A stretch of DNA of 64,000 nt from Ilumatobacter fluminis (lineage in GTDB: Bacteria > Actinomycetota > Acidimicrobiia > Acidimicrobiales > Ilumatobacteraceae), in assembly GCF_004364865.1 (NCBI RefSeq), contig NZ_SOAU01000001.1, positions 2,326,001 through 2,390,000 on the forward strand, in the 5' to 3' direction. The notes under the pieces are model-generated. The model saw only the letters and a list, made by a program, of their open reading frames with translations, had not been told where the DNA came from and made no database searches. Position numbers and translations under genes: made by a program. Shown here one piece after another: positions 1 to 64,000 of this stretch. The stretch's first letter is position 1, and each line of letters begins with the position of its first letter.

Positions 1-154
1 GATGCCGTGGAAGGAGACCGCTCAGCACGACGAGCTGCTCGACATCGTCGTGCGGCAGCAGCCGGAGTTCGGGCGCGTGCACTATCCCGCGAAGGTGCGC
101 CGGTTCGAGGCGGCCGCCGCCGACCTCAGCGGCGGAGCTGGCCACGGGGAGTGA
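1..154 (+). CDS. C-terminal end of an unidentified protein (partial)
   Basis: The frame starting at base 2 is open from the window edge to a TGA at 152-154 and gives 50 residues, beginning MPWKETAQHDELLDIVVRQQ. The start lies outside the window. I do not recognise the family. Its last 29 bases overlap, tail to tail, the end of the folB-folK gene on the other strand. Short convergent overlaps of this kind occur elsewhere in the window (4968-4971), which makes it acceptable, but codon evidence over 50 residues is thin. Confidence 0.4.
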   Translation, partial: MPWKETAQHDELLDIVVRQQPEFGRVHYPAKVRRFEAAAADLSGGAGHGE

Positions 155-965
155 CCTCGTCGGGCGGCAACGTGTCTCGCCACCCGTCCGGACAACGCTC
201 TGGTGCGACCTCTTCGAGCGGCGTGAGCACGAACCGACGCTCGAAGATGCGCGGGTGCGGCACGAGGAGCTCGGGCGACGAGATCGTCACGTCGTCGTAG
301 AACAGCACGTCGAGATCGAGCGTGCGAGGCCCCCAGTGCACGACGCGCTGGCGGGCGGCGTTGGCCTCGATTCGTTGACAGCGGCGGAGCAGTGCGAACG
401 GATCGAGTGCCGTCTCGATCTTGACGACCATGTTCAGGTAGGCACCCTGCTCGGGGCCACCCACCGGGGCCGTCTCGAACACCTGCGACTGCGCCACGAC
501 CCGGTCGAGTGAGTCGACGGCCAGACGCAGGAATCCTTCGCGGTCGCCGAGGTTGGACCCGAGGGCGATGATCGCCTCGTGCGGCCGCAGCATCGGGATG
601 TCGACATCGGAACGGCGTCGGTGCAGGGTGACCGCCGTGCTCTCGAGTGCCGTCGGCACCGGCGGGCGGAGTTTGGTCACGGTGACGTCGACCGCCTCGA
701 CGCGGTCGAACCGCAGTGTGTTGCGGGCGATCTCGTCGGCGAGTCGCTCGAGGAGCACGAACTTGTTGTCGGCCGCCATGGCGGCGATTTCGTCGGCGAC
801 GAGGCCGTAGTTGACGGTGTCGTCGAGCTCGTCGGAAATGCCGGCCTCGGTGAGGTCGACGTGGAGGTCGAGATCGACCCGAATCGGTTGCGCCTGCTCT
901 TGTTCGTGGGGCAGTGCGCCGATGACGGTGAGCACGCGCAGGTCCCGGATGTGGATCAGATCCAT
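126..965 (-). CDS. folKB: Bifunctional dihydroneopterin aldolase / HPPK (FolB-FolK fusion)
   Basis: 279 aa. Residues 1-118 are dihydroneopterin aldolase (starts MDLIHIRDLRVLTVIG; contains VNYGLVADEIAAM). Residues from about 128 are 6-hydroxymethyl-7,8-dihydropterin pyrophosphokinase, with ALGSNLGDRE and the family signature GPRTLDLDVLFYDD. The two domains catalyse consecutive cytoplasmic steps of tetrahydrofolate synthesis. ATG 965 is chosen because it begins the aldolase domain and GAGAGG lies a few bases upstream; the longer open frame beyond it is read-through of the divergent gene. Fusions of these two enzymes are known in several bacteria. Its promoter must lie in the 85-bp gap shared with the divergent phosphatase gene at 1051. 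Confidence 0.93.
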   Translation of the reverse strand: MDLIHIRDLRVLTVIGALPHEQEQAQPIRVDLDLHVDLTEAGISDELDDTVNYGLVADEIAAMAADNKFVLLERLADEIARNTLRFDRVEAVDVTVTKLRPPVPTALESTAVTLHRRRSDVDIPMLRPHEAIIALGSNLGDREGFLRLAVDSLDRVVAQSQVFETAPVGGPEQGAYLNMVVKIETALDPFALLRRCQRIEANAARQRVVHWGPRTLDLDVLFYDDVTISSPELLVPHPRIFERRFVLTPLEEVAPERCPDGWRDTLPPDEVTPRGQLRR

Positions 966-1037
966 CGGTGGCCTCTCTGGTGGGTTGTGCAGTTCAAGGA
1001 TACGAGACCGTCGGATATTCCCGGGTATCGGCTCCCG

Positions 1038-1043
1038 TAGGCT
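1038..1043 (+). promoter_or_regulatory. -10 element TAGGCT, leaderless phosphatase promoter
   Basis: TAGGCT ends 7 nt before GTG 1051, so transcription should begin at or next to the start codon. No clear -35 is visible. Confidence 0.5.
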
Positions 1044-1050
1044 CTCTACG

Positions 1051-1698
1051 GTGCGAACGACCGAAACGGATGCGAACGTCGATCTCGTGCTGGTCCGACA
1101 CGGCCAGAGCGAGTGGAACGCCGTTCGTCGCTGGCAAGGCACGGCCGACCCGCCACTCACCGAACTCGGCCGCGACCAGGCGAAGGCGCAGGCCGAATGG
1201 CTCGCCGAACTCGGCGACGAATGGGCGGGCGTCTGGGCGAGTCCACTCGAACGCGCCGCGCACACCGCCGCAATCATCGCCGACCATCTCGGCCTGCCGG
1301 CACCGCTCCACGACGTCCGTCTCGAGGAGGCGTACGCCGGTGAGTGGGAGGGCATGACGCCGACCGAGATCGAACGCGAATGGCCCGGCTACCTGACCCG
1401 GAACGACCGACCGCCGTCGTTCGAACCCGATCCGGTGGTGCGCGAACGCGCCTGGTCGGCGCTCGTCGAGATCGCCGACGCCGCCGTCGGACGCGGCTCG
1501 GCGCTGGTGGTCACGCATTCGGGCCTGATGCGACGGGTCTCCGAACTCCACGGGTACGGCGAGGTCGCCGTTCCGAACCTCGGCGGCTACCGCCTCGCGA
1601 CCGAGCTAGACGGCGACGGCTGGCGCGTGACCGATCTGAAGGTCTTCGAACCGCTGATCGCGTCACCGGCGCGGCCGCACCGCACCCACGTCGACTGA
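1051..1698 (+). CDS. Histidine phosphatase family protein
   Basis: 215 aa. The phosphohistidine motif LVRHGQSEWN lies near the N terminus, followed by the second-half catalytic features EEAYAGEWEG and VVTHSGLMRR (second active-site His). This is the phosphoglycerate-mutase-like branch 1 fold; members act on phosphosugars, cobalamin or nucleotide precursors or proteins, and the sequence does not fix the substrate. The GTG at 1051 is selected because the RHG motif follows about 15 residues later and a TAGGCT -10 ends 7 nt upstream. It is transcribed divergently from folKB and ends 18 bp from the convergent DUF2510 gene. Confidence 0.85.
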   Translation: MRTTETDANVDLVLVRHGQSEWNAVRRWQGTADPPLTELGRDQAKAQAEWLAELGDEWAGVWASPLERAAHTAAIIADHLGLPAPLHDVRLEEAYAGEWEGMTPTEIEREWPGYLTRNDRPPSFEPDPVVRERAWSALVEIADAAVGRGSALVVTHSGLMRRVSELHGYGEVAVPNLGGYRLATELDGDGWRVTDLKVFEPLIASPARPHRTHVD

Positions 1699-1716
1699 AC
1701 GAGAGCTGCGTGGTGA

Positions 1717-2262
1717 TCAGCCGGTCAGGTCGATCACGTCACCGGGGTCGCCGAGTCCGGCACCGTTCTGCTCGTTGAGGTTGTCGCTGATGTTGTCGAT
1801 GCGGTCGCCGATCCAGTCGAACATGCTCTTCTGGGCGAACACCTGGAACGCGAACCAGGCCGCCGCGAACAACACGATCAGGATGCCGATCCGCCGGAAC
1901 CACTTGGTCGCCTTGATCGTGTACTCGCTGATCAGCGGCTGGAAGCTGTTCGCAGCCGAACGCGCTTGGGCGCCGAACATCTGGGCGGCCCGTTCGGCCT
2001 CGGCACGGGCCGCCATGCGAACCTGTTCGACCACGGCCTGGGTGTCGACGTTCGGGTTGCCGAGACCGGGATCGTCGGGCACCCAGCGATGGCTGCCCGA
2101 CGAATGGCCGCTCTTCACCTCGGCTTCGATCGTCTCGACGAAGTTCTCGATCGGACGCATGCGGTAGCGGTCGGACCAGTCGGTCCCCTCCCACCAGCGC
2201 AGGCGCGAGCCGCCCTCGGGGTCGGGGTACCACCCGGCCTGAGGTGCGTCTTCGATCCGCAT
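1717..2262 (-). CDS. DUF2510 membrane protein
   Basis: 181 aa. The N terminus has a DUF2510 motif, GWYPDPEGGSRLRWWEGTDW, a small Trp-rich module common in actinobacterial membrane proteins. A single membrane helix lies near residues 123-145 (IGILIVLFAAAWFAFQVFA), so the N-terminal module should be cytoplasmic with an extracytoplasmic tail of about 35 residues. It is the last gene of an operon with the SPFH and NfeD genes, only 3 bp after the SPFH stop. Function is unknown; the context suggests a membrane-microdomain accessory. Confidence 0.7.
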   Translation of the reverse strand: MRIEDAPQAGWYPDPEGGSRLRWWEGTDWSDRYRMRPIENFVETIEAEVKSGHSSGSHRWVPDDPGLGNPNVDTQAVVEQVRMAARAEAERAAQMFGAQARSAANSFQPLISEYTIKATKWFRRIGILIVLFAAAWFAFQVFAQKSMFDWIGDRIDNISDNLNEQNGAGLGDPGDVIDLTG

Positions 2263-2265
2263 CGG

Positions 2266-3285
2266 TCAGGCCTCGGGTGGGAGATCGACCCGTTCGACCG
2301 GGTCGGGGATCGGAAGTCCGTCCTTCGGGCGGACGGCGTCGGTGGAGTCGTCGGGGCGGATCGCCTCGGTGATCGCGCTCACCGTGCCGAGCAGTCCCGA
2401 GAACTCGGTCGGGATGACCAACTTCGTGGCCCGGCCGTCGCCGATCCGCTCCAACGCGGCGAGGTACTCGACGGTGAGGACGTTCTTGTCGGCGTTGGCT
2501 TCCTTGATGCCGATCAGGCGGGCCTTCGCAGCGTCGCCTTCGCCCTCGCCGACGAACTGCAGGCGCAGCTTCTCGGCCTTGGCGCGGAGCTCGATCGCCT
2601 GCGCGTCGCCCTGTGCGTCGAGGATCGCCGATTCCTTGCGGCCCTCAGCCGCGAGCACCGCCGACTGCTTCTCGCCGTCGGCACGGGCGATCGCCGCCTC
2701 ACGGTAGCCCTGGGCCTCGGTGACGGTGGCTCGACGGTCGCGCTCGGCACGCATCTGGGCGTGCATCGCCGACACGACTTCGGGCGGCGGATCGATGCGC
2801 TGGATCTCGACTCGGACGACCCGCACACCCCACTTGTCGGTGGCGTCGTCGAGCACTTCGCGGAGCTGGGTGTTGATCGTGTCGCGAGAGGTGAGCGCAC
2901 GGTCGAGTTCGAGGTCGCCGATCAGGTTGCGGAGGTTGGTCTGGGCGAGCTTCGTGATAGCCGTGAAGAAGTCGGCCACGTTGTAGACGAGCCGCTGTGG
3001 GTCGGTCGCCTCGTAGTAGACGACGGCGTCGACGCTGACGACGACGTTGTCGGCGGTGATCACTTCCTGCGGCGGCACGTCGACGACCTGCTCACGCATG
3101 TCGATCAGCTGCATCGTCTCGATGAAGGGGACGATCAGCTGCAGACCCGGTGTCTTGGTGTCTTTGTACTTGCCGAGGCGTTCGACCAGACCCCGCTGGT
3201 ACGGACGCACGATCTTCACCGCCGAGGCGACTGCTGCGAGCAGGATGATCGCCAGTGCGATGATGAGGATGACGACGACGGTCAT
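2266..3285 (-). CDS. SPFH/Band 7 (paraslipin/QmcA-type) membrane protein
   Basis: 339 aa. An N-terminal membrane anchor (VVVILIIALAIILLAAVASA) is followed by a Band 7 domain starting IVRPYQRGLVERLGKY, with typical blocks DVPPQEVITADNVVVSVDAVVYY (shortened here) and DPQRLVYNV. The region after about residue 185 is rich in Ala/Glu/Arg and should form the usual coiled coil. Such proteins assemble rings or cages on the inner face of the membrane and partner with NfeD proteins, whose gene lies 10 bp upstream in the same operon. A C-terminal tail rich in Pro/Asp ends the protein. Confidence 0.88.
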   Translation of the reverse strand: MTVVVILIIALAIILLAAVASAVKIVRPYQRGLVERLGKYKDTKTPGLQLIVPFIETMQLIDMREQVVDVPPQEVITADNVVVSVDAVVYYEATDPQRLVYNVADFFTAITKLAQTNLRNLIGDLELDRALTSRDTINTQLREVLDDATDKWGVRVVRVEIQRIDPPPEVVSAMHAQMRAERDRRATVTEAQGYREAAIARADGEKQSAVLAAEGRKESAILDAQGDAQAIELRAKAEKLRLQFVGEGEGDAAKARLIGIKEANADKNVLTVEYLAALERIGDGRATKLVIPTEFSGLLGTVSAITEAIRPDDSTDAVRPKDGLPIPDPVERVDLPPEA

Positions 3286-3295
3286 GGGTGGCTCC

Positions 3296-3799
3296 TTACT
3301 GAGTGGTACCCGCCGACCCGCCGGCGGGCTCGATCACGACTCGGGTCCCGCGCACCGAGACGATGCGCACTTGTTCGCCTTCGGCGTAGGGGCGGTTGGC
3401 GTCGACGACGCCCCACACCTCGCCTTCGACGGTGACCCGACCGCGACGATCGGTGTCCATCGGATCGACGGGCGTCGTGACGATGCCTGCCAGTCCGACG
3501 AGTCGTTCTGCGCCCACGCCCGGTGTCATGGCGTGGGTCTTCATGAAGCGTTGCGCCCACTTGTAGAGGCCGGCGAACACGAGTGCGCCGCCGAACACGA
3601 AGACGGCCCACTGGATCTCGATCGAGACGTCGTAGAAGGCCAGGATCGCGGCGACGAAGGCGGAGACGGCCCAGGGCAGGATGATGAACGATCCGCCGAC
3701 GACGACGAGCTCCACCAGTGCGAACAACACGGCGGTGCCGAGCCAGATCCAGGGCCACACGTCGAGGTCGATCCCCAAGTCGAGAACCCCGAGCAACAT
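3296..3799 (-). CDS. NfeD family membrane protein
   Basis: 167 aa from ATG 3799. Several hydrophobic helices (WIWLGTAVLFALVELVVVGG, FIILPWAVSAFVAAILAF, AVFVFGGALVFAGLY) are followed by a C-terminal OB-fold: GLAGIVTTPVDP, GRVTVEGEVWGVVD, EGEQVRIVSVRGTRVVIEP. This is the short NfeD form without the ClpP-like protease domain. It heads the NfeD-SPFH-DUF2510 operon, the standard pairing of an OB-fold partner with its Band 7 protein. An in-frame upstream start at 3850 would add an unlike, Arg-rich stretch; ATG 3799 is preferred because TATGGT ends exactly 6 nt upstream. Confidence 0.85.
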   Translation of the reverse strand: MLLGVLDLGIDLDVWPWIWLGTAVLFALVELVVVGGSFIILPWAVSAFVAAILAFYDVSIEIQWAVFVFGGALVFAGLYKWAQRFMKTHAMTPGVGAERLVGLAGIVTTPVDPMDTDRRGRVTVEGEVWGVVDANRPYAEGEQVRIVSVRGTRVVIEPAGGSAGTTQ

Positions 3800-3805
3800 G
3801 GCTCC

Positions 3806-3811
3806 ACCATA
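3806..3811 (-). promoter_or_regulatory. -10 element TATGGT, NfeD operon
   Basis: TATGGT on the minus strand ends 6 nt before ATG 3799, a leaderless arrangement for the three-gene membrane operon. Confidence 0.5.
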
Positions 3812-3915
3812 GGAGCGCTGCGTGACGAATTGGCGACATATTCGTGACATCGGCCCAGGTCGGCACGACCCGATCGGTCCGCGGCCACGGCGTTCGGGTT
3901 TGGGAGGATGAGCCG

Positions 3916-4971
3916 GTGAAGGCCTCGGAGATCAGTCTCGGTATTGCGCTCGTCGCAGTACTCGTGGCGCTCGTCGCTGCCGTGGCACTGGCCCGGCAAC
4001 GGCCTCGGGCCGTGAGGGCGGCGCAGTCGCGTCATCCGGCTGCGACACCGCCGGTGTCGCTGTCGCTGGTTCGTGAGGGACGCGACGCCCACTGGCGGGT
4101 GGAGGTTCGGTCGAGCGCCCCTCGGACGTCGGTCGACATCCTCAGCTATCGGGCCGCCGGCTCGGGCGGGGTCTGGGAGAACGAGCCGATCATCGAGCCG
4201 ATCGTGCTCCAGCCGGGCGGTTGGGCGGTCCTCCCGAGCGTCGTGGTCGGCCGAGCGCCGACCTACGACGTCGTGATGGGCTGGACCGAACACCGACCCG
4301 ACGGCGACCACACGGGCTCGGGCACCTTCACCGTCCACGAATCAGGACCCGTCGTCGCCGCTTCCGCGGGTCGACACGGTGGTTGGATCGTCACGGCGGT
4401 CGCGATCGGCCTGCTGTTGCTCGTCGCCGGCGCGGTCGTGGTGTCCGAACTACTCGACGGATCCGACGGCGAGATCGCCACCACTCCCCCGCCCACATCA
4501 CCGCCGACGTCGCCCAGCACCGAGGCGACCACGCCGACGAGCGTGCCCGCCAGCATCGCGGCGACCACGGTCGCGACGACGGCTGCGACGGCACCGCCCG
4601 CCACGACCACGGCGCCGACCACCGTGGCACCGACCACGGTGGCACCGGCGACCACGATGTCCACGACCTCGACGACAGCGTCGGTGCCGACCGGCCCGAC
4701 GGTGGTCGCCGTCGGGCGGATCGAGGACTGCCGGTTCGGGAGCGACTGTCTGGTCGTCGGCTTCCTCATCGACGGCTTCGACGTCGCCCCGACCGAGTAC
4801 GTGTGCGAGTTCGCCGACGGCGATCGCATCACGTTCGGGTTCGTCGGAGGCGGCGCCGGAACCGCCTGCAGCGCTCGCAGCGCCGATCCGTCGATCACGA
4901 TCGAGGTCGCCGGGGCGCGTTCCAACACGGTCACGCCCGACGACCTCGGACCGATCGACCCGGCCGGTTAG
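3916..4971 (+). CDS. Thr/Pro-rich membrane protein with C-terminal four-Cys domain
   Basis: 351 aa. A first membrane helix (ISLGIALVAVLVALVAAVALA, interrupted) lies at the N terminus; then a globular beta-rich part, a second helix near residue 160 (IVTAVAIGLLLLVAGAVVV), a Thr/Pro/Ala linker of about 80 residues, and a C-terminal domain with Cys spaced C-x5-C, then VCEFADG and a fourth Cys. The same C-terminal domain ends the protein at 47060-48109. GTG 3916 is chosen: it directly precedes the first helix and GGAGG sits 9 bases before it. The stop overlaps that of the MMPL gene by 4 bp. No function is known; a secreted or envelope-exposed module on a flexible stalk is inferred. Confidence 0.7.
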   Translation: MKASEISLGIALVAVLVALVAAVALARQRPRAVRAAQSRHPAATPPVSLSLVREGRDAHWRVEVRSSAPRTSVDILSYRAAGSGGVWENEPIIEPIVLQPGGWAVLPSVVVGRAPTYDVVMGWTEHRPDGDHTGSGTFTVHESGPVVAASAGRHGGWIVTAVAIGLLLLVAGAVVVSELLDGSDGEIATTPPPTSPPTSPSTEATTPTSVPASIAATTVATTAATAPPATTTAPTTVAPTTVAPATTMSTTSTTASVPTGPTVVAVGRIEDCRFGSDCLVVGFLIDGFDVAPTEYVCEFADGDRITFGFVGGGAGTACSARSADPSITIEVAGARSNTVTPDDLGPIDPAG

Positions 4972-7142
4972 ACCGTCACGAGTTCGGCGTCCCGGTCGGA
5001 CGGCACGTCCTCGAACTCCTGCTCGGGCAAACCGGCGACGCCTTCCATGTCGACCGCCGGCAGGCGTCGGTCGAGCCAGTCGGGCAGCCACCAGTTGGCA
5101 TCGCCCATCAGCGTCATCGTGGCCGGCACGAGGATGCAACGCACGATCGTGGCGTCGACCAGGATCGCCGTCGCCAGACCGAGGCCGAACATCTTGGTGA
5201 CCGGGTCGTCGCCGAGGACGAATCCACCGAAGACCGAGATCATGATCAGGGCGGCCGACGTGATGACACGCGCGGTGGAGGCGAGACCGGCGATCACCGA
5301 TGCGTCGTTGTCGCCGGTGGCGACGTACTCCTCCCGCACTCTCGACAGGAGGAAAACCTCGTAGTCCATCGACAGGCCGAACAGGACGGCGAACATGAAC
5401 ATCGGGATGAACGACACGATCGGCACGGTGGTCTCGAGCCCGATCAGCTCCTTGCCCCACCCCCACTGGAACACCATCACCAGCACGCCGTACGCGGCGC
5501 CGATGCTCAGCAGGTTCAGGACCGCCGCCTTCAACGGGACGAGGATCGACCGGAAGACGATCGTGAGGAGGAGGAACGACAGCACGATCACAGCGGCGAT
5601 GAACCAGGGCAGCCGGTCGCTCACCCGCATGGCGACGTCACCGAAGTTGGCCGTCTGGCCGCCGACGTGGGCGGTGGCCGTCGTGCCGTCGACGGCGTCG
5701 GGCAGCACCTCGGCGCGGAGGCGCTCCACGGTCTCGAACGTCGCGTCGTCCTGCGGCGCCGAGGTCGGGAAGGCGATCACGGTGCCGACGGCCGGACCGA
5801 TCTCCGGAGGGGCGACCGCGGCGATCCCGGGGTCGGTGGCGACGGCCGCGGCGACGTCGTCGACGACGGTGACGTCGCCACCGTGATCGACGGCGACGAC
5901 CAGCGGACCGTTGATGCCGGCACCGAAGCCGTCGGCGACGAGGTCGTAGGCGCGTCGCTGCGTCGTCGATTCGGGTTGGGTGCCCTCGTCGGGGAAGCCG
6001 AGTTGGAGGGCGAGCACCGGGGCGGTCATGGCCAACAGCGCGACGGTGGTCACGATTGCGTACGGCCACGCATGTCGGGTGACGTGGTTGCCCCACCGTC
6101 GCCAACCCGGGCCGACGTCGCCGGCCGCGTGGCCACGTCGGTGAATGCCGAACCGGTTGATCGAATGCCCACTGAGGCCGAGGAACGCCGGCAGGATCGT
6201 GATCGACGCGATCACCATGATCGCGACGATGACCGAGGTGGCGATGCCGGCGGCCGTCATGAAGGGAACGCCGGCGACGCCGAGCCCGAGGATCGCGATC
6301 ACGACGGTGCCGCCCGCGAACACGACCGCTTGGCCGGCCGTGGCCACGGCACGTCCGGCTGCGTCGGGCACGGTCGAACCCTCCGCCAGGAACTCGCGGT
6401 GTCGGGTGACGAGGAAGAGTGCGTAGTCGATGCCGACGCCGAGACCGATCATCGTGCCGAGCTGCGGCGCCCAGCTCGGGATCATCACGACGTGGCTGAT
6501 CAAGGGCATCGCGGCGACGCCGAGCACGAGGCCGAAGATCGCCATGCCGATCGGCAGACCCATCGCGATCACCGACCCGAAGGCGACCAGCAGGATGACG
6601 ATCGCCGCCGCGATCCCGATCATCTCGGCGGCGCTGCCGCCGGCTTCCTCGTAGGCGAAGAACAGGTCGCCGCCGGCTTCGACTTCCATCGGCAGTTCGG
6701 CTCGGGTCTCCGACACGACGTCCTTCAGCTCGTCGAGGTCGTCCATCGCCAGCTGGTCGAGCACCGGGTACTGGATCGTCAGCATGGCGATGCCGCCATC
6801 GGGCGAGATGGTCTCTTCGACGCCGATGGCGCTGTCGAGCCCGTCGAGCCGCGACCGGAGCTGGTCGAGTGCCGAGCGGGCGTCGGGGGTCGAGAAGTCG
6901 TCACCTGACGTGGGCGTGGCGACGACACGCGCCGTCAGTCCGGCTCGGTCGGAGGAGGCGGATTCGAGCAGTTCGGTCGCGCGCTGCGAGTCGACGCCGG
7001 GCACGTCGAAGCTGTCCTCCATCTCTCGTCCGACACCGATCGAGGCGACGACGATGACGATCGCGGCGGCCGCCCAGACGGCGATCACGAGCCAGGGGCG
7101 CTCGGCGCTACGGCGACCGAGGCGATACAGGAACGAAGACAC
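4968..7142 (-). CDS. MMPL/RND-family transporter
   Basis: 724 aa from GTG 7142, which follows AAAGGACC. The protein shows the duplicated RND plan: helix 1 (PWLVIAVWAAAAIVIVVAS), a large extracytoplasmic loop, five helices, then a repeat with a second loop and five more helices. Blocks such as MIGLGVGIDYALFLVTRHRE and LFGLSMDYEVFLLSRVREEY are the two conserved MMPL motifs, with Asp-Tyr pairs of the proton relay. Relatives move lipids or drugs across the inner membrane with the proton gradient; the cargo cannot be read here. It is divergent from a two-component system 170 bp away, which makes that pair a plausible regulator. Confidence 0.88.
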   Translation of the reverse strand: MSSFLYRLGRRSAERPWLVIAVWAAAAIVIVVASIGVGREMEDSFDVPGVDSQRATELLESASSDRAGLTARVVATPTSGDDFSTPDARSALDQLRSRLDGLDSAIGVEETISPDGGIAMLTIQYPVLDQLAMDDLDELKDVVSETRAELPMEVEAGGDLFFAYEEAGGSAAEMIGIAAAIVILLVAFGSVIAMGLPIGMAIFGLVLGVAAMPLISHVVMIPSWAPQLGTMIGLGVGIDYALFLVTRHREFLAEGSTVPDAAGRAVATAGQAVVFAGGTVVIAILGLGVAGVPFMTAAGIATSVIVAIMVIASITILPAFLGLSGHSINRFGIHRRGHAAGDVGPGWRRWGNHVTRHAWPYAIVTTVALLAMTAPVLALQLGFPDEGTQPESTTQRRAYDLVADGFGAGINGPLVVAVDHGGDVTVVDDVAAAVATDPGIAAVAPPEIGPAVGTVIAFPTSAPQDDATFETVERLRAEVLPDAVDGTTATAHVGGQTANFGDVAMRVSDRLPWFIAAVIVLSFLLLTIVFRSILVPLKAAVLNLLSIGAAYGVLVMVFQWGWGKELIGLETTVPIVSFIPMFMFAVLFGLSMDYEVFLLSRVREEYVATGDNDASVIAGLASTARVITSAALIMISVFGGFVLGDDPVTKMFGLGLATAILVDATIVRCILVPATMTLMGDANWWLPDWLDRRLPAVDMEGVAGLPEQEFEDVPSDRDAELVTV

Positions 7143-7300
7143 GGTGGGTCCTTTCGGGTGGAGACGCGCTCGTCGATCGAGCCATCCGATCGTGCGCCTC
7201 GACGCCCGTGCGGGCATCGGTTGATCGGTCGCAATCCGACCGTCCGTCCGGGTGGATCCGTCTCGTCCTTTCGGCCGATTCGGCGTTCGCTGCGGTTCCC

Positions 7301-7306
7301 TACGAT
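7301..7306 (+). promoter_or_regulatory. -10 element TACGAT, leaderless histidine kinase promoter
   Basis: TACGAT ends 6 nt before GTG 7313 and supports that start over in-frame upstream codons. Confidence 0.5.
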
Positions 7307-7312
7307 GTCCGG

Positions 7313-8479
7313 GTGCAACTTCCGCCGGCGCTGCGCGCCTATCTGGCCGAGCCGGCCGTGCCCGACCCGCCTCGTCGGGTCTGGCGCGATTGGGTGCTCG
7401 TCGGTGCGGCGTCGATCTCCGCCGTCCTCGAGGCGACGTTGCGGACCGACGAGGAGTGGCAGTCGTTCCCCGTCGCCTGGCGTTGGGCCGAGCTCGCCGT
7501 CTTCTTCCTCGCCGTCCCGATCGCACTCCTCGTGCGACGCACCCACCCCCTCTTCGCCGTGCTGTGGGGGTTCATCACGACGCTGCTCTTCGCCGCCGTC
7601 GCATCACAGGTCGCCGATGCGTACGGCGGGTTGGTCACGACGGCAGTCGTCCTGATCACGGTCTATTCGCTGTACCGCTGGGGTTCGGGCCGCGACGGTG
7701 TCGTCGGCATGGTGGTCGTCCTCCTGGCCGGCGTCGTCGGGAACCTGTCCGATCCGAGCTCGACGATCGGCGAATGGATCGGCGGCTACGTCGTCCTGAG
7801 CCTGCCGGTCACCCTGGGCCTGGTGGCCCGCTACCGCGGCTCGGCGCAGGCGCGTGCGGTGGAGGCGGCCAAGGCACACGAGCGAGAAGAGCTGGCGCGG
7901 GAGCTGCACGACACGGTCGCTCACCACGTGTCGGCGATCGCGGTGCAGGCGCAGGCCGGTCGGGCGCTGGCGTCGTCCGATCCCGAACGGGCACTGGCCG
8001 TGTTGGGCGTGATCGAGGAGGCGGCGTCGCGTACGCTCGCCGAAATGCGGGCGATGGTCGGCACGCTCCGGCGAGGTGCGGTCGATCTGGCGCCGCAACA
8101 GGGCGTTGCCGACCTGCAGACGCTCGCTCGCGACAGCCACAGCGGCGTGCCGATCGAGGTCTGCGTCGCTCCGGGCCTCGACGGCCTCGGCCCGGCGGTC
8201 GACGCGGCGTTGTTCCGCATCGCTCAGGAGTCGATCACCAACGCCGTCCGGCACGCCAAGCACGCCACCAAGGTCGTGGTGCGGGTCGACCCCGAGGGTG
8301 ACGGCGTCCGCCTCACCGTGCAGGACGACGGTGATCTCCCGCTCGGCCGCCGTGGCGAGGGCTTCGGGTTGCTCGGGATGGCCGAACGCGCCGAGCTGCT
8401 CGGTGGTGAGTTCGTCGCCGGCCCGGGTGGACGACGAGGCTGGCGGGTCGAGGCCGTCCTGCCGAGGAGTACGAGATGA
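7313..8479 (+). CDS. Sensor histidine kinase, NarL/DesK (HisKA_3) type
   Basis: 388 aa. About five membrane helices fill residues 30-180 with almost no extracytoplasmic loop, so the signal is probably sensed in the membrane. The HisKA_3 dimerisation domain has the H-box ELHDTVAHHVSAI, with His199 as predicted phospho-acceptor. The ATPase domain has an N-box (RIAQESITNAVRHA) and a G-box (GRRGEGFGLLGMAERAELLGG). The stop overlaps the response-regulator start by 4 bp (ATGA), so the pair is translationally coupled. It is divergent from the MMPL gene; control of that exporter is inferred from position only. Confidence 0.9.
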   Translation: MQLPPALRAYLAEPAVPDPPRRVWRDWVLVGAASISAVLEATLRTDEEWQSFPVAWRWAELAVFFLAVPIALLVRRTHPLFAVLWGFITTLLFAAVASQVADAYGGLVTTAVVLITVYSLYRWGSGRDGVVGMVVVLLAGVVGNLSDPSSTIGEWIGGYVVLSLPVTLGLVARYRGSAQARAVEAAKAHEREELARELHDTVAHHVSAIAVQAQAGRALASSDPERALAVLGVIEEAASRTLAEMRAMVGTLRRGAVDLAPQQGVADLQTLARDSHSGVPIEVCVAPGLDGLGPAVDAALFRIAQESITNAVRHAKHATKVVVRVDPEGDGVRLTVQDDGDLPLGRRGEGFGLLGMAERAELLGGEFVAGPGGRRGWRVEAVLPRSTR

Positions 8480-9126
8480 CGCTACGGGTCCTGATCGCCG
8501 ACGATCAGGTACTGGTGCGGACCGGGCTGGCGATGATCCTCGATGCTCAGGACGGCATCGAGGTCGTCGACCAGGTGGCCGACGGTCGCAGCGCCGTCGA
8601 GCAGGCGCGCCGGCTCCGGCCCGACGTCTGCCTGTTCGACATCCGGATGCCCGAGCTCAACGGGATCGAGGCGACCCGGCTCCTCGCCGGACCGGGCGTC
8701 GACGAGCCGATGGCGGTCGTCGTCATCACCACGTTCGATCTCGACGAGTACGTGCACGGCGCACTGAAGGCGGGAGCGAAGGGGTTCCTGCTCAAGGACG
8801 CCGGGCCCGAGCTGCTGGTGCAGGCGATCCACGCTGCGGCCCAAGGTGACGCCCTGATCGCCCCGAGCGTGACCGCCCGCCTGTTGTCGGCCTTCGCCGA
8901 CTCGGCGGCGAACGAGGTGCGCCAGCCGATCGAGCCGTTGACCGAACGCGAGGAAGAGGTGCTGCGGACGGTCGCCCGAGGGCGCACGAACGCCGAGATC
9001 GCGGCAGAGCTCTACATCAGCCTGAGCACGGTCAAGACCCATCTGGCGAGCCTGATGACCAAGCTCGGCGCACGGAACCGGGTCGAGATCGCGATGTGGG
9101 CGTACGAGTCGGGCCGGATGAACTGA
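8476..9126 (+). CDS. LuxR/NarL-family response regulator
   Basis: 216 aa. The receiver domain carries the acidic pocket (IADDQVLV), phospho-acceptor Asp55 in CLFDIRMPELNG, a Thr in VVITTFD and the Lys in GFLLKDAG. The C-terminal LuxR helix-turn-helix is LTEREEEVLRTVARGRTNAE followed by STVKTHLASLMTKLGARNR. It is the cognate partner of the upstream kinase, joined by an ATGA overlap. Targets cannot be read from the sequence. Confidence 0.92.
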   Translation: MTLRVLIADDQVLVRTGLAMILDAQDGIEVVDQVADGRSAVEQARRLRPDVCLFDIRMPELNGIEATRLLAGPGVDEPMAVVVITTFDLDEYVHGALKAGAKGFLLKDAGPELLVQAIHAAAQGDALIAPSVTARLLSAFADSAANEVRQPIEPLTEREEEVLRTVARGRTNAEIAAELYISLSTVKTHLASLMTKLGARNRVEIAMWAYESGRMN

Positions 9127-9131
9127 CGGCC

Positions 9132-9137
9132 TAGTGT
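9132..9137 (+). promoter_or_regulatory. -10 element TAGTGT, leaderless promoter
   Basis: TAGTGT ends 7 nt before GTG 9145, only 5 bp after the response-regulator stop, so the next gene probably has its own promoter. Confidence 0.45.
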
Positions 9138-9144
9138 CCGCGTC

Positions 9145-10689
9145 GTGGCCGACGACGTGACCTTCTACGACGACATCGAGGCGTACTGCTCGCAGCTGAG
9201 CTACGGGGCCGGTGACACGGTCGAGCTCTGCGTGTCGACTCGTGCCGAGCGGTTCGACGTCGTGGTCGAGCGATGGGGCGCCGAACGCGTCGAGGTGTGG
9301 CGTGCCACCGATCTGACCGGTCGTTTCCACGAGGTGCCCGACGATGCCGATGCAGCCGGCTGCGGTTGGCCCACCGAGGTGGAGGTGCCGGTCGAGTCGA
9401 GCTGGCGGAGCGGGTTTTACCTCGTGACGCTGACGGCGCACGGCGCGCCCGAGGGGCGGGACACGGCCCACGCCGGGTTCGTGGTCCGCGCTGCCCGACC
9501 GGGTGATCGGCCGCTGCTGGTGCTCGCCACGAACACGTGGAACGCGTACAACACGTGGGGCGGGTGCTCGCTCTACACGGGCGGCAAGGAGGTCTCGTTC
9601 CGGCGGCCGTTCGCACGCGGCATGTTGTGCCGTCCCGAGACCGAGCGAGACGACCGCAAGGCCAGGCCGGTTCGGTGGGACGAGGAGCCCGACCCCGACG
9701 GCACCATCTTCCAGGCGTACCGGAACGAGCGTGGCTACCCGCCGGCGATCGGGTCGTCGGGCTGGTTCATCTACGAGCGGCGGTTCGTCGAGTGGGCCGA
9801 GGCGGCCGGTTTCGAGTTCGACTACGCCGTGTCGAGCGATCTCGAGTCGGGTGTGCTCGACGGGTACCGCTCGATGGTCTCGATCGGTCACGACGAGTAC
9901 TGGTCGGCGCCTCAACGCGAGGCCCTCGAGAGCCTTGTCCGTCGCGGCGGCCGATGCGCCAGCTGTTCGGGGAACACGATGTTCTGGCAGGTCCGGATCG
10001 AGGGCGACGGTGTGATGGTCTGCCACAAGTACACCGCCCACGAGACCGACCCGGTGATGCAGGGCGGCGACCCGACGACGATGACGGGCATGTGGGCCGA
10101 TCCGGTCGTCGGACGTCCGGAAGCAGCGGTGCTGGGCGGTGGTTCGGCCTGGGGGCTGTACCACCGGTTCGGCCAGGCGACGGCCCGCGGCATCGGTGGG
10201 TTCGTCGTGTACCGGGACGATCACTGGCTGCTCGAGGGAACCGGGCTGCGCTACGGCGACGTGCTGGGCGCTCGTGACGGCGTCGTCGGCTACGAGACCC
10301 TGGGGTGTCGCATCCAATTCGACGAGTACCAACTCCCCGTCCGCTCCGGCGGCGACGGCACCCCGGTCGACATGGAGATCGTCGCGTTCTGTCCCTCGTC
10401 GAACCTGCGGTTCGGGGAGTATCCGGCCTCGATCTCGGCGCTGAGCGACCAGGGAGACCTCGACTTCATCGCGGAGCGATTGTTCGGACGGATCGACGAC
10501 GACTCCATCCGGCGCATTCGTCACGGGAACGCCGTGATGGTCACCGCGAAGCCGTTCGGTCCGGACGGCGGCCAGGTCACCACGATCGGGACGACCGATT
10601 GGGCATTCGGCCTTGCGACCGACCCCGCCGTCGACCGAGTGACCCGTAATCTGTTGGCGTGGGTGCACCCCGACGCACCCGCCGACTAG
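9145..10689 (+). CDS. N,N-dimethylformamidase large-subunit-like protein
   Basis: 514 aa. It resembles the C-terminal part of the large (beta) subunit of N,N-dimethylformamidase: the blocks LLVLATNTWNAYNTWGG, MVSIGHDEYWS, SGNTMFWQVR and a final TIGTTDWAFGL are typical of that family. An N-terminal beta-sandwich-like part (GDTVELCVSTRAERFDVVVE) precedes it. The characterised enzyme needs a small subunit, and no such gene is next to this one; the protein is also shorter than the ~760-residue large subunit. Many family members are of unknown substrate, so true dimethylformamidase activity is unproven. No signal peptide is seen. Confidence 0.7.
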   Translation: MADDVTFYDDIEAYCSQLSYGAGDTVELCVSTRAERFDVVVERWGAERVEVWRATDLTGRFHEVPDDADAAGCGWPTEVEVPVESSWRSGFYLVTLTAHGAPEGRDTAHAGFVVRAARPGDRPLLVLATNTWNAYNTWGGCSLYTGGKEVSFRRPFARGMLCRPETERDDRKARPVRWDEEPDPDGTIFQAYRNERGYPPAIGSSGWFIYERRFVEWAEAAGFEFDYAVSSDLESGVLDGYRSMVSIGHDEYWSAPQREALESLVRRGGRCASCSGNTMFWQVRIEGDGVMVCHKYTAHETDPVMQGGDPTTMTGMWADPVVGRPEAAVLGGGSAWGLYHRFGQATARGIGGFVVYRDDHWLLEGTGLRYGDVLGARDGVVGYETLGCRIQFDEYQLPVRSGGDGTPVDMEIVAFCPSSNLRFGEYPASISALSDQGDLDFIAERLFGRIDDDSIRRIRHGNAVMVTAKPFGPDGGQVTTIGTTDWAFGLATDPAVDRVTRNLLAWVHPDAPAD

Positions 10690-10718
10690 CTCGTCCCTCG
10701 CGGCGGGGAAAGGCATCC

Positions 10719-13193
10719 ATGACGCAACGCACCCACCGCCGCTCCCTCGGTCTCGCTGCGGTCATCTCCCTGGCGGGTCTCGCCGTTGCTGCGCCGACTC
10801 CAGCCGGCGCCTCCGACGACACCGGCACCGTGCTCGAGTTCGACGACGTGGCGATGCCGGCCGACGTGGCGCCTGCGGTCGCCGTCTCGGTCGAGCGGGC
10901 GGTGCGGTGGCGGTCGGTCGAGATCGACGCGACGGCGCTGCGAACCGAACTGCAGTCGGGCACCGTCGAGATCGAGTTGTTCGACGATGCCGAGTTCGTG
11001 TTCGACGAGGGCACGACGAGCGCCAGTGCGGGCGACGGGTACGTGTGGTCGTCGGTCGACGGGTTGGACTCCGCCGTGCTCACCGTCGACGGTGACACGG
11101 TCCGCGGATCGGCGATGCTCGACGGCCGGACGTACTCGGTCACGCCGGTCGGCGACGCGCATCTAATCGTCGAGGAAGGCGCCGTCGATGCCGACGTGGG
11201 CGAGCCGATCCCGGTGCCCGACGACCTGTCCGACCTCCCGACCGCAGAGGCGGTCGCCGCCGCACGTCAGGTGGTGAGCGACGTCGCAGATCCGGCGGCC
11301 CGTACGGCGGTGGAGGACAACGACGGGAACCGCATCGTCCGAGTGCTGACCGTCTACACGAACGGTGCGCTGTCCGACTACGGCAACGACGAGCAGAACG
11401 CGGAGTCGACGATCCAGTCCGTCATCGACGACGCGAACGTCGTGCTCGCCAACTCCGAGATCACGCTCCGGCTGGAGTCGGCGGGCATCGAGCACGTCGA
11501 CTACGACGACGAGGTACGGATCGAGGACGACCTCGATGCGCTGACCTTCGCCACCACCGACGCTCTGTTCGACGTCCACCTCGAACGCGAGGTACAGGAG
11601 GCCGACATCGTGATGATGGTCCGCGGTGTGGCCGGCAACACGTGTGGGCTGGCCTGGCTCCTCGAGCAGCCGTCGTCGGCGCTCGACGACGAGTTCGCGA
11701 TGGGCGTGATCGACACCGTGTGCGCGCCGGCCAAGCAGCGGGGGTACATCCACGAGGTCGGCCACATCCTGGGCGCCGGCCACGGCGACCAGCCGGGTGA
11801 CGGCGTGTTCTCGTACAGCGCCGGCTACAACAGCGGCACCTACCGGACGGTCATGGCGTACGCGAACGGATGCGGGTGCGATCGGATCCCGTTCTTCTCG
11901 GCGCCGCGCACGGTGACCGACGACGACGTCGGCACGGTGCCGATCGGCACGGCGTCGCAGGACAACAGCCGCACCCTGAACGAGACCGCGAGCGTGGTCG
12001 CCAACTTCCGTCCGTTCCCACTCATGCCGACGCTGCCGGGCCGCTTGCTCGACACGAGGCCGGGCGAGGACACCTTCGACGAGTACCAGGACGACGGTCG
12101 GCGGACCGCTCGCTCGGTCACCTCGCTCCCGGTCGCCGGGCGCGGTGAGGTGCCGGCCGACGCCGACGCCGTGATGCTGAACGTGGCCGCCGTGCTTCCC
12201 GACGGGCCGGGCCACCTGACGGTGTGGCCCTGTGACGCCGACCAGCCGACGGCGTCGAACCTGAACTACGTGGCGGCGCAGGTCGTCCCGAACTCGGTGC
12301 TCGCCAAGCTCGACGACCAGGGCGAGGTGTGCATCTACACCGAGGCGGCGAGCCATCTGGTGGTCGACGTGACGGGCTACGTGCCCGACGGCGGGACGCT
12401 CGAACCGTTGGTGCCGGCCCGCTACCTGGAGACGCGCTCGGGCGGTTCGGACGAGACGTTCGACGGTGAGTTCGAAGGAGGCGGGCCACGTGCCGCCGGC
12501 TCGGTGCTGCCCCTCCAGATCACCGGTCGAGGCGGGGTCGACGACGATGCCGACGCCGTCATGTTGAACGTGACGGCGGTGCAGCCCCAAGGCGCCGGGC
12601 ACGTGACGGTCTACCCGTGCGATGCGACCCGACCGACCGCATCGAGCCTCAACTACACACCGGGAACGACCGTCGCCAACGCCGTGTTGTCCAAGCTCGA
12701 TTCGTCGGGCCGCGTGTGTCTCTACACCCATGCCACGACCCATCTCGTCGTCGACGTGACCGGTGCGGTCGCAGCGGACAGCCGGATCCTCACGCTGACG
12801 CCGGCTCGGTTGCTCGAGACGCGCGAGGGGCCCGGGTTCACCACCGTCGACGGGTTGACGCAGGGGACGGGCATTTTCGGACCCGACGCGCAGGACACGT
12901 TGCCCGTCGTGGTGCAGACCTCGCTCGGGTACGCCGGTCGGGGCGGGGTGACGCCGGGGGCGATCGCCGCCATCGTGAACGTCACGGTCGTGAACCCCGA
13001 CCGCTTCGGCCACATCACCATCTGGCCGTGCACCGACGACATCCCGACCGCCTCGAACCTCAACTATGCACCCGGCCAGGTCGTCGCGAACATGGCCATC
13101 GCCGAGTTCGCCTTCTCCCCCACCTTCGACGGCCCGTGCGTCTACACGGTGGGCGCCACCCATCTCGTCATCGACGTCGTCGGCTACTTCTGA
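10719..13193 (+). CDS. Secreted metzincin-type metalloprotease with three C-terminal repeats
   Basis: 824 aa. A signal peptide (RRSLGLAAVISLAGLAVAAP, cut near APTPAGA) is followed by a pro-region, then a catalytic domain with the zinc motif HEVGHILGAGH at 345-355 and a Met-turn candidate TVMAYANGC about 25 residues later, the metzincin layout. From about residue 435 come three repeats of roughly 125 residues, each with the pattern R(L/Y)LETR or LLDTR, GRG(G/E)V, VMLNV, PTAS(N/S)LNY and (H)LVVDVTG or LVIDVVGYF. A good Shine-Dalgarno (GGGGAAAGG) precedes ATG 10719. The repeats are likely surface-binding beta modules; a related module ends the Tat protein at 50798-51847. Substrate unknown. Confidence 0.82.
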   Translation: MTQRTHRRSLGLAAVISLAGLAVAAPTPAGASDDTGTVLEFDDVAMPADVAPAVAVSVERAVRWRSVEIDATALRTELQSGTVEIELFDDAEFVFDEGTTSASAGDGYVWSSVDGLDSAVLTVDGDTVRGSAMLDGRTYSVTPVGDAHLIVEEGAVDADVGEPIPVPDDLSDLPTAEAVAAARQVVSDVADPAARTAVEDNDGNRIVRVLTVYTNGALSDYGNDEQNAESTIQSVIDDANVVLANSEITLRLESAGIEHVDYDDEVRIEDDLDALTFATTDALFDVHLEREVQEADIVMMVRGVAGNTCGLAWLLEQPSSALDDEFAMGVIDTVCAPAKQRGYIHEVGHILGAGHGDQPGDGVFSYSAGYNSGTYRTVMAYANGCGCDRIPFFSAPRTVTDDDVGTVPIGTASQDNSRTLNETASVVANFRPFPLMPTLPGRLLDTRPGEDTFDEYQDDGRRTARSVTSLPVAGRGEVPADADAVMLNVAAVLPDGPGHLTVWPCDADQPTASNLNYVAAQVVPNSVLAKLDDQGEVCIYTEAASHLVVDVTGYVPDGGTLEPLVPARYLETRSGGSDETFDGEFEGGGPRAAGSVLPLQITGRGGVDDDADAVMLNVTAVQPQGAGHVTVYPCDATRPTASSLNYTPGTTVANAVLSKLDSSGRVCLYTHATTHLVVDVTGAVAADSRILTLTPARLLETREGPGFTTVDGLTQGTGIFGPDAQDTLPVVVQTSLGYAGRGGVTPGAIAAIVNVTVVNPDRFGHITIWPCTDDIPTASNLNYAPGQVVANMAIAEFAFSPTFDGPCVYTVGATHLVIDVVGYF

Positions 13194-13233
13194 CGGTCGA
13201 AACGGGTACGTGGCCGATGGCCGGCGGATCTGG

Positions 13234-13860
13234 TCAGACGGTCGCGTAGGCCGAGTCGAGGAGCTGCTGGTATTGCTCGATCTCGAAGGTCTGCACGGCG
13301 GCCTGGTTCTCGGCGAGGCGAACCACCTTCTCGCTCGACGCCAGCCTCGCAGCCGCGGTGGCCATGGCCACGCCGCCCTCGTGGTGGGCCGACATCAGTT
13401 CGAGCCAGTAGCGGCCCTGCGCCAGCCCGTCGAGTTGCGACAGCTCGGCCAGCTCGGCTTCCGACGCCAGACCGTGCATCTCGGCGAGGGGCATCCCGCC
13501 GCCGATGTGCATCCAAGCCATCACGGTGTCCGGTGGCGCCGTCGATTGGCCCCAGTCGGTCAACCAGGCGCGCATCATCCCGAGCTCGATCGACTGGTTC
13601 TGGAGGACCTCCGCCGCAGCCGCGGTGACCGGCGTCCCCACGTCACGTCCGAGCACCCGTTGACAGAGCACGAGCGCCTGGCCGTGATGGGCACTCATGT
13701 CCGTCAGGAAGCCGATGTCGACGTCGGTCGGCTCAGCGGCCGAGTCGTCCGTTCCGCAGGCGCCGACGGTTCCGCCAACGAGGGCGGTACCGACGACGCC
13801 GACGGACAGGCCGAGAAAGCGCCGCCGACCTCGAACGACGACGTCGGCGGCCACCGTCAC
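13234..13860 (-). CDS. DUF305 family secreted protein
   Basis: 208 aa from GTG 13860. The N terminus RGRRRFLGLSVGVVGTALVG resembles a twin-arginine or lipoprotein signal; the sequence GACG gives a possible lipobox Cys. The DUF305 fold is indicated by the two repeated His motifs DMSAHHGQAL and LMSAHHEGGV plus several Met (MMRAW, MHIGGGMP), a pattern proposed to bind metal. The GTG start overlaps the stop of the upstream YHYH gene by 4 bp (GTGA), so the two are probably co-translated. The role is unknown; extracytoplasmic metal handling is an inference. Confidence 0.8.
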   Translation of the reverse strand: MTVAADVVVRGRRRFLGLSVGVVGTALVGGTVGACGTDDSAAEPTDVDIGFLTDMSAHHGQALVLCQRVLGRDVGTPVTAAAAEVLQNQSIELGMMRAWLTDWGQSTAPPDTVMAWMHIGGGMPLAEMHGLASEAELAELSQLDGLAQGRYWLELMSAHHEGGVAMATAAARLASSEKVVRLAENQAAVQTFEIEQYQQLLDSAYATV

Positions 13861-14807
13861 GCCCTGCCTCGGATGTCGACCTCGCCGACGAAGCAACCGA
13901 GGACGTACGGGAACGAGTCGGTCGTGTAGTAGGCGTAGTTGCCGTCGGCGTCGGTGAGCCCGTTGCACTCGTCGAGGTCACCCGAACCCTCCACGTAGGT
14001 GTGGGCGGCCCAGGTGTCGCTCGCGAACAACGACTCGTCGGTGAGCTGCCACGACGAGGCGTACTGGTCGTTGCCGGTGTAGATCGGGTAGCCGTCGAAC
14101 GCGTAGCCGAGCAGCTGCGGCCCCGAGGCGATCTCGTCGGGCGTGAAGTCGCAGTCGTTGGTGTCGCTGGTGCCGACGAGGTGGAGGTGGAATCCGGTCG
14201 GTCCGTTGTGGCTGCCGCAGTCCATGAGGATCCCGTCGATCGATCCGACGTCGCCGCCCGTCCCCTCGGTCGGGCCGTAGATCGGGATGCCCGCGAGTGT
14301 GACGCCGAGCGCACCCAGGAGCGGGACGTCGGTCGTCTCGTCGGCCACGGTCGGTTCAGCGGGGATCTCGTAGGTGAGGTCCTGCGCCGCGGGCGGCCCC
14401 GGGCTGGTCTCGACGTAGGTGTAGTCGGGGATGCCGTTCGAGGTGACGACGACCGTGTCACCGTCGCACACCGCCGACGATTCCGGGTCGGGGAGGTCGG
14501 CGTTGGCCGAACCGTCGGTGGTGAACAAGGCAGCGATCTCGGTACATCCGGAGACGACGTCGACGCTCTGCGCCGAATCGTCGGTTGCGGTCGTGTCGTC
14601 GGTCGTCTCGCTCTCGGTCGTGTCGGTGCCGGCCGGGGTGTCGTCGGCGTCGGTCTCGGGGTCGGTCTCCGTCTCGAGGTCGTCGGTCGAGACGGACTCG
14701 GTCGTGTCGTCAGCGGCGTCGTCACTCGAACAGGCGGCGAGGAGGAGTGACGCCGCCAGTGCGGCGCCGAGGGCGACTCGCCGGCGAGGTGTCATCAGCG
14801 TGGTCAT
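13857..14807 (-). CDS. YHYH domain lipoprotein
   Basis: 316 aa. A lipoprotein signal (ALAASLLLAACSS, lipobox LAAC) is followed by about 60 acidic Thr/Asp-rich residues, a surface tether. The YHYH domain includes GIPIYGPTEG, MDCGSHNGPTGFHLHLVGTS, GYAFDGYPIYTG and YAYYTTDSFPYVLGCF; the invariant His/Tyr of the family are in GFHLHLVG. AAGGACC precedes ATG 14807. The biochemical role of YHYH proteins is not known; they often neighbour copper- or iron-related secreted proteins. Here the partner is the DUF305 gene, overlapped by 4 bp. Confidence 0.8.
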   Translation of the reverse strand: MTTLMTPRRRVALGAALAASLLLAACSSDDAADDTTESVSTDDLETETDPETDADDTPAGTDTTESETTDDTTATDDSAQSVDVVSGCTEIAALFTTDGSANADLPDPESSAVCDGDTVVVTSNGIPDYTYVETSPGPPAAQDLTYEIPAEPTVADETTDVPLLGALGVTLAGIPIYGPTEGTGGDVGSIDGILMDCGSHNGPTGFHLHLVGTSDTNDCDFTPDEIASGPQLLGYAFDGYPIYTGNDQYASSWQLTDESLFASDTWAAHTYVEGSGDLDECNGLTDADGNYAYYTTDSFPYVLGCFVGEVDIRGRA

Positions 14808-14920
14808 CTGGTGGGTCCTTTCCGACGCAGACGGTCTGCGTCGTCGGGGCCACCATGCGGCACCTCCCTGTGAATCGGCTGCGAGCCCGCTGGGAAGTCC
14901 TCGGTACTCGGGCGGGTGAG

Positions 14921-15802
14921 TCAGGTGCGCATCGTCAGGTACGCCTCGAGGGCGTCGCGGCGGGCCTCGAAGGTGGCGTCGGAGTGGAGCCAGCAGCGCA
15001 CCTCGTCGAAGCCCTTGGCCGCGAGCATGTCGATCGTCTCGATCGAGCGTTGACGGGCACCGGCTGCGTCGAGCGGATCGATCACGACGTCGGCGGTGCG
15101 AACCATCGTGTCGGGATCGCGGCCGTGTTCGCTGCACGCCCGCTCCAGTCGGTGGAGGAGGTGGTCGACGTGCTCGCTCTCGGGGTCGGTGGGCACCCAC
15201 CCGTTCCAGCCGTCACCGAGTCGGGCGGCGACCTCCATCGCCTTCGGGCCGGCGGCGGCGACGATGATCGCCGGGGCCGGGTCGGGCCGGAGGGCCAGTT
15301 CGGCGCGATCGGTGGTCCAGTGGGTGCCCTCGAGATGTGCGGTGCCGCTCCGGAGGAGTTCGGCGACGACCTGGACGCACTCGGCCAAGCCGCTCGCACG
15401 TCGGGTTCCGTCGACGCCGACCTGGTCGTAGTCGAAGCTGTTGCCCGCACCGATCGTGGGTGTGTAGCGGCCACCGGCGATGTCGGCGAGCGCCGCGATC
15501 TGGTGGGCGAGCATGGCCGGCGGTCGGTACGGCGCATTGATGACCGAGTGGCCGATCCCGATCGTCGACGTCGATGCCGCCACGGCGGCCGCCGTCGTCA
15601 TCGCCTCGCGAACGCCGACTCCCTCGTCGGGGAGCGAGTAGTCGCCGTCGCCGCCCGCCCGATAGGCCAGGTGGTCGGGCAGCACGACGACGTCGAGACC
15701 GCCCGACTCGGCGAGCTGAACGAGCGCCTCGACGTTCGGCCACGCCACCTCCTCCGGCGCCGACTCCCCCACGTGCAGATCGATGGCCACCCCGTACCGC
15801 AT
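14921..15802 (-). CDS. LLM-class (luciferase-like, F420-dependent type) oxidoreductase
   Basis: 293 aa. The TIM-barrel family is shown by VVLPDHLAYR, the block STIGIGHSVINAPYRPPAML, and GGRYTPTIGAGNSFDYDQVG. These enzymes use F420 (or FMN) for hydride transfer; the substrate is unknown. ATG 15802 is preferred over an in-frame ATG at 15820 because MRYGVAID begins the barrel and CACGAT ends 6 nt upstream. The gene is divergent from the deaminase at 15844; the two start codons are only 41 bp apart and the two -10 elements lie back to back. Confidence 0.82.
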   Translation of the reverse strand: MRYGVAIDLHVGESAPEEVAWPNVEALVQLAESGGLDVVVLPDHLAYRAGGDGDYSLPDEGVGVREAMTTAAAVAASTSTIGIGHSVINAPYRPPAMLAHQIAALADIAGGRYTPTIGAGNSFDYDQVGVDGTRRASGLAECVQVVAELLRSGTAHLEGTHWTTDRAELALRPDPAPAIIVAAAGPKAMEVAARLGDGWNGWVPTDPESEHVDHLLHRLERACSEHGRDPDTMVRTADVVIDPLDAAGARQRSIETIDMLAAKGFDEVRCWLHSDATFEARRDALEAYLTMRT

Positions 15803-15808
15803 GGACCG

Positions 15809-15837
15809 ATCGTGCCACACCCGGCGGATGGCATGAT
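15809..15837. promoter_or_regulatory. Back-to-back leaderless promoters (LLM gene / deaminase gene)
   Basis: CACGAT (minus, 15809-15814) ends 6 nt before ATG 15802; CATGAT (plus, 15832-15837) ends 6 nt before ATG 15844. The upstream halves must overlap, so RNA polymerase binding at one promoter should hinder the other. Confidence 0.4.
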
Positions 15838-15843
15838 GCCCAC

Positions 15844-16806
15844 ATGTCGGAGTTCCCGCGTGAGTTCGTCAGGTCGCTGCCCAAGGCGGAGCTGCATGTC
15901 CACCTCGAAGGGACGGTCGATGCGCCGACACTGCTCGCCCTGGCCGAACGCCACGGTGTGGAGCCGCCGGCGTCCGACGAGGACGGTGTCCGCGAGTGGT
16001 TCACCTTCGACGGCTTCCCGATGTTCCTCGAGCGCTACTTCACGATCGTCGGGTTGCTCCGTGATCCGGACGACTTCGCGCTCGCCGCCGAGCGCTATCT
16101 CCAGACCGCTCACGAGCAAGGTGTGGTGCACGTCGAGTTCCACGTGTCGGCGACCGGGCACGTGCTCGAGAACGGCAAGGCGTGGGCACCGATCCACGAC
16201 GGCATCGTCGACGGCTGCCGTCGCGCTGCAGCACAGACGGGGCAGACGTGGGGGTTGATCCCCGACATCTCACCGCACCTTCCGGCGGCCGACTGTGCGC
16301 GGGCGATGGACCAGGTGTTCTCGCACGATCTCTCGGGTGTCGTCGCGATCGGGATGGGCGGCCCTGCCGACTCGTGGTGGACCGACGACTTCACGCCGAT
16401 CTACGAGCGCGCCCGCTCGCTCGGGCTGCCGGGCGTTGCCCACGCCGGCGAGCACGGCGGCGCCGACGAGGTCCGGTTCGCGATCGAACAGTTCGGGGCT
16501 GTTCGCATCCAGCACGGGATCGGTGCGATGCAGGACCCCGAGGTGGTCGATCTGCTCGTCGAGCGTGGGATCGCGTGCGACGTGTGCCCCGGTTCGAACC
16601 TGGCGTTGCACGCCGTCGAGTCGGCGGAAGCCCACCCGCTCGCCCGGATGCTCGATGCGGGGGTGACCGTCACACTCGCGACGGACGACCCGCCGATGTT
16701 CCACACCAGCCTGCTCGACGAGTACGAGCGGGCGTGGCAGTGGTGCGAACTCGACGAAGACGGCCTCCGCCGCCTCGCCGACAACTCCCTGGCCGCGCGC
16801 CTGTGA
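15844..16806 (+). CDS. Adenosine/adenine/aminofutalosine deaminase family protein
   Basis: 320 aa, a little short for the family. Metal ligands and catalytic residues are in ELHVHLEGT (H-x-H), GVAHAGEHGG (third His and the catalytic Glu) and ATDDPPMF (Asp-Asp). The motif reads HLEG, which is typical of adenine and aminodeoxyfutalosine deaminases, whereas true adenosine deaminases usually read HLDG. It hydrolytically deaminates an amino-purine in the cytoplasm; the exact purine is not certain. It ends 12 bp from the convergent SDR gene. Confidence 0.82.
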   Translation: MSEFPREFVRSLPKAELHVHLEGTVDAPTLLALAERHGVEPPASDEDGVREWFTFDGFPMFLERYFTIVGLLRDPDDFALAAERYLQTAHEQGVVHVEFHVSATGHVLENGKAWAPIHDGIVDGCRRAAAQTGQTWGLIPDISPHLPAADCARAMDQVFSHDLSGVVAIGMGGPADSWWTDDFTPIYERARSLGLPGVAHAGEHGGADEVRFAIEQFGAVRIQHGIGAMQDPEVVDLLVERGIACDVCPGSNLALHAVESAEAHPLARMLDAGVTVTLATDDPPMFHTSLLDEYERAWQWCELDEDGLRRLADNSLAARL

Positions 16807-16818
16807 TGGCGGCCGCCG

Positions 16819-17790
16819 TCAGGTGATGTCGACGCCGGTCAACTCGACCGACATCGCCCAGAGTCGTTCGGCCGACGACGGATCGGTCGCGTGGGCGTCG
16901 ACGCCGAGGAACCGAGCGAACGGGCCTTCCGGATCGGTGCGGTTGGCGACGTCGCAATCCTCGCAGTAGACGCCGCCCATGCCATCGAGCGACGGTGTCG
17001 TCGCGGCCCAGACCGAGGTGGCCGCCCCCTGCTCGGGCGACTTGAAGAGCGGGTTGACGTTGCCGTTCTCGTCGATCCAGCCTCGTTCCTGCATCTCCTC
17101 GCGAGGCAGGTGACGCTGCAGTTCGGTCATGATGCCGCCCGGGTGAACCGAGAACGCCCGCACGCCGTGCGGTTCGCCGAGCACGTCGAGGTGGAGCGCG
17201 AACAGGGCGTTCGCCGTCTTCGCTTGGCCGTAGGCGATCCACTTGTCGTAGTCGCCTCGCTCGAACATGGGGTCGTCCCAGCGGATGTCGGACGCCTTGT
17301 GCCCGGTCGAGCTCAACGAGATCACCCGTGCGCCTCCATCGATCAGGAGCGGCCAGAGCCCGACTGTCATCGTGAAGTGGCCGAGGTGGTTCGTGCCGAA
17401 CTGTGCTTCCCAACCCGGTCCGATGCGGGTCTCCGGGCAGGCCATGATCGCAGCGTTGTTGATGAGGATGTCGCTCGGCCGACCGGCGCCGACGGTGGCC
17501 TCGACGAAACGGGCGACGCTCGCCTGATCGGCAAGGTCGAGTTCGGCGACCGAAACGTCGCCGGCGGTGTCGCCGAGCTCGGCGAGGACCGACCGGGCGT
17601 GATCCGGACGACGGGCGGGCACCAACACGTCGGCGCCGCACGCAGCCAGCGCTCGCGTCGTCTCGAGGCCGAGCCCCGAGTAGCCGCCGGTGACGACGGC
17701 GTACGACCCGGTCAGGTCAATGCCGTCCAGGACATCGGTTGCGGTCGAGTCGAAGCCGAAACCGGAGGAGATGGGTGCCTGAGCGGTCAT
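16819..17790 (-). CDS. Short-chain dehydrogenase/reductase
   Basis: 323 aa. The nucleotide-binding motif VVTGGYSGLG, the NNAA stretch (ILINNAAIM), SLSSTGH with the catalytic Ser, and YGQAKTAN with the catalytic Tyr-x3-Lys are all present. It resembles the retinol-dehydrogenase/WWOX-like oxidoreductases used by actinobacteria on bulky alcohols. ATG 17790 is chosen over 17817 because TACGGT ends exactly 6 nt before it. The substrate cannot be read. Confidence 0.85.
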   Translation of the reverse strand: MTAQAPISSGFGFDSTATDVLDGIDLTGSYAVVTGGYSGLGLETTRALAACGADVLVPARRPDHARSVLAELGDTAGDVSVAELDLADQASVARFVEATVGAGRPSDILINNAAIMACPETRIGPGWEAQFGTNHLGHFTMTVGLWPLLIDGGARVISLSSTGHKASDIRWDDPMFERGDYDKWIAYGQAKTANALFALHLDVLGEPHGVRAFSVHPGGIMTELQRHLPREEMQERGWIDENGNVNPLFKSPEQGAATSVWAATTPSLDGMGGVYCEDCDVANRTDPEGPFARFLGVDAHATDPSSAERLWAMSVELTGVDIT

Positions 17791-17796
17791 GGCGGC

Positions 17797-17802
17797 ACCG
17801 TA
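17797..17802 (-). promoter_or_regulatory. -10 element TACGGT, leaderless SDR promoter
   Basis: TACGGT ends 6 nt before ATG 17790 on the minus strand. Confidence 0.5.
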
Positions 17803-17820
17803 GCCCACCCGACTCACCGC

Positions 17821-18204
17821 TCAGCCGGTGAGCAGTCCGTCGATCGTTGCGAGGGCCCGCCGACACACGAGCGCGTACGGTGCGACGAGCGGCGGCACGC
17901 CGAAACCGACGACGCACCGGTCGTCGGTGACCGGGCGGACCCGGTGGTCGGTCGCCGGTATGCCGGCCACCTTCCACCCCCACTCCTCACCGTCCTCGAA
18001 CGACGTGATCTCGAACGGCACCCGGACACCGACCGCCGTCCGCACCCACCCCGTCGCCCCAAGCCCGAAGGCGTCGCCGTCGAGCCCCGCATCGGAGACC
18101 GACGGCCCCCATGCCGGCCACCGCTCGACGTCGACGAGGAGAGCCCACGCCTCCCCCGCCGGCGCGGCGATCTCACGCTCGACCCACCAGGGCTTCACGA
18201 CCAC
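17821..18204 (-). CDS. SRPBCC (START-like) family protein
   Basis: 127 aa. The opening WWVEREIAAPAGEAWALLVDVERWPAWGPSV (split here: EIAAPAGEAWALL, VERWPAWGPS) is the classic SRPBCC/polyketide-cyclase-like start, and it ends in an amphipathic helix. The fold binds hydrophobic ligands. GTG 18204 is a tentative start, 3 nt after GGAG; GTG 18198 is an alternative. The longer open frame to 18330 runs into an inverted-repeat region and is rejected. The stop is 30 bp from the SDR start region, so the two may be cotranscribed, although the SDR has its own -10. Confidence 0.7.
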   Translation of the reverse strand: MVVKPWWVEREIAAPAGEAWALLVDVERWPAWGPSVSDAGLDGDAFGLGATGWVRTAVGVRVPFEITSFEDGEEWGWKVAGIPATDHRVRPVTDDRCVVGFGVPPLVAPYALVCRRALATIDGLLTG

Positions 18205-18243
18205 CGCTCCATACCCCGACCCTACGCCCCAGAGAGCCCCAAC

Positions 18244-18307
18244 GGGGTCGGGTGTCGTAGGGAACGGCGAGGCGCAGCCGAGCCGTTTCCGAAGATCACC
18301 CGACCCC
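18244..18307. repeat. Nested inverted repeat (64 bp)
   Basis: Outer arms GGGGTCGGGTG (18244-18254) and its exact complement (18297-18307) enclose inner arms AACGGC (18263-18268) and GCCGTT (18282-18287). No T-run follows. It lies between the SRPBCC start and the DUF222/HNH promoter, in a stretch that turns AT-richer after 18310. It could be a cruciform, a terminator-like barrier or a mobile palindromic repeat. Confidence 0.6.
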
Positions 18308-18388
18308 GATCCGGCAAGCAACACGACCACCCATCACCCCAACCAATCAACCACCAAACATCCATAGACAACACCAATCACCAGCATC

Positions 18389-18417
18389 TTGCCACACCGA
18401 TAGAACACCAGTACGAT
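18389..18417 (+). promoter_or_regulatory. Promoter TTGCCA-17-TACGAT, leaderless
   Basis: TTGCCA (18389-18394) and TACGAT (18412-18417) are 17 bp apart, and the -10 ends 6 nt before ATG 18424. It is the best complete sigma-70-type promoter seen in the window. Confidence 0.65.
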
Positions 18418-18423
18418 CTACAC

Positions 18424-19698
18424 ATGGGCCCGGTCGACGTCCCCGAAGACGCTTCGTTCGACGACCGCTGCGCCCTGTTCGACGAACCAATCGCCCGAGC
18501 AGCCGGCGCCCTCAACGCCGCCCACGCCCACCTCGTCGAACTCACCGAACAACTCATCGACACCGACACCTGGCAACAAGGCGACTGCCGCACCCCCGAA
18601 GCATTCCTCCGCTGGAAAGTCGGCCTCTCCCCACACCGCGCCGAAGAAATCGTCGCCGCCGCCCGCGAACGCTCCCACCGCCCCGCCACCTACGAGTTGT
18701 TCGACGAGGCCCGCATCTCGCTCGACCAACTCACCGCATCACTGCGCGGACCCCGCTGGGCCGACACCAAGATCGCCGACTTCATCCCCCTCGCCCCGGT
18801 CACCAAGATCCGGGTCGCGATGCGCCCCAACAACTTCGAACCCGACCCCGACGAACCCACACCCGCACCGAAGCCCGCCGACGACCGGCTCTCCTACGGC
18901 CCCACCGACGACGGCCGCTGGCGCATCTCGGGCAACCTCCCCCTCGAAGACGGCCTCCGCATCGAACAAGCCATCAACGAACGACGCGACGCTTTGTTCA
19001 ACGACGGCAACGAGAACGTCACGACACCGCAGGCGTTCGTCGACTGCTTCGACCGATCCCTCGCTGCCGTCGAGTCCGACTCACGCCGCGACCACTACCG
19101 CACCTGGCTCCACCTCGACGTCACCGACGGCCACACCACCACCACCGACGGCTGGCAGATCCCGATGGCGATGCGAGACCGCATCCTCTGCGACGGCATC
19201 ATCCAACCCGTCTGGCACCAAGACGGCATCCCGTTCTCCGTCGGACGCAACCAACGCATCGTCCCCGAACGCACCCGCCGCATCATCGAACTCCGCGACC
19301 GCGGCTGCCGCACACCCGGCTGCACCAACCAACACGTCGAGATCCACCACATCGTCCACTGGCTCGACGGCGGAACCACCGACACCGCCAACCTGATCAG
19401 CCTCTGCAAATACCACCACCGGCTACACCACCAAGGCGAACTCGAGATCACCGGCAACGCCGACCTCTTCGACCACGTCGAATTCACGTTCACGAAGACC
19501 GGGCAACGATGTACCGGGGTCGCCCAGCCGACCCCACCCACCGAACAACCCGACCAAACACCCCGATACGAACCACCCCTGCTCGGACGCTTCGACTGGA
19601 ACTACATCGGCCTCGGCTGGGTCCACCCCAACGCACAGAAACTCAGGCTCGAACAACTCCGAGCCCACCTCGACCGCTCAGACCCCCGAGCAGCCTGA
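18424..19698 (+). CDS. DUF222 / HNH endonuclease protein (13E12-repeat type)
   Basis: 424 aa. The N-terminal DUF222 part starts near ALFDEPIARAAGALNAAHAH; the C-terminal HNH nuclease has CRTPGCTNQHVEIHHIVHW (Cys pair and His), then NLISLCKYHHRLHH. These proteins are multi-copy in actinobacterial genomes, including the mycobacterial 13E12 repeats, and may be mobile; their target is unknown. Codon use differs from neighbours: Glu is mostly GAA and Asn/His/Thr codons are strongly C-ended, and the flanks are AT-richer. ATG 18424 follows an almost consensus promoter; the open frame extending far upstream is spurious. Confidence 0.85.
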   Translation: MGPVDVPEDASFDDRCALFDEPIARAAGALNAAHAHLVELTEQLIDTDTWQQGDCRTPEAFLRWKVGLSPHRAEEIVAAARERSHRPATYELFDEARISLDQLTASLRGPRWADTKIADFIPLAPVTKIRVAMRPNNFEPDPDEPTPAPKPADDRLSYGPTDDGRWRISGNLPLEDGLRIEQAINERRDALFNDGNENVTTPQAFVDCFDRSLAAVESDSRRDHYRTWLHLDVTDGHTTTTDGWQIPMAMRDRILCDGIIQPVWHQDGIPFSVGRNQRIVPERTRRIIELRDRGCRTPGCTNQHVEIHHIVHWLDGGTTDTANLISLCKYHHRLHHQGELEITGNADLFDHVEFTFTKTGQRCTGVAQPTPPTEQPDQTPRYEPPLLGRFDWNYIGLGWVHPNAQKLRLEQLRAHLDRSDPRAA

Positions 19699-19782
19699 TC
19701 GAACAAGCCGTTCCTTGGCTGCGGAATCGGTGGGACCGAACCACGCGATCTGGTGCGAGCCGCTGACGCCTGCAATCCGTCG

Positions 19783-19953
19783 TCAGGTGCCTTGAGTCAG
19801 CGAGTAGATCCGACTTCGAATTTGCCACCACACTTCTCGTTTGGTCTGCCTGTCGATTCGTGCTCGCGCAGTCAGGAACCGCACGACCCCGAACACGGTC
19901 CACGCAACAGACAACATCACGTAGCGGACCACCAGGAGTAGGGACCTCTTCAC
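19783..19953 (-). CDS. Small membrane protein, hypothetical (56 aa)
   Basis: GTG 19953 to TGA 19783. The product starts VKRSLLLVVRYVMLSVAWTV, continues FGVVRFLTARARIDRQTKRE and ends WWQIRSRIYSLTQGT: one membrane helix followed by a basic cytoplasmic tail. TACGGT lies 8 nt before the GTG. The surrounding 416-bp gap (19699-20114) otherwise holds only a tRNA-like fragment. Base use is less GC-rich than average, so codon bias neither supports nor rejects it strongly. Confidence 0.35.
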   Translation of the reverse strand: MKRSLLLVVRYVMLSVAWTVFGVVRFLTARARIDRQTKREVWWQIRSRIYSLTQGT

Positions 19954-19982
19954 TTCGTCCGACCGTAGCGTTCGAGGTTCGA

Positions 19983-20006
19983 TGTGGTGGGGGGACTTGA
20001 ACCCCC
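19983..20006 (-). other. tRNA-like 3' fragment (T arm plus acceptor strand)
   Basis: On the minus strand, a 5-bp GGGGG/CCCCC stem closes the canonical seven-base T loop TTCAAGT, followed by CACCACA as an acceptor-like 3' strand. No matching 5' acceptor strand (TGTGGTG) or convincing D and anticodon arms occur within 100 nt upstream on that strand, so this is not an intact tRNA gene. Such fragments are often remnants of integration at a tRNA 3' end. It lies 285 bp past the DUF222/HNH gene. Confidence 0.45.
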
Positions 20007-20114
20007 ACGCTGGGGAACCGGCGGACATGGTCGGCACACGGCAGGAACGTCCGGTCGGTCGGGGTCCTCTCGAGCGGGCATGATGGGGCGGACGCGCTGA
20101 CCGGGAGGAACTTG

Positions 20115-20360
20115 ATGCTGGCGTACGACTATCCATTGCTCGGGATCTTCTGGACGCTGCTGATCCTCGGCTTCGTGATTGCGATCGGGTTCGTCGTGAT
20201 CTACGTGCTGATCGACAATCTTCGTCGTCCGCAACGCGGTGTGGTGAAGGCGGCGTGGACACTCGGGATCATCGCCTTCCCGCTGCTGGGCGCACTCGTC
20301 TACATCGTCACCCGGCCGGAGATGGAACAGCCGGGACCGCCACTGCGACCGGCGTACTGA
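20115..20360 (+). CDS. Small PLDc_N-type membrane protein
   Basis: 81 aa with two membrane helices. The second half, LIDNLRRPQRGVVKAAWTLG then IIAFPLLGALVYIVTRP, matches the cardiolipin-synthase N-terminal (PLDc_N) module that also exists as free-standing small proteins. GGGAGGA precedes ATG 20115 at a good distance, so this gene uses a normal ribosome-binding site. Function unknown. Confidence 0.75.
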   Translation: MLAYDYPLLGIFWTLLILGFVIAIGFVVIYVLIDNLRRPQRGVVKAAWTLGIIAFPLLGALVYIVTRPEMEQPGPPLRPAY

Positions 20361-20376
20361 CGGCACGATGGCGGTC

Positions 20377-20382
20377 TACCCT
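20377..20382 (+). promoter_or_regulatory. -10 element TACCCT, leaderless promoter
   Basis: TACCCT ends 7 nt before GTG 20390, which fixes that start in a longer open frame. Confidence 0.5.
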
Positions 20383-20389
20383 CTGGCCC

Positions 20390-20746
20390 GTGATCGAACA
20401 CATCGAGGATCTGCCCGACGGTTGCATCGGGATGCGAGCGGTCGGCGACTTCACGATCGACGACTTCACGACCGTGATCGAGCCCGATGTCGACGCGATC
20501 GTCGAGCGTCACGACAAGCTGCGCCTGGTGCTCGAACTCGGTGAACGCTTCACCGGGTTCGGCGAAGGCGCCTGGGGAGAGCTGACGGGCGGCATTCGCC
20601 ACATCCACTTCCACCGAGGTGCCGTGGTGACCGACGACGGCACGATCTCCCACGCCGTCAACCTCCTGAAGTGGACGCTGCACGGACACGTCCGCACGTT
20701 CCACACCCACGAGTTCGCCAAAGCGGTCAGCTGGATCGCCGGCTGA
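20390..20746 (+). CDS. SpoIIAA-like (STAS/DUF3478-type) protein
   Basis: 118 aa. The opening VIEHIEDLPDGCIGMRAVGD, the central KLRLVLELGERFTGFGEGAW and the ending EFAKAVSWIAG follow the SpoIIAA-like fold found in small stand-alone bacterial proteins of unknown function. There is no obvious conserved phosphorylatable Ser, so an anti-anti-sigma role is not supported. The gene is convergent with aspS; a 46-bp palindrome lies 8 bp after the stop. Confidence 0.7.
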   Translation: MIEHIEDLPDGCIGMRAVGDFTIDDFTTVIEPDVDAIVERHDKLRLVLELGERFTGFGEGAWGELTGGIRHIHFHRGAVVTDDGTISHAVNLLKWTLHGHVRTFHTHEFAKAVSWIAG

Positions 20747-20754
20747 CCTGCCTG

Positions 20755-20800
20755 GGGGTCGGATACGTTTCGTCGGTCCCGACGAAACGTATCCGACCCC
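20755..20800. repeat. Perfect 46-bp palindrome between convergent genes
   Basis: Two exact 22-nt arms (20755-20776 and 20779-20800) are separated by TC. The left arm begins GGGGTCGGATACG and ends TTTCGTCGG. It fills most of the gap between the SpoIIAA-like gene and aspS, so it can act as a bidirectional terminator, though no T-run follows on either side. Confidence 0.8.
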
Positions 20801-20805
20801 ATGGA

Positions 20806-22548
20806 TCAGTCGATCTTGGGGAGGACCTTGAGGTTGAGGTCGGCGAGCTGCTTGGGGTCGACCTCGACGGGGGCGTTGGTCATCGGGTCGGTGCCGTTCT
20901 GGGTCTTCGGGAAGGCGATGACCTCACGGATGTTCTCCTCGCCCGCCAGGATCGCCACGAGGCGGTCGAGACCGAACGCGAAGCCGCCGTGCGGCGGGGC
21001 GCCGTACTCGAACGGGTTCAGGAAGAAGCCGAACTTGCGAGCCGCTTCCTCGTCGGTGATGCCGAGCGCCGTGAACACCTTCTTCTGCAGCTCGGGCTCA
21101 TGGATTCGGATCGAACCCGAACCGAGCTCCCAGCCGTTGAGCACCAGGTCGTAGGCAATCGAGCGGACCGCCATCGGGTCGGTCTCGAACTTGTCGATGT
21201 CGTCGGGGTGCGGCATCGTGAACGGGTGGTGGCCCGGCTTCGGGCGGCCCGACTCCTTGTCGACGCCGACGAACAGCGGGAACTCGACGATCCACACGTA
21301 GCGGTAGGGGCCCTGGTGGACGGGCGGGCGACCGAGGTCGTTCCGGAGCGTGCCGAGCACCTCGCAGGTCGTCATCCAGTCGTCGGCGACGATCAGGATC
21401 AGGTCGCCGGTCTGCGCCTCCATTGCGGCCTTGACTGCGGCGACCTCGTCGTCGGAGAGGAACTTGGCGACCGGGCTGTCGAAGCCCTCGTCGGTGCACT
21501 TCAGCCAGACGAGGCCCTTGGCGCCGGCGCTCTTGGCCTTGTCGGTCAGCTTGTCGAGCTGGTTGCGGCCGTAGTCGTCGGCGGCGCCGTCCACCTTGAG
21601 GCCCTTGATCGCCTCTGCACCGGCGAACGCCTTGAACTCCGTGGCCGAGAACACGTCGGTGAGCTCGGTCAGCTCCATGCCGAACCGGAGGTCGGGCTTG
21701 TCGATACCGAACCGCTCCATGGCCTCGCGCCACGTCATCCGCTCGATCGGGCCCGGGCGCTCCCCCGTCACCGCCTCGGCGGCATCGAGCACTGCTTCGC
21801 TGACGGCGTCGAGCACGTCGTCCTGACCGACGAAGCTCATCTCCATGTCGAGCTGCATGAACTCGTACTGACGGTCGGCACGGAGGTCTTCGTCGCGCAG
21901 GCAGCGGGCGATCTGGTAGTAGCGGTCGACGCCACCCACCATCAGGAGCTGCTTGAACAGCTGGGGCGACTGCGGCAGGGCGTAGAACGCACCGTGTTCC
22001 TTGCGCGACGGCACGAGGAACTCACGGGCGCCTTCGGGCGTCGACGGCACGAGCATCGGCGTCTCGACCTCGACGAACTCCTGGCGCTCCATCGCCTTGC
22101 GCACGGCCGCGTTGACCGACGAACGGATCCGCAGGTTGCGCTGCATGCGCTCGCGTCGGAGGTCGAGGTAGCGGTACTGGAGTCGGATGTTCTCGTCGAC
22201 GCCGTCGGCGCGGGCGTCGACCGGGAACGGCGGCGGCGTCGCCTTGCGGAGCACCTCGACCTCGCAGTCGCCGACCTCGATGTCGCCGGTCGGCAGGCTG
22301 TCGTTGACGGTGCCCTCGGGGCGGGCACGCACCACACCGGTGATCCGCACCACGTACTCCGAGCGGACGTCGACGTCGTCGTTGATGACGCACTGGGTGA
22401 TGCCCGTGTGGTCGCGGAGGTCGACGAACGCGAGGTGTTCGCCGTGCTCACGGCGGCGGCCGACCCAGCCGGTCAGGGAGACGGTCTGTCCGATGTCGTC
22501 GGAGCGGAGCTCACCGCACTGGTGGGTCCGCATCGAGGTGCTGCTCAT
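20806..22548 (-). CDS. aspS: Aspartyl-tRNA synthetase (non-discriminating signature)
   Basis: 580 aa, normal for bacterial AspRS. The OB-fold anticodon domain is at the N terminus (VSLTGWVGRRREHGE), then the class II core with motif 2 CLRDEDLRADRQYEF, the GAD insert, and motif 3 FGLDRLVAIL. The His in RREHGE and the Gly in RPEGTVN match the residues tied to relaxed tRNA recognition in Pseudomonas-type enzymes, so it may also charge tRNA-Asn for the GatCAB route. ATG 22548 overlaps the hisS stop (ATGA), giving a hisS-aspS operon. Confidence 0.95.
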   Translation of the reverse strand: MSSTSMRTHQCGELRSDDIGQTVSLTGWVGRRREHGEHLAFVDLRDHTGITQCVINDDVDVRSEYVVRITGVVRARPEGTVNDSLPTGDIEVGDCEVEVLRKATPPPFPVDARADGVDENIRLQYRYLDLRRERMQRNLRIRSSVNAAVRKAMERQEFVEVETPMLVPSTPEGAREFLVPSRKEHGAFYALPQSPQLFKQLLMVGGVDRYYQIARCLRDEDLRADRQYEFMQLDMEMSFVGQDDVLDAVSEAVLDAAEAVTGERPGPIERMTWREAMERFGIDKPDLRFGMELTELTDVFSATEFKAFAGAEAIKGLKVDGAADDYGRNQLDKLTDKAKSAGAKGLVWLKCTDEGFDSPVAKFLSDDEVAAVKAAMEAQTGDLILIVADDWMTTCEVLGTLRNDLGRPPVHQGPYRYVWIVEFPLFVGVDKESGRPKPGHHPFTMPHPDDIDKFETDPMAVRSIAYDLVLNGWELGSGSIRIHEPELQKKVFTALGITDEEAARKFGFFLNPFEYGAPPHGGFAFGLDRLVAILAGEENIREVIAFPKTQNGTDPMTNAPVEVDPKQLADLNLKVLPKID

Positions 22549-23810
22549 TGGTTGCTTCCTTGGAGGCGTGTGTGGAGATCGGTGATCAGTGAATCGCGGG
22601 CGATGGTGACTTGCTCACCGTCGCCTCGCAGTGGCCGGACGGCGACGGTGCCGTTGTCGACCTCGTCGGTGCCCACGATGACGGCGTAGGCGGCGCCGGA
22701 GCGGTTCGCTGCCTTCATCTGGGCTTTCATGCTGCGGTTCTCGTAGGCGCGGTCGGCGCGCAGGCCGGCCTGACGGAGCGCTGCGGTGATGGCGAGCGCC
22801 TGCGCTCCCCCGGTCGTGTCGACGACGAACGCGTCGACGGCCGGATCGGGAGCGTCGAACACGCCCTCGTCGTCGCACGCCAGGAGGGTGCGATCGACGC
22901 CGAGCGCGAACCCGACGCCGGGCGTCGCGGGCCCGCCGAGATCTTCGACGAGGCCGTCGTAGCGGCCGCCGCCGCCCAGTGCGTTCTGCGCCGAGTCGAG
23001 GGTGCCGCCTTGGAACTCGAAGGTCGTGCGGCGGTAGTAGTCGAGTCCGCGGACGAGCTTCATGTCGACGGTGAAGGCGATGTCGAGTTCGCGCAGGCCC
23101 GATTGGACCGTGGCGAAGTGCTCTGCGGCCGCATCGGACCAGAACTGGTCGATCGTCGGCGCAGCGGCGACGATCGGCTGATCTTCTCGTCGCTTCGAAT
23201 CGAGCACGCGCAACGGGTTCTTGTCGAGGGTGCGTCGGCTCTGCTCGCTGAGGTCGTCGCCGGCCGCGTCGAAGTGCTGCCGGAGCGCCTCGACGTAGCG
23301 GGCACGATCGTCGGGCTCGCCGAGGCTGTTGAGCAGGAGCGTGACCTGCTGCAGGCCGAGCCGGCGGTAGAACTCCCAGCCGAGCGCGATGACCTCGACG
23401 TCGAGGTACGGGTCGTCGACGCCGAGCACCTCGACGCCGACCTGATCGAACTGGCGGTAGCGGCCGCGCTGCGGCTTCTCGTAGCGGAAGTTCGGCCCCG
23501 AGTACCAGGCCTTCCAAGGTGTGACCGGACGGTGCTGGGCAAAGGCCCGACAGACACTGGCCGTCTGCTCGGGGCGCAGTGCCACATGGCGCTCCCCCTT
23601 GTCGACGAAGTCGTACATCTCCTTGGTGACCACGTCGGTCGCGTCGCCCAGCCGGGTGAAGACCCCGAGGTCTTCCATCATCGGCGGGATGATCAAGCCG
23701 TAGCCGGCCGACTCGACCACCTCGGCGAACACCTGGGTGAACGCGCGCCAGCGGGCCGACTCCGGAGCGAGGATGTCACGCATCCCGGGGCTGGTCTGGA
23801 ACGAAGGCAC
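22545..23810 (-). CDS. hisS: Histidyl-tRNA synthetase
   Basis: 421 aa from GTG 23810. Class II motifs: the opening QTSPGMRDILAPESARW, motif 2 GPNFRYEKPQRGRYRQFDQ, the HisA motifs LVRGLDYYRRTTFEF and GGGRYDGL, then the anticodon-binding domain at the C terminus. It ligates His to tRNA-His in the cytoplasm. TAGCCT lies 8 nt before the start. Its stop overlaps the aspS start by 4 bp, so the two synthetases are coupled; relA ends 53 bp upstream. Confidence 0.95.
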   Translation of the reverse strand: MPSFQTSPGMRDILAPESARWRAFTQVFAEVVESAGYGLIIPPMMEDLGVFTRLGDATDVVTKEMYDFVDKGERHVALRPEQTASVCRAFAQHRPVTPWKAWYSGPNFRYEKPQRGRYRQFDQVGVEVLGVDDPYLDVEVIALGWEFYRRLGLQQVTLLLNSLGEPDDRARYVEALRQHFDAAGDDLSEQSRRTLDKNPLRVLDSKRREDQPIVAAAPTIDQFWSDAAAEHFATVQSGLRELDIAFTVDMKLVRGLDYYRRTTFEFQGGTLDSAQNALGGGGRYDGLVEDLGGPATPGVGFALGVDRTLLACDDEGVFDAPDPAVDAFVVDTTGGAQALAITAALRQAGLRADRAYENRSMKAQMKAANRSGAAYAVIVGTDEVDNGTVAVRPLRGDGEQVTIARDSLITDLHTRLQGSNQ

Positions 23811-23863
23811 GGCCGTCGAGGCTATCGCCCGAAGCCCCTGGTCACCGTGGGAGTTCGGCCCCG

Positions 23864-26098
23864 TCAGGCGTCGCGGCCGCCGCCCGGCAGGAGGCGGTGC
23901 ACGTCGTAGACGCTGTCGATGCGTCGGATCGTGTTCAGCACGCTGCCGACCTGGGCAGGGTTCGACATCTCGAGCTGGAAGCGCATCTTGGCGACGCGGT
24001 CGTCGCCGGTGAGGGTCTCGCAGCCGAGGATGTTCACGCCCATGTCGCCGAGCGTGTTGGCGACGTCGCGGAGCAGGCTCGTGCGGTCGAGGGCAACCAC
24101 CTCGACACCGGCGGCGTAGGTGCCGCCACGGGCGCCTTCGCGGTCCCACTCGACGTCGATCAGGCGCATCGCCTGTTCGTCGGACAGCGAGGTGGCGTTG
24201 GCACAGTCGGCCCGGTGCACGCTCACACCACGGCCGCGGGTGACGAACCCGATGATCTCGTCGCCGGGGATCGGGGTGCAACAGTTCGCCAGACGGACCA
24301 TGACGTCGTCGAGCCCCTCGACGTGGACACCGACCTGCCCCTCCCGAGATGACCCACGCCTCGGCTCGTGCACGGTGGCCGGCAACTGCTCCTGGTCGGG
24401 GGCGCTGTCGCCCTTGAGGATCTTGCCGATCCGCTGCGCGGCACCCCGGGCCGACACATGGCCTTCGCCGATGGCGGCGAGGAACGTGTCGACGTCGGTG
24501 TAGCTGTGCTCGACGATGACCTCTGCGAACGCCTCGTGGTTCCAGATCTTCTGGACCGGCAAGCCCTCACGGCGCAACTCGTCGGTGAGCTGGTCGCGGC
24601 CGTGCTCGATCATGTCGTCGCGACGCTCGCGACTGAACCACTGCCGGATCTTGTTCTGCGCCTTGTGCGAGACGGCGAACTGGAGCCAATCCTGCGACGG
24701 GCCGGCCGACTCGACCTTCGAGGTGAAGATCTCGCACGTGTCGCCGCTGGCGAGCTGATGATCGAGCGGCACGAGCCGCCCGTTGACCTTGCTGCCGATG
24801 CACGAGTGCCCGACCTCGGTGTGCACGTAGTACGCGAAGTCGACCGGCGTCGACCCGACCGGCAAGGTGATGACCTTGCCCTTCGGCGTGAAGATGTACA
24901 CCTCCTCCTGGTCGAGGTCGGTCTTCAGGTTGGCCATGAACTGTGCCGGGTCGCTGACCTCGGCCTGCCAGTCGATGAGGCGGTTCAGCCAGTCGATGTC
25001 GGAGGTGTCACCCTCGTTCTTGTAGGCCCAGTGCGCCGCGACGCCCCACTCGGCCCGCTGGTGCATGTCGCGGGTGCGGATCTGCACCTCGAGCGGGCGT
25101 CCCTGTGGACCGATCACGGTCGTGTGGAGGCTCTGGTACAGGTTGAACTTCGGGACGGCGATGTAGTCCTTGAAGCGGCCCGGCACCGGGCGCCAACGCC
25201 CGTGGATCGAGCCGAGCGCCGCGTAGCAGTCGCGGATCGAGTCGACGATCACCCGGACGGCGACGATGTCGAAGATCTCGTTGAACTCGCGGTTCTTGAC
25301 GACCATCTTCTCGTAGATGCTCCACAGGTGCTTGCCGCGACCGGTGATCTCGCCTTCGATCCCGAGCTCGTCGAGACGCTTCTGGATGTCGGCGATCGCT
25401 TGGGCGAGATAGGTGTCGCGCTCGGGGCTGCGGGTGGCGACGAGGTGGTCGAGTTCGGCGTAGCGCTTCGGGTGCAGTGCCGCGAACGACAGGTCTTCGA
25501 GTTGCTGCTTGATCTCCTGGATGCCGAGCCGGTGCGCCAGCGGCGCATAGATGTCGATCGTCTCCTGGGCGATGCGCTGCTGCTTCTCGGGGGCCATGCC
25601 GCCGAGGGTTCGCATGTTGTGCAGCCGGTCGGCCAGCTTGATGACGAGCACACGCAGGTCTTTCGCCATCGCCACGAGCATCTTGCGCATCGTGGCCGCC
25701 TGCTGGGCCTCACGCGAGTCGAACTGGATCCGTTCGAGCTTCGTGACACCGTCGACGATCCAGGCGACCTCCTCGCCGAACTGTTCGCGGACGTCCTGGA
25801 GTGTGATCTCGGTGTCCTCGACCGCGTCGTGCAACAACGCGGCCGCCAGCGACACCTCGTCGAGTCCGATATCGGCGACGATCTTGGCGACGGCGAGCGG
25901 ATGGTTGATGTAGCTCTCGCCGCTGGAGCGGGTCTGGTTGCGGTGCGCTTCGGCGGCGGTGTGATACGCCCGGTTGATCGTCTCGATGCGCGCCTTGGGG
26001 TGGTACGAGCGGTAGCTCCGCAGGAGCGGGACCAGCTCCGAGGCCGCGGCCGTCTCGTGATGTCGCCGCCAGGGAAGGACGCGATCGACGGTGGCCAT
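23864..26098 (-). CDS. relA: Bifunctional (p)ppGpp synthetase/hydrolase
   Basis: 744 aa, the Rel length of actinobacteria. The HD hydrolase domain has HPLAVAKIVADIGLD and LLHDAVEDT; the synthetase domain has GRFKDYIAVPKFNLYQSLHT and EVQIRTRDMHQRAEWGVAAH. Next are TGS (VYIFTPKGKVITLPVGSTPV), a conserved Cys-containing region (RLANCCTPIPGDEIIGF) and a C-terminal ACT domain. Both catalytic sites look intact, so the protein can make and degrade the alarmone. It is 3 bp behind apt, an arrangement common in actinobacteria. Confidence 0.95.
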   Translation of the reverse strand: MATVDRVLPWRRHHETAAASELVPLLRSYRSYHPKARIETINRAYHTAAEAHRNQTRSSGESYINHPLAVAKIVADIGLDEVSLAAALLHDAVEDTEITLQDVREQFGEEVAWIVDGVTKLERIQFDSREAQQAATMRKMLVAMAKDLRVLVIKLADRLHNMRTLGGMAPEKQQRIAQETIDIYAPLAHRLGIQEIKQQLEDLSFAALHPKRYAELDHLVATRSPERDTYLAQAIADIQKRLDELGIEGEITGRGKHLWSIYEKMVVKNREFNEIFDIVAVRVIVDSIRDCYAALGSIHGRWRPVPGRFKDYIAVPKFNLYQSLHTTVIGPQGRPLEVQIRTRDMHQRAEWGVAAHWAYKNEGDTSDIDWLNRLIDWQAEVSDPAQFMANLKTDLDQEEVYIFTPKGKVITLPVGSTPVDFAYYVHTEVGHSCIGSKVNGRLVPLDHQLASGDTCEIFTSKVESAGPSQDWLQFAVSHKAQNKIRQWFSRERRDDMIEHGRDQLTDELRREGLPVQKIWNHEAFAEVIVEHSYTDVDTFLAAIGEGHVSARGAAQRIGKILKGDSAPDQEQLPATVHEPRRGSSREGQVGVHVEGLDDVMVRLANCCTPIPGDEIIGFVTRGRGVSVHRADCANATSLSDEQAMRLIDVEWDREGARGGTYAAGVEVVALDRTSLLRDVANTLGDMGVNILGCETLTGDDRVAKMRFQLEMSNPAQVGSVLNTIRRIDSVYDVHRLLPGGGRDA

Positions 26099-26101
26099 GA
26101 C

Positions 26102-26629
26102 TCAGTATCGCGTGAGACTCTCCACACGGTGGTTCGCGAGCTTCGCTCGGCCCCCGAGTGCTTCGAGTTCGATCATGACCCCGATGCCGACGACCCGCCC
26201 GCCGAGCGCCTCGACCAGCTTGGCCGTTGCCTCGGCGGTGCCCCCGGTGGCGAGGACGTCGTCGACGATCAGGATCGGTTCGTCGGGATGGATGGCGTCG
26301 CGGTGGATCTCGAGCTTGTCGCTGCCGTACTCGAGTTCGTACTCCTCCCGGGCGACCGCCCACGGCAGCTTGCCGGCCTTGCGGACCGGGACGAAGCCGG
26401 CCCGCAACCGGTAGGCGACCGGCGCGGCGAGGATGAACCCCCGCGACTCGATGCCGACCACGCGGCTGACCTCGACGTCGTGGAATCCGGTGACCAGATC
26501 GTCGACCGCACGCCCGAACGCTGCGGCGTCACCCAGCAGCGGGGTGATGTCGCGGAACGTCACCCCCGGCTGGGGGTAGTCGGCGATCGGACGGATGTGG
26601 TCGCGAACCCAGGTCGCGTCGAGTGCCAT
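26102..26629 (-). CDS. apt: Adenine phosphoribosyltransferase
   Basis: 175 aa. Type I PRTase: IADYPQPGVTFRDITPLL at the N terminus, GIESRGFILAAPVAYRL, and the PRPP loop ILIVDDVLATGGTAEA. It converts adenine and PRPP into AMP. TAACCT ends 6 nt before ATG 26629, so apt-relA likely starts a new leaderless transcript just after secF. Confidence 0.95.
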   Translation of the reverse strand: MALDATWVRDHIRPIADYPQPGVTFRDITPLLGDAAAFGRAVDDLVTGFHDVEVSRVVGIESRGFILAAPVAYRLRAGFVPVRKAGKLPWAVAREEYELEYGSDKLEIHRDAIHPDEPILIVDDVLATGGTAEATAKLVEALGGRVVGIGVMIELEALGGRAKLANHRVESLTRY

Positions 26630-26635
26630 GTCCTG

Positions 26636-26641
26636 AGGTTA
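26636..26641 (-). promoter_or_regulatory. -10 element TAACCT, leaderless apt-relA promoter
   Basis: TAACCT ends 6 nt before ATG 26629; TTATCG lies 17 bp further upstream as a weak -35. Confidence 0.5.
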
Positions 26642-26672
26642 CCGGCGGCGCCAACCTCCGATAACGACGGTG

Positions 26673-27878
26673 CTACCTGCGCTTCTTCTTGCGCGGCCGC
26701 GGCTGGTGCTTCAGCGCCGACTGCGCCTCCTTGGCGGTCGGCGAATCCGGCGTCGTGCCGACACTCGCCGGCTCGGCGGCATCGGCCGACTCGTCGGTGA
26801 CGTCGTCGCCACGGGCGGTCGCCGCCGCAGCGCGGGTCCGGCGGCTGCCGATGTCGCCCCGCACGACCATGTCGCGCAGCGCCTCGCCGACGGCGGGCGG
26901 CACGTTGCGGCCCTCCCACGCCGAGCTGTTCGCCTTGAGCAGGCCGAGCAACGGCACGGCGATGAAGATCGACGAGTAGGCACCGACGGCCATACCGATG
27001 AGGAGTGCGAGGGCGAACTCGGAGAGGGTCGCCTGCCCGAACACGCCGGCACCGATGATCAGCAGCGACAGCACCGGCACGATCGACGAGATGCTCGTGT
27101 TGAGTGAGCGCATCAGCACCTGGTTCATCGACACGTTCAAAACGTCGGCGTACGGCGGCTTCTGTGCGGCGAACCGAGCCTCGTTCTCGCGCACACGGTC
27201 GAACACGACGACCGTGTCGTAGAGCGAGTAGCCGAGGATCGTCAGGAAGGCGATCACCGTGGGCGGCGTGACGATGAACTGGAACAGGGAGTAGATGCCG
27301 ACGGCGACGACTACGTCGTGGAGCATGGCCACGATCGCGGCGACCGCCATCCGCCACTCGAAGCGGAACGACAGATAGATCGCGACGAGGATCACGAAGA
27401 TCACGAGGGCGCGGACGGCGCTCTCGGTCACCTCGGCGCCCCACGACGCACTCACGAGACTGACGTTGACCTCGTCGACGTCGACCCCGGCGGCGTCGGC
27501 GAACTGCTGGCGCAGCTCGGCGCCGACCTCGGCCGGCTGATCGCCGACCTGCACCTTGACGAACTCGGTCGAGTCGGAGCTGCGCTCCTGGAGGCGTGCG
27601 CCTTCGGTGCTCAGACCGTTGTCGGCCAGGACGTCCTCCGCGTCGTCGATCGTGAAGCCGTTGGTGGCCGGCACGTCCCACGACACACCGCCGGCGAAGT
27701 CGATACCGAGGTTGAGGCCTTGGATCGACAGCGAGGCGATGGAGATGACGATCAGGAGCAGTGAGGCGCCGAAGCCCCATTTGCGACGACCGATGAAGTC
27801 GATCGCCGTCTGACCGTTGACCGCCCGACCGAGTGCGGTCGGCGAGATGGCGACGGGATTGGGTGCTGTATCGCTCAT
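26673..27878 (-). CDS. secF: Protein translocase subunit SecF
   Basis: 401 aa. Six membrane helices with the periplasmic loop after the first; conserved LGIDFAGGVSW, then the second-half motifs TILGYSLYDTVVVFDRVREN and MRSLNTSISSIVPVLSLLII. It works with SecD to pull exported proteins out of the Sec channel with the proton gradient. The C-terminal ~90 residues are a charged, low-complexity tail ending in Lys/Arg (RPRKKKRR). ATG 27878 overlaps the secD stop by 4 bp. Confidence 0.95.
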   Translation of the reverse strand: MSDTAPNPVAISPTALGRAVNGQTAIDFIGRRKWGFGASLLLIVISIASLSIQGLNLGIDFAGGVSWDVPATNGFTIDDAEDVLADNGLSTEGARLQERSSDSTEFVKVQVGDQPAEVGAELRQQFADAAGVDVDEVNVSLVSASWGAEVTESAVRALVIFVILVAIYLSFRFEWRMAVAAIVAMLHDVVVAVGIYSLFQFIVTPPTVIAFLTILGYSLYDTVVVFDRVRENEARFAAQKPPYADVLNVSMNQVLMRSLNTSISSIVPVLSLLIIGAGVFGQATLSEFALALLIGMAVGAYSSIFIAVPLLGLLKANSSAWEGRNVPPAVGEALRDMVVRGDIGSRRTRAAAATARGDDVTDESADAAEPASVGTTPDSPTAKEAQSALKHQPRPRKKKRR

Positions 27879-29209
27879 GCCGGCACCCCCACCGGAGCGG
27901 TGACGCCCGTGGCGGCGCGTCCGTTGTTCGCGAACCGTGACCGCGAGAAGAGCAGCACGGCGGGTCGGATGAAGAACCAGCACACGATCAGGTCGCAGAT
28001 CGTCGTGATGCCGACGTACAGGGCGAAGCCCTTGACCGAGCCGACGCTGAGCCAGAACAGGATCAGCGCCGACATCAGACCGATGAAGTTGGCGGCGAGG
28101 ATCGTCTTCCACGTCGCATCGAAGCTGCGTGGTGCGGCGTTGGCGAGCGAGCGGCCCTGACGGGTCTCGTCGCGGAGCCGCTCGAACAGCACGATGTAGG
28201 TGTCGACCGTGATACCGATCGACACGATCACGCCGGTGGCACCGGCGAGCGTGAACGCGTAGTTCGTGGCCTGCGACACGTACGTCGCCAGCAGGTACAC
28301 CGTCGCCGCCCACACGACGAGACCGGCGACGATCACGACGGCGAGTCGGCGGTAGTAGACGGTCATGTAGACGAGGGTGAGGGCCACACCGATGAGTCCG
28401 GAGATGATCGCTGCGTTGAGGGCGTCCTGACCGGCGGTCGGCGAGACGGTCTCGACACGCTCCTGCACCATCTGGATCGGGAAGGCGCCACGGTTCAGCA
28501 CGTCGGCCAGCGACCGGGCCTCGTCCTCGGTGAACGAACCGGAGATCTGCACCGATCCGGGGAAGTTCGGCGTCTGCACGACCGGGGCCGACTGGATGAC
28601 GTCGTCGAGCACGATCGCGAGCTGTGTCGTGGGGCACGCGGCGGTGCCGTTGTAGCACTGCGTCGCCAAAGCGTTCCACTGGTTCTGGCCCGTGTTGCTC
28701 AGGTCGACGGCCACGACCCAACGACCCTGGACGAGATCGACGCCGGCGCTCTTGCGCACGAACACCTCACCGGTGGCGTCGGACGGGCCGACGATGCAGG
28801 TGCCGCCGTCGAGGGTCGGCAGCGCACTCTGGCCGGCCGCCTCGTCGGGGGTGCCGCCGGCGCAGGTCAGCACCGGACGCAGCGACACGATGCCCGATAC
28901 CGAGACCGCCTCGAGCGCCTCGGCCTGATCGCGCACGCCCGGCAGGTCGACGATCACGTTCGCGCCTTCGACACGGACGTCGGGTTCGGCGATGCCGGTC
29001 GACTCCAGCTGGTCGCGGACCAGGTCGCGGACGAACGACAGGTCTTCACCGGTCGCATCCTCGGTGTCGGGCGCCAGGATGACGCTGACGCCGCCTTCGA
29101 GGTCGAGGCCGAGCGCCGGGTGTTCGTCGCGTGCGATGTTCACGACGAGCAGCGCTCCCACGACACCGACGAAGATCAGCATCGACGCCCAGAGGCGTTT
29201 GGGGTTCAC
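27875..29209 (-). CDS. secD: Protein translocase subunit SecD
   Basis: 444 aa. N-terminal helix, then a P1 region with LGLDLEGGVSVILAP, the second periplasmic segment (QISGSFTEDEARSLADVLN) and five further helices with AGATGVIVSIGITVDTYIVL and FERLRDETRQGRS. It lacks much of the large P1 head present in E. coli SecD, which is normal for actinobacteria. It overlaps yajC upstream and secF downstream by 4 bp each, giving a tightly coupled export operon. Confidence 0.95.
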   Translation of the reverse strand: MNPKRLWASMLIFVGVVGALLVVNIARDEHPALGLDLEGGVSVILAPDTEDATGEDLSFVRDLVRDQLESTGIAEPDVRVEGANVIVDLPGVRDQAEALEAVSVSGIVSLRPVLTCAGGTPDEAAGQSALPTLDGGTCIVGPSDATGEVFVRKSAGVDLVQGRWVVAVDLSNTGQNQWNALATQCYNGTAACPTTQLAIVLDDVIQSAPVVQTPNFPGSVQISGSFTEDEARSLADVLNRGAFPIQMVQERVETVSPTAGQDALNAAIISGLIGVALTLVYMTVYYRRLAVVIVAGLVVWAATVYLLATYVSQATNYAFTLAGATGVIVSIGITVDTYIVLFERLRDETRQGRSLANAAPRSFDATWKTILAANFIGLMSALILFWLSVGSVKGFALYVGITTICDLIVCWFFIRPAVLLFSRSRFANNGRAATGVTAPVGVPA

Positions 29210-29595
29210 GACTCGTCCGAGTCGTCCGACTTCGCGTCGGCCTTCGCCTCGGCGTCGGCCACCTTGGCGGCAGCAGCCTCGTCCTCGGCATTGGTGTCGA
29301 CCTTGCGCGACACGGCGGCACGGGCGATCCGGACCTGGACGTCGTCGTCGACTTCGAGCCAGAACCGGTCGGGGCCGTCCTCACCGGTGATGAAGCCGTA
29401 GATGCCGGCCGTCGTGATGACCTCGTCACCGACGCCGACCGAGGACTGCAGCTCGGCGGCCTCCTTCATGCGCTTCCGCTGCGGGCGGATCAGCAGGAAG
29501 TACATGATCAGACCGATCACGAGGAACGGGATCAGGCTGACGAGGATGTTCGGCGAGCTCTCTTCGGAACTCGCGAGGAGGAAGGCAAGATGCAT
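29206..29595 (-). CDS. yajC: Preprotein translocase subunit YajC
   Basis: 129 aa. One membrane helix (LVSLIPFLVIGLIMYFLLI) is followed by the family motif RPQRKRMKEAAELQSSVGVG and GDEVITTAGIYGFI. The C-terminal tail is an Ala/Asp/Lys-rich low-complexity segment. ATG 29595 is chosen; a TTG at 29607 is in frame but has no better signal. It is the head of the yajC-secD-secF operon and ends with an ATGA overlap onto secD. Confidence 0.92.
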   Translation of the reverse strand: MHLAFLLASSEESSPNILVSLIPFLVIGLIMYFLLIRPQRKRMKEAAELQSSVGVGDEVITTAGIYGFITGEDGPDRFWLEVDDDVQVRIARAAVSRKVDTNAEDEAAAAKVADAEAKADAKSDDSDES

Positions 29596-29661
29596 AGCGG
29601 CGAGCAATGCTAACGCCCGACCGGCCCGAAGTGCCGGACGGCGGCGGTCGCGTCGTCGGCG

Positions 29662-30759
29662 TCAGCCCCAGACGGCGAGCACGTCACGGCGCAGATCCTG
29701 GAACGTGCCGTCGATGATCGCCGCCCGCATCTGCTCGAGGAGGCGCAGCGTCCAGGCCACGTTGTGCAGGCTGACCAGGCGCGATGCGGTCGGCTCACCG
29801 ACCTTGAAGAGGTGACGGATGTACCCGCGCGAGTGACGCGCACAGACCGAGCACGTGCACGACACGTCGATCGGCTCGTCGCTGAGGGCGAACTCCTGGC
29901 GCTTCAGATTGACCCGACCCTCGCTCGTGAGTGCGGTGCCGTGGCGCCCGAGGCGGGTCTGCATCACACAGTCGAACTGGTCGACGCCGAGGTTGACGGC
30001 CTCCACGATGGACGCGGGATCACCGACCCCCATCAGGTAGCGAGGACGATTCGTGGGCAGGTGCTCGATGGCGGCCGCCAGCGCCGGGATCATCTCGTCG
30101 CGGGTCTCCCCGACCGACAAGCCGCCGATGCCGTAGCCGTCGAACTCGAGCGCAGCGGTCCGTTCGGCCGATTCGGCGCGCATCACCTCGCTGACACCGC
30201 CCTGCACGATGCCGAACAGTGCCTGGTCGGGGCGGGTGTGATGATCACGGGCCCGCTTCGCCCAGGCGTTCGTGCGCTCGAGTGCCAGGCGGATCACCTC
30301 GGGCGGACTCGGCAGCGGCGGGCACACGTCGAGCACCATCTGGATGTCGGCGCCGAGCAGCTGCTGGGTCTCGACCGCCTTCTCCGGCGTGAAGCGGTGC
30401 TTCGTGCCGTCGTAGGTCGACGCGAACGTGACCCCCTCGTCGTCGACGTCGGGTTCGAGCGAGAACACCTGGAAACCGCCCGAGTCGGTGAGCGTGAGGC
30501 CACTCCACCCGGCGAACTTCGCCAGCCCACCGAAGTGGGCGACGGTGTCGGCGCCGGGCCGCATCATCAGGTGATACGTGTTGCCCAGCACGATCTGCGC
30601 ACCCAGCGCGTCGTAGTCATCGGCGCTCAGGTACTTGATCGCACCACGCGTACCGACCGGCATGAACAGCGGCGTCGTGTAGCTGCCGTTCGCCGTCGTG
30701 GCGGTGCCGGCACGGGCCGTCCCGTCGCTCGCCGTGGTCTCGAACTCGACAACATGCAC
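29662..30759 (-). CDS. tgt: tRNA-guanine transglycosylase
   Basis: 365 aa. Bacterial Tgt: MPVGTRGAIKYLS, the active-site LTLTDSGGFQVFSL, GIVQGG, GGLSVGE and the zinc site CTCSVCARHSRGYIRHL followed by a His. It swaps guanine-34 for a queuine precursor in tRNAs with GUN anticodons. GTG 30759 is the likely start, with TAGGAT 8 nt upstream. It lies downstream of queA in the same direction but is separated by a long inverted repeat. Confidence 0.95.
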   Translation of the reverse strand: MHVVEFETTASDGTARAGTATTANGSYTTPLFMPVGTRGAIKYLSADDYDALGAQIVLGNTYHLMMRPGADTVAHFGGLAKFAGWSGLTLTDSGGFQVFSLEPDVDDEGVTFASTYDGTKHRFTPEKAVETQQLLGADIQMVLDVCPPLPSPPEVIRLALERTNAWAKRARDHHTRPDQALFGIVQGGVSEVMRAESAERTAALEFDGYGIGGLSVGETRDEMIPALAAAIEHLPTNRPRYLMGVGDPASIVEAVNLGVDQFDCVMQTRLGRHGTALTSEGRVNLKRQEFALSDEPIDVSCTCSVCARHSRGYIRHLFKVGEPTASRLVSLHNVAWTLRLLEQMRAAIIDGTFQDLRRDVLAVWG

Positions 30760-30775
30760 GTCGAACGATCCTACG

Positions 30776-30860
30776 GTCGGTTGATGTCAGACATGAACCG
30801 ACCCGACCGGGGACTGCAATGACCGTCCACCTGGTCGGTTCATGTCTGACATCAACCGAC
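30776..30860. repeat. Pair of 27-bp palindromes in inverted orientation (28-bp arms)
   Basis: The arms 30776-30803 and 30833-30860 are exact complements of each other over 28 nt, separated by 29 nt. Each arm is itself nearly palindromic: GTCGGTTGATGTC, a central A, then GACATGAACCGAC. The layout, two palindromes facing each other between genes, resembles REP doublets (BIMEs). It sits in the queA-tgt gap, where a stem would form in a shared transcript. Confidence 0.8.
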
Positions 30861-30863
30861 GTA

Positions 30864-31886
30864 TCAGGCGTGGCGGTCGAGCAGCATGGCGTCGCCGAAG
30901 CTGAGGAACCGGTAGTCGTGCTCGAGCGCCTCGTCGTAGAGCGAGCGCCAGCGGTCGCCGACGAAGGCGTGGATCATCATCAACAGCGTCGTCTTCGGCA
31001 GGTGGAAGTTGGTCATCAACACGTCGACGAGCTGCCAGTCGTAGTCGCCGTGGATGAAGATGTCGGTGCGGCCTTCGAGTTCGCCCCGGGTCGCCGCCGA
31101 TTCCAGCGCCCGCACGCTGGTGGTCCCCACACACACCACGCGTCCGCCGGCTGCCCGTGTGGCCAGGCACCGGTCCATCGTCTGCGGCGGCACCCGGTAC
31201 CGCTCGGTGTGCATCCGGTGCTCGGTGGGGTCGTCCTCCATCACTGGACGGAAGGTGTCGAGCCCGACGACGAGCTCGACCTTCGCCGTCTCGACGCCGC
31301 GTTCTGCCAACCGGTCGAGCAACTCGGACGTGAAGTGGAGTCCGGCCGTCGGCGCCGCTGCGGAACCGGGCTCGCGGGCGTACACCGTCTGGTAGCGGTC
31401 GGGGTCGCCGAGCCGTTCGGTGATGTACGGCGGGAGCGGCATCTCGCCGTGGTCGGCCAGCACGTCGAGCGAGTCGATCGATCCGAGCACCGTGACCGTG
31501 AACGTGTCGCCGGCTTCGGTTCGCTCCCCCATCTCGACGACCGGTGTCCCGTCGGGGGCGAGCAGCTGCTCCCCCGGCTTCAACTTGCGAGCGGGACGCA
31601 CCATTGCCTCCCACACCCGGCGTTCGCCGTCGAGCGGTTCGAGCATCAGGACCTCGGCCTTGCCGCCGGTCGCCCGTTGCACCGAGAGGCGCGCCGGGAT
31701 GACCTTCGTCTCGTTCACGACGAGCAGGTCGCCCGGTCGCAGGATCTCCGGGAGATCGCGGACCCGTCGGTGGTCGGGTGCGTCGCTCCCCCGGTCGACC
31801 AGGAGCCGTGCAGCGTCGCGCGGCTCGATCGGCGTCTGGGCGATGCGCTCGTCGGGGAGGTCATAGTCGAAGTCGCTCAGCAACAT
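30864..31886 (-). CDS. queA: S-adenosylmethionine:tRNA ribosyltransferase-isomerase
   Basis: 340 aa. Typical QueA blocks: DFDYDLPDERIAQTPIEPRD, DLLVVNETKVIPARL, PTAGLHFTSELLDRL, GTTSVRALES and TNFHLPKTTLLMMIHAFVG. It adds the epoxycyclopentanediol of queuosine to tRNA, using SAM as ribosyl donor, after Tgt acts. Gene order queA-tgt-yajC-secD-secF equals that of many distant bacteria. TAGCCT is 9 nt upstream of ATG 31886. None of the preQ1-synthesis genes are in this window. Confidence 0.95.
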   Translation of the reverse strand: MLLSDFDYDLPDERIAQTPIEPRDAARLLVDRGSDAPDHRRVRDLPEILRPGDLLVVNETKVIPARLSVQRATGGKAEVLMLEPLDGERRVWEAMVRPARKLKPGEQLLAPDGTPVVEMGERTEAGDTFTVTVLGSIDSLDVLADHGEMPLPPYITERLGDPDRYQTVYAREPGSAAAPTAGLHFTSELLDRLAERGVETAKVELVVGLDTFRPVMEDDPTEHRMHTERYRVPPQTMDRCLATRAAGGRVVCVGTTSVRALESAATRGELEGRTDIFIHGDYDWQLVDVLMTNFHLPKTTLLMMIHAFVGDRWRSLYDEALEHDYRFLSFGDAMLLDRHA

Positions 31887-31934
31887 GGCCGGACCAGGCT
31901 ACGGCTGCCACGTTTCGGACGGGGCTCGCTGTGG

Positions 31935-31940
31935 GAAGAT
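31935..31940 (+). promoter_or_regulatory. -10-like element GAAGAT
   Basis: GAAGAT ends 6 nt before ATG 31947. It keeps the A2 and T6 of the local consensus but is weak. Confidence 0.3.
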
Positions 31941-31946
31941 CGAGCC

Positions 31947-32648
31947 ATGGCTTCCCGTTCCGTTCCCGTTCCCTGCGACGACGCCGGCTCGATGCCGCTG
32001 CATGTCTGGGTCCCCGAGGGCGGCTCGGGTCCGGGCATCCTCCTGATCCAGGAGATCTTCGGTGTCGGCCCGTACATCCGGTCGGTCGCCCAGCGCCTCG
32101 TCGACGCCGGTTACGTCGTCGGCGCCCCCGAGGTCTTCTGGCGGTTCGCGCCGGGTTGGGAGGCGTCCCACGACCAGGCCGGCCTCGAGGCGTCGGTCGC
32201 CAAGGCCGGCGAACTGAACCCGGCCACGGCCGCCACCGACTGCGCCCGAGCGTTCGCCGCGTTGGAAGAACTCGACGAGGTGGTCGGCACGCCCGGCGTC
32301 ATGGGGTTCTGCCTCGGCGGCACGCTCGCCTGGTCGGTCGCCGCCGGCGCTCAGCCGGCCGTGTGCGTCAGCTACTACGGCTCGGGCGTGCCCCAGATGC
32401 TCGACCAGGTCGACAACGTGTCGTGCCCGACCCTGTTCCACTTCGGCAACGCCGACGCCTACACCCCGAACGAGGGCGTCGACGCCCTGAACGCCGCCAT
32501 CGACGGGCGGGACAACTTCGTGCTCAACGTCGAGAACGCCGGCCACGCCTTCGACAACCACGAGTCGGAGATGTTCTACGACGAATCGGCCGCCAACGCC
32601 GCCTGGGCCAAGACGATGGCGTTCCTCGGCACCCACCTCCCCGCCTGA
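31947..32648 (+). CDS. Dienelactone hydrolase family protein
   Basis: 233 aa, alpha/beta-hydrolase. The nucleophile elbow is GFCLGG (Cys as in dienelactone hydrolases); the strand-1 region GPGILLIQEIFGVGPYIRSV carries the conserved Glu; Asp is in FGNADAYTP and His in GHAFDN. Family members cleave dienelactones in chlorocatechol or related routes, but many have other esters as substrate, and no ring-cleavage genes lie nearby. It and the next gene interrupt the ruvB-queA order on the opposite strand. Confidence 0.85.
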   Translation: MASRSVPVPCDDAGSMPLHVWVPEGGSGPGILLIQEIFGVGPYIRSVAQRLVDAGYVVGAPEVFWRFAPGWEASHDQAGLEASVAKAGELNPATAATDCARAFAALEELDEVVGTPGVMGFCLGGTLAWSVAAGAQPAVCVSYYGSGVPQMLDQVDNVSCPTLFHFGNADAYTPNEGVDALNAAIDGRDNFVLNVENAGHAFDNHESEMFYDESAANAAWAKTMAFLGTHLPA

Positions 32649-32675
32649 CACGGATGGGGTCAGACCCCATCCGTG
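32649..32675. repeat. 27-bp palindrome with GTCAGAC core
   Basis: CACGGATGGGGTC, a central A, and its exact complement. It starts at the dienelactone-hydrolase stop region and has the same 13-1-13 plan and GTCAGAC core as the two copies at 30776-30860. GAATCTTT follows, so it could terminate transcription. Confidence 0.75.
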
Positions 32676-32703
32676 GAATCTTTCGGGGGGTCGGCGGGTA
32701 TTC

Positions 32704-33492
32704 ATGTGCATGACGCTCACGCTGTCCGACGGCCCGCTCACCTCGTCCGGCCCTGCCGACGTCAACTACGCGATCGATGGTCCTCGCCACCGCATCCTGT
32801 TCGGCACCTTCCCCCGCCGCGTCCGAGCCGTGTTCGACGGCAAGGTCGTCGTCGACACCCGGCGGGGTCGCCTCCTGCACGAGTCGAACCTGCTCCCGGC
32901 GCTCTACGTACCGATCGACGATGTCGACACCTCGCTGCTTCGGCGCACCGATCACACCACCCACTGCCCGTTCAAGGGTGACGCCTCGTACTGGTCGATC
33001 GTCACCGACGACCGCACAGCGGAGAACGCCGTGTGGGGATACGAGGAGCCGATGGAGGGCGCCGAGTGGCTCGCCGGTCACGTCGCCTTCTACTGGGACC
33101 GCCTCGACGCCTGGTTCGACGAGGACGAGCAGGTGCACGGGCACCTCCGCGACCCGTACCACCGTGTCGACGTCCGCCGTTCGAGCGCCCACGTCGTGGT
33201 GCGCCGCGGCGACCAGGTGCTCGCCGAGAGTCGTCGACCGATGATCGTGTCCGAGACCGGTCTTCCCAACCGTTGGTATCTGCCGATGGCCGACGTCAGC
33301 GCACCGCTCGCCTCGTCGACCACGACCACCCATTGTCCCTACAAGGGCGACTCGACGTACTACGGCCTCCCCGATCAGCCCGACGTCGCATGGGGCTATC
33401 ACGAGCCGCACGACGACACGACCCGCATCGCCGGTCACGTCTGCTTCCTCGCCGACGGCATCACCACCGACGTCGACGGCCGGCCCGCCTGA
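32704..33492 (+). CDS. DUF427 protein, two repeats
   Basis: 262 aa. Two DUF427 units: the first has RAVFDGKVVVDTRRGRLLHE and THCPFKGDASYWSI, the second has VVVRRGDQVLAESRRPMIVS and THCPYKGDSTYYGL; both end in a GYxEP block and an AGHVxF(Y/L) block. DUF427 proteins are small beta folds without an assigned function. The tandem form is common in actinobacteria. ATG 32704 is used; ATG 32710 is equally possible. It is convergent with ruvB, stops 11 bp apart. Confidence 0.8.
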   Translation: MCMTLTLSDGPLTSSGPADVNYAIDGPRHRILFGTFPRRVRAVFDGKVVVDTRRGRLLHESNLLPALYVPIDDVDTSLLRRTDHTTHCPFKGDASYWSIVTDDRTAENAVWGYEEPMEGAEWLAGHVAFYWDRLDAWFDEDEQVHGHLRDPYHRVDVRRSSAHVVVRRGDQVLAESRRPMIVSETGLPNRWYLPMADVSAPLASSTTTTHCPYKGDSTYYGLPDQPDVAWGYHEPHDDTTRIAGHVCFLADGITTDVDGRPA

Positions 33493-33506
33493 GGTCGAGA
33501 CCTCAG
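33489..33506. terminator. Palindrome bearing both convergent stop codons
   Basis: CTGAGGTC and its complement flank GA. The TGA stop of the DUF427 gene (33490-33492) and the TGA of ruvB (33503-33505) are placed symmetrically in the two arms. A short bidirectional hairpin without a T-run. Confidence 0.45.
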
Positions 33507-34537
33507 CCGTCGAAGAGGCCGGGTTGGCCGGGGCGGGGCGTGGGTTGGGCCAGGCCGAGGTGGTGGTAGGCCGCCGGCATCGCGACTCGGCCGCGTGGAG
33601 TGCGGGCGATCATGCCCTGCTGGATCAGGAACGGCTCGTAGACGTCCTCGACGGTGTCGGGCTGCTCGCCGACACTGATCGCCACCGTCGACAGGCCGAC
33701 CGGCCCACCGTTGAACTGCTCACACATCGCCGACAGGATCGCCCGGTCGACCTTGTCGAGCCCGAGGTCGTCGACGCCGAACAGCCGCAGCCCTTCGCGG
33801 GCGATCTCGGCGGTGATCGAACCGTCGTGTCGCACCTCGGCGAAGTCGCGCACCCGGCGCAGCAGACGGTTCGCGATACGGGGCGTGCCGCGCGAGCGAC
33901 GAGCGATCTCCCATGCGCCCTCGTCGTCGACGATCACGTCGAGGATGCCCGACGCACGGGTGACGATCGCCTGCAGCTCCTCGTCGTCGTAGTAGTCGAG
34001 TCGGGCGACGAGCCCGAACCGGTCGCGGAGCGGCCCGGTGATCATGCCCGTCCGGGTGGTGGCACCGACCAGGGTGAACGGCGGCATGGTGAGCCGGATG
34101 CTCGACGCCGCCGGGCCCTTGCCGACGACGATGTCGAGCTGGAAATCCTCCATCGCCGGATAGAGGATCTCTTCGACGGCTCGCGACAGGCGGTGGATCT
34201 CGTCGACGAAGAGGACGTCGCCCTCCTCGAGCTTGGTCAGGATCGCAGCGAGGTCGCCGGCACGCTCGAGCGCCGGCCCGGACGTCACGTGCAGATGCGA
34301 CTGCATCTCGGTCGCGACGATGCCGGCCAGCGTCGTCTTGCCGAGGCCCGGAGGGCCGGCGAACAGCAGGTGGTCGACGGCCTGGCCGCGCTTGCGAGCC
34401 GCCTCGAGCACGATCGAGAGGTGCTCCTTCAGCTCGCGCTGGCCGACGAACTCGTCGAGCGCTCGCGGGCGGAGCCCGGCCTCGACCGACTCCTCGACCT
34501 CCGAACTCACGCCCGGGTCGGTGAACTCGTCACGCAC
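33503..34537 (-). CDS. ruvB: Holliday junction branch-migration ATPase RuvB
   Basis: 344 aa from GTG 34537. AAA+ motor: the RuvB N block [19 protein letters not shown], Walker [12 protein letters not shown], Walker [13 protein letters not shown], sensor [18 protein letters not shown], arginine finger [19 protein letters not shown], and the winged-helix DNA domain ending [12 protein letters not shown]. It drives junction migration with RuvA. The GTG lies inside the end of ruvA (8-bp overlap) behind a G-rich stretch; a further GTG at 34510 is less likely. Confidence 0.95.
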
Positions 34538-35123
34538 GTCGTGCCCCCAACGCCTTGAGGGCGTCACGCAGGAGGTCGGCGGCATCGTCGGCGGGTGGCA
34601 GTTCGCGCAACGTGTCACGGATCTCGTTCTCGCCATAGCCCAGCCCGGCCAAGGCTTCGCGTACGTCGGCGACGGCGCTGCTGCCGCCGTCACCCGAGCC
34701 GCCGACGCCGTCGAGCACCGGGACGCTGAGCTTCGACTTCAGTTCGACGAGCAGCCGTTCGGCGGTCTTCTTGCCGACGCCCGGCACGAGTGTGAAGGCT
34801 GCGACGTCCTGGTCGGCCACGATGTCGACCAACGCCGTCGGCGGGTGGGTCGCGATGATGGCCATCCCGAGCGCCGGCCCGACGTTGTGCACCCCGATCA
34901 GGGTCTGGAACGTCGTGCGCTCGTCGCGCGTCAGGAAGCCGTACAGCTGCTGGTCGGCCTCACGGATGTGGTGGTGGATGTGCAGGAACGCCTGCGTGGA
35001 CGGTTCGAGCTCGGCCAGGGCTCGTTGTGAGACGTGGACCACGTATCCGACGCCGCCGACCTCGATCAGGACCGAACCGTCGAGGTCGCGTTCGAGCACC
35101 TCGCCGCGCAGCGATCCGATCAT
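34530..35123 (-). CDS. ruvA: Holliday junction DNA helicase subunit RuvA
   Basis: 197 aa. Domain I starts [20 protein letters not shown]; the helix-hairpin-helix part has [16 protein letters not shown] and [20 protein letters not shown]; domain III ([16 protein letters not shown]) contacts RuvB. It binds four-way junctions and loads RuvB. ATG 35123 overlaps the ruvC stop by 4 bp, and its own end overlaps ruvB. Confidence 0.95.
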
Positions 35124-35659
35124 CGGCCGACCCCTGCGGCGGCGACACGGCGGTGCAGCGGGGCGACGGCCAGGTGACACAGCGCGAGCGCTGCGGCGTC
35201 GGCGGCGTCGGCGGGCTTGGGCGGCTTGCTGAGCTTGAGGCGGGCCTGCACCATCTTGGCGACCTGTTCCTTTCCGGCGGCGCCGTACCCGGCGACCGCG
35301 TCCTTGACCTCGTTGGGGGTGTACTGCACGACGCCGCACCCGAACGCCGCTGCCTCACAGAGAGCGAGGCCGCTCGCCTGACCGACGCTCATGGCGGTTC
35401 GGACGTTGACCTGGAAGAAGACCCGTTCGACCGCGACGACGTCGGGTCGGAACTCGTGGAGCAGCTCGACGAGTTCGGCGCGCAGGGCGGCGAGACGGTA
35501 CGGCAACTCGTCGGAGGCCGGCGTGCGGATGACCCCGAGCGAGATCGCCGTCGCCGCGCCGGGACCCTTGCCGTCGACCACGGCGTAACCGCACCGGGTC
35601 AGCCCCGGGTCGATCCCGAGGACGCGGATGGGTGCGAGCTGGCGACCGTTGGCGAACAC
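35120..35659 (-). CDS. ruvC: Crossover junction endodeoxyribonuclease RuvC
   Basis: 179 aa. Catalytic acids: Asp in RVLGIDPGLTRCGYAV, Glu in DVVAVERVFFQVN, and Asp/Asp in the C-terminal KPADAADAAALALCH; the block GYGAAGKEQVAKMV is typical. It cuts the Holliday junction prepared by RuvAB. GTG 35659 is chosen: TACAGT ends 7 nt before it. The ruvC-ruvA-ruvB run is continuous. Confidence 0.94.
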   Translation of the reverse strand: MFANGRQLAPIRVLGIDPGLTRCGYAVVDGKGPGAATAISLGVIRTPASDELPYRLAALRAELVELLHEFRPDVVAVERVFFQVNVRTAMSVGQASGLALCEAAAFGCGVVQYTPNEVKDAVAGYGAAGKEQVAKMVQARLKLSKPPKPADAADAAALALCHLAVAPLHRRVAAAGVGR

Positions 35660-35666
35660 AGGTTCG

Positions 35667-35672
35667 ACTGTA
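35667..35672 (-). promoter_or_regulatory. -10 element TACAGT, leaderless ruvCAB promoter
   Basis: TACAGT ends 7 nt before GTG 35659. Confidence 0.5.
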
Positions 35673-35705
35673 GCAAGCAGCCGCGATGCAGCGGCGGCTT
35701 TCGCG

Positions 35706-35852
35706 TCAGCGGTGACCCGGTTCGGCGTCCCACTCGCTCCTGAGGCGAGCGAGTTCGTCGTCACTCCAGCCCGATTCGGCCGGCCCACGGCGCTCGGCGT
35801 CGTCGGGCACGTGCGTGTCGTGCGTGCGGGCGGGTTCGATCTCGATCCGCAT
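35706..35852 (-). CDS. Small acidic hypothetical protein (48 aa)
   Basis: ATG 35852 to TGA 35706, just upstream of ruvC. It starts MRIEIEPARTHDTHVPDDAE and ends ELARLRSEWDAEPGHR: hydrophilic, acidic, with the normal third-position GC pattern of a coding frame. TACTCT lies 8 nt before the ATG. No family recognised. The small frame explains most of the 303-bp gap between ruvC and the DUF2087 gene (35660-35962). Confidence 0.55.
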   Translation of the reverse strand: MRIEIEPARTHDTHVPDDAERRGPAESGWSDDELARLRSEWDAEPGHR

Positions 35853-35962
35853 GCCGGGCGAGAGTAGACACGCTCTGTGACAGGACGGTGACAGAACGAC
35901 GCCGGTTCGACCACAGGATCATGACGATTCCCGAGACGCCGGCGGGGCGCCGAGCCACCAGC

Positions 35963-36526
35963 TCAGTGCGGCAGGTCGGTCACCCGTCCCCCGCTGCGCC
36001 AGTACTGATTGCCGCCGCCGATCGGCTCACGATCGAGAAAGCCTTCGTCGACCAAGTGGCGACGCAACGTCGACCAGTCGGCGAAGAACGGGAAGAGGAT
36101 CTCGTTCACCTCGAGCTCGGTATATCGCCTGCCGAGGTCGAACTCGAGCGCCAACCGCTGCAACACGACGAGCTGCTTGGCTCGCTGTGACGGGAACTCC
36201 ACGAGCGTCCGACCGGAGAAAAATCGCTCGAGCACCACCCGCTCGTCGTCGGTCATCCCGAACCCGATCGCCGGGTCCATCGGCACCTCGACCTCGGCCT
36301 GCTGCTGTGCGGCTTCGCGCAGCGCGTCGAGATCGAGTTCGTACCGTCCGTCGAGGTGACCGACCAGACCGGCGTTGCGCAGATCGCCGACACACACCAA
36401 CACCTGCCGCGTGGGACGACCCGTCACCTCGGACAGCTCCTCGGTCGTCATCGGCCGTGCCGCCAACGCACCGGCGACGGCCAGCCGATCGTGGTCGAGC
36501 AACAGTGCGGCGATCGTCGTGGCCAT
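35963..36526 (-). CDS. DUF2087 protein with N-terminal helix-turn-helix
   Basis: 187 aa. The first ~65 residues look like a winged helix (LAARPMTTEELSEVTGRPTR, VGDLRNAGLV). The second half is DUF2087: VEFPSQRAKQLVVLQRLALE, YTELEVNEILFPFFADWSTL, RRHLVDEGFLDRE and YWRSGG. DUF2087 often ends small regulators of the ArsR or MarR type; a transcriptional role is inferred. ATG 36526 is used; a TTG at 36538 is in frame. Confidence 0.75.
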   Translation of the reverse strand: MATTIAALLLDHDRLAVAGALAARPMTTEELSEVTGRPTRQVLVCVGDLRNAGLVGHLDGRYELDLDALREAAQQQAEVEVPMDPAIGFGMTDDERVVLERFFSGRTLVEFPSQRAKQLVVLQRLALEFDLGRRYTELEVNEILFPFFADWSTLRRHLVDEGFLDREPIGGGNQYWRSGGRVTDLPH

Positions 36527-36573
36527 CGCGCCAGTCAAGCAGCTCCGCTGACGACGCCGACCCCGCGTTCTGC

Positions 36574-36579
36574 CAGACT
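36574..36579 (+). promoter_or_regulatory. -10-like element CAGACT
   Basis: CAGACT ends 6 nt before ATG 36586; weak match keeping A2 and T6. Confidence 0.3.
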
Positions 36580-36585
36580 TCGCGC

Positions 36586-36885
36586 ATGATTGCCGTCACC
36601 ATCCTGTACCCGCGCACCGACGATTCGACCTTCGACATGGACTACTACACGAGCACCCACATGCCGATGCTCGCCGACGCCCTCGGCGACGCCTGCAAGG
36701 GCTGGGGCGCTGCAACCCTCGGCGACGGCAAGTACGCCGCCATGGGCTGGGCCACCGTCGACAGCCAGGACGCGTTCAACGCCGCCATGGCCGAGCACGG
36801 CGCCAAGATCATGGGCGACGTGCCGAACTACACCAACGTGCAGCCCGAACTGCTCGTCGGTGAGGTCGCCGGCGGCAGCCACTGA
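36586..36885 (+). CDS. EthD family protein
   Basis: 99 aa. A ferredoxin-like dimeric alpha/beta barrel unit: VTILYPRTDDSTFDMDYYTS, then THMPMLADALGDAC and a C-terminal YTNVQPELLVGEV. The block YYTSTHMPM is the EthD signature. EthD proteins act as small accessory or degradative enzymes; the substrate is unknown. ATG 36586 sits 60 bp from the divergent DUF2087 gene. Confidence 0.8.
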   Translation: MIAVTILYPRTDDSTFDMDYYTSTHMPMLADALGDACKGWGAATLGDGKYAAMGWATVDSQDAFNAAMAEHGAKIMGDVPNYTNVQPELLVGEVAGGSH

Positions 36886-36900
36886 CCTCACCGACCGAGT

Positions 36901-37740
36901 TCAGTCGCCGAACTTCACGAGGCCCTGGTCGATGACCACCCGGTCGTCGACCCGGGTCACGAACACCGCTTCGCCGTCACCGTTGATCCACATGTCGACG
37001 GTGAGCGCCTCACCGGGCAGCACCGGCGACGCGAAACGTCCCTCGATGTGACCGAACCGTGCCGGGTCGCTGCCGCACAGGGTGTGCAGCAGGGCCCGGC
37101 CGGTGAAGCCGTAGGTGCACAAGCCGTGCAGGATCGGCCGGTCGAACCCGCCCATTGCGGCGAACGCCGGATCGGAGTGCAGCGGGTTGCGGTCGCCCGA
37201 CAGCCGGTACACGAGCGCCTGGTCGGGCGACGTCTGGTAGGTCACCGAGTGGTCGGGCGCTCGATCCGGCGGCACGTTCTGTGGGCCCGAGGGGCCACGA
37301 TCGCCACCCCAGCCGCCCTCGCCGCGGATGAACGCCGAGCTGCGGGTGCTGAACAGCGGCTCGTCACCCATCGTCGCCTGCGACTCCGACACGACGACGG
37401 CGGCCTTGCCCTTGTCGTACATCGCGACGACCTGGCTCTGCAGGGTCGCCGTGCCCTCGACGGGCAGGGCACGGTGCAAGGTGACGGCCTGTTGACCGTG
37501 GACGAGCATCGCCGGGTTGAACGACCCGATGTTGCCCATCGCCGAGCCCTTGCCCCACCCGAGCACGACCGGGAAGGTCGGGAAGACCTGCTGGTCGACC
37601 CCGTTGGTGTTCTCGGTGGTGAACGCCAACTCGTCGGTGCCGGCGCCGATGCCGACGGCGTAGAGCAGGGCGTCCTTGCTGTTCCAGCTGATCTCGACCG
37701 GCTCACCCTTGGAGCCGACGGCATCGGGGTTCAACGGCAT
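36901..37740 (-). CDS. MaoC-family enoyl-CoA hydratase (hydratase 2 type)
   Basis: 279 aa, two hotdog folds. The C-terminal fold has the catalytic hydratase-2 motif YRLSGDRNPLHSDP, with Asp/His, and FDRPILHGLCTYGFTG; the N-terminal fold is the degenerate partner. It hydrates trans-2-enoyl-CoA to (R)-3-hydroxyacyl-CoA, as in peroxisomal multifunctional enzyme 2. The upstream SDR, separated by 1 bp, would supply the matching (R)-3-hydroxyacyl-CoA dehydrogenase, so the two genes form a split multifunctional enzyme. Confidence 0.88.
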   Translation of the reverse strand: MPLNPDAVGSKGEPVEISWNSKDALLYAVGIGAGTDELAFTTENTNGVDQQVFPTFPVVLGWGKGSAMGNIGSFNPAMLVHGQQAVTLHRALPVEGTATLQSQVVAMYDKGKAAVVVSESQATMGDEPLFSTRSSAFIRGEGGWGGDRGPSGPQNVPPDRAPDHSVTYQTSPDQALVYRLSGDRNPLHSDPAFAAMGGFDRPILHGLCTYGFTGRALLHTLCGSDPARFGHIEGRFASPVLPGEALTVDMWINGDGEAVFVTRVDDRVVIDQGLVKFGD

Positions 37741-37741
37741 G

Positions 37742-38689
37742 TCACTGACCGCCCTTCGAGTTCGGTGCCTGCGGCGACTGCGGCGGGCCGCCCGGTTGTC
37801 CGTCCATACCCGAGTTGGCTCGGGCCTCGGCGAGCATGCTCTCGACGAGCACGCCCATACCGGTCGGGTCGTCGGTGGGTTCGACGCTCGGGCCGCGCAC
37901 CCATCCCTCGGCGACGGCCAGGACCCGGCCGCTGGCCTCGAACACCCGGCCGGTGACGGCGGCCGATTCTTCCGATGCCAACCAGGTCACGATCGGGGCG
38001 ATCCACCGTGGCGACATCGCCTCCTTGTCCTCGTCGCTCGCCTGCCCCATGCCCAGGTCTTCGGTCATGCGGGTCAGGGCGGCGGGGGCGATCGCGTTCA
38101 CGGTCACGCCGTAGCGGGCGACCTCGAGTGCGGCGATGTTGGTGAACGATGCGATGCCGGCCTTGGCGGCGCCGTAGTTCGTCTGGCCGATGTTGCCGTA
38201 GATGCCCGACACCGAGGTCGTGTTGATCACACGACCACTCACCTCGTGCCCGGCCTTCGAACGGTCACGCCAGTAGGCGACGGCGTGGTGCGTCGGAGCG
38301 AACGTGCCCTTGAGGTGCACATTGATGACGGCATCCCACTCGGCCTCGGTCATGTTGGCGAGCATGCGGTCGCGCAGGATGCCGGCGTTGTTGACGACGA
38401 CGTGCAGATCGCCGAACGCTTCGACCGCGGCGTCAACCATCCGCTTGGCGCCCTCGAAGTCGGCGACGTTCTCGCCGTTGGCGATCGCCTCGCCGCCCAT
38501 CGCCTCGATCTCGTTGACGACCGACTGGGCCGGGCTGACGTCGCTGTCGCCCGTGCCGTCGCGTGCGCCACCCAGGTCGTTCACCACGACCTTGGCGCCG
38601 TGCGCGGCCAACATCAGGGCGTACTCACGCCCGATCCCTCGTCCGGCGCCGGTGATGATCGCCACCCGGCCTTCGCACAACTTCGCCAT
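37742..38689 (-). CDS. SDR, (R)-3-hydroxyacyl-CoA dehydrogenase-like
   Basis: 315 aa. The N-terminal blocks RVAIITGAGRGIGREYALML, KVVVNDLGGARDGTG and VNNAGILRDRMLANM are those of the dehydrogenase part of multifunctional enzyme 2; the catalytic Tyr-x3-Lys is TNYGAAKAG. A C-terminal Pro/Gly/Ser-rich tail of about 40 residues is extra. GGAGG precedes ATG 38689. With the hydratase 1 bp downstream it completes a beta-oxidation module for fatty or steroid acyl-CoAs. Confidence 0.88.
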   Translation of the reverse strand: MAKLCEGRVAIITGAGRGIGREYALMLAAHGAKVVVNDLGGARDGTGDSDVSPAQSVVNEIEAMGGEAIANGENVADFEGAKRMVDAAVEAFGDLHVVVNNAGILRDRMLANMTEAEWDAVINVHLKGTFAPTHHAVAYWRDRSKAGHEVSGRVINTTSVSGIYGNIGQTNYGAAKAGIASFTNIAALEVARYGVTVNAIAPAALTRMTEDLGMGQASDEDKEAMSPRWIAPIVTWLASEESAAVTGRVFEASGRVLAVAEGWVRGPSVEPTDDPTGMGVLVESMLAEARANSGMDGQPGGPPQSPQAPNSKGGQ

Positions 38690-38789
38690 CGCTACCTCCA
38701 TCGGTCGGGCGGGGCGTCGTCCCCGCAGTCGGCATCGTAGGGAGCGGCCCCGGCCGGGAACGAGCCGACGCCCGTAGCCTTGATCGACG

Positions 38790-40031
38790 ATGAACGAGAT
38801 GTCGGTCGGTGCTGCGGTGACGTGTGATGTCGTGGTCGTCGGGGCCGGACCCGCCGGCGCCGCGGCGGCCACCGAACTGGCCCGTGCGGGCCGCGACGTG
38901 ATCGTCGTCGACAAGGCGACGTTCCCGCGCGACAAGTGCTGCGGCGACGGCCTGACCACCCTGGCGCTGCGCGAACTCGAGTCGCTCGGTTTCGACCCCG
39001 ACCCGATCGAGGGATGGTTCGACGTCGACGCGGCGTGGTTGCGCTCGCCCGACGGCCGCGAGACCCGTGTCCCGCTCCCCGACCACGGCCGCTACGCCGC
39101 CGTGTGTCCCCGCCTCGAGCTCGACGACGCGCTCGTGGCGCTCGCCCGCTCCGCCGGCGCCCGCGTCCACGAGGGCGTGACCGTTCGTGACGTCGAGGTC
39201 CGCGACGACCGCACCGTCGTCTCGGTCGACGGCGCCGAGTACGACACGGTGCACGCCCGCTACGTCGTCGCCGCCGACGGCATGTGGAGCCCCGTGCGCA
39301 AGGCGCTCGGGCTCGGCATCGACGGGTACCGCGGCGAATGGCACGCCTTCCGCCAGTACGTCGACAACGTGACCGGTCCCGCCGCCGAACGCCTGATGGT
39401 CTGGTTCGAACCCGATCTCCTCCCCGGCTACGCGTGGTCGTTCCCGCTGCCCGGCAACCGGGCGAACATCGGGTTCGGCGTCCTCCGCGACGGCGACCGC
39501 AAGGTCCGCGACATGGCCGCACTCTGGCGCGACCTGCTGCAGCGTCCCCACGTGGTCGAAGCGCTCGGCCCCGACGCCGAGCTCGAAGGGCGACACACCG
39601 CATGGCCGATCCCCGCCCGTATCGACGAGGTCCCGCTCTCGTCCGAACGGGTGCTGTTCGTCGGCGACGCCGCAGCCGCGACCGACGTGATGACGGGCGA
39701 AGGCATCGGCCAGGCCCTCCTCACCGGCCGACTCGCTGCCGAAGCGATCCTCCTCGGCGGCGCCCGCCAGCCTCGGTTCGTCGCCGAGGAGTACGAGGCG
39801 CTGGTGCGACAGGAACTGTTCGCCGACCATCGGATGGCGAAGCGGCTCGGTTCGGTGCTCGCCCATCGCCGCGGCGCCGAGGTCGCGCTCCGAGTGGTCG
39901 AACGCAGCGGCACGTGGGGGCGGCGCAACTTCGCACGCTGGATGTTCGAGGACGAGCCGCGAGCGATCGCACTGACGCCGAGCCGTTGGCACCGGGGCCT
40001 GCTGGGCCGCCCGGGCGCATACGCCGCCTGA
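38790..40031 (+). CDS. Geranylgeranyl reductase family flavoprotein
   Basis: 413 aa. FAD site: VVVVGAGPAGAAAATELARA, DKATFPRDKCCGDGLT (family Cys-Cys-Gly-Asp), and VLFVGDAAAATDVMTGEGIG. The lipid-side motif GYAWSFPLPGN matches the PxxYxWxFP signature of the family. Members reduce double bonds of prenyl chains in quinones, lipids or chlorophyll; menaquinone side-chain reduction is plausible here. TAGCCT lies 9 nt upstream. It is divergent from the SDR gene, 100 bp away. Confidence 0.85.
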   Translation: MNEMSVGAAVTCDVVVVGAGPAGAAAATELARAGRDVIVVDKATFPRDKCCGDGLTTLALRELESLGFDPDPIEGWFDVDAAWLRSPDGRETRVPLPDHGRYAAVCPRLELDDALVALARSAGARVHEGVTVRDVEVRDDRTVVSVDGAEYDTVHARYVVAADGMWSPVRKALGLGIDGYRGEWHAFRQYVDNVTGPAAERLMVWFEPDLLPGYAWSFPLPGNRANIGFGVLRDGDRKVRDMAALWRDLLQRPHVVEALGPDAELEGRHTAWPIPARIDEVPLSSERVLFVGDAAAATDVMTGEGIGQALLTGRLAAEAILLGGARQPRFVAEEYEALVRQELFADHRMAKRLGSVLAHRRGAEVALRVVERSGTWGRRNFARWMFEDEPRAIALTPSRWHRGLLGRPGAYAA

Positions 40032-40043
40032 GGCCGCCGCCGC

Positions 40044-40436
40044 TCAGACCTGGGGTGGCTTGCGGTGGTGGCGCTCGGTGACCGGTTCGAGCGTCGGCAG
40101 CGCCGGACTGCCGACTTCGACGTCACCGACCTGCACACCGATCCCGTCACGATCGACGTCGTCGGGATCGCTCGACGCCTCGACCGTCACCGGCTTGTCG
40201 TCCTTCTTCGGCCCCTCGACGATGTCGGCGACCGCGAACATCGCACCCGCCATGGCGGCACCGGCGAGGCCGCCCTTGCGCTTGCCCGCCTCGATCGCGT
40301 ACCGACGGGCGTCCGCGAGCTCCTGCTCGTGAGCGGCCATCCGCTCGTCGTAGCCGGGTTCGGGCAACGCCCGATCGGCCGCCCCCGCCGCCGCGTCGGC
40401 GTCGGGGGCGTCGTTCGAATCGGGCTGCTCGGCCAT
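40044..40436 (-). CDS. Hypothetical acidic protein
   Basis: 130 aa. No recognised domain. The N-terminal part is Ala/Asp-rich (DAPDADAAAGAADRALPEPG), a central segment has KRKGGLAGAAMAGAMFAVAD (too short and polar for a firm membrane helix), and the C terminus is charged. TACGCT ends 6 nt before ATG 40436. It follows the LLM gene in the same direction, 19 bp later, and is convergent with the flavoprotein gene. Confidence 0.6.
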   Translation of the reverse strand: MAEQPDSNDAPDADAAAGAADRALPEPGYDERMAAHEQELADARRYAIEAGKRKGGLAGAAMAGAMFAVADIVEGPKKDDKPVTVEASSDPDDVDRDGIGVQVGDVEVGSPALPTLEPVTERHHRKPPQV

Positions 40437-40442
40437 GCGACC

Positions 40443-40448
40443 AGCGTA
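40443..40448 (-). promoter_or_regulatory. -10 element TACGCT, leaderless promoter
   Basis: TACGCT ends 6 nt before ATG 40436. Confidence 0.5.
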
Positions 40449-40455
40449 GGGGCGA

Positions 40456-41499
<1,044 letters not shown>

Positions 41500-41506
41500 G
41501 GCGACG

Positions 41507-41512
41507 ACGCTA
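41507..41512 (-). promoter_or_regulatory. -10 element TAGCGT, leaderless promoter
   Basis: TAGCGT ends 7 nt before GTG 41499. Confidence 0.5.
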
Positions 41513-41554
41513 CGCAACAGCGGCGCCCCGGGCCGCATCGGGCCGCCGTTCGGA

Positions 41555-42553
41555 TCAGGACGTGCCCAGCGCCCGATCGACCTCTCGGTCGAGGAGCAGC
41601 CACTGTTCGTCGAGCCAGCCGTCGAAGTCGTCGCCGGCAGGGACGTCGGCGCGAGCGACACGCCTCGGCACGAACCGGACGGGCGGGAGCGGCTTGGCGA
41701 GCTTGTCGATGATCCCGCCGAACGTGTCGAGACCGTCGAACCCCGTGTGCCACACCAGCACCACGTCGGCGTCGGGTGCCGCCTCGACCATGGCTCGCGT
41801 GCCGGCCGGCCGTGGCGGGAGCAATCGCCGCAGGCCACGCATCCGCTCGGCGCGGCTCGGATCGCGCTCGGCGATCTTCTCGATGGCGCTGGCCCGTTTG
41901 ACGTCGTTCGCCCGCGTGCCCTCGGCGAAGATCACCCCGACGGTGCCGTCGCCGACACCCGCGGCGAGATCGCGCAGTGCATCGAGTTCGGCGTCGCTGT
42001 CGGCCGCCTGTCGGTCGAGGAAGTAGTTCGGGACGCGCAGTCCGACGATGTCGAGACACGGGTCGCCGAGCAGTTCCTTCTTCAGCACGTACCGCGGTCG
42101 GAGGCCGGCCTCGCACCGAATCGCCCATGCCGACAGCAGCGAGTCGGCGAGGCTGGCGTGGCGGGCCACGACGATCGCGTTCCCTCCCGCCAAGGCGTCC
42201 GGTTGCTCGAGCTGCGGTCGGATCCCGGTGGTGGCACCGAGTGCCGACATCAGGAGGCCGGCCCACCAGCGCATCAGCTCGTAGTGGTAGGCCTCGTCGT
42301 GGGCGCGTCCGGTCACCCACGCCCAGAACGACCGTGCGACGCCGGCCAGTTCGATCCACGCCCAGCACACGCCGAACCCGCCCAGTCGGGCCAGAGGAAA
42401 CCGGAAGCGGCCACGAACCGCGTCCACGAGGACGACCGCAGGCAACCACAGCGGCGTCGACAGCGTGGCCAGGACGGCGATCGCGACGAGCGACGGGATC
42501 GTGACCGCGCGCCGCTTCAGACGGGCCCGTCGTGTGCGCCCGGGCGCGGTCAT
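41555..42553 (-). CDS. PlsC-type 1-acylglycerol-3-phosphate acyltransferase-like protein
   Basis: 332 aa. Two or more N-terminal helices (SLVAIAVLATLSTPLWLPAV) anchor it in the membrane. The acyltransferase motifs are H-x4-D in ARHASLADS, VLKKELLGD, and FAEGTRAND. It transfers an acyl chain to a glycerolipid or related acceptor at the membrane. It overlaps the VOC gene by 4 bp (ATGA), so both are read from the leaderless promoter at 42925. Confidence 0.85.
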   Translation of the reverse strand: MTAPGRTRRARLKRRAVTIPSLVAIAVLATLSTPLWLPAVVLVDAVRGRFRFPLARLGGFGVCWAWIELAGVARSFWAWVTGRAHDEAYHYELMRWWAGLLMSALGATTGIRPQLEQPDALAGGNAIVVARHASLADSLLSAWAIRCEAGLRPRYVLKKELLGDPCLDIVGLRVPNYFLDRQAADSDAELDALRDLAAGVGDGTVGVIFAEGTRANDVKRASAIEKIAERDPSRAERMRGLRRLLPPRPAGTRAMVEAAPDADVVLVWHTGFDGLDTFGGIIDKLAKPLPPVRFVPRRVARADVPAGDDFDGWLDEQWLLLDREVDRALGTS

Positions 42554-42918
42554 CCGCTCTGCGCCGGCTGGTGCAGCTCGACTCGATTCCCGTCGGGATC
42601 GAGCACGAATGCCTGCCGCGCCGTCGTGCCACCGACCGACTTCGCATCGGACACCTCGCACCCGGCCTCGCGCAGCGCGTCGACCGCGCGCTCGAGATCG
42701 TGGACCGAGAACGCCACGTGCTGTCCGACGTCGTCGGGCACGTGCGGTGTCTCGATGAGGTGGACCTGGCGACCGTTGCCGGCGTCGAGCCATGCTCCGC
42801 CGAACGAGAACGCGGGTCGTTCCAGCTCGGACATGCCCAGCAGATCGCGGTAGAAGCCGAGCGCTCGCTCGGAGTCGGTGACGTTGAGCGACACGTGGTG
42901 GATGTCGGCGATCAACAT
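42550..42918 (-). CDS. VOC (glyoxalase/bleomycin-resistance) family protein
   Basis: 122 aa. Two beta-alpha-beta-beta-beta modules: IHHVSLNVTDSERALGFYRD at the N terminus and VAFSVHDLERAVDALREAG, ending FVLDPDGNRVELHQP. His and Glu metal ligands of the family are visible at HHVSL, QVHLIET, QHVAFSV and RVELHQ. Reaction unknown. TACGGT ends 6 nt before ATG 42918. Linked by ATGA to the acyltransferase gene. Confidence 0.87.
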   Translation of the reverse strand: MLIADIHHVSLNVTDSERALGFYRDLLGMSELERPAFSFGGAWLDAGNGRQVHLIETPHVPDDVGQHVAFSVHDLERAVDALREAGCEVSDAKSVGGTTARQAFVLDPDGNRVELHQPAQSG

Positions 42919-42924
42919 GCCGAC

Positions 42925-42930
42925 ACCGTA
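42925..42930 (-). promoter_or_regulatory. -10 element TACGGT, leaderless promoter
   Basis: TACGGT ends 6 nt before ATG 42918. Confidence 0.5.
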
Positions 42931-43006
42931 CTTCGCCCGTGCGGAGCTCGTCCGGACATGCCGCGCTGCGGCGCGCGCCACACCGACGTGCGAACATGGG
43001 CGACAG

Positions 43007-45112
43007 ATGGAGCCTTCGGCATGGTGGCGACACCGACGTTTCGGGATGTTGGTCGACGTGAGCCTGGCGACCGTGCCCGGATGGGCCCCGGTCGGCCAGG
43101 ACGTTTCGTGGTACCGGGCGCACATCGACGGTCGTGTCGCCGACGCGAACCTGCATCCGACGTCGCTCGTCGAGGCACTCCACTATCACCGTGAACGTTG
43201 GGGACACGTCGACGACTACGACGACTTCTTCCCCTTCCTCCATTTCGACGACTTCGACCCCGACGCCTGGGCAGGGCTCGCCCGAGACGCCGGCATGGGC
43301 TACGCCGTGATGACGGCGAAGCACCACGACGGGCTGTGCTGGTGGGATGCGCCGGGCACCGACCGCACCGTGATGCACGACGGACCGGCCCGCAACGTGT
43401 TGGGACAGTTCTCCGCAGCCTGTGAACGCGCCGAGGTGGTGTTCGGGGTCTCGTACTCGCTGCTCGACTGGTCGGACGGCCGATATCCGGGCACCGACTA
43501 CGTCGACGACGTCGTCCATCCGCAGGTCATCGATCTCGTGGAGCGCATGGGAGCACAGCTCGTCTGGGCCGATGGCCACTGGGGTGCCGGGGGCGATCGG
43601 TGGCGCAGCGACGAGTTGCACGAGGCACTCCGCCGGATCCGCCCCGAGGTGTTGGTCGACGATCACTGGTGGGCGAGCCGTGCCGACGTCCGCGTCGTCG
43701 AACACCGGTTGCCCGGCGGCATCGAGACCGACCCGTGGGAGTACCGCCGAGCCCTCGGTGCCAGCGGAGCGTTCAACCGTGCCGAACCCGACGACGCCCT
43801 CGCGTCGCCGACCGCGCTCGTGTCCGAACTGACCGAGGTCGTGGCGAAGGGCGGCCACATGCTGCTCCGCGTCGGTCCCGACGCCGGCGGGGCATTCGCC
43901 GATGCCGTCGTCGAACGACTCCGGGCCGTGGGCGGTTGGGTGCGACGTCATCAGCGACTCATCGACGAGGGCCGACCCTGGGCGCACTGGGGCGACGCCG
44001 ACGCCCGCTATCTCACGGTCGACGACGAGCTGTACGCGATCGACGTCAGCGGACAGGGCCGATTCGCTCATCTCGGCAACGAGAACGGCCGCGTGGTGTC
44101 GATCAGCACGGCCGACGGGAACCCCGTCGAGTTCGACCAGACCGACGGCGGGGTCCGTCTCACGAGGCCGCCGCGACGTTCACAGCGGATGCCGGCGGTG
44201 TACCTCGTCGAGCACGACGCACCACCGCCGCCACCGATCGAGTTGTTCCCCGCAGGCGCCGAACAGCACACCGAACTGGCCGAGTTGCTCACGGACGCGA
44301 AGCCGGGCGACATCGTCCAGCTCGGCGAGGGAATCTACGTCGGCCCTGCTCGCATCCCCGACGGTGTGACGGTCCGCGGACTCGGACCCGACCGCACGAC
44401 GGTCGACGGGGCCGAGAGTGTCGCCGTCACGCTCGGGACCGGGAGCCGCTTCGAGCACTGCCGGACGCGCGGTGGCGGACGTCGGGTCGGTCATCTGCCG
44501 CGTTTCAGTGTCCGTGTCGCGGGCGACGGTGCGACCATCATCGGCTGCGACGTCGTCGGCCACGTCGCCCTCGACGGCGGATCACCTCGCATCATCTCGT
44601 CCACCGCGTCGGGCGTCGTCGCCGCCGGACCGAATCGGATCGAGATCGTCCGCAGCACGTTCGGCGGTATCGGCACCGACGTCGGCATCGCCATCACGGG
44701 CGGCGCCGGTCACCTGATCGACAGTTGCGAGTTCGAGGGCCATCGAGCCGCGATCGTGCTCACCGGCACCATCGGTTCGACGATCCGGGCGAACCGGATC
44801 CGCGCACGCTGGTGGGGCATCAGCGCCGTCGACTGCGAGGCGACCGACATCATCGGCAACGCGATCGAGTCGACGATGCGAGCGGTCGACATCGACGGCG
44901 GCACGGAGGCCCGCGTGACCAGCAACGCCGTCTCCGACGGCGACAGCGGCTGCGTCCTGCAGGACGGAGCGTCGAACGCCGAGATCGGCGGCAACCACTG
45001 GGCGCGCTGCCGCGTCGGGCTGCTGGCGTGGGGCGCCGGCGAGTTCCGCCAACGCGACAACATGTGCGCCGACCTCACGTCGGAGGGCCACGACGTCGTC
45101 GTCGGCCCCTGA
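43007..45112 (+). CDS. GH29 alpha-L-fucosidase-like domain fused to a beta-helix domain
   Basis: 701 aa. Residues 1 to about 330 match GH29: MGYAVMTAKHHDGLCWWDAP and LVWADGHWG, where Asp189 aligns with the catalytic nucleophile of the WxDG motif. Residues about 340-400 form a small beta domain. From about 420 a right-handed beta-helix of the pectate-lyase type begins (GEGIYVGPARIPDGVTVRGL, NRIRARWWGISAVDCEATDI). No signal peptide is present, unlike most bacterial fucosidases, so a cytoplasmic or non-classical location is implied. ATG 43007 is used; GAACAT is 9 nt upstream. It is divergent from the VOC gene. Confidence 0.8.
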   Translation: MEPSAWWRHRRFGMLVDVSLATVPGWAPVGQDVSWYRAHIDGRVADANLHPTSLVEALHYHRERWGHVDDYDDFFPFLHFDDFDPDAWAGLARDAGMGYAVMTAKHHDGLCWWDAPGTDRTVMHDGPARNVLGQFSAACERAEVVFGVSYSLLDWSDGRYPGTDYVDDVVHPQVIDLVERMGAQLVWADGHWGAGGDRWRSDELHEALRRIRPEVLVDDHWWASRADVRVVEHRLPGGIETDPWEYRRALGASGAFNRAEPDDALASPTALVSELTEVVAKGGHMLLRVGPDAGGAFADAVVERLRAVGGWVRRHQRLIDEGRPWAHWGDADARYLTVDDELYAIDVSGQGRFAHLGNENGRVVSISTADGNPVEFDQTDGGVRLTRPPRRSQRMPAVYLVEHDAPPPPPIELFPAGAEQHTELAELLTDAKPGDIVQLGEGIYVGPARIPDGVTVRGLGPDRTTVDGAESVAVTLGTGSRFEHCRTRGGGRRVGHLPRFSVRVAGDGATIIGCDVVGHVALDGGSPRIISSTASGVVAAGPNRIEIVRSTFGGIGTDVGIAITGGAGHLIDSCEFEGHRAAIVLTGTIGSTIRANRIRARWWGISAVDCEATDIIGNAIESTMRAVDIDGGTEARVTSNAVSDGDSGCVLQDGASNAEIGGNHWARCRVGLLAWGAGEFRQRDNMCADLTSEGHDVVVGP

Positions 45113-45130
45113 CGCCCGATCGATCGGCGA

Positions 45131-47005
45131 TCAGTTGGCGGCGCGGGCCGCTTTCACCCGGTCGTGCGGGTCGAGGAAGACCTTGCGCAGGCGGATGTGC
45201 TTCGGCGTGACCTCGACGCACTCGTCGGCGGCGATGAACTCGAGCGCGTGCTCGAGCGACAGCACACGGTGCGGGGTGAGCTTGACCGTCTCGTCGGACG
45301 ACGACGCACGCATGTTGGTGAGCTTCTTCTCACGGCAGATGTTGACGTCCATGTCGCCCGCACGCGAGTTCTCCCCGACGATCATGCCCTGATAGACGAT
45401 CGTGCCCGGCCCGACCATCATCGTCGCCCGGTCCTGCAGGTTGATCATCGCGTAGGTGGTCGCCGGGCCCTGGCGGTCGGCGACCAGCGAGCCGCGTTCG
45501 CGGGCGCGGATGTCGCCGTGCCAGGGCTCGTAGCCCTCGAAGATGTGACTGACGACGCCGGTGCCACGCGTCTCGGTGAGGAACTCGGTTCGGAAGCCGA
45601 TCAGGCCGCGTGCCGGAACGAGGTACTCGAGGCGCACCCAGCCGAGGCCGTGGTTGACCATGTTCTCCATGCGGCCCTTGCGCTGCGCGAGCAGCTGGGT
45701 GACCGCACCGAGGTGTTCTTCGGGCACGTCGATGGTGACCCGTTCGACGGGCTCGTGGCGCTTGCCGTCGACGTCCTTCGTGACGACCTCGGGCTTGCCG
45801 ACGGTGAGCTCGAAGCCCTCGCGCCGCATGTTCTCGATCAGCACGGCGAGCTGGAGTTCGCCACGGGCCTGGACTTCCCAGGCGTCCGGGCGATCGGTCG
45901 GGTTGACGCGCAGCGACACGTTGCCGACGAGTTCGGCGTCGAGCCGGTTCTTCACCAGGCGGGCGGTCATCTTCGAGCCGTCCTTGCCGGCGAGCGGCGA
46001 GGTGTTGATACCGATCGTCATCGACAGTGCCGGCTCGTCGACGGTGATGCGAGGCAACGGGACCGGGTTCTCGGCGTCGGCGAGGGTCTCGCCGATCGTG
46101 ATCTCCTCGATGCCGGCGACGGCGACCAGGTCGCCGGGTCCGGCGGAGTCGACCGGGACGCGGGTCAGCTGTTCGGTGAGGAACAGCTCGGCCACCTTGG
46201 TGCGCTGGATCGTGCCGTCGAGGCGGCACCAAGCGACCTGCTTGCCCTTCTCGATGGTGCCTTCGATGACACGGCACAAGGCGAGGCGGCCGACGTACTG
46301 GTTGGCGTCGAGGTTGGTCACCCAGGCCTGCAGCGGAGCATCGGGGGTGTAGGCCGGCGACGGGATCGTGTCGAGGATGACGTCGCACAGCGGGGCCAGC
46401 GAGTCGCCACGCAGCGACTCGTCGTGGGCGGTGTTCTCGTCGAGCGATGCCCAGCCGTCACGACCCGAGCAGTAGACGATCGGGAAGTCGAGCTGTTCGT
46501 CGCTGGCGTCGAGGTCCATGAACAGCTCGTACGCCTCGTCGACGACCTCTTTCACCCGGGCGTCGGGACGGTCGATCTTGTTGATGACCAGGATGACCGG
46601 CATGTCGTAGCCGAGCGCCTTGCGCAGCACGAAGCGCGTCTGCGGGAGCGGGCCTTCGGCGGCGTCGACCAGCAGGACGATGCCGTCGACCATCGTGAGG
46701 GCACGCTCGACCTCGCCACCGAAGTCGGCGTGGCCCGGCGTGTCGACGATGTTGAGCGTCACGCCGCCCCAGCGGACCGATGTGTTCTTCGCGAGGATGG
46801 TGATGCCCTTCTCGCGCTCGAGATCGTTCGAGTCCATGACCCGTTCGGCGATCGACTCGTGGGCGCTAAAGGTGCCGGCCTGCTTCAGGAGGCTGTCGAC
46901 GAGCGTGGTCTTGCCATGGTCGACGTGGGCGACGATGGCGAGGTTCCGGAGATCGTCGCGACGAGCCGGCCCGTGGCCGGTGAGGTGAGGGGTGTCGACA
47001 TGCAT
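45131..47005 (-). CDS. typA: Ribosome-binding GTPase TypA/BipA
   Basis: 624 aa. G-domain motifs: [20 protein letters not shown] (G1), the switch [33 protein letters not shown] (G3) and [11 protein letters not shown] (G4, NKxD). Elongation-factor domains II, III and V follow, with the TypA-specific C-terminal part ([37 protein letters not shown]). It assists 50S assembly and stress translation. TAGCGT lies 9 nt upstream of ATG 47005. Confidence 0.95.
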
Positions 47006-47059
47006 GGCCGTACCACGCTATCGACCCCGGAGCCTTGTTCGACGCGGCCCCGGTGGGGG

Positions 47060-48109
47060 TCAGTCGTGGACGGCGGTCTCGGAACGGACGCCGCCGATGT
47101 CGATCGTGATCGAGTCGCCGCGGGAACCGGTAGCGCAGGCGTACGACACGCTGCGCGTTTCGAGAGGGAAGGTGTAGCGCGATCCGTCGGCGAACTCACA
47201 GACGAACGAGTCGGGCTGGAACCCGAAGTCGACCAGGGTGAACCCGGCGACGAGGCAGTCGTTGCCGAACTTGCACGGCTCGTTCCGGGGCTCGATCACG
47301 ATCTGCGGCCCGACGGCCGGCGCCGCGGTCGTGGACGGTGCAGCGGTCGTGGACGGTGCAGCGGTCGTGGACGGCGCAGCGGTCGTGGACGGTGCAGCGG
47401 TCGTGGACGGTGCAGCGGTCGTGGACGGTGCAGCGGTCGTGGACGGTGCAGCGGTCGTGGACGGCGCCACGGTGGTCGACGGGGTGGCCGTCGTGGACGG
47501 AGTCGTCTCGACCTCGAGGTCGGCCAGTTCGAGCGTGGTCGTCGGTGCCGGCGTCTGTTCGGCGAGCGTGCCGACCGGAACGGCCGCCTCGGTGTCGTCA
47601 CCCCCGAGCAGCACGACCCAGGCGATCACCGACAGGGCGAGCACGAGCAACACGCCGATGCCGACGAGAACCAGCGTCTTCACGCTCGGTCCGCTCCGCA
47701 CCGGCTCTCCGGCCGCTGCGGCGGCGATGGCCTGTCGGGCCTTCTCCCGCTTGCGCGCGTTGGGCGTCTGCGGAACGGCTCGCTTCGGCGCTGCCGGTTC
47801 GGGCTTCGGCGCCGGTGATGGGCTGGGCGCCGGGGCCGCGCCGAGCAGCGGTTCGGTCGGGCGTTCGGGCTCGGCACTCGGTGCCGGTGGTGCGACTGCC
47901 GGCTCCGGTGAAGCGGCTGCCGGCTCCGGTGAAGCGGCTGCCGGCTCCGGAACCGGGTCCGGTTCGGCCGGTGCGGGCTGCTCGTCGGGTAGCGGCGAGG
48001 ACGTCGGACCGACATCCCAGACCGACCCGCCCGAGGGTGCCGACGTCCCACCGTTGCGGGCACGATCGTCGGAGCTGTTCGAAGGGGGCGGTGTGTCGGC
48101 GGGGGGCAC
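47060..48109 (-). CDS. Thr/Pro-rich membrane protein with C-terminal four-Cys domain
   Basis: 349 aa. The first ~140 residues are Pro/Ala/Glu-rich and cytoplasmic by charge; a single helix follows (TLVLVGIGVLLVLALSVIAW); then a linker built of about ten APSTTA-type hexapeptides; and a C-terminal domain with C-x5-C (PCKFGNDCLVAGF), VCEFADGSRYTF and a fourth Cys. The same domain ends the protein at 3916-4971. GTG 48109 is used: GATAAT ends 5 nt before it. It is upstream of typA, 54 bp away, in the same direction. No function is known. Confidence 0.7.
   Translation of the reverse strand: MPPADTPPPSNSSDDRARNGGTSAPSGGSVWDVGPTSSPLPDEQPAPAEPDPVPEPAAASPEPAAASPEPAVAPPAPSAEPERPTEPLLGAAPAPSPSPAPKPEPAAPKRAVPQTPNARKREKARQAIAAAAAGEPVRSGPSVKTLVLVGIGVLLVLALSVIAWVVLLGGDDTEAAVPVGTLAEQTPAPTTTLELADLEVETTPSTTATPSTTVAPSTTAAPSTTAAPSTTAAPSTTAAPSTTAAPSTTAAPSTTAAPSTTAAPAVGPQIVIEPRNEPCKFGNDCLVAGFTLVDFGFQPDSFVCEFADGSRYTFPLETRSVSYACATGSRGDSITIDIGGVRSETAVHD
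47322..47501 (-). repeat. 18-bp tandem repeat, ten units, in coding sequence
   Basis: Unit GCAGCGGTCGTGGACGGT on the plus strand, repeated ten times; the first eight differ by one or two bases and the last two are diverged. It encodes the Ala-Pro-Ser-Thr-Thr linker of the membrane protein. In-frame gain or loss of units would change stalk length only. Confidence 0.9.
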
Positions 48110-48145
48110 ACCCCATTATCGGCGACGGCGAGCTCGAAGTTGAGC

Positions 48146-48688
48146 TCATCTCCCCTGGTCAGGAGAGAAATCGCCGTGCGCCGCGCGCCAGTCGGCGAGC
48201 TGCCCGAACAGGGTGACCCGGTCGCCCGCGTCGACGCCCACGTCGGCGAACACGTCACGGTTCAACGCCTCGGCCGCCTCGAGCGCCAGGTCGCGGCCGG
48301 TCGTCGTGATCGCGGCCAGCACGCTCCGTCCGTCGTCGGGGTTGGTGCTGCGCTCCACCAGGCCGGCAGCGGCGAGTCGCTGGACGGCGTTCGTGACACT
48401 CGCCGGGTGCACCTGGAGCCGTTCCCCGATCTTGCCGACCGGCATCGAACCGCGACCGCTGAAGTGCAGCAGCATCAACACTTCGAATCGGGCGAAGGTG
48501 AGTTCGAACGGTCGGAGGACCGCCTCGACACGGGCCAGCATCAGCTGTTGCACCCGCATGATCGAGGTGACGAGCGCCATGCCGTCGGCGACGTCGCCCC
48601 ACCCCGCCGCCGACCAGTTGTCGTGCGCCAAGGAGATCGGGTCGACGCGGAGACCGGCGGATTCGTTGCGTTCGTCGATCGACGTCAC
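48146..48688 (-). CDS. MarR-family transcriptional regulator
   Basis: 180 aa from GTG 48688. Winged helix-turn-helix: RPFELTFARFEVLMLLHFSG, IGERLQVHPASVTNAVQRLA (recognition region) and the wing GLVERSTNPDDGRSVLAAIT. It is divergent from the acyl-CoA mutase genes, so control of that operon and of itself is the likely role. TACAGT ends 6 nt before the GTG; longer starts (ATG 48703, TTG 48718) would run through the promoter. Confidence 0.88.
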   Translation of the reverse strand: MTSIDERNESAGLRVDPISLAHDNWSAAGWGDVADGMALVTSIMRVQQLMLARVEAVLRPFELTFARFEVLMLLHFSGRGSMPVGKIGERLQVHPASVTNAVQRLAAAGLVERSTNPDDGRSVLAAITTTGRDLALEAAEALNRDVFADVGVDAGDRVTLFGQLADWRAAHGDFSPDQGR

Positions 48689-48694
48689 GCTCCC

Positions 48695-48726
48695 ACTGTA
48701 CATGTACTTTGATGTCAAACTAAGCT
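48695..48726. promoter_or_regulatory. Divergent leaderless promoters with candidate MarR operator
   Basis: TACAGT on the minus strand (48695-48700) serves the MarR gene, 6 nt before GTG 48688. TAAGCT on the plus strand (48721-48726) serves the mutase, 6 nt before ATG 48733. Between them lie two inverted repeats: GTACATGTAC (48698-48707) and TTTGA-TG-TCAAA (48708-48719). One protein bound here would block both promoters. Confidence 0.6.
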
Positions 48727-48732
48727 GTCGAC

Positions 48733-50367
48733 ATGGCGACCAATCGCGAACGCTGGCAGGAGGCCTTCGACTCGTCGAAGCTCCGCGACACGCCGTACGA
48801 GACCATGTCGGGCATCCCGCTCGATCCGGTGTACGGCCCCGACGACGGGGAGTTCCCGGGCCAGTACCCGTACACCCGCGGCCCGTACGCGTCGATGTAC
48901 CGCTCGAAGTTGTGGACGATGCGCATGTTCGCCGGCTTCGGCACCGCCGACGACACGAACTGGCGCTTCAAGGAGATCATCAAGTCGGGCGGTACCGGCT
49001 TGTCGACGGCGTTCGACATGCCGACCCTCCTCGGCATCGACTCCGACGATCCGATGGCGCTCGGCGAGGTCGGTCGGTGCGGCGTTGCCGTCGACACGTT
49101 GGCCGACATGGCCGACCTCTACCGCGACATCGATCTCGGCGAGATCACCACGTCGATGACGATCAACTCCCCCGCGGCCGTCATCTTCGCGATGTTCGTC
49201 GCCCAGGCCGAACAGGCGGGTATCGCCCGCGAGCGGCTCGGCGGCACGCTGCAGAACGACATCCTGAAGGAATACCAGGCGCAGAAGGAGTTCGTGTTCC
49301 CGCCCCGCCAGTCGATGCGGCTGGTCCGCGACACGATTGCGTTCACGGCGGCCGAGATGCCTCGCTGGCACAGCATCTCCATCTCCGGCTACCACATCCG
49401 AGAAGCGGGCTCCACCGCGGCCGAAGAGCTGGCGTTCACCTTGGCCAACGGGTTCGCCTACGTCGAACTGGCGAAGGAGGCCGGTCTGGCAGTCGATTCG
49501 TTCGCTCCCCGCCTGAGCTTCTTCTTCAACGCCCACATCGACTTCTTCGAAGAGATCGCGAAGTATCGGGCGGCGCGCCGCATCTGGGCCCGGTGGCTCA
49601 AGGAGCGGTACGGGGCCGAGAACGAACGCTCGATGCAGCTCCGCTTCCACACCCAGACGGCGGGTGTGTCGCTCACCGCGCAGCAGCCCGAGGTCAACAT
49701 CGTCCGCACGGCGATCGAGGCGCTCGCCGGGGTCCTCGGTGGCACCCAGTCGCTGCACACGAACTCGATGGACGAGGCGCTCGCGCTCCCGACCGAGAAG
49801 GCGGCTCGCATCGCGCTGCGCACTCAGCAGGTCATCGCCCACGAGACGAACGTGGCCCACGTCGCCGACCCGCTCGGTGGCAGCGATTACGTCGAGGCAC
49901 TCACCGACGAGATGGAACGTCGAGCCGAGGCGCTGTTCGCCGAACTCGACGAGATGGGCGACGGGTCGATGCTCGAAGGGGCGATCCGGGGAATCGAGGA
50001 GAACTGGTTCCAGGGCAAGATCGCCGACTCGGCGTTCGAGCTCGAACGCAAGCTCAACAAGGGCGAGCGCATCACGGTCGGCGTGAACGGCTTCACCGAC
50101 GGCAACGACGACGACCAGCTCGAGTTGCTGAAGATCACGAACGAGGACGAACAGCGTCAGCGCAAGCGTCTCGACGTCGTCCGACAGGACCGAGACTCCG
50201 ATGCGGTCGCCGCGGCACTCGCCCGAGTGAAGACCGAGGCGGCCGACCCCGAGGTCAACCTGATGCCTGCGCTGATCGACGCCGTGAAGACGTATGCCAC
50301 GCTGGGCGAGATCATGCACGCCCTCGAAGACGAGTTCGGCCGCCACGTCGAAGTGCCGACCATCTGA
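48733..50367 (+). CDS. icmA: B12-dependent acyl-CoA mutase large subunit, isobutyryl-CoA mutase type
   Basis: 544 aa, a TIM-barrel subunit without its own B12 domain. Family blocks: YTRGPYASMYRSKLWTMRMF, GLSTAFDMPTLLGIDSDDP, SISISGYHIREAGSTAAEEL and LGGTQSLHTNSMDEALALPT. By spacing to His221 of SGYH, Phe66 and Gln184 fall at the places of Tyr89 and Arg207 in methylmalonyl-CoA mutase; Phe/Gln is the isobutyryl-CoA mutase pair. Ala93 at the position of the catalytic Asp argues against 2-hydroxyisobutyryl-CoA mutase. It would interconvert isobutyryl- and n-butyryl-CoA. Met65 replaces the usual Gln, so fine specificity is open. Confidence 0.75.
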   Translation: MATNRERWQEAFDSSKLRDTPYETMSGIPLDPVYGPDDGEFPGQYPYTRGPYASMYRSKLWTMRMFAGFGTADDTNWRFKEIIKSGGTGLSTAFDMPTLLGIDSDDPMALGEVGRCGVAVDTLADMADLYRDIDLGEITTSMTINSPAAVIFAMFVAQAEQAGIARERLGGTLQNDILKEYQAQKEFVFPPRQSMRLVRDTIAFTAAEMPRWHSISISGYHIREAGSTAAEELAFTLANGFAYVELAKEAGLAVDSFAPRLSFFFNAHIDFFEEIAKYRAARRIWARWLKERYGAENERSMQLRFHTQTAGVSLTAQQPEVNIVRTAIEALAGVLGGTQSLHTNSMDEALALPTEKAARIALRTQQVIAHETNVAHVADPLGGSDYVEALTDEMERRAEALFAELDEMGDGSMLEGAIRGIEENWFQGKIADSAFELERKLNKGERITVGVNGFTDGNDDDQLELLKITNEDEQRQRKRLDVVRQDRDSDAVAAALARVKTEAADPEVNLMPALIDAVKTYATLGEIMHALEDEFGRHVEVPTI

Positions 50368-50381
50368 ACGGAGTCACCACC

Positions 50382-50777
50382 ATGCACGCAGGACGCATTC
50401 TCGTCGCCAAGGTCGGCCTCGACGGCCACGATCGCGGCATCAAGGTCGTGGCTCGAATCCTCCGCGACGCCGGCTACGAGGTCATCTACACCGGCCTGTT
50501 CCAGACACCCGAGACGGTCGCAGCCGCCGCGGTCGACGAAGACGTCGACGCCGTCGGCCTGTCGATGCTGTCGGGCGCACACATGACGCTCGCTCCCCTG
50601 GTGGTCGAGGCGATCCGGGCCCGGGGTGCCGACATCCCGGTCATCGTCGGCGGCATCGTCCCCGACAGCGATCTCGACGAGCTCGCCGCTGCCGGTGTGG
50701 GCACCGTGCTCACACCAGGGGCGACCGCCGACGAGATCGTCGCATCGGTCGGCCGCGCCCTGGCAGGAGCTCAGTGA
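50382..50777 (+). CDS. icmB: B12-binding small subunit of acyl-CoA mutase
   Basis: 131 aa. The base-off cobalamin motif D-x-H-x2-G is GLDGHDRG (Asp14, His16, Gly19), followed by YTGLFQTPE, LSMLSGAHMTL and VGGIVPDSD, all conserved in the B12 domain. The length equals that of stand-alone IcmB subunits. It starts 14 bp after the large subunit and is cotranscribed with it; together they form the mutase. Confidence 0.85.
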   Translation: MHAGRILVAKVGLDGHDRGIKVVARILRDAGYEVIYTGLFQTPETVAAAAVDEDVDAVGLSMLSGAHMTLAPLVVEAIRARGADIPVIVGGIVPDSDLDELAAAGVGTVLTPGATADEIVASVGRALAGAQ

Positions 50778-50797
50778 ACCGAAGGCCGGTCGACGGG

Positions 50798-51847
50798 TCA
50801 GACGTAGTAACCGGTGATGTCGATGACGGCGTGGAACGAACCGTAGGGGCCGGCGATCAGGCGGAGCTGACGGTCGCCGCCGAGGCGTGAGAGCGACGCG
50901 TTCGCCACGGTCTCGCCGGGGCCGACCCAGTTGACCGTCGAGGTGTCGGTCGTGCCGACGCCGCCGGGGACGACCGAGAGGTAGCTCGGTTCGGTCGTCT
51001 GCACGGCGGTGGCATTGAAGGTGACGGCCGTGGCGCCGGGCGGGACGGCGTTCGGTGTCGTGATCGCGCCGGATGTCCCGTTGCGGCCGTTGGCAACGCT
51101 GATGTCGCGCTGCGACGACGGGAGGAACACGCCGCTGTCGGGGAACGTCGGCACGCGTGAATCGAACACGCGAACCGGCGTGATCGGGTGGAACCCGCCG
51201 CCCGATGCCGGGCCGGCCAGGCGCTGCCATCGGTCGGGGGCGTAGCAGTACCAGAGTGAACCGTCGGTGTTGCGGGCGAGTGTGCCGGCGATGCCCGGCG
51301 TCGTCGTGCCGACTGCGGTGGCCGCCATGCCGATCCGGCCCGACTGGTCGGCGTAGAGGTCCCACTCGGTCCCCTCGCCGACCACGCCGACACCGTTGGT
51401 CGACCGGCCGACCACACCGGAGGCGCTGTCGGAGACGCCGATCACGCCGGTTCCGGCGGGTGCGCCGTTCGATTCGCCGTAGACGCCGGCGCCCCCGTTC
51501 CCGGTGGACAGACCCGACACACCTCGCCCGGACACGCCGCTGGAGTCGCCCCGGACACCGATCCGGGTGTCGGTGCTGCTCACGCCGTACAGCGAGGCGT
51601 TGCCTGCCGAGGTGCCGTCCTGGACATGGATCGTGGAGCCTCCGGTGAGCTCGGTGGTCGCCGTGCCGGTGTTTCCGGCGCCGATCACGAGCGACTCCCC
51701 GTTCGCCGCCGACGCCCGGCTCGACAGAGCGATCCCGCCGACCGCAGCGGCCGCCGCGGCACCAGCACCACGACCGAACAGTCCCCGTCGAGATGTCGTT
51801 CGGTCGTCGACGTGTGTGTCGGTCTCGTTGGTCGTCTGATCAGTCAT
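50798..51847 (-). CDS. Tat-exported repeat protein
   Basis: 349 aa. Twin-arginine signal (TSRRGLFGRGAGAAAAAAVG, cut near ASAA). The middle third is a chain of short Gly/Val repeats (GVYGESNG, GVIGVSDS, GVVGRSTNG, GVGVVGEG) that should make a beta-helix. The C-terminal ~140 residues (ITPVRVFDSRVPTF, PSYLSVVPGG, TVNWVGPGETVANASLS, AVIDITGYYV) follow the same plan as the three repeats of the metalloprotease at 10719-13193. GAAAGGA precedes ATG 51847. A surface-displayed or secreted structural protein is inferred. Confidence 0.72.
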   Translation of the reverse strand: MTDQTTNETDTHVDDRTTSRRGLFGRGAGAAAAAAVGGIALSSRASAANGESLVIGAGNTGTATTELTGGSTIHVQDGTSAGNASLYGVSSTDTRIGVRGDSSGVSGRGVSGLSTGNGGAGVYGESNGAPAGTGVIGVSDSASGVVGRSTNGVGVVGEGTEWDLYADQSGRIGMAATAVGTTTPGIAGTLARNTDGSLWYCYAPDRWQRLAGPASGGGFHPITPVRVFDSRVPTFPDSGVFLPSSQRDISVANGRNGTSGAITTPNAVPPGATAVTFNATAVQTTEPSYLSVVPGGVGTTDTSTVNWVGPGETVANASLSRLGGDRQLRLIAGPYGSFHAVIDITGYYV

Positions 51848-51997
51848 GCGATGTCCTTTCGTCGCTGGGTCGCACCTCGGGCCTTCCCGTTCGACCGCGA
51901 GTTCAACCGGATCGGCGCAGGACGAGGTGTTCCCGTGTCGATTCCGTGTCTCGGTCGGGTCCACGACCGGCGGGCTGTGGCCTGGGAGAGTTCAGGG

Positions 51998-52729
51998 GTG
52001 AGCGAGCGCCGACGACTCCCCCGCCGCTACCTGGTCGTGGCTGCGTTCGTGTTCGTCGTCGCAGCCTCCGAGCGCTTCGGTGGGCCGTTGACGGTCGACG
52101 CCCTGCGCGGGGCGGTGTCGAGCGGCACGGAGGCGGCGGCCGACCAGCTGCGCGACCGGAACGCCCGCGGCGAGATCCATCTCACGTTCGACGACGGACC
52201 GACACCCGGCTACACCGCCGAGATCCTGGAACTGCTCGACCGGTACGACGCCGAGGCGGTGTTCTTCCCCATCGGCGAACAAGTCGAACCGAACGCCGCT
52301 CTGCTCGAGCGGGCCGTCGACGACGGTCACCGACTCGGCAACCACACCTGGGCGCACGACCGACTCGCCGACCTGACGGCTTGGGACTTCGACGCGGCCG
52401 TCGGACGCACCCAGATCGCCGTCGAACGTGCGACCGGGACCGTACCGACGTGTTTGCGCCCGCCGGAGGGCGTCATCGACGACGCTGCCGTCGACATGGC
52501 GGCAGCGGAGGGCCTCACCGTCGAGATGTGGACCGTCGACCCACTCGACTGGCAGACCGACGACCCGGATGCGATCGCCCGTCGCGTCATCGACGGAGCG
52601 GAGGACGGCGCCGTCGTGTTGCTCCACGACGGGGGCGGCGGCCGCGACGCCACCGTCGACGCACTCGGGACGATCCTGCGCGAACTGGGTCGCGACGGCT
52701 ACCGGTTCACCGTGCTCCCCGGTTGCTGA
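51998..52729 (+). CDS. Polysaccharide deacetylase (NodB/CE4) family protein
   Basis: 243 aa. An N-terminal membrane anchor (YLVVAAFVFVVAASERFGG) precedes the NodB domain: motif 1 EIHLTFDDGPTPG (catalytic Asp and metal Asp), motif 2 HRLGNHTWAHDRL (H-x3-H), motif 3 LRPPEGVID (Arg-Pro-Pro), motif 4 WTVDPLDWQ, motif 5 VVLLHDGGGG. It removes acetyl groups from a wall or surface polymer outside the membrane. GTG 51998 follows GGGAGAG. It is divergent from the Tat protein gene, 150 bp away. Confidence 0.88.
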   Translation: MSERRRLPRRYLVVAAFVFVVAASERFGGPLTVDALRGAVSSGTEAAADQLRDRNARGEIHLTFDDGPTPGYTAEILELLDRYDAEAVFFPIGEQVEPNAALLERAVDDGHRLGNHTWAHDRLADLTAWDFDAAVGRTQIAVERATGTVPTCLRPPEGVIDDAAVDMAAAEGLTVEMWTVDPLDWQTDDPDAIARRVIDGAEDGAVVLLHDGGGGRDATVDALGTILRELGRDGYRFTVLPGC

Positions 52730-52735
52730 AGCGGC

Positions 52736-53428
52736 TCAGGCGAACAGGGCCGTCAGTTCGGCACGGTCGGTGTCACGGGCGGCCCGCATCGCGTCGAGGC
52801 CCGGTGCTCGCACTCGGCCCTTCGTGTCGCGATGTGCGCGGGCGTCGAGCGCGAGGAACTGTGCTGCTCGCGCCTGTGCCTCGGCCAGGACCTGGTCGGG
52901 CGCCACGATCCGATCGAGGTAGCCCGCGGTCACGGCGCTCTGCGGATCGAAGGTCTCCGACAGGATCGCCGAGCGTTGGAACGCCGGCGGCGTCAGCCGC
53001 ATCCGCATCAGCGCCACGGCCGTGTGGGGCATCGTCATCCCGATCGACACCTCGTTCGCGGCGATCTTGAACGGGCCGTCGGCGCCGACCCGCTCGTCGC
53101 ACGACAGGAGCAGGAAGGCACCCATCGCCATCGCGTGGCCGGTGCAGGCGGCGACCACCGGCCGGGGCCACTCGAGGAGTCGCAACGACAGGTCGAACCC
53201 GCCGATGACCATGTCGACCACCGCCTGGCCGCCCTCCGACATGACCGACAGATCGAAGCCGGCCGAGAACCGACCGTCACGGCCGGCCAGGACGACGGCC
53301 GCGTCGTCGGCCGTCGCCCGGTCGAGCGTCTCGTTGATCGCCTCCTGCATGGCCGGCGAGAGTGCATTGGCGCGCCCGTCGTCCATCGTGATGGTGGCGA
53401 CGCCGTCGCTCAGGTCGTACGAGATCAT
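52736..53428 (-). CDS. Enoyl-CoA hydratase/isomerase (crotonase) family protein
   Basis: 230 aa, slightly short. The blocks DLSDGVATITMDDGRANALS, GRDGRFSAGFDLSVM (first oxyanion-hole segment) and TGHAMAMGAFLLLSCDERVG (second) are typical. The usual second catalytic Glu position is not obvious (EVSIGMTMPHTAV retains one Glu), so hydratase activity is not certain. GGAGA precedes ATG 53428, 10 bp after the stop of the large nuclease gene; cotranscription with it would be unusual. Confidence 0.82.
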   Translation of the reverse strand: MISYDLSDGVATITMDDGRANALSPAMQEAINETLDRATADDAAVVLAGRDGRFSAGFDLSVMSEGGQAVVDMVIGGFDLSLRLLEWPRPVVAACTGHAMAMGAFLLLSCDERVGADGPFKIAANEVSIGMTMPHTAVALMRMRLTPPAFQRSAILSETFDPQSAVTAGYLDRIVAPDQVLAEAQARAAQFLALDARAHRDTKGRVRAPGLDAMRAARDTDRAELTALFA

Positions 53429-53438
53429 CGGGTCTCCG

Positions 53439-56400
53439 TCATGCTGTCGTGGAGGTCCGACGGCGCACGGTGACCAGCACGAGGGCCGCGCCGGCCGCCA
53501 GCAGCACCATCGCCCATCGCACTGCGGTGTGCGGGCTCGAACCCGTGGCCGGGAGCTCCGGAGCGACGGTCGACGGCACCGGGACGGTCGTCGTCGGCGT
53601 CACCGAGTTCGACTGGACGACGATGTCGAACGTCGTGGTCGTCGTGTTGCCACTGCCGTCGGTCGCCGTGCAGGTCACCGTCGTGGTACCGACCGGGAAG
53701 GTGCTCCCCGAGGCCGGATCGCAGACGATCTCCACGTCGTCGGAGTTGTCGGAGACGGCCGGGAGGTCGTACTCGACCGTGGTCGGTCCGTCGCTCTCGA
53801 CGACGACCGTCGGTTCGGCCGGCTCGGTGATGACCGGATCCTGGTCGTCGACGACCGTGACGATGAACGAGTCGGCTGCGACGTTGCCGGCAGCGTCGGT
53901 GGCCGTGCACTCGACGGTGGTGTCGCCGATCGGGAAGACGCTCCCCGAGGCCGGCGAGCAGACGATCGCCGACGAGTCGAGCATCGCTTCGGTCAGCGCG
54001 CCCGTCGGGATCTCCGGATCGTCGGCGGTGACGACGAAGGTGACTGTGGCACCGGCCTCGCCGTCGTCGGCGGGCGCCGAGACACCGTCGGGAACGGTGA
54101 GCGTCGGGGGCGTGATGTCGTAGTCGACCGACACCTCGTTCGACGCACCGCTCGCCTGGCCACCGGCGTTCTCGGCTGCTTCGTCGCGGATCGAGACGAC
54201 CACGTCACCGCTGCCGGTCATCCCCGACACGGCGATCTCGAAGTCGCCGCCACCGAGATCGGTGACGGCCGCAGTCGATGGTGCGGCAGCACCGCCGAGG
54301 ACGACATCGTCGGAGTCGAGGCCGGTGACCTCCTGGTCGAACGAGGCCGTCAGGACGATCGGCGACTTGTTCGTCGGATCGTCCTGGCCCGCGTCGAGCG
54401 CCAGGTCGACGGTCGGCGGGTCGGTCAGGGCGAGCCCGACGAGCACGGGGTCGTGGTCGGACGACCGGTACGGGTCGGCGGCGTAGGTGGTGAGGGCCGA
54501 CGATTCACGCTCGAACGACTGCTCGGAACCGTCGAGGACCGCATCGTTGTAGTCGAACTCGACGGGTTCGTCGGCGTTGATGTTCCACACCGTCGCACCG
54601 GTGACCGACGGCCGCAGGCTGTTGTTCGCCAAGGCGTGGTCGAGGTAGCCGAGCTGGCCGTCGAACACGTAGCTGTAGATGTCGGAACCGAACTCGGCTT
54701 CGAGCAGATTGGTGTAGCCGGCGTTCGCGAGCCCGGTGATCGGGTCTTCCTTCGCGTACGCGTTGAGGTCGCCGATGATGAGTACGTCGGGGTCGCCGCT
54801 GTCGGTCGGGTCGGTCGCCAGGTAATCGGCGAGCGCCAGCGCCGCATCGGTGCGGGTGACGTTGCAGTTGCCCTGACCGTCACCGAGGTCGGGGTCGCCG
54901 GCGCAGGCCGATCCCTTCGACTTGAGGTGGTTGACGGCGACCGTGAACGCCTCGCCCGTCGACGTCTGCGTGAACGTCTGGATGAGGGCCGGACGGTTCT
55001 TGTCGTCGATGAAGTCGGGGTCGACGCTGCTGTCGAGGATGGCGTAGTCGCCGGTCGGCGTCATCGTGGTGGTGCGATAGATCAGACCGACCTTGATGGC
55101 GTCGGTCCCGATGAAGCCGGTGTCGACGAAGTCGTAGGTGCCGGCACCGACGATCGCGTTCACGGCGTCGACGATCTGTTGCGTGGCCGCACCGGTGTCG
55201 TTCTCGACCTCGATGATGCCGATCACGTCCGCATCCATCTCCGCCATCGCGGCGGCGATCTTGTCGAGCTGGCGAACCCGCTCGGCCTCGGAGTCGGCGC
55301 CGCGGCACTCCATGTTGGCCGACGGGCCGCAGATGTCGCTGCCGGCGTCGACGTTGGCGAAGTAGTTGAGGACGTTGAACGAGGCAACGATCACGTCGCC
55401 ACCCACGTCGTCGGGGGTCGCCGTGCGCGGGTTGGCCGGAGTAAAGGAGTAGTCGACACCGTCGACGGGACGCAGACGCCACGTGTTGTCGCCGGAACCG
55501 GGGAACGACCAGTGCATGACACCGGTCAGGCCGGTGATGGTCTCGCCACCACGGAACCGGTTCGTCGTGCTCAACCCGCCTTGCGGGTAGGCGTAGGGCT
55601 CGTCGGCGTCGGGGCCGACGATGATGTCGTTCTGGTCGTTGTTGTCGTCGTCGAGGATCACCCGGCGGGTGGCCAGCGAGTCCTGGAACGCCGCGTACTC
55701 GGCGACGTCGGGCGGGTTGTCGTGGGTGAACTGGAAGGGCCGGGCGTCGGCGGTCAGGACCAGCTGACCGAAGCGGCCGAGCTGGAAGTATTCGCTGACC
55801 GCGAGGGTGTCCGGGTACGTCACGAGCATGCCTTCGAGCGACTCGAACGTCGCCTCGTCGAGATAGCTCCCGGCTGCGGGGAGGGTGACCGCGGCGGCGG
55901 TCGGCAGCGGGTTGCCGGAGCTCACGATCGAGACGTCGCCTGCATCGACAGCGTCGAGCTGGCTCATCCCGAAGAACTCCTCCGGGGTTCCGTTCACGGA
56001 GACGAGGTCACCGACCGCCAGTGGGTCCGGGCAGTAGATGTTGCAGAACACGTAGATGCCCTCGGACGTGGCCGAGTCGGCGTCGGCGTCGGCGTCTTCC
56101 TCCTGGACGAAGAAGCCTTCGACGACGTCGTCGTCCTCGATGAGGCCGGTGACGATGCCCTCGACGATGACCGGAGCGGTGATCGCGACGCTCGGACCGG
56201 AACCCTGCACCTCGTGGATGAAGACCTCGGCGACTTCGGGGACGCAGTCGGTGCCGAACGCTGCGCCGTCGATGCTGGTGCCCGGCGAGAACAGTGCGCC
56301 TCCGGAGCCGGTCGCGGTTGCGTGACCGACGAAGGCACCGGTGAGGTCCGGGTCTCTGGTCAACGACTCGTCGTTGCCGCCCTCAGCGCCGTAGGCGACG

Positions 56401-58187
56401 GTGGCCACGAGGCCGGACGAGCTGTCGTTCAATGTGACGGAGTCGCCGCCGTTGTTGAGGCCGATCGTGCCACTCGAGGCCGTCTGGACCAGGCTGCCGC
56501 CGAACGGCCCGGTCGGCGTGCCGCCACCGAACACGACCGCGGCGCAGTCGGCCGGCAGCGTCGTGCCCGCACCGAACGTGTGGCGTACGCCGACGGCGTC
56601 GCTGATCGTCCAGCCGGAGATGTCGACCGGCTCGGTGCCCGTGTTCACGATCTCGACGAACTCGTCGTTGTCCGAGCTGCGCACTCCGTCACCGTTCGCG
56701 TCGCCGAGGATCGTCGCCTCGGGGTCGGCGTGGATCTCGTTGATCACCACGCTGGACGGGACGACGGCACACGCGGTCGCGGCGTTCGGGGTCGGATCGC
56801 CCGTGCACCACGTGGTGGCGAGGTTCTCCGACATCTCGTCGCTCCCGGCGGCGCCGTTGCCGCCCGTCTGGGTCTCGGTGCCTTCGCTCAGGTCGTCACG
56901 CTGCCAGGTGACGCCCGTGGCATGCGGACCGTCGGCGATCAGCGCCTGCGATGCGAGGGCGGTGTCGGCGAGGTACGTGGAGGTGTCGGTGTCGGCATCG
57001 GGACCGTCGATCGAGACGCCGGTCTTGTCGACCGCCTCGGCGGTGTCGCCCCAGATCGCGTAGTCGATGTCCTGCACCAGGTCGGACGCGCCGTCCCACG
57101 TGTAGAGCACGACCACTTCGCCGCCATTGGTCAGCCCGCCCTGGTCGTTGATCGACCCGGCGGTCGCCTCACGCATGTCGGGCACCGCGTCGGCGGCAGC
57201 ATCGTCTTCGAACAGTTCGTACGTCGGGGCGACGCCGTAGGTGGCCAGGAAGTCGGCCGAGCCGGTCATCGCGACGGTCTGGTACTCGCCGGCGGCGATC
57301 ATCGCGCCGTCGGGGAAGCGGGCGTGGAAGTCGGAGAAGCCGCCGCCACCGGCGTTCGAGCCGGTCACGATGTTGTAGTAGTACGTGCCGCCTCCAGCGA
57401 AGGTCGCGTCGGTCAGGTAGACGTCGCTCAGATCGACCGAACCGGATCCGGCATTGAAGATCTCGATCATCTCGCCCTCGGTCGGGGTCACGACGATCTC
57501 GGTGAGCAGCAGGTCGGCGGGTGACGGTAGGTCGCAGTCGTTCGCTGCGCCCGGCGTGTCGTCGGTGCCGACCGGCGTGAAGGCGCCGATCTCCCAGACG
57601 CCACCGCAGCGGTAGGTGTGCCCGGGCACGAAGGTGCCGTCCGGGCCGACGATCGTGGTCGAGTAGACGAGATCCTCGGCCGGGACGTTCTCGCTCAGTG
57701 CGACCGAGTCGACGATCGCGGTCCACGGGGTCGAGTCGAACGTTCCGTCGTCGTTCGTGTCGAGGTCGTCGCCGTCGGCGCCGCTGAAGCCCGTGACGAG
57801 GAGATGCGTCACGTTGTCGCTGTTCTCGAAGTTCAGATCGACCGTCGCATCGGCCGTCGCCAGCGAGAACGTCGACTCCGCTGCGACGAACAGGCCATCC
57901 GTGCCGAGGCTGTTGCCGTCGAGGGCAGTCACGTTCTCGATCGTGCCGGACCCACCGGCGCCGTCGCCGATGACCAGGTACGTGTAGCCGTCGAGCGAGG
58001 TGTCCGCCGTGCCGGCGAGTTCGACGTACTCGTCGTCGTCGTCGCCGGACTGATCGATCCTGATCTCGTTGATGACGACGTCCGGCACGGCGACGACGGC
58101 AGCTGCGGGCGACGACGTCAAGACGATGCCGGAGGCGAGCAGACCGAGGGCGGCGGCAGCAGAGCCGAGGCGGGCGGCGAGGCGCAT
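53439..58187 (-). CDS. Surface-anchored ExeM/NucH-type nuclease (LTD, EEP, HYR, LPATG)
   Basis: 1582 aa. Signal peptide (LGSAAAALGLLASGIVLTS, cut after PAAA). Three lamin-tail-like segments begin VVINEIRIDQSGDDD, LLLTEIVVTPTEGE and VVINEIHADPEATIL. An OB-fold part (VEGIVTGLIEDDDVVEGFFV) leads into an endonuclease/exonuclease/phosphatase domain: VIVASFNVLNYFANVD, DVIGIIEVEND, AVNHLKSKGSA, VLIIGDLNAYAKEDP, SSDHDPVLVGL. Two HYR-type repeats follow, then LPATG at 1545-1549, a membrane helix and RRR. Bacterial relatives degrade extracellular DNA. ATG 58187 follows GGAG. The sortase gene is not in this window. Confidence 0.9.
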   Translation of the reverse strand: MRLAARLGSAAAALGLLASGIVLTSSPAAAVVAVPDVVINEIRIDQSGDDDDEYVELAGTADTSLDGYTYLVIGDGAGGSGTIENVTALDGNSLGTDGLFVAAESTFSLATADATVDLNFENSDNVTHLLVTGFSGADGDDLDTNDDGTFDSTPWTAIVDSVALSENVPAEDLVYSTTIVGPDGTFVPGHTYRCGGVWEIGAFTPVGTDDTPGAANDCDLPSPADLLLTEIVVTPTEGEMIEIFNAGSGSVDLSDVYLTDATFAGGGTYYYNIVTGSNAGGGGFSDFHARFPDGAMIAAGEYQTVAMTGSADFLATYGVAPTYELFEDDAAADAVPDMREATAGSINDQGGLTNGGEVVVLYTWDGASDLVQDIDYAIWGDTAEAVDKTGVSIDGPDADTDTSTYLADTALASQALIADGPHATGVTWQRDDLSEGTETQTGGNGAAGSDEMSENLATTWCTGDPTPNAATACAVVPSSVVINEIHADPEATILGDANGDGVRSSDNDEFVEIVNTGTEPVDISGWTISDAVGVRHTFGAGTTLPADCAAVVFGGGTPTGPFGGSLVQTASSGTIGLNNGGDSVTLNDSSSGLVATVAYGAEGGNDESLTRDPDLTGAFVGHATATGSGGALFSPGTSIDGAAFGTDCVPEVAEVFIHEVQGSGPSVAITAPVIVEGIVTGLIEDDDVVEGFFVQEEDADADADSATSEGIYVFCNIYCPDPLAVGDLVSVNGTPEEFFGMSQLDAVDAGDVSIVSSGNPLPTAAAVTLPAAGSYLDEATFESLEGMLVTYPDTLAVSEYFQLGRFGQLVLTADARPFQFTHDNPPDVAEYAAFQDSLATRRVILDDDNNDQNDIIVGPDADEPYAYPQGGLSTTNRFRGGETITGLTGVMHWSFPGSGDNTWRLRPVDGVDYSFTPANPRTATPDDVGGDVIVASFNVLNYFANVDAGSDICGPSANMECRGADSEAERVRQLDKIAAAMAEMDADVIGIIEVENDTGAATQQIVDAVNAIVGAGTYDFVDTGFIGTDAIKVGLIYRTTTMTPTGDYAILDSSVDPDFIDDKNRPALIQTFTQTSTGEAFTVAVNHLKSKGSACAGDPDLGDGQGNCNVTRTDAALALADYLATDPTDSGDPDVLIIGDLNAYAKEDPITGLANAGYTNLLEAEFGSDIYSYVFDGQLGYLDHALANNSLRPSVTGATVWNINADEPVEFDYNDAVLDGSEQSFERESSALTTYAADPYRSSDHDPVLVGLALTDPPTVDLALDAGQDDPTNKSPIVLTASFDQEVTGLDSDDVVLGGAAAPSTAAVTDLGGGDFEIAVSGMTGSGDVVVSIRDEAAENAGGQASGASNEVSVDYDITPPTLTVPDGVSAPADDGEAGATVTFVVTADDPEIPTGALTEAMLDSSAIVCSPASGSVFPIGDTTVECTATDAAGNVAADSFIVTVVDDQDPVITEPAEPTVVVESDGPTTVEYDLPAVSDNSDDVEIVCDPASGSTFPVGTTTVTCTATDGSGNTTTTTFDIVVQSNSVTPTTTVPVPSTVAPELPATGSSPHTAVRWAMVLLAAGAALVLVTVRRRTSTTA

Positions 58188-58218
58188 AGAGGAACTCCGA
58201 ACGGTGTTGGGCGGCACG

Positions 58219-58238
58219 AGCCGCCCCGACGGGCGGCT
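58219..58238 (-). promoter_or_regulatory. Hairpin in the leader of the LPATG nuclease gene
   Basis: AGCCGCCC and its exact complement flank CGAC, 32 nt before ATG 58187. TAAGGT further upstream (58246-58251 on the minus strand) is a possible -10, so the stem would lie in a long 5' leader. Confidence 0.35.
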
Positions 58239-58317
58239 GTCCCGCACCTTAGAACATCGTTCCACGTCCCGAGAACGGGTGTGCGCCGAACCCTCGGGCA
58301 CCGACCCGAAAACGAAG

Positions 58318-58344
58318 GAAACCCCCTGCTGAGCAGGGGGTTTC
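58318..58344 (-). terminator. Intrinsic terminator of tRNA-Gly
   Basis: GAAACCCCCTGC and its complement form a 12-bp stem with a TGA loop, 2 nt after the tRNA 3' end, and are followed on the minus strand by CTTCGTTTTCG. Confidence 0.85.
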
Positions 58345-58346
58345 GG

Positions 58347-58419
58347 AGCGGACGACGGGATTCGAACCCGCGACCCTCACCTTGGCAAGGTGATGCTCTA
58401 CCAACTGAGCCACGTCCGC
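58347..58419 (-). tRNA. tRNA-Gly(GCC)
   Basis: 73 nt on the minus strand. Acceptor strands GCGGACG and CGTCCGC pair fully, discriminator U. D arm GCTCAGTTGGTAGAGC, anticodon stem TCACC/GGTGA with loop TTGCCAA (anticodon GCC), T arm CGGGTTCGAATCCCG. The CCA is not fully encoded (CCG follows the discriminator). Confidence 0.96.
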
Positions 58420-58479
58420 GTAGCGGTGAGAAAGATTAGCAGCGAGATCCCCGGAACGGACAACCTCGCTCGTCGAATG

Positions 58480-58707
58480 TCAGTCGCGTGCGTCCTCGGG
58501 CCGCAGATCGATCCGGAGGGTGAGCACACCGTCCACCAGCTCGGCGTCGGCGTCACCGATGATCGCGAAGTCCTGGAAATCGGTCTTCGCCTGGGCGATG
58601 AAGGCCTGCCGTTCATCGCCGGCGACGGGCGGGAGCGGGCGTTGCTTCACCGCCTTGGCGCGGTCGCGGAAGCGTTGGATCATCGCGTCGACATCGAGGC
58701 TGGCCAT
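58480..58707 (-). CDS. Small conserved-looking hypothetical protein
   Basis: 75 aa. Starts MASLDVDAMIQRFRDRAKAV and continues KQRPLPPVAGDERQAFIAQA; the second half, DFQDFAIIGDADAELVDGVL, looks like a small alpha/beta unit. No Cys, no membrane helix. TACAGT ends 7 nt before ATG 58707. No function assigned. Confidence 0.65.
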   Translation of the reverse strand: MASLDVDAMIQRFRDRAKAVKQRPLPPVAGDERQAFIAQAKTDFQDFAIIGDADAELVDGVLTLRIDLRPEDARD

Positions 58708-58714
58708 GTGGCCG

Positions 58715-58720
58715 ACTGTA
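58715..58720 (-). promoter_or_regulatory. -10 element TACAGT, leaderless promoter
   Basis: TACAGT ends 7 nt before ATG 58707. Confidence 0.5.
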
Positions 58721-58746
58721 TCGGAGCGGTCCCCCGACCCGACCGG

Positions 58747-59415
58747 TCAGTCGTCGCGGTTGGGCTGCAGCTCGGCGTCGAGCGCTTCCATCGCCCGACG
58801 CATCTCGTCGGGGTCGATCTCGTGCTCCGGCAGGTCGTCGAGAAACGGACGAGCCGAACCGAGCGGGGTCGCCGCCCGGTCGTCGGCGACGGAATCGCCG
58901 GCTTCGTCGGAACCGTCGCGTTCCGCGTCGACTCCGACGTCGTCGCCGGAACCGTCGCCGAGCGGCGTGACCGGGAGTTCGGACGGGGTGTGGCGAGTCG
59001 GCGAGGTCGGGTCGCTGCTCGTCGCGATGCCGTCAGCGTCCCGTTCGGCCGCGTGTTCGCGATCGTCCTGGCCGTCGTCGTGCAGATCGTCGAAGCCGGT
59101 CACCGACGGCCCGGCGTCGAACGACTCGTCGAGTCGGGGCGGTGCCGCGGCGCGCCGAAGCGGTTCGGCGCCCTCTGGCCGCACCTCGTCGAGTCGGCGC
59201 CGCTGCCAGACCGGGTCGCCCCGACGCCACGTGCGCTCCCCCATCAACTCGAGGGGCCCGAGGAACTCGGGGTCGGGTCGGGTCGACCGACGAAGCCAGA
59301 ACGCCACCATCACGAGGCCGAGACCCATCACGACGAGCAGGGCCACGATCGCCCACACGGTCCGGGTGCTGTCGGGGTCGCCGATGTCGACGGCGAACGA
59401 ACTCGCCCCGATCAT
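58747..59415 (-). CDS. Single-pass membrane protein, hypothetical
   Basis: 222 aa. One membrane helix (TVWAIVALLVVMGLGLVMVA) near residue 20 is followed by a basic stretch (FWLRRSTRPDPEF) and a long, strongly acidic, disordered C-terminal region rich in Asp/Glu/Arg. By the positive-inside rule the long tail is cytoplasmic. GGAG is 3 nt from ATG 59415. No family recognised. Confidence 0.6.
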   Translation of the reverse strand: MIGASSFAVDIGDPDSTRTVWAIVALLVVMGLGLVMVAFWLRRSTRPDPEFLGPLELMGERTWRRGDPVWQRRRLDEVRPEGAEPLRRAAAPPRLDESFDAGPSVTGFDDLHDDGQDDREHAAERDADGIATSSDPTSPTRHTPSELPVTPLGDGSGDDVGVDAERDGSDEAGDSVADDRAATPLGSARPFLDDLPEHEIDPDEMRRAMEALDAELQPNRDD

Positions 59416-59457
59416 CGCTCCGTCACGCCCTGGCTCACGGCGTCTGATTCTGCCAGC

Positions 59458-60231
59458 TCACCCGGTCTGATGCACAGGACACCAGATCGTGGTACGACCA
59501 CCGATGGTGTCGCGACGCATGGGCGCACCGTCGCGTGGGCACGGCGGGACGGCCGATCGCGCCTCCGGGTCGAGCGTTCCGGTGTGGCTCCCGCCGCGTT
59601 CGAGCATCGCCGGGAGGTGCTCGCCGCACGCCGCGACGAACGCCTCCAGACGTGCGCGATCGAGGGAGTTCGCCGGCGCAGCCGGGGAGATGCCCGACTG
59701 CCACAACACCTCGTCGACGCACATGTTGCCGAAGCCGGCCACCACCGACTGGTCGAGGAGGATCGTCTTGACGGCGGCCCGGCGACGACCCAGTCGGACG
59801 ACGAGATCGTCGACGTCGAGCGTCAGGAAGTCCGGGCCGAGACGAGCGAGATCGGGGTCGAGGGTGAACACCGCCCATCGTCGCGGGTCGTTGACGCGCA
59901 ACGTCGTGGCGTCGTCGAACGTGACGACGAGCCGGTTCCAGGCCGGGTCGTCGCGGCCGCTGGCGTACTCGAGACGGTCGATGGCCGACACCCCGTCGAC
60001 GATCAGCCGGCCCGTCATCCCGAAGTGCAAGGCGAGTGAACGGCCATCGTCGAGATCGAGCAGCACGTGCTTGCCCCGCCGACGGGTGGCCTCGACCGTT
60101 CGGCCCGGCAACTCGCGAACGAGTTCGGCCGCCATCGCCTGATGATCGTCCACCTCGACCCGGGCGACCCGTCGGGCGACGACGTGGTCGGCGCTGCGTC
60201 GGTAGATCTCGGCCTCGAGACCTTCCGGCAT
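59458..60231 (-). CDS. Fpg/Nei-family DNA glycosylase
   Basis: 257 aa. The N terminus MPEGLE gives the catalytic Pro2 and Glu3; RRGKHVLLDL has the conserved Lys; LALHFGMTGRL and VAGFGNMCVDEVLWQSGISP (helix-two-turn-helix) are typical. The C-terminal zinc finger is altered: two of four expected Cys are present (PPCPRDG and IWCPVHQ), with Asp and His at the other two places, so metal binding may be changed. It excises oxidised bases from DNA. ATG 60231 overlaps the metX stop by 1 bp. Confidence 0.88.
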   Translation of the reverse strand: MPEGLEAEIYRRSADHVVARRVARVEVDDHQAMAAELVRELPGRTVEATRRRGKHVLLDLDDGRSLALHFGMTGRLIVDGVSAIDRLEYASGRDDPAWNRLVVTFDDATTLRVNDPRRWAVFTLDPDLARLGPDFLTLDVDDLVVRLGRRRAAVKTILLDQSVVAGFGNMCVDEVLWQSGISPAAPANSLDRARLEAFVAACGEHLPAMLERGGSHTGTLDPEARSAVPPCPRDGAPMRRDTIGGRTTIWCPVHQTG

Positions 60232-61409
60232 CAGCCGTTCCGGTCGACCTGATCGAGGAACTTCGCGATCGGCTCACCGACCCGGTCGAAGTGGATCAGG
60301 AATGCGTCGTGGCCGTGCGTCGACTCGATCTGCACGTACTCGTTCGCGACACCGTTCAGGCTCAGCATCGAGCACATCTCGCGCTGTTGGTACTCGGGAT
60401 AGAGCACGTCGCTGTCGATCCCGATCGTGAGGTTCGGCACGGTGATGCGACGCATCGCCCGCTCGACGCCGCCGCGGCCGCGGCCGACGTCGTGGAGGTC
60501 CATCGCCTTGCCGATGATCAAGTAGCTGTTCGCGTCGAACCGGTTGACGAGCTTGTCGCCGTGATACTGCAGGTACCGCTCGACCTCGAATTCCTGCCAG
60601 AGCCCGAAGGTGTCGCCGATCTTGGCCCGATCGGTGAGCGACCGACCGAACCGCTGGGTGAAGGCGTTGTCACTCCGGAACGTGACCTGGGCGACCTGTC
60701 GAGCGATCGCCAACCCCTCGGTCGGACCGTCACCCGGTTCGGCGTCGTAGTAGTCGCCGCCGCGCCAACGCGGATCGAGGCGGATCGCCCGTCGGCCGAT
60801 GACGCCCCACGCGATCTGCTGGGCGCTGGCCTCCATGCAGCTCGCGATCGGGACGAGCGAACGCACCCGGGACGGGTACATGATCGCCCACTCGAGTACC
60901 TGCATGCCGCCCATCGAGCCGCCGACGACCGAGGCCCACTGGTCGATGCCGAGGTGACGCATGAGGTGCCACTGGGCGCGGACCATGTCGCGGATGGTGA
61001 CGACGGGAAAGCGGGATCCGTACGGTCGGCCGTCGTCGGGGTGCGGCGAGGCCGGCCCCGTCGACCCCTGGCAGCCCCCGAGCACGTTCGGACAGACGAC
61101 GAACCAGCGGTCGGTGTCGATGTACTTGCCGGGACCGATCACGTCGTCCCACCATCCCGGCGCCGGGTGGCCCGGCTTGGAGCGGCCGGCGGCGTGGCTG
61201 TCGCCGGTCCAGGCGTGGCAGACGAGGATCGCATTCGAGGCGTCGTCGTTCAGCTCCCCCCACGTCTCGTAGGCAACCGTGACGTCCCGGAGGACCGACC
61301 CGTTCTCGACCGCGAACGGATGCTCGGTCGCGAAGGTGTGGAACCGACGGTCGCCGACCGGGTCGTCGGTGCTCCAGGCACCGGAGACCGGGGGTGGCGT
61401 CGTGCTCAT
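60231..61409 (-). CDS. metX: Homoserine O-acetyltransferase
   Basis: 392 aa, alpha/beta-hydrolase. The GGSMGGMQVLEW elbow carries the nucleophilic Ser; LVPIASCMEASAQQIAWG, DSDVLYPEYQQREM (Asp) and STHGHDAFLIHFD (His) complete the triad; VAYETWGELNDDASNAILVC opens the domain. It activates homoserine for methionine synthesis. A subgroup with this sequence pattern uses succinyl-CoA, so the donor should be tested. AGAGGAA precedes ATG 61409. A SAM-type riboswitch lies in its leader. Confidence 0.93.
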   Translation of the reverse strand: MSTTPPPVSGAWSTDDPVGDRRFHTFATEHPFAVENGSVLRDVTVAYETWGELNDDASNAILVCHAWTGDSHAAGRSKPGHPAPGWWDDVIGPGKYIDTDRWFVVCPNVLGGCQGSTGPASPHPDDGRPYGSRFPVVTIRDMVRAQWHLMRHLGIDQWASVVGGSMGGMQVLEWAIMYPSRVRSLVPIASCMEASAQQIAWGVIGRRAIRLDPRWRGGDYYDAEPGDGPTEGLAIARQVAQVTFRSDNAFTQRFGRSLTDRAKIGDTFGLWQEFEVERYLQYHGDKLVNRFDANSYLIIGKAMDLHDVGRGRGGVERAMRRITVPNLTIGIDSDVLYPEYQQREMCSMLSLNGVANEYVQIESTHGHDAFLIHFDRVGEPIAKFLDQVDRNG

Positions 61410-61459
61410 GGGGTTCCTCTCGTCGTCGATCGTCGTGGCGCATCGCGAGCGGACTCTCC

Positions 61460-61481
61460 GCCGGTTTGCCGGCGAACCGGC
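61460..61481 (-). promoter_or_regulatory. Hairpin between SAM aptamer and metX (expression-platform candidate)
   Basis: GCCGGTT and AACCGGC pair around an 8-nt loop, between the aptamer core and the metX start. It could be part of the switching structure; no T-run follows, so translational rather than transcriptional control is favoured. Confidence 0.4.
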
Positions 61482-61495
61482 CGCATCTGGAGACG

Positions 61496-61580
61496 GCCGA
61501 AGCCGCATCCGGAAGGCACCTTGGTGGCGTTGTCCAGGTTGCCGGGCCCGTCGTCGTGACCGATGGTGAGCCGCTCGAAA
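61496..61580 (-). ncRNA. SAM riboswitch (SAM-I/IV clan) upstream of metX
   Basis: Read on the minus strand: GAGCGGCTCACC (61565-61576), then CCCGGCAACC with GGCAACC at 61537-61543, a short stem, AAGGTGCC (61515-61522) and GGATG (61506-61510). The order GGCAACC ... AAGGTGC ... GGAT is the conserved core of SAM-I and SAM-IV aptamers. It lies about 90 nt before metX, the expected kind of target. TAGCGT at 61592-61597 (minus) is a plausible -10. The exact ends and the sub-class are not certain. Confidence 0.65.
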
Positions 61581-61668
61581 TGCTGCGCCGCACGCTACCA
61601 GCGCGCACCCGCCCGAGACCAGATGGTTGCCGAGGAGCGATGCACACGCGCTGCCCGTGCCGACGGTG

Positions 61669-61674
61669 TACGTT
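61669..61674 (+). promoter_or_regulatory. -10 element TACGTT, leaderless promoter
   Basis: TACGTT ends 6 nt before ATG 61681. Confidence 0.5.
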
Positions 61675-61680
61675 GCGCCA

Positions 61681-62937
61681 ATGCGTGTTCTCGTCGTTGG
61701 CTCCGGAGGGGTCGGTTCGGCGTTCGTCGCCATCGCATCACACCGTGCGGCGTACGAACACATCACGGTGGCCGACATCGACATCGGGAAGGCGGAAGCG
61801 GCGGTCGAGACCGCCGTCGACGTGGACGACGGCCGAGTCAAGGCGGCGTTCGTCGACGCGTCCGACGAGGACTCGGTCGCCGATCTCGCACGACGGTGCC
61901 GTGCCGACGTCATTCTCAACGCGTGCGATCCGCGGTTCAATCCGCCGATCTTCCAGGGCGCCTTCGCGGCGGGGTGCCACTACGTCGACATGGCGATGCA
62001 CATGTCCGAACCGCATCCGAGCGATCCGTACAACAAGACGGGGCGCCGGCTCGGCGACGCCCAGTTCGCCCAGCACCCAGTGTGGAAAAACCGTGGGCTG
62101 ATGGCACTCGTCGGCATGGGCGTCGAGCCCGGCTTCTCCGACGTCGCGGCCCGCTACGCCGCCGACCACCTGTTCTCCCGCATCGACGAGATCGGGGTCC
62201 GTGACGGCGCCGACCTCGTCGTCGACGGGTACGACTTCGCACCGACGTTCTCGATCTGGACGACGATCGAGGAGTGTCTCAATCCGCCGGTCGTCTACGA
62301 GCGCGATCGCGGCTGGTTCACGACGGAGCCCTTCAGCGAGCCGGAGGTGTTCACGTTCCCGGAAGGCATCGGTCCGCTCCAGTGCGTCAACGTCGAGCAC
62401 GAGGAGGTCATCCTCATCCCGCGATGGATCGATGTGCAGCGGGTGACGTTCAAGTACGGGCTCGGTGAGGACTTCATCAACGTGTTGAAGACGCTGAAGA
62501 AGCTCGACCTGGTGTCGACCGAGCCGGTCGAGGTCCGCGGCGTGAAGGTGTCACCGCGCGATGTCGTCGCCGCAGCTCTGCCCGACCCGGCCGAACTCGG
62601 CGAGCGCATGCACGGCCGCACCTGCGCCGGCACGTGGGTGAAGGGGCTCGACAACGACGGTGCCGAGCGCGAGATCTACCTGTACCACGTGGTCGACAAC
62701 GCCTGGTCGATGAAGGAGTTCGGGCATCAGGCGGTCGTGTGGCAGACGGCCGTGATGCCGGCGGTCGCGATCGAGCTCATGGCCACGGGTGTCTGGAACG
62801 CGATCGGCGTCGTCGGTCCCGAGGCGTTGCCGCCCGATCCGTTCCTCGACCTGCTCGACCAACACGGCGTCGAATGGGAGTGGACCGAGTATCGCGACCG
62901 CGCCCCGGCTCCCGAATCCGACAGCGGCGCCGCCTGA
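61681..62937 (+). CDS. Saccharopine dehydrogenase / carboxynorspermidine synthase family protein
   Basis: 418 aa. An N-terminal Rossmann fold (MRVLVVGSGGVGSAFVAIAS), the block DVILNACDPRFNPPIFQGAF, AGCHYVDMAMHMSEPH, GVEPGFSDVAARYAADHLF and the C-terminal MKEFGHQAVVWQTAVMPAVA match the family. The length and the late Trp/Tyr-rich region fit carboxynorspermidine synthase, which condenses an aldehyde with a diamine. The usual partner, carboxynorspermidine decarboxylase, is not in this window, so lysine- or other amine-linked use remains possible. Confidence 0.82.
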   Translation: MRVLVVGSGGVGSAFVAIASHRAAYEHITVADIDIGKAEAAVETAVDVDDGRVKAAFVDASDEDSVADLARRCRADVILNACDPRFNPPIFQGAFAAGCHYVDMAMHMSEPHPSDPYNKTGRRLGDAQFAQHPVWKNRGLMALVGMGVEPGFSDVAARYAADHLFSRIDEIGVRDGADLVVDGYDFAPTFSIWTTIEECLNPPVVYERDRGWFTTEPFSEPEVFTFPEGIGPLQCVNVEHEEVILIPRWIDVQRVTFKYGLGEDFINVLKTLKKLDLVSTEPVEVRGVKVSPRDVVAAALPDPAELGERMHGRTCAGTWVKGLDNDGAEREIYLYHVVDNAWSMKEFGHQAVVWQTAVMPAVAIELMATGVWNAIGVVGPEALPPDPFLDLLDQHGVEWEWTEYRDRAPAPESDSGAA

Positions 62938-62952
62938 CGCCTCTCCGTCGGG

Positions 62953-63942
62953 TCAGACCGGCGCGAGACGTCGGGCCGCTGCGAGGGCGTGGTCGAGTGA
63001 GTCGGTGAACGCCTCGCCCTTCCACGCGATGTCGAACGCCGTGCCGTGGTCGACCGACGTGCGCACGATCGGCAGACCGAGCGTGACGTTCACACCCGTG
63101 TCGAAGGCGAGCAGCTTCATCGGCGCGTGGCCCTGGTCGTGGTACATCACGACGATCGCGTCGTATCGGCCGCGATGCACGGCCTGGAAGAAGACGGTGT
63201 CGGCGGGGTGCGGTCCGGTGGCGTCGACGCCGTCGGCCTGTGCGGCTGCGATCGCCGGGGCGATCTCGTCGGCGTCCTCGCTTCCGAACAGACCGTGCTC
63301 GCCGGCGTGCGGGTTCAGGCCGCACACGGCGATCCTCGGCTGGTCGAGGTAGCCCCGCAACGAGTCGTGGGTGAGGCGGATGACGTCGAGCACTCGGGCG
63401 GTCCGGGTGCGTTCGATCGCATCCTGCAGCGAGCAGTGGGTCGAGACGTGGGTGACCGCGAGCGTGCCGTGTTCGTGTTCGGCGGTGAGCATCATCGTGA
63501 CGGACTCAGCGCCGCATCGATGGGCGATGAACTCGGTGTGGCCGACGAACGACGGCGTCGAGAGCTGGGTGGCCTCCTTGTTCATCGGCATCGTCACGAT
63601 CGCCTGCACCTCACCGGCCAGCGCCAGGTCGGTCGCCCGGGCCACGTAGTCGAGCGCCGCGGCACCGGCCGCACGATCGAGTTCGCCCGGCCGGTGCTGC
63701 TCAGCCGACAGGGCGCCGACGTCGATCACGTCGAGCGTGCCCGAGGCGACGTGCGACGGGCGGTCGACGAGCCGAAGGGGCGCGTCCAAACTCAGGAGTT
63801 CGAGTCCGGCACGGAGGATCGACGCGTCGCCGACCACGACGACGTCGTCGCCGAGCAACGCGCCGTCAGCGGCTCGACGCAGGACGAGCTCCGGTCCGAC
63901 GCCCGACGCGTCGCCCATCGTGATCGCGTACGGAACCGTCAT
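62953..63942 (-). CDS. pdxA2: PdxA-family 4-phosphate dehydrogenase, probably PdxA2
   Basis: 329 aa. PdxA signatures: YAITMGDASGVGPELVLR, GHTEFIAHRCG (metal His), VSTHCSLQDAIERTRT and VVMYHDQGHAPMKLLAFD (two metal His). Vitamin-B6 PdxA is usually near pdxJ or ksgA; here the start overlaps by 4 bp (ATGA) the stop of what looks like a four-carbon sugar-acid kinase. PdxA2 enzymes with that kinase oxidise 4-phospho-D-erythronate or threonate in sugar-acid breakdown, so that role is preferred. Confidence 0.85.
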   Translation of the reverse strand: MTVPYAITMGDASGVGPELVLRRAADGALLGDDVVVVGDASILRAGLELLSLDAPLRLVDRPSHVASGTLDVIDVGALSAEQHRPGELDRAAGAAALDYVARATDLALAGEVQAIVTMPMNKEATQLSTPSFVGHTEFIAHRCGAESVTMMLTAEHEHGTLAVTHVSTHCSLQDAIERTRTARVLDVIRLTHDSLRGYLDQPRIAVCGLNPHAGEHGLFGSEDADEIAPAIAAAQADGVDATGPHPADTVFFQAVHRGRYDAIVVMYHDQGHAPMKLLAFDTGVNVTLGLPIVRTSVDHGTAFDIAWKGEAFTDSLDHALAAARRLAPV

Positions 63943-64000
63943 GGCCGTCGGAGGCGGTCGAGCAGGTCGACGAGGGCATGGTCGGCGCCGAAGCCCCCGG
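63939..64000 (-). CDS. C-terminal end of a four-carbon acid sugar kinase-like protein (partial)
   Basis: 20 residues before the stop, reading GGFGADHALVDLLDRLRRP. The GGFG followed by a short amphipathic helix is the typical end of the DUF1537 / four-carbon acid sugar kinase family. The TGA overlaps the pdxA2 ATG. The evidence is short but the linkage with PdxA2 is a known pair. Confidence 0.5.
   Translation of the reverse strand, partial: GGFGADHALVDLLDRLRRP

Follow-up and report, generated by a model that had tools for sequence, protein, structure and literature searches.

Introduction

The definition and features of REPINs are given by Bertels and Rainey (2011; PMC3116915) and in PMC8049555. 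Other small palindromic repeats have been described under different names. The CGTC REPs carry a CGTC tag at one end, have a stem of 8-9 bp and a loop of 4-5, and are presented in their description without a linked transposase (PMC3733652). The repeats of TIRYTs and TIRtrons are in some cases self-complementary, and some of their genomic families occur in dimers or clusters (PMC3733652). Acidimicrobium ferrooxidans already appears in a table of REP counts, made by another definition, in the RepRanger paper (PMC12306157), and the acidimicrobial group is therefore not new ground for REPs in general. The title of a 1988 reference cited in that paper already asks whether REPs evolve by gene conversion. 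A search of titles and the beginnings of abstracts, covering a minority of the subscription papers, found no published report of the palindrome family described here.

This family came to light through a pair of inverted palindromes in the queA-tgt gap of the window, by which we mean the whole stretch of DNA analyzed (64,000 nucleotides, bases 2326001-2390000 of a single 4,775,416-base contig; the window genome is G000 in comparisons). We consider the pair to be a member of a non-autonomous, REPIN-like population that would be copied by a RAYT via single-stranded DNA, and whose resident arms would be converted or overwritten. We put the probability of this reading at about 0.83.

Palindromes in the window

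The earlier note on this DNA had reported three palindromes, two of them inverted relative to each other in the queA-tgt gap, and all three were confirmed (Table 1). Their 13-1-13 plan and their palindromy also stood, exactly for the copy at 32649 and with one mismatched pair in each queA-tgt unit, but the three do not form one kind: the solitary palindrome and the queA-tgt pair are of different types.

Table 1. Coordinates within the window of the palindromes and the genes beside them
Feature	Coordinates	Strand	Remarks
tgt, tRNA guanosine(34) transglycosylase	29662..30759	-	element neighbour; passes NCBIfam cut-off
Whole REPIN-like element in the queA-tgt gap	30776..30860	.	about 85 bases
First palindromic unit, GTCGGTTGATGTC-A-GACATGAACCGAC	30776..30802	.	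A-centred; 1/13 pairs mismatched
Spacer of the queA-tgt element	30803..30833	.	31 nt
Second palindromic unit	30834..30860		exact inverted copy of the first; T-centred; 1/13 pairs mismatched
queA	30864..31886	-	element neighbour; passes NCBIfam cut-off
Dienelactone hydrolase (DLH) family gene	31947..32648	+	precedes the solitary palindrome
Solitary perfect 13-1-13 palindrome, CACGGATGGGGTC-A-GACCCCATCCGTG	32649..32675		directly 3' of the DLH-family gene stop codon

Positions 30776-30803 and 30833-30860 are 100% inverted copies of 28 nt lying 29 nt apart, and the predicted single-strand DNA fold of the whole element is one long hairpin (-36.3 kcal/mol, z -10.2). Allowing up to three mismatches, the 28-mer had three matches at two places in the window, one of them being the first unit read on the opposite strand, while each of 100 shuffles gave none. 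The bare core GTCWGAC was found to be rarer in the window than expected (7 observed, 17.3 expected). Apart from a tRNA at 58347-58419, no known RNA family was found in the window at the gathering threshold.

The outer bases of the solitary palindrome, CACGG...CCGTG, are unlike the GTCGG...CCGAC of the queA-tgt pair. Its type is represented by two copies among the units found, the other being at genome position 1534622. It is predicted to form a hairpin with a 12-bp stem and a 3-base CAG loop. The palindrome was absent 3' of the DLH-family gene in the six relatives with a readable gene end (G001, G002, G003, G006, G008, and G009).

A genome-wide family of paired units

Searched genome-wide with up to two mismatches, CGGNTGNNGTCAGACNNCANCCG gave 205 forward matches, whereas the reversed control pattern gave one. 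From 75 stretches around listed matches, which cover 199 of the 205, we collected 196 units that differ from the 27-bp consensus at no more than four positions; these make up 92 clusters, with one more pair, found later, left out of that number. An A-to-T pair, GTC-A-GAC followed by GTC-T-GAC, was present in 76 of the 92 clusters, the opposite order alone in 2, and a single unit in ten. Unit centres in the 76 pairs were spaced by 55 (9 pairs), 56 (36), 57 (21), 58 (9), or 60 (1), i.e., 55-57 in 66 and 55-58 in 75 of them, which leaves spacers of 28-33 nt. The likeness to REP/BIME elements proposed in the earlier note is largely borne out by matches that are dispersed, almost wholly intergenic, and mostly arranged as inverted pairs.

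A 27-bp palindromic repeat with a spacer of about 29 nt also brings to mind isolated repeat-spacer-repeat units of the CRISPR type. We regard this as having a negligible probability: the 92 loci are dispersed, the repeats are in inverted and not direct order and mostly two per locus, and some spacers are common to a near copy.

The edges of the units are sharp at 13 bases from the centre. Column information is about zero just outside the unit and across most of the spacer, reaching up to 0.28 bit in the columns adjoining the unit and up to 0.58 bit in the last three columns examined, the latter because the partner unit starts there in shorter elements. One conserved spacer sequence was considered and rejected, as most spacer columns hold no information. 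The two units of a pair, in turn, are closely matched. Partners were exact inverted copies in 53 of 76 pairs, compared to a mean of 9.3 and a maximum of 19 for random partners in 5000 trials. Mismatches averaged 0.33 between partner units and 0.84 per 13 pairs within a unit, and the match between the two units, i.e., the long hairpin, is therefore the best-kept feature.

The arms of 193 window-genome units fall into a few types, GAT/ATC (97), GAG/CCC (64), and GGG/CCC (12), the remainder being minor, and one identical 27-mer accounts for 50 of the units. Thus, the suggestion that structure and not sequence is conserved did not hold within the genome; dissimilar arms are seen only on comparing families associated with different RAYT genes.

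The queA-tgt pair is of the rare GAT/ATG type (4 of 193 units). Its spacer, when compared to 75 others, was closest to the one in the pair at 1356190 (score 10.5, compared to 6.5 for the next), which is the only other pair with this arm type. Given the same rare arms and the nearest spacers, the two pairs look like mutual copies 1 Mb apart. Spacer likeness in general depended on distance, with mean scores of 5.9 below 5 kb (18 comparisons), 2.5 at 5-20 kb (38 comparisons), and 0.69 above 100 kb; at least one of the comparisons below 5 kb concerns a duplication that includes flanking sequence.

Distribution in relatives

A scan for the CGGNTGNNGTCAGACNNCANCCG family at one mismatch gave matches in 8 of 60 relatives. 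G004 had 143 forward matches and G003 had 33, in genomes that are incomplete (81 and 79%, respectively), and the other six had 1 or 2 matches in all. By the same measure the window genome has 188 forward matches, versus 0-1 in seven of nine genus relatives, one of which is small and partial. The bare pair GTCAGAC-N44-54-GTCTGAC was found 77 times in the window genome and once or twice in 13 others of 296 class-wide genomes, a draw made without G003 and G004. Three of these bare pairs, two in G021 and one in G074, showed the full plan, A then T, with 0-2 of 13 pairs mismatched per unit and with arms quite different from those of the window-genome family.

From the listed matches, 40 stretches of G004 and 20 of G003 were sampled. 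The leading arm type in this sample was GAG/CCC in G004 (49 of 107 units) and GAT/CAG in G003 (19 of 41).

RAYT genes and their flanks

A single Y1_Tnp gene was found in the window genome (match 4552110-4552430), an open frame of 272 aa from its ATG. It was also the sole match of a RAYT profile search to E 10, which gave no second RAYT in this genome. Its only NCBIfam match was REP-associated tyrosine transposase, at 53.4 bits and below the 80-bit cut-off. Its two sequence matches to solved structures were to a designed repeat protein and to a ciliary protein, at E 0.001 and 0.12, and were set aside as not relevant. The gene is flanked by a different repeat, GGGTCAGGTG..., and no GTCWGAC was found in its flanks. 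As the sole RAYT detected has this other flanking repeat, no present mobiliser with matching flanks is known in the window genome.

Y1_Tnp genes were found in 8 of 10 genus genomes, with 11 matches in total. One G003 match scored far higher than the others and presumably represents an ordinary IS200 gene. Seven of the other ten RAYT-like genes have palindromes centred on GYC-W-GRC within about 300 bp, with arms that vary by gene; by the same criterion none was found at the genes of G000, G005, and one of G003. In G006, GTCACGTTGTGTC-W-GAC... palindromes lie on both sides of one gene and a second gene has TGTTACAG..., while one G002 gene has CGTAACGG...GTGCC-W-GGCAC... on both sides and the second has palindromes as well. 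The RAYT loci of G008 and G001 also carry palindromes with this centre.

The RAYT of G004 is bracketed by pairs of GTCGG[A/T]TGAGGTC-A-GACCCCAACCGAC, which belong to the same family as the queA-tgt element; the gene is broken by one internal stop. In G003 the C-terminus of a RAYT, running off the contig end, adjoins a pair of the queA-tgt family, and the gene neighbouring this remnant is, by eye, the same as in G004. The RAYT with the same flanking palindrome that the earlier note had proposed to look for therefore exists in G004 and in part in G003, and was not found in the window genome.

All eight RAYT-like proteins aligned have the tyrosine of the Y---N motif, and loss of the catalytic tyrosine was therefore dropped as a candidate. 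Not included in A1 and A2 were L163 and L166, the RAYTs of G005 and G004, respectively, and L160, the IS200-type gene of G003.

Palindromes were also sought, regardless of their centre, near 80 named RAYT loci, in 300 bp of flank and a little of the gene ends (78 upstream and 77 downstream flanks were long enough). Of 31 palindromes found, 22 had a GYCWGRC centre and these were distributed over 13 loci; 61 loci had no palindrome and 6 had other centres only. Seven of the 13 are genus loci already counted; without them, 10 of 19 palindromes remain as independent evidence, distributed over 6 of 71 loci. To judge from record titles, five of these six loci are acidimicrobial and one is deltaproteobacterial.

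Placement on the chromosome

According to a home-made codon-usage gene finder, which misplaces some starts (including those of queA and the DLH gene) and yields approximate figures, the midpoints of 89 of the 92 clusters lie between predicted genes and 3 inside them. Neither of the outcomes named beforehand as speaking against REP-like elements, i.e., no further copies or an equal frequency in coding sequence, was seen in a family of about 200 copies with this placement. The 89 intergenic clusters are in 36 convergent, 44 tandem, and 9 divergent gaps; the 58 gaps of the window, in which 91.7% of bases were called coding, comprise 13 convergent, 33 tandem, and 12 divergent. With chromosome position reckoned from dnaA and not from GC skew, palindrome units are few in the quarter opposite dnaA.

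Such a placement at gene ends, with convergent gaps well represented and divergent gaps poorly so relative to the window, together with the strong predicted fold, is what might be seen if the hairpins were retained for gene expression, as two-way terminators of transcription or at mRNA ends. However, the 27-bp identity extends across unrelated genes, the arms are species-specific, nine elements are located in divergent gaps, and one-mismatch matches number 188 in the window species but 0-1 in most genus relatives. A role in gene expression is therefore an improbable explanation of the family, while the elements may act as terminators as a side effect.

The earlier note had also offered binding sites of a dimeric protein, e.g., a regulator or a nucleoid protein. 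Perfect or near-perfect palindromes with a constant core would suit such sites, and so would the scarcity of units opposite dnaA. Against this, few units are in divergent gaps, the arms differ by species, the spacing is near-fixed with the A-to-T inverted order in 76 of 92 clusters, and the RAYT of G004 is bracketed by the same units. The proposal is not favoured, and we give it a very low probability.

Sites shared between species

In the sampled stretches of G003 and G004, 33 of 71 clusters map with both flanks on the window-genome stretches compared; the 38 clusters without such mapping were not counted as empty. Palindromes are present in the window genome at 28 of the 33 (24 from G004 and 4 from G003; 25 distinct sites), a figure that reflects coinciding positions and not the share of elements in common, as the window-genome stretches had been chosen for their palindromes. 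Five of the mapped clusters have no palindrome in the window genome, one of them (L287_0) being a false unit that is not palindromic.

Orthologous spacers were more alike than re-paired ones (1/5000 permutations; 24 full-pair comparisons, 21 distinct window-genome spacers). Taken singly, 6 of the 24 comparisons gave p <=0.022 and 18 were above. At least two arm differences were mirrored in both units in 17 of the 24, and spacers in these comparisons also exceeded chance (28/5000). Adjacent flanks could be aligned, with 10 or more of 15 bases agreeing on one side, at only 8 of the 28 shared clusters, and on both sides at 1.

In the queA-tgt gap, G000, G003, and G004 each have a pair bearing its own arms. 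The gap is present and the element absent in five relatives (G001, G002, G005, G008, and G009), G006 has other sequence after queA, and queA was not found in the partial G007 genome. The spacers of G000 and G003 match (empirical p 0.007), the spacer of G004 does not (p 0.38), and 13 of 15 bases on the tgt side agree between G000 and G003.

It could be argued that each species had independent, repeated insertions into the same gaps, so that no element is orthologous, and that the difference in arms comes from each species having spread a type of its own. The large fraction of single spacer comparisons with p above 0.022 fits this view. Because adjacent flanks align at so few of the shared clusters, independent reinsertion into the same gaps could hold for most sites. 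It does not account well for the likeness of orthologous spacers as a set, also where arms differ, or for the agreement of spacer and tgt-side bases between G000 and G003 in the queA-tgt gap. Independent hits are thus an unlikely explanation overall, although one to be taken seriously.

Half-units of 10 bases were found directly outside units by a loose pattern, in 10 of 195 cases in G000, 8 of 109 in G004, and 4 of 42 in G003; on the spacer side the same pattern gave 2, 1, and 0, respectively. Further half-units sit 4-5 bases away from units. By a stricter test, GTCGGTTGAT scars lie beside seven GAG units in G004 and, in G000, beside two GAG, two GGG, and five GAT units, while none was found beside G003 units. 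No intact GAT/ATC unit was found in G004 among the 105 of 107 units with a type listed, and the window genome has both GAT and GAG types. This can be read as an older GAT population having been replaced in G004. In G000, the five GAT scars that adjoin GAT units are no argument for succession, and the scars may have arisen either by insertion at the GAT-GTC junction or by slippage.

Shared sites, mirrored arms, and scars suggest rewriting or replacement of the elements in place. A more specific proposal would be that site and spacer are kept while both units together take on a new arm type, species by species, either through insertion of a new unit within the core of an older one, with GAT-GTC as the junction, or by hairpin-templated conversion. 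We advance this succession tentatively, at somewhat less than even odds.

A model for the family

The favoured reading, a RAYT-copied REPIN-like population with arms renewed in place, starts from observations on the anatomy of the elements, their copy number and intergenic placement, the sites they share, the mirrored differences in their arms, the scars, and the bracketing of a sister-species RAYT. The element consists of two 27-bp palindromic units in inverted orientation, separated by a spacer of 28-33 nt, of which the length and not the sequence is kept. The single centre base, A in the first unit and T in the second, gives the units polarity and would leave CAG or CTG as the hairpin loop, which may serve as the recognition feature. 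Copying, present or past, would proceed through single-stranded DNA by a TIRYT-like RAYT (a Y1/HUH transposase), with each RAYT lineage having its own arms and often the common GYC-W-GRC centre. After insertion the spacer would drift and the two units would be kept alike. Resident elements may then be converted to, or overwritten by, the current arm type of the species, a process that could leave half-unit scars. As the sites are common to three related genomes, concerted evolution of small repeats can be read from their sequences site by site. What merits following up is the apparent succession of arm types in place at these sites.

Comparison with known systems

The family is a REPIN-like population whose unit is unusual and which is probably served by a TIRYT-like RAYT. 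Like the REPINs described in Pseudomonas (PMC3116915), it has an inverted unit pair, a variable spacer whose length is kept over its sequence, a predicted single-strand hairpin, an intergenic location, and, in G004 and partly in G003, a RAYT link. It differs from that description in that its units are near-perfect 27-bp palindromes lacking a GT[AG]G foot, with the centre GTC-W-GAC as the constant part, and in a commonest spacing of 56-57 compared to 71 or 110 bp. The foot tetranucleotide of canonical GTAG REPs was not found in the units, which start GTCGG and have no conserved bases outside them. The BIMEs and REPs of E. coli with TnpAREP, as described in PMC8266576, are alike in their paired hairpins, and in some REPtrons the loop is a recognition feature, whereas here there is no GTAG and no conserved stem bulge.

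The CGTC REPs do not match. As to the tag, position -14 is unconserved (G 57, C 45, T 30, and A 20 of 152), and the one solitary unit folded has a longer stem and a shorter loop than theirs. They are also without a linked transposase, whereas the queA-tgt family is RAYT-linked in G004.

A closer likeness is to the TIRYTs and TIRtrons of Di Nocera and co-workers (2013, PMC3733652), where RAYT-like genes are flanked by inverted repeats unrelated to GTAG REPs; the loci of G004, G006, G002, G008, and G001 show the same arrangement, and that of the window genome does not. The motif GGGGWSAS, given there as common to part of the TIRs only, fits GGGGTCAG of GGG-type units, while the two main types here, GAT and GAG, read GATGTCAG and GAGGTCAG and fall outside it.

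By motif, the RAYTs of the genus can be assigned to subclass 2.1 of TnpAY1 (Quentin and co-workers 2018, PMC6006769), with which they share an NHYH or NHFH motif, Y---N, and a long protein. The words Actinobacteria, Ilumatobacter, and Acidimicrob- are absent from the main text of that survey. Its text reports no REP-like repeats near subclass 2.1 genes, whereas palindromes were found here at 7 of 10 RAYT-like genes of the genus. REPIN-like populations would thereby be extended to a kind of RAYT, as assigned by motif, near which this broad survey reported no REPs, and the comparison suggests that the constant recognition feature in such populations is the hairpin apex GYC-W-GRC and not a foot tetranucleotide.

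Distribution of palindrome clusters on the chromosome

The clusters of 27-bp palindromic units were sparse in one part of the I. fluminis chromosome. The arc from 1.807 to 3.033 Mb, which makes up 26% of the chromosome, lies roughly opposite dnaA (4.681 Mb) and contains the window (2.326–2.390 Mb), holds only 4 of the 93 located clusters. When all six unlocated matches were assigned to this arc the count became 10 of 99 (binomial p ~1e-4, for an arc that was picked post hoc). In a simulation with uniform placement, computed before the fourth cluster in the arc was discovered, none of 20000 runs reproduced the paucity.

Units with other arms

Pairs of the same plan but with different outer arms were found in other genera, in sequence stretches L172 and L186 of genome G021 and L183 of genome G074, e.g., GTCATTCGGTGTC-T-GACACCGAATGAC. 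In I. fluminis itself, stretch L304 carries a pair with a further arm type, GTCGGATGGGGTCAGACCAGATCCGAC (genome positions 2436532 and 2436589), that resembles the minor units of the sister species G004.

The window also contains a perfect palindrome next to a tRNA gene, which is perhaps a terminator.

Perfect palindrome beside a tRNA gene in the window
Feature	Window position	Sequence	Context
Perfect palindrome	58320-58342	AACCCCCTGCTGAGCAGGGGGTT	Shortly past tRNA gene 58347-58419 (minus strand)

Other repeats and the RAYT genes

Another repeat, GGGTCAGGTG[C/T]CAGAGGTGACG..., flanks the RAYT transposase gene of I. fluminis (stretch L015, 1270-1410 and 2270-2430). More copies are present elsewhere, one of them adjoining a broken palindrome pair in stretch L019. 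A third repeat of this genome, GG[AG]TC[TA]GGCACCT, gave 19 matches in 828 kb of sequence (e.g., near 6.3 kb in stretch L298) and, compared by eye, is similar to the repeat at the flanks of the RAYT gene of the sister species G003 (stretch L167).
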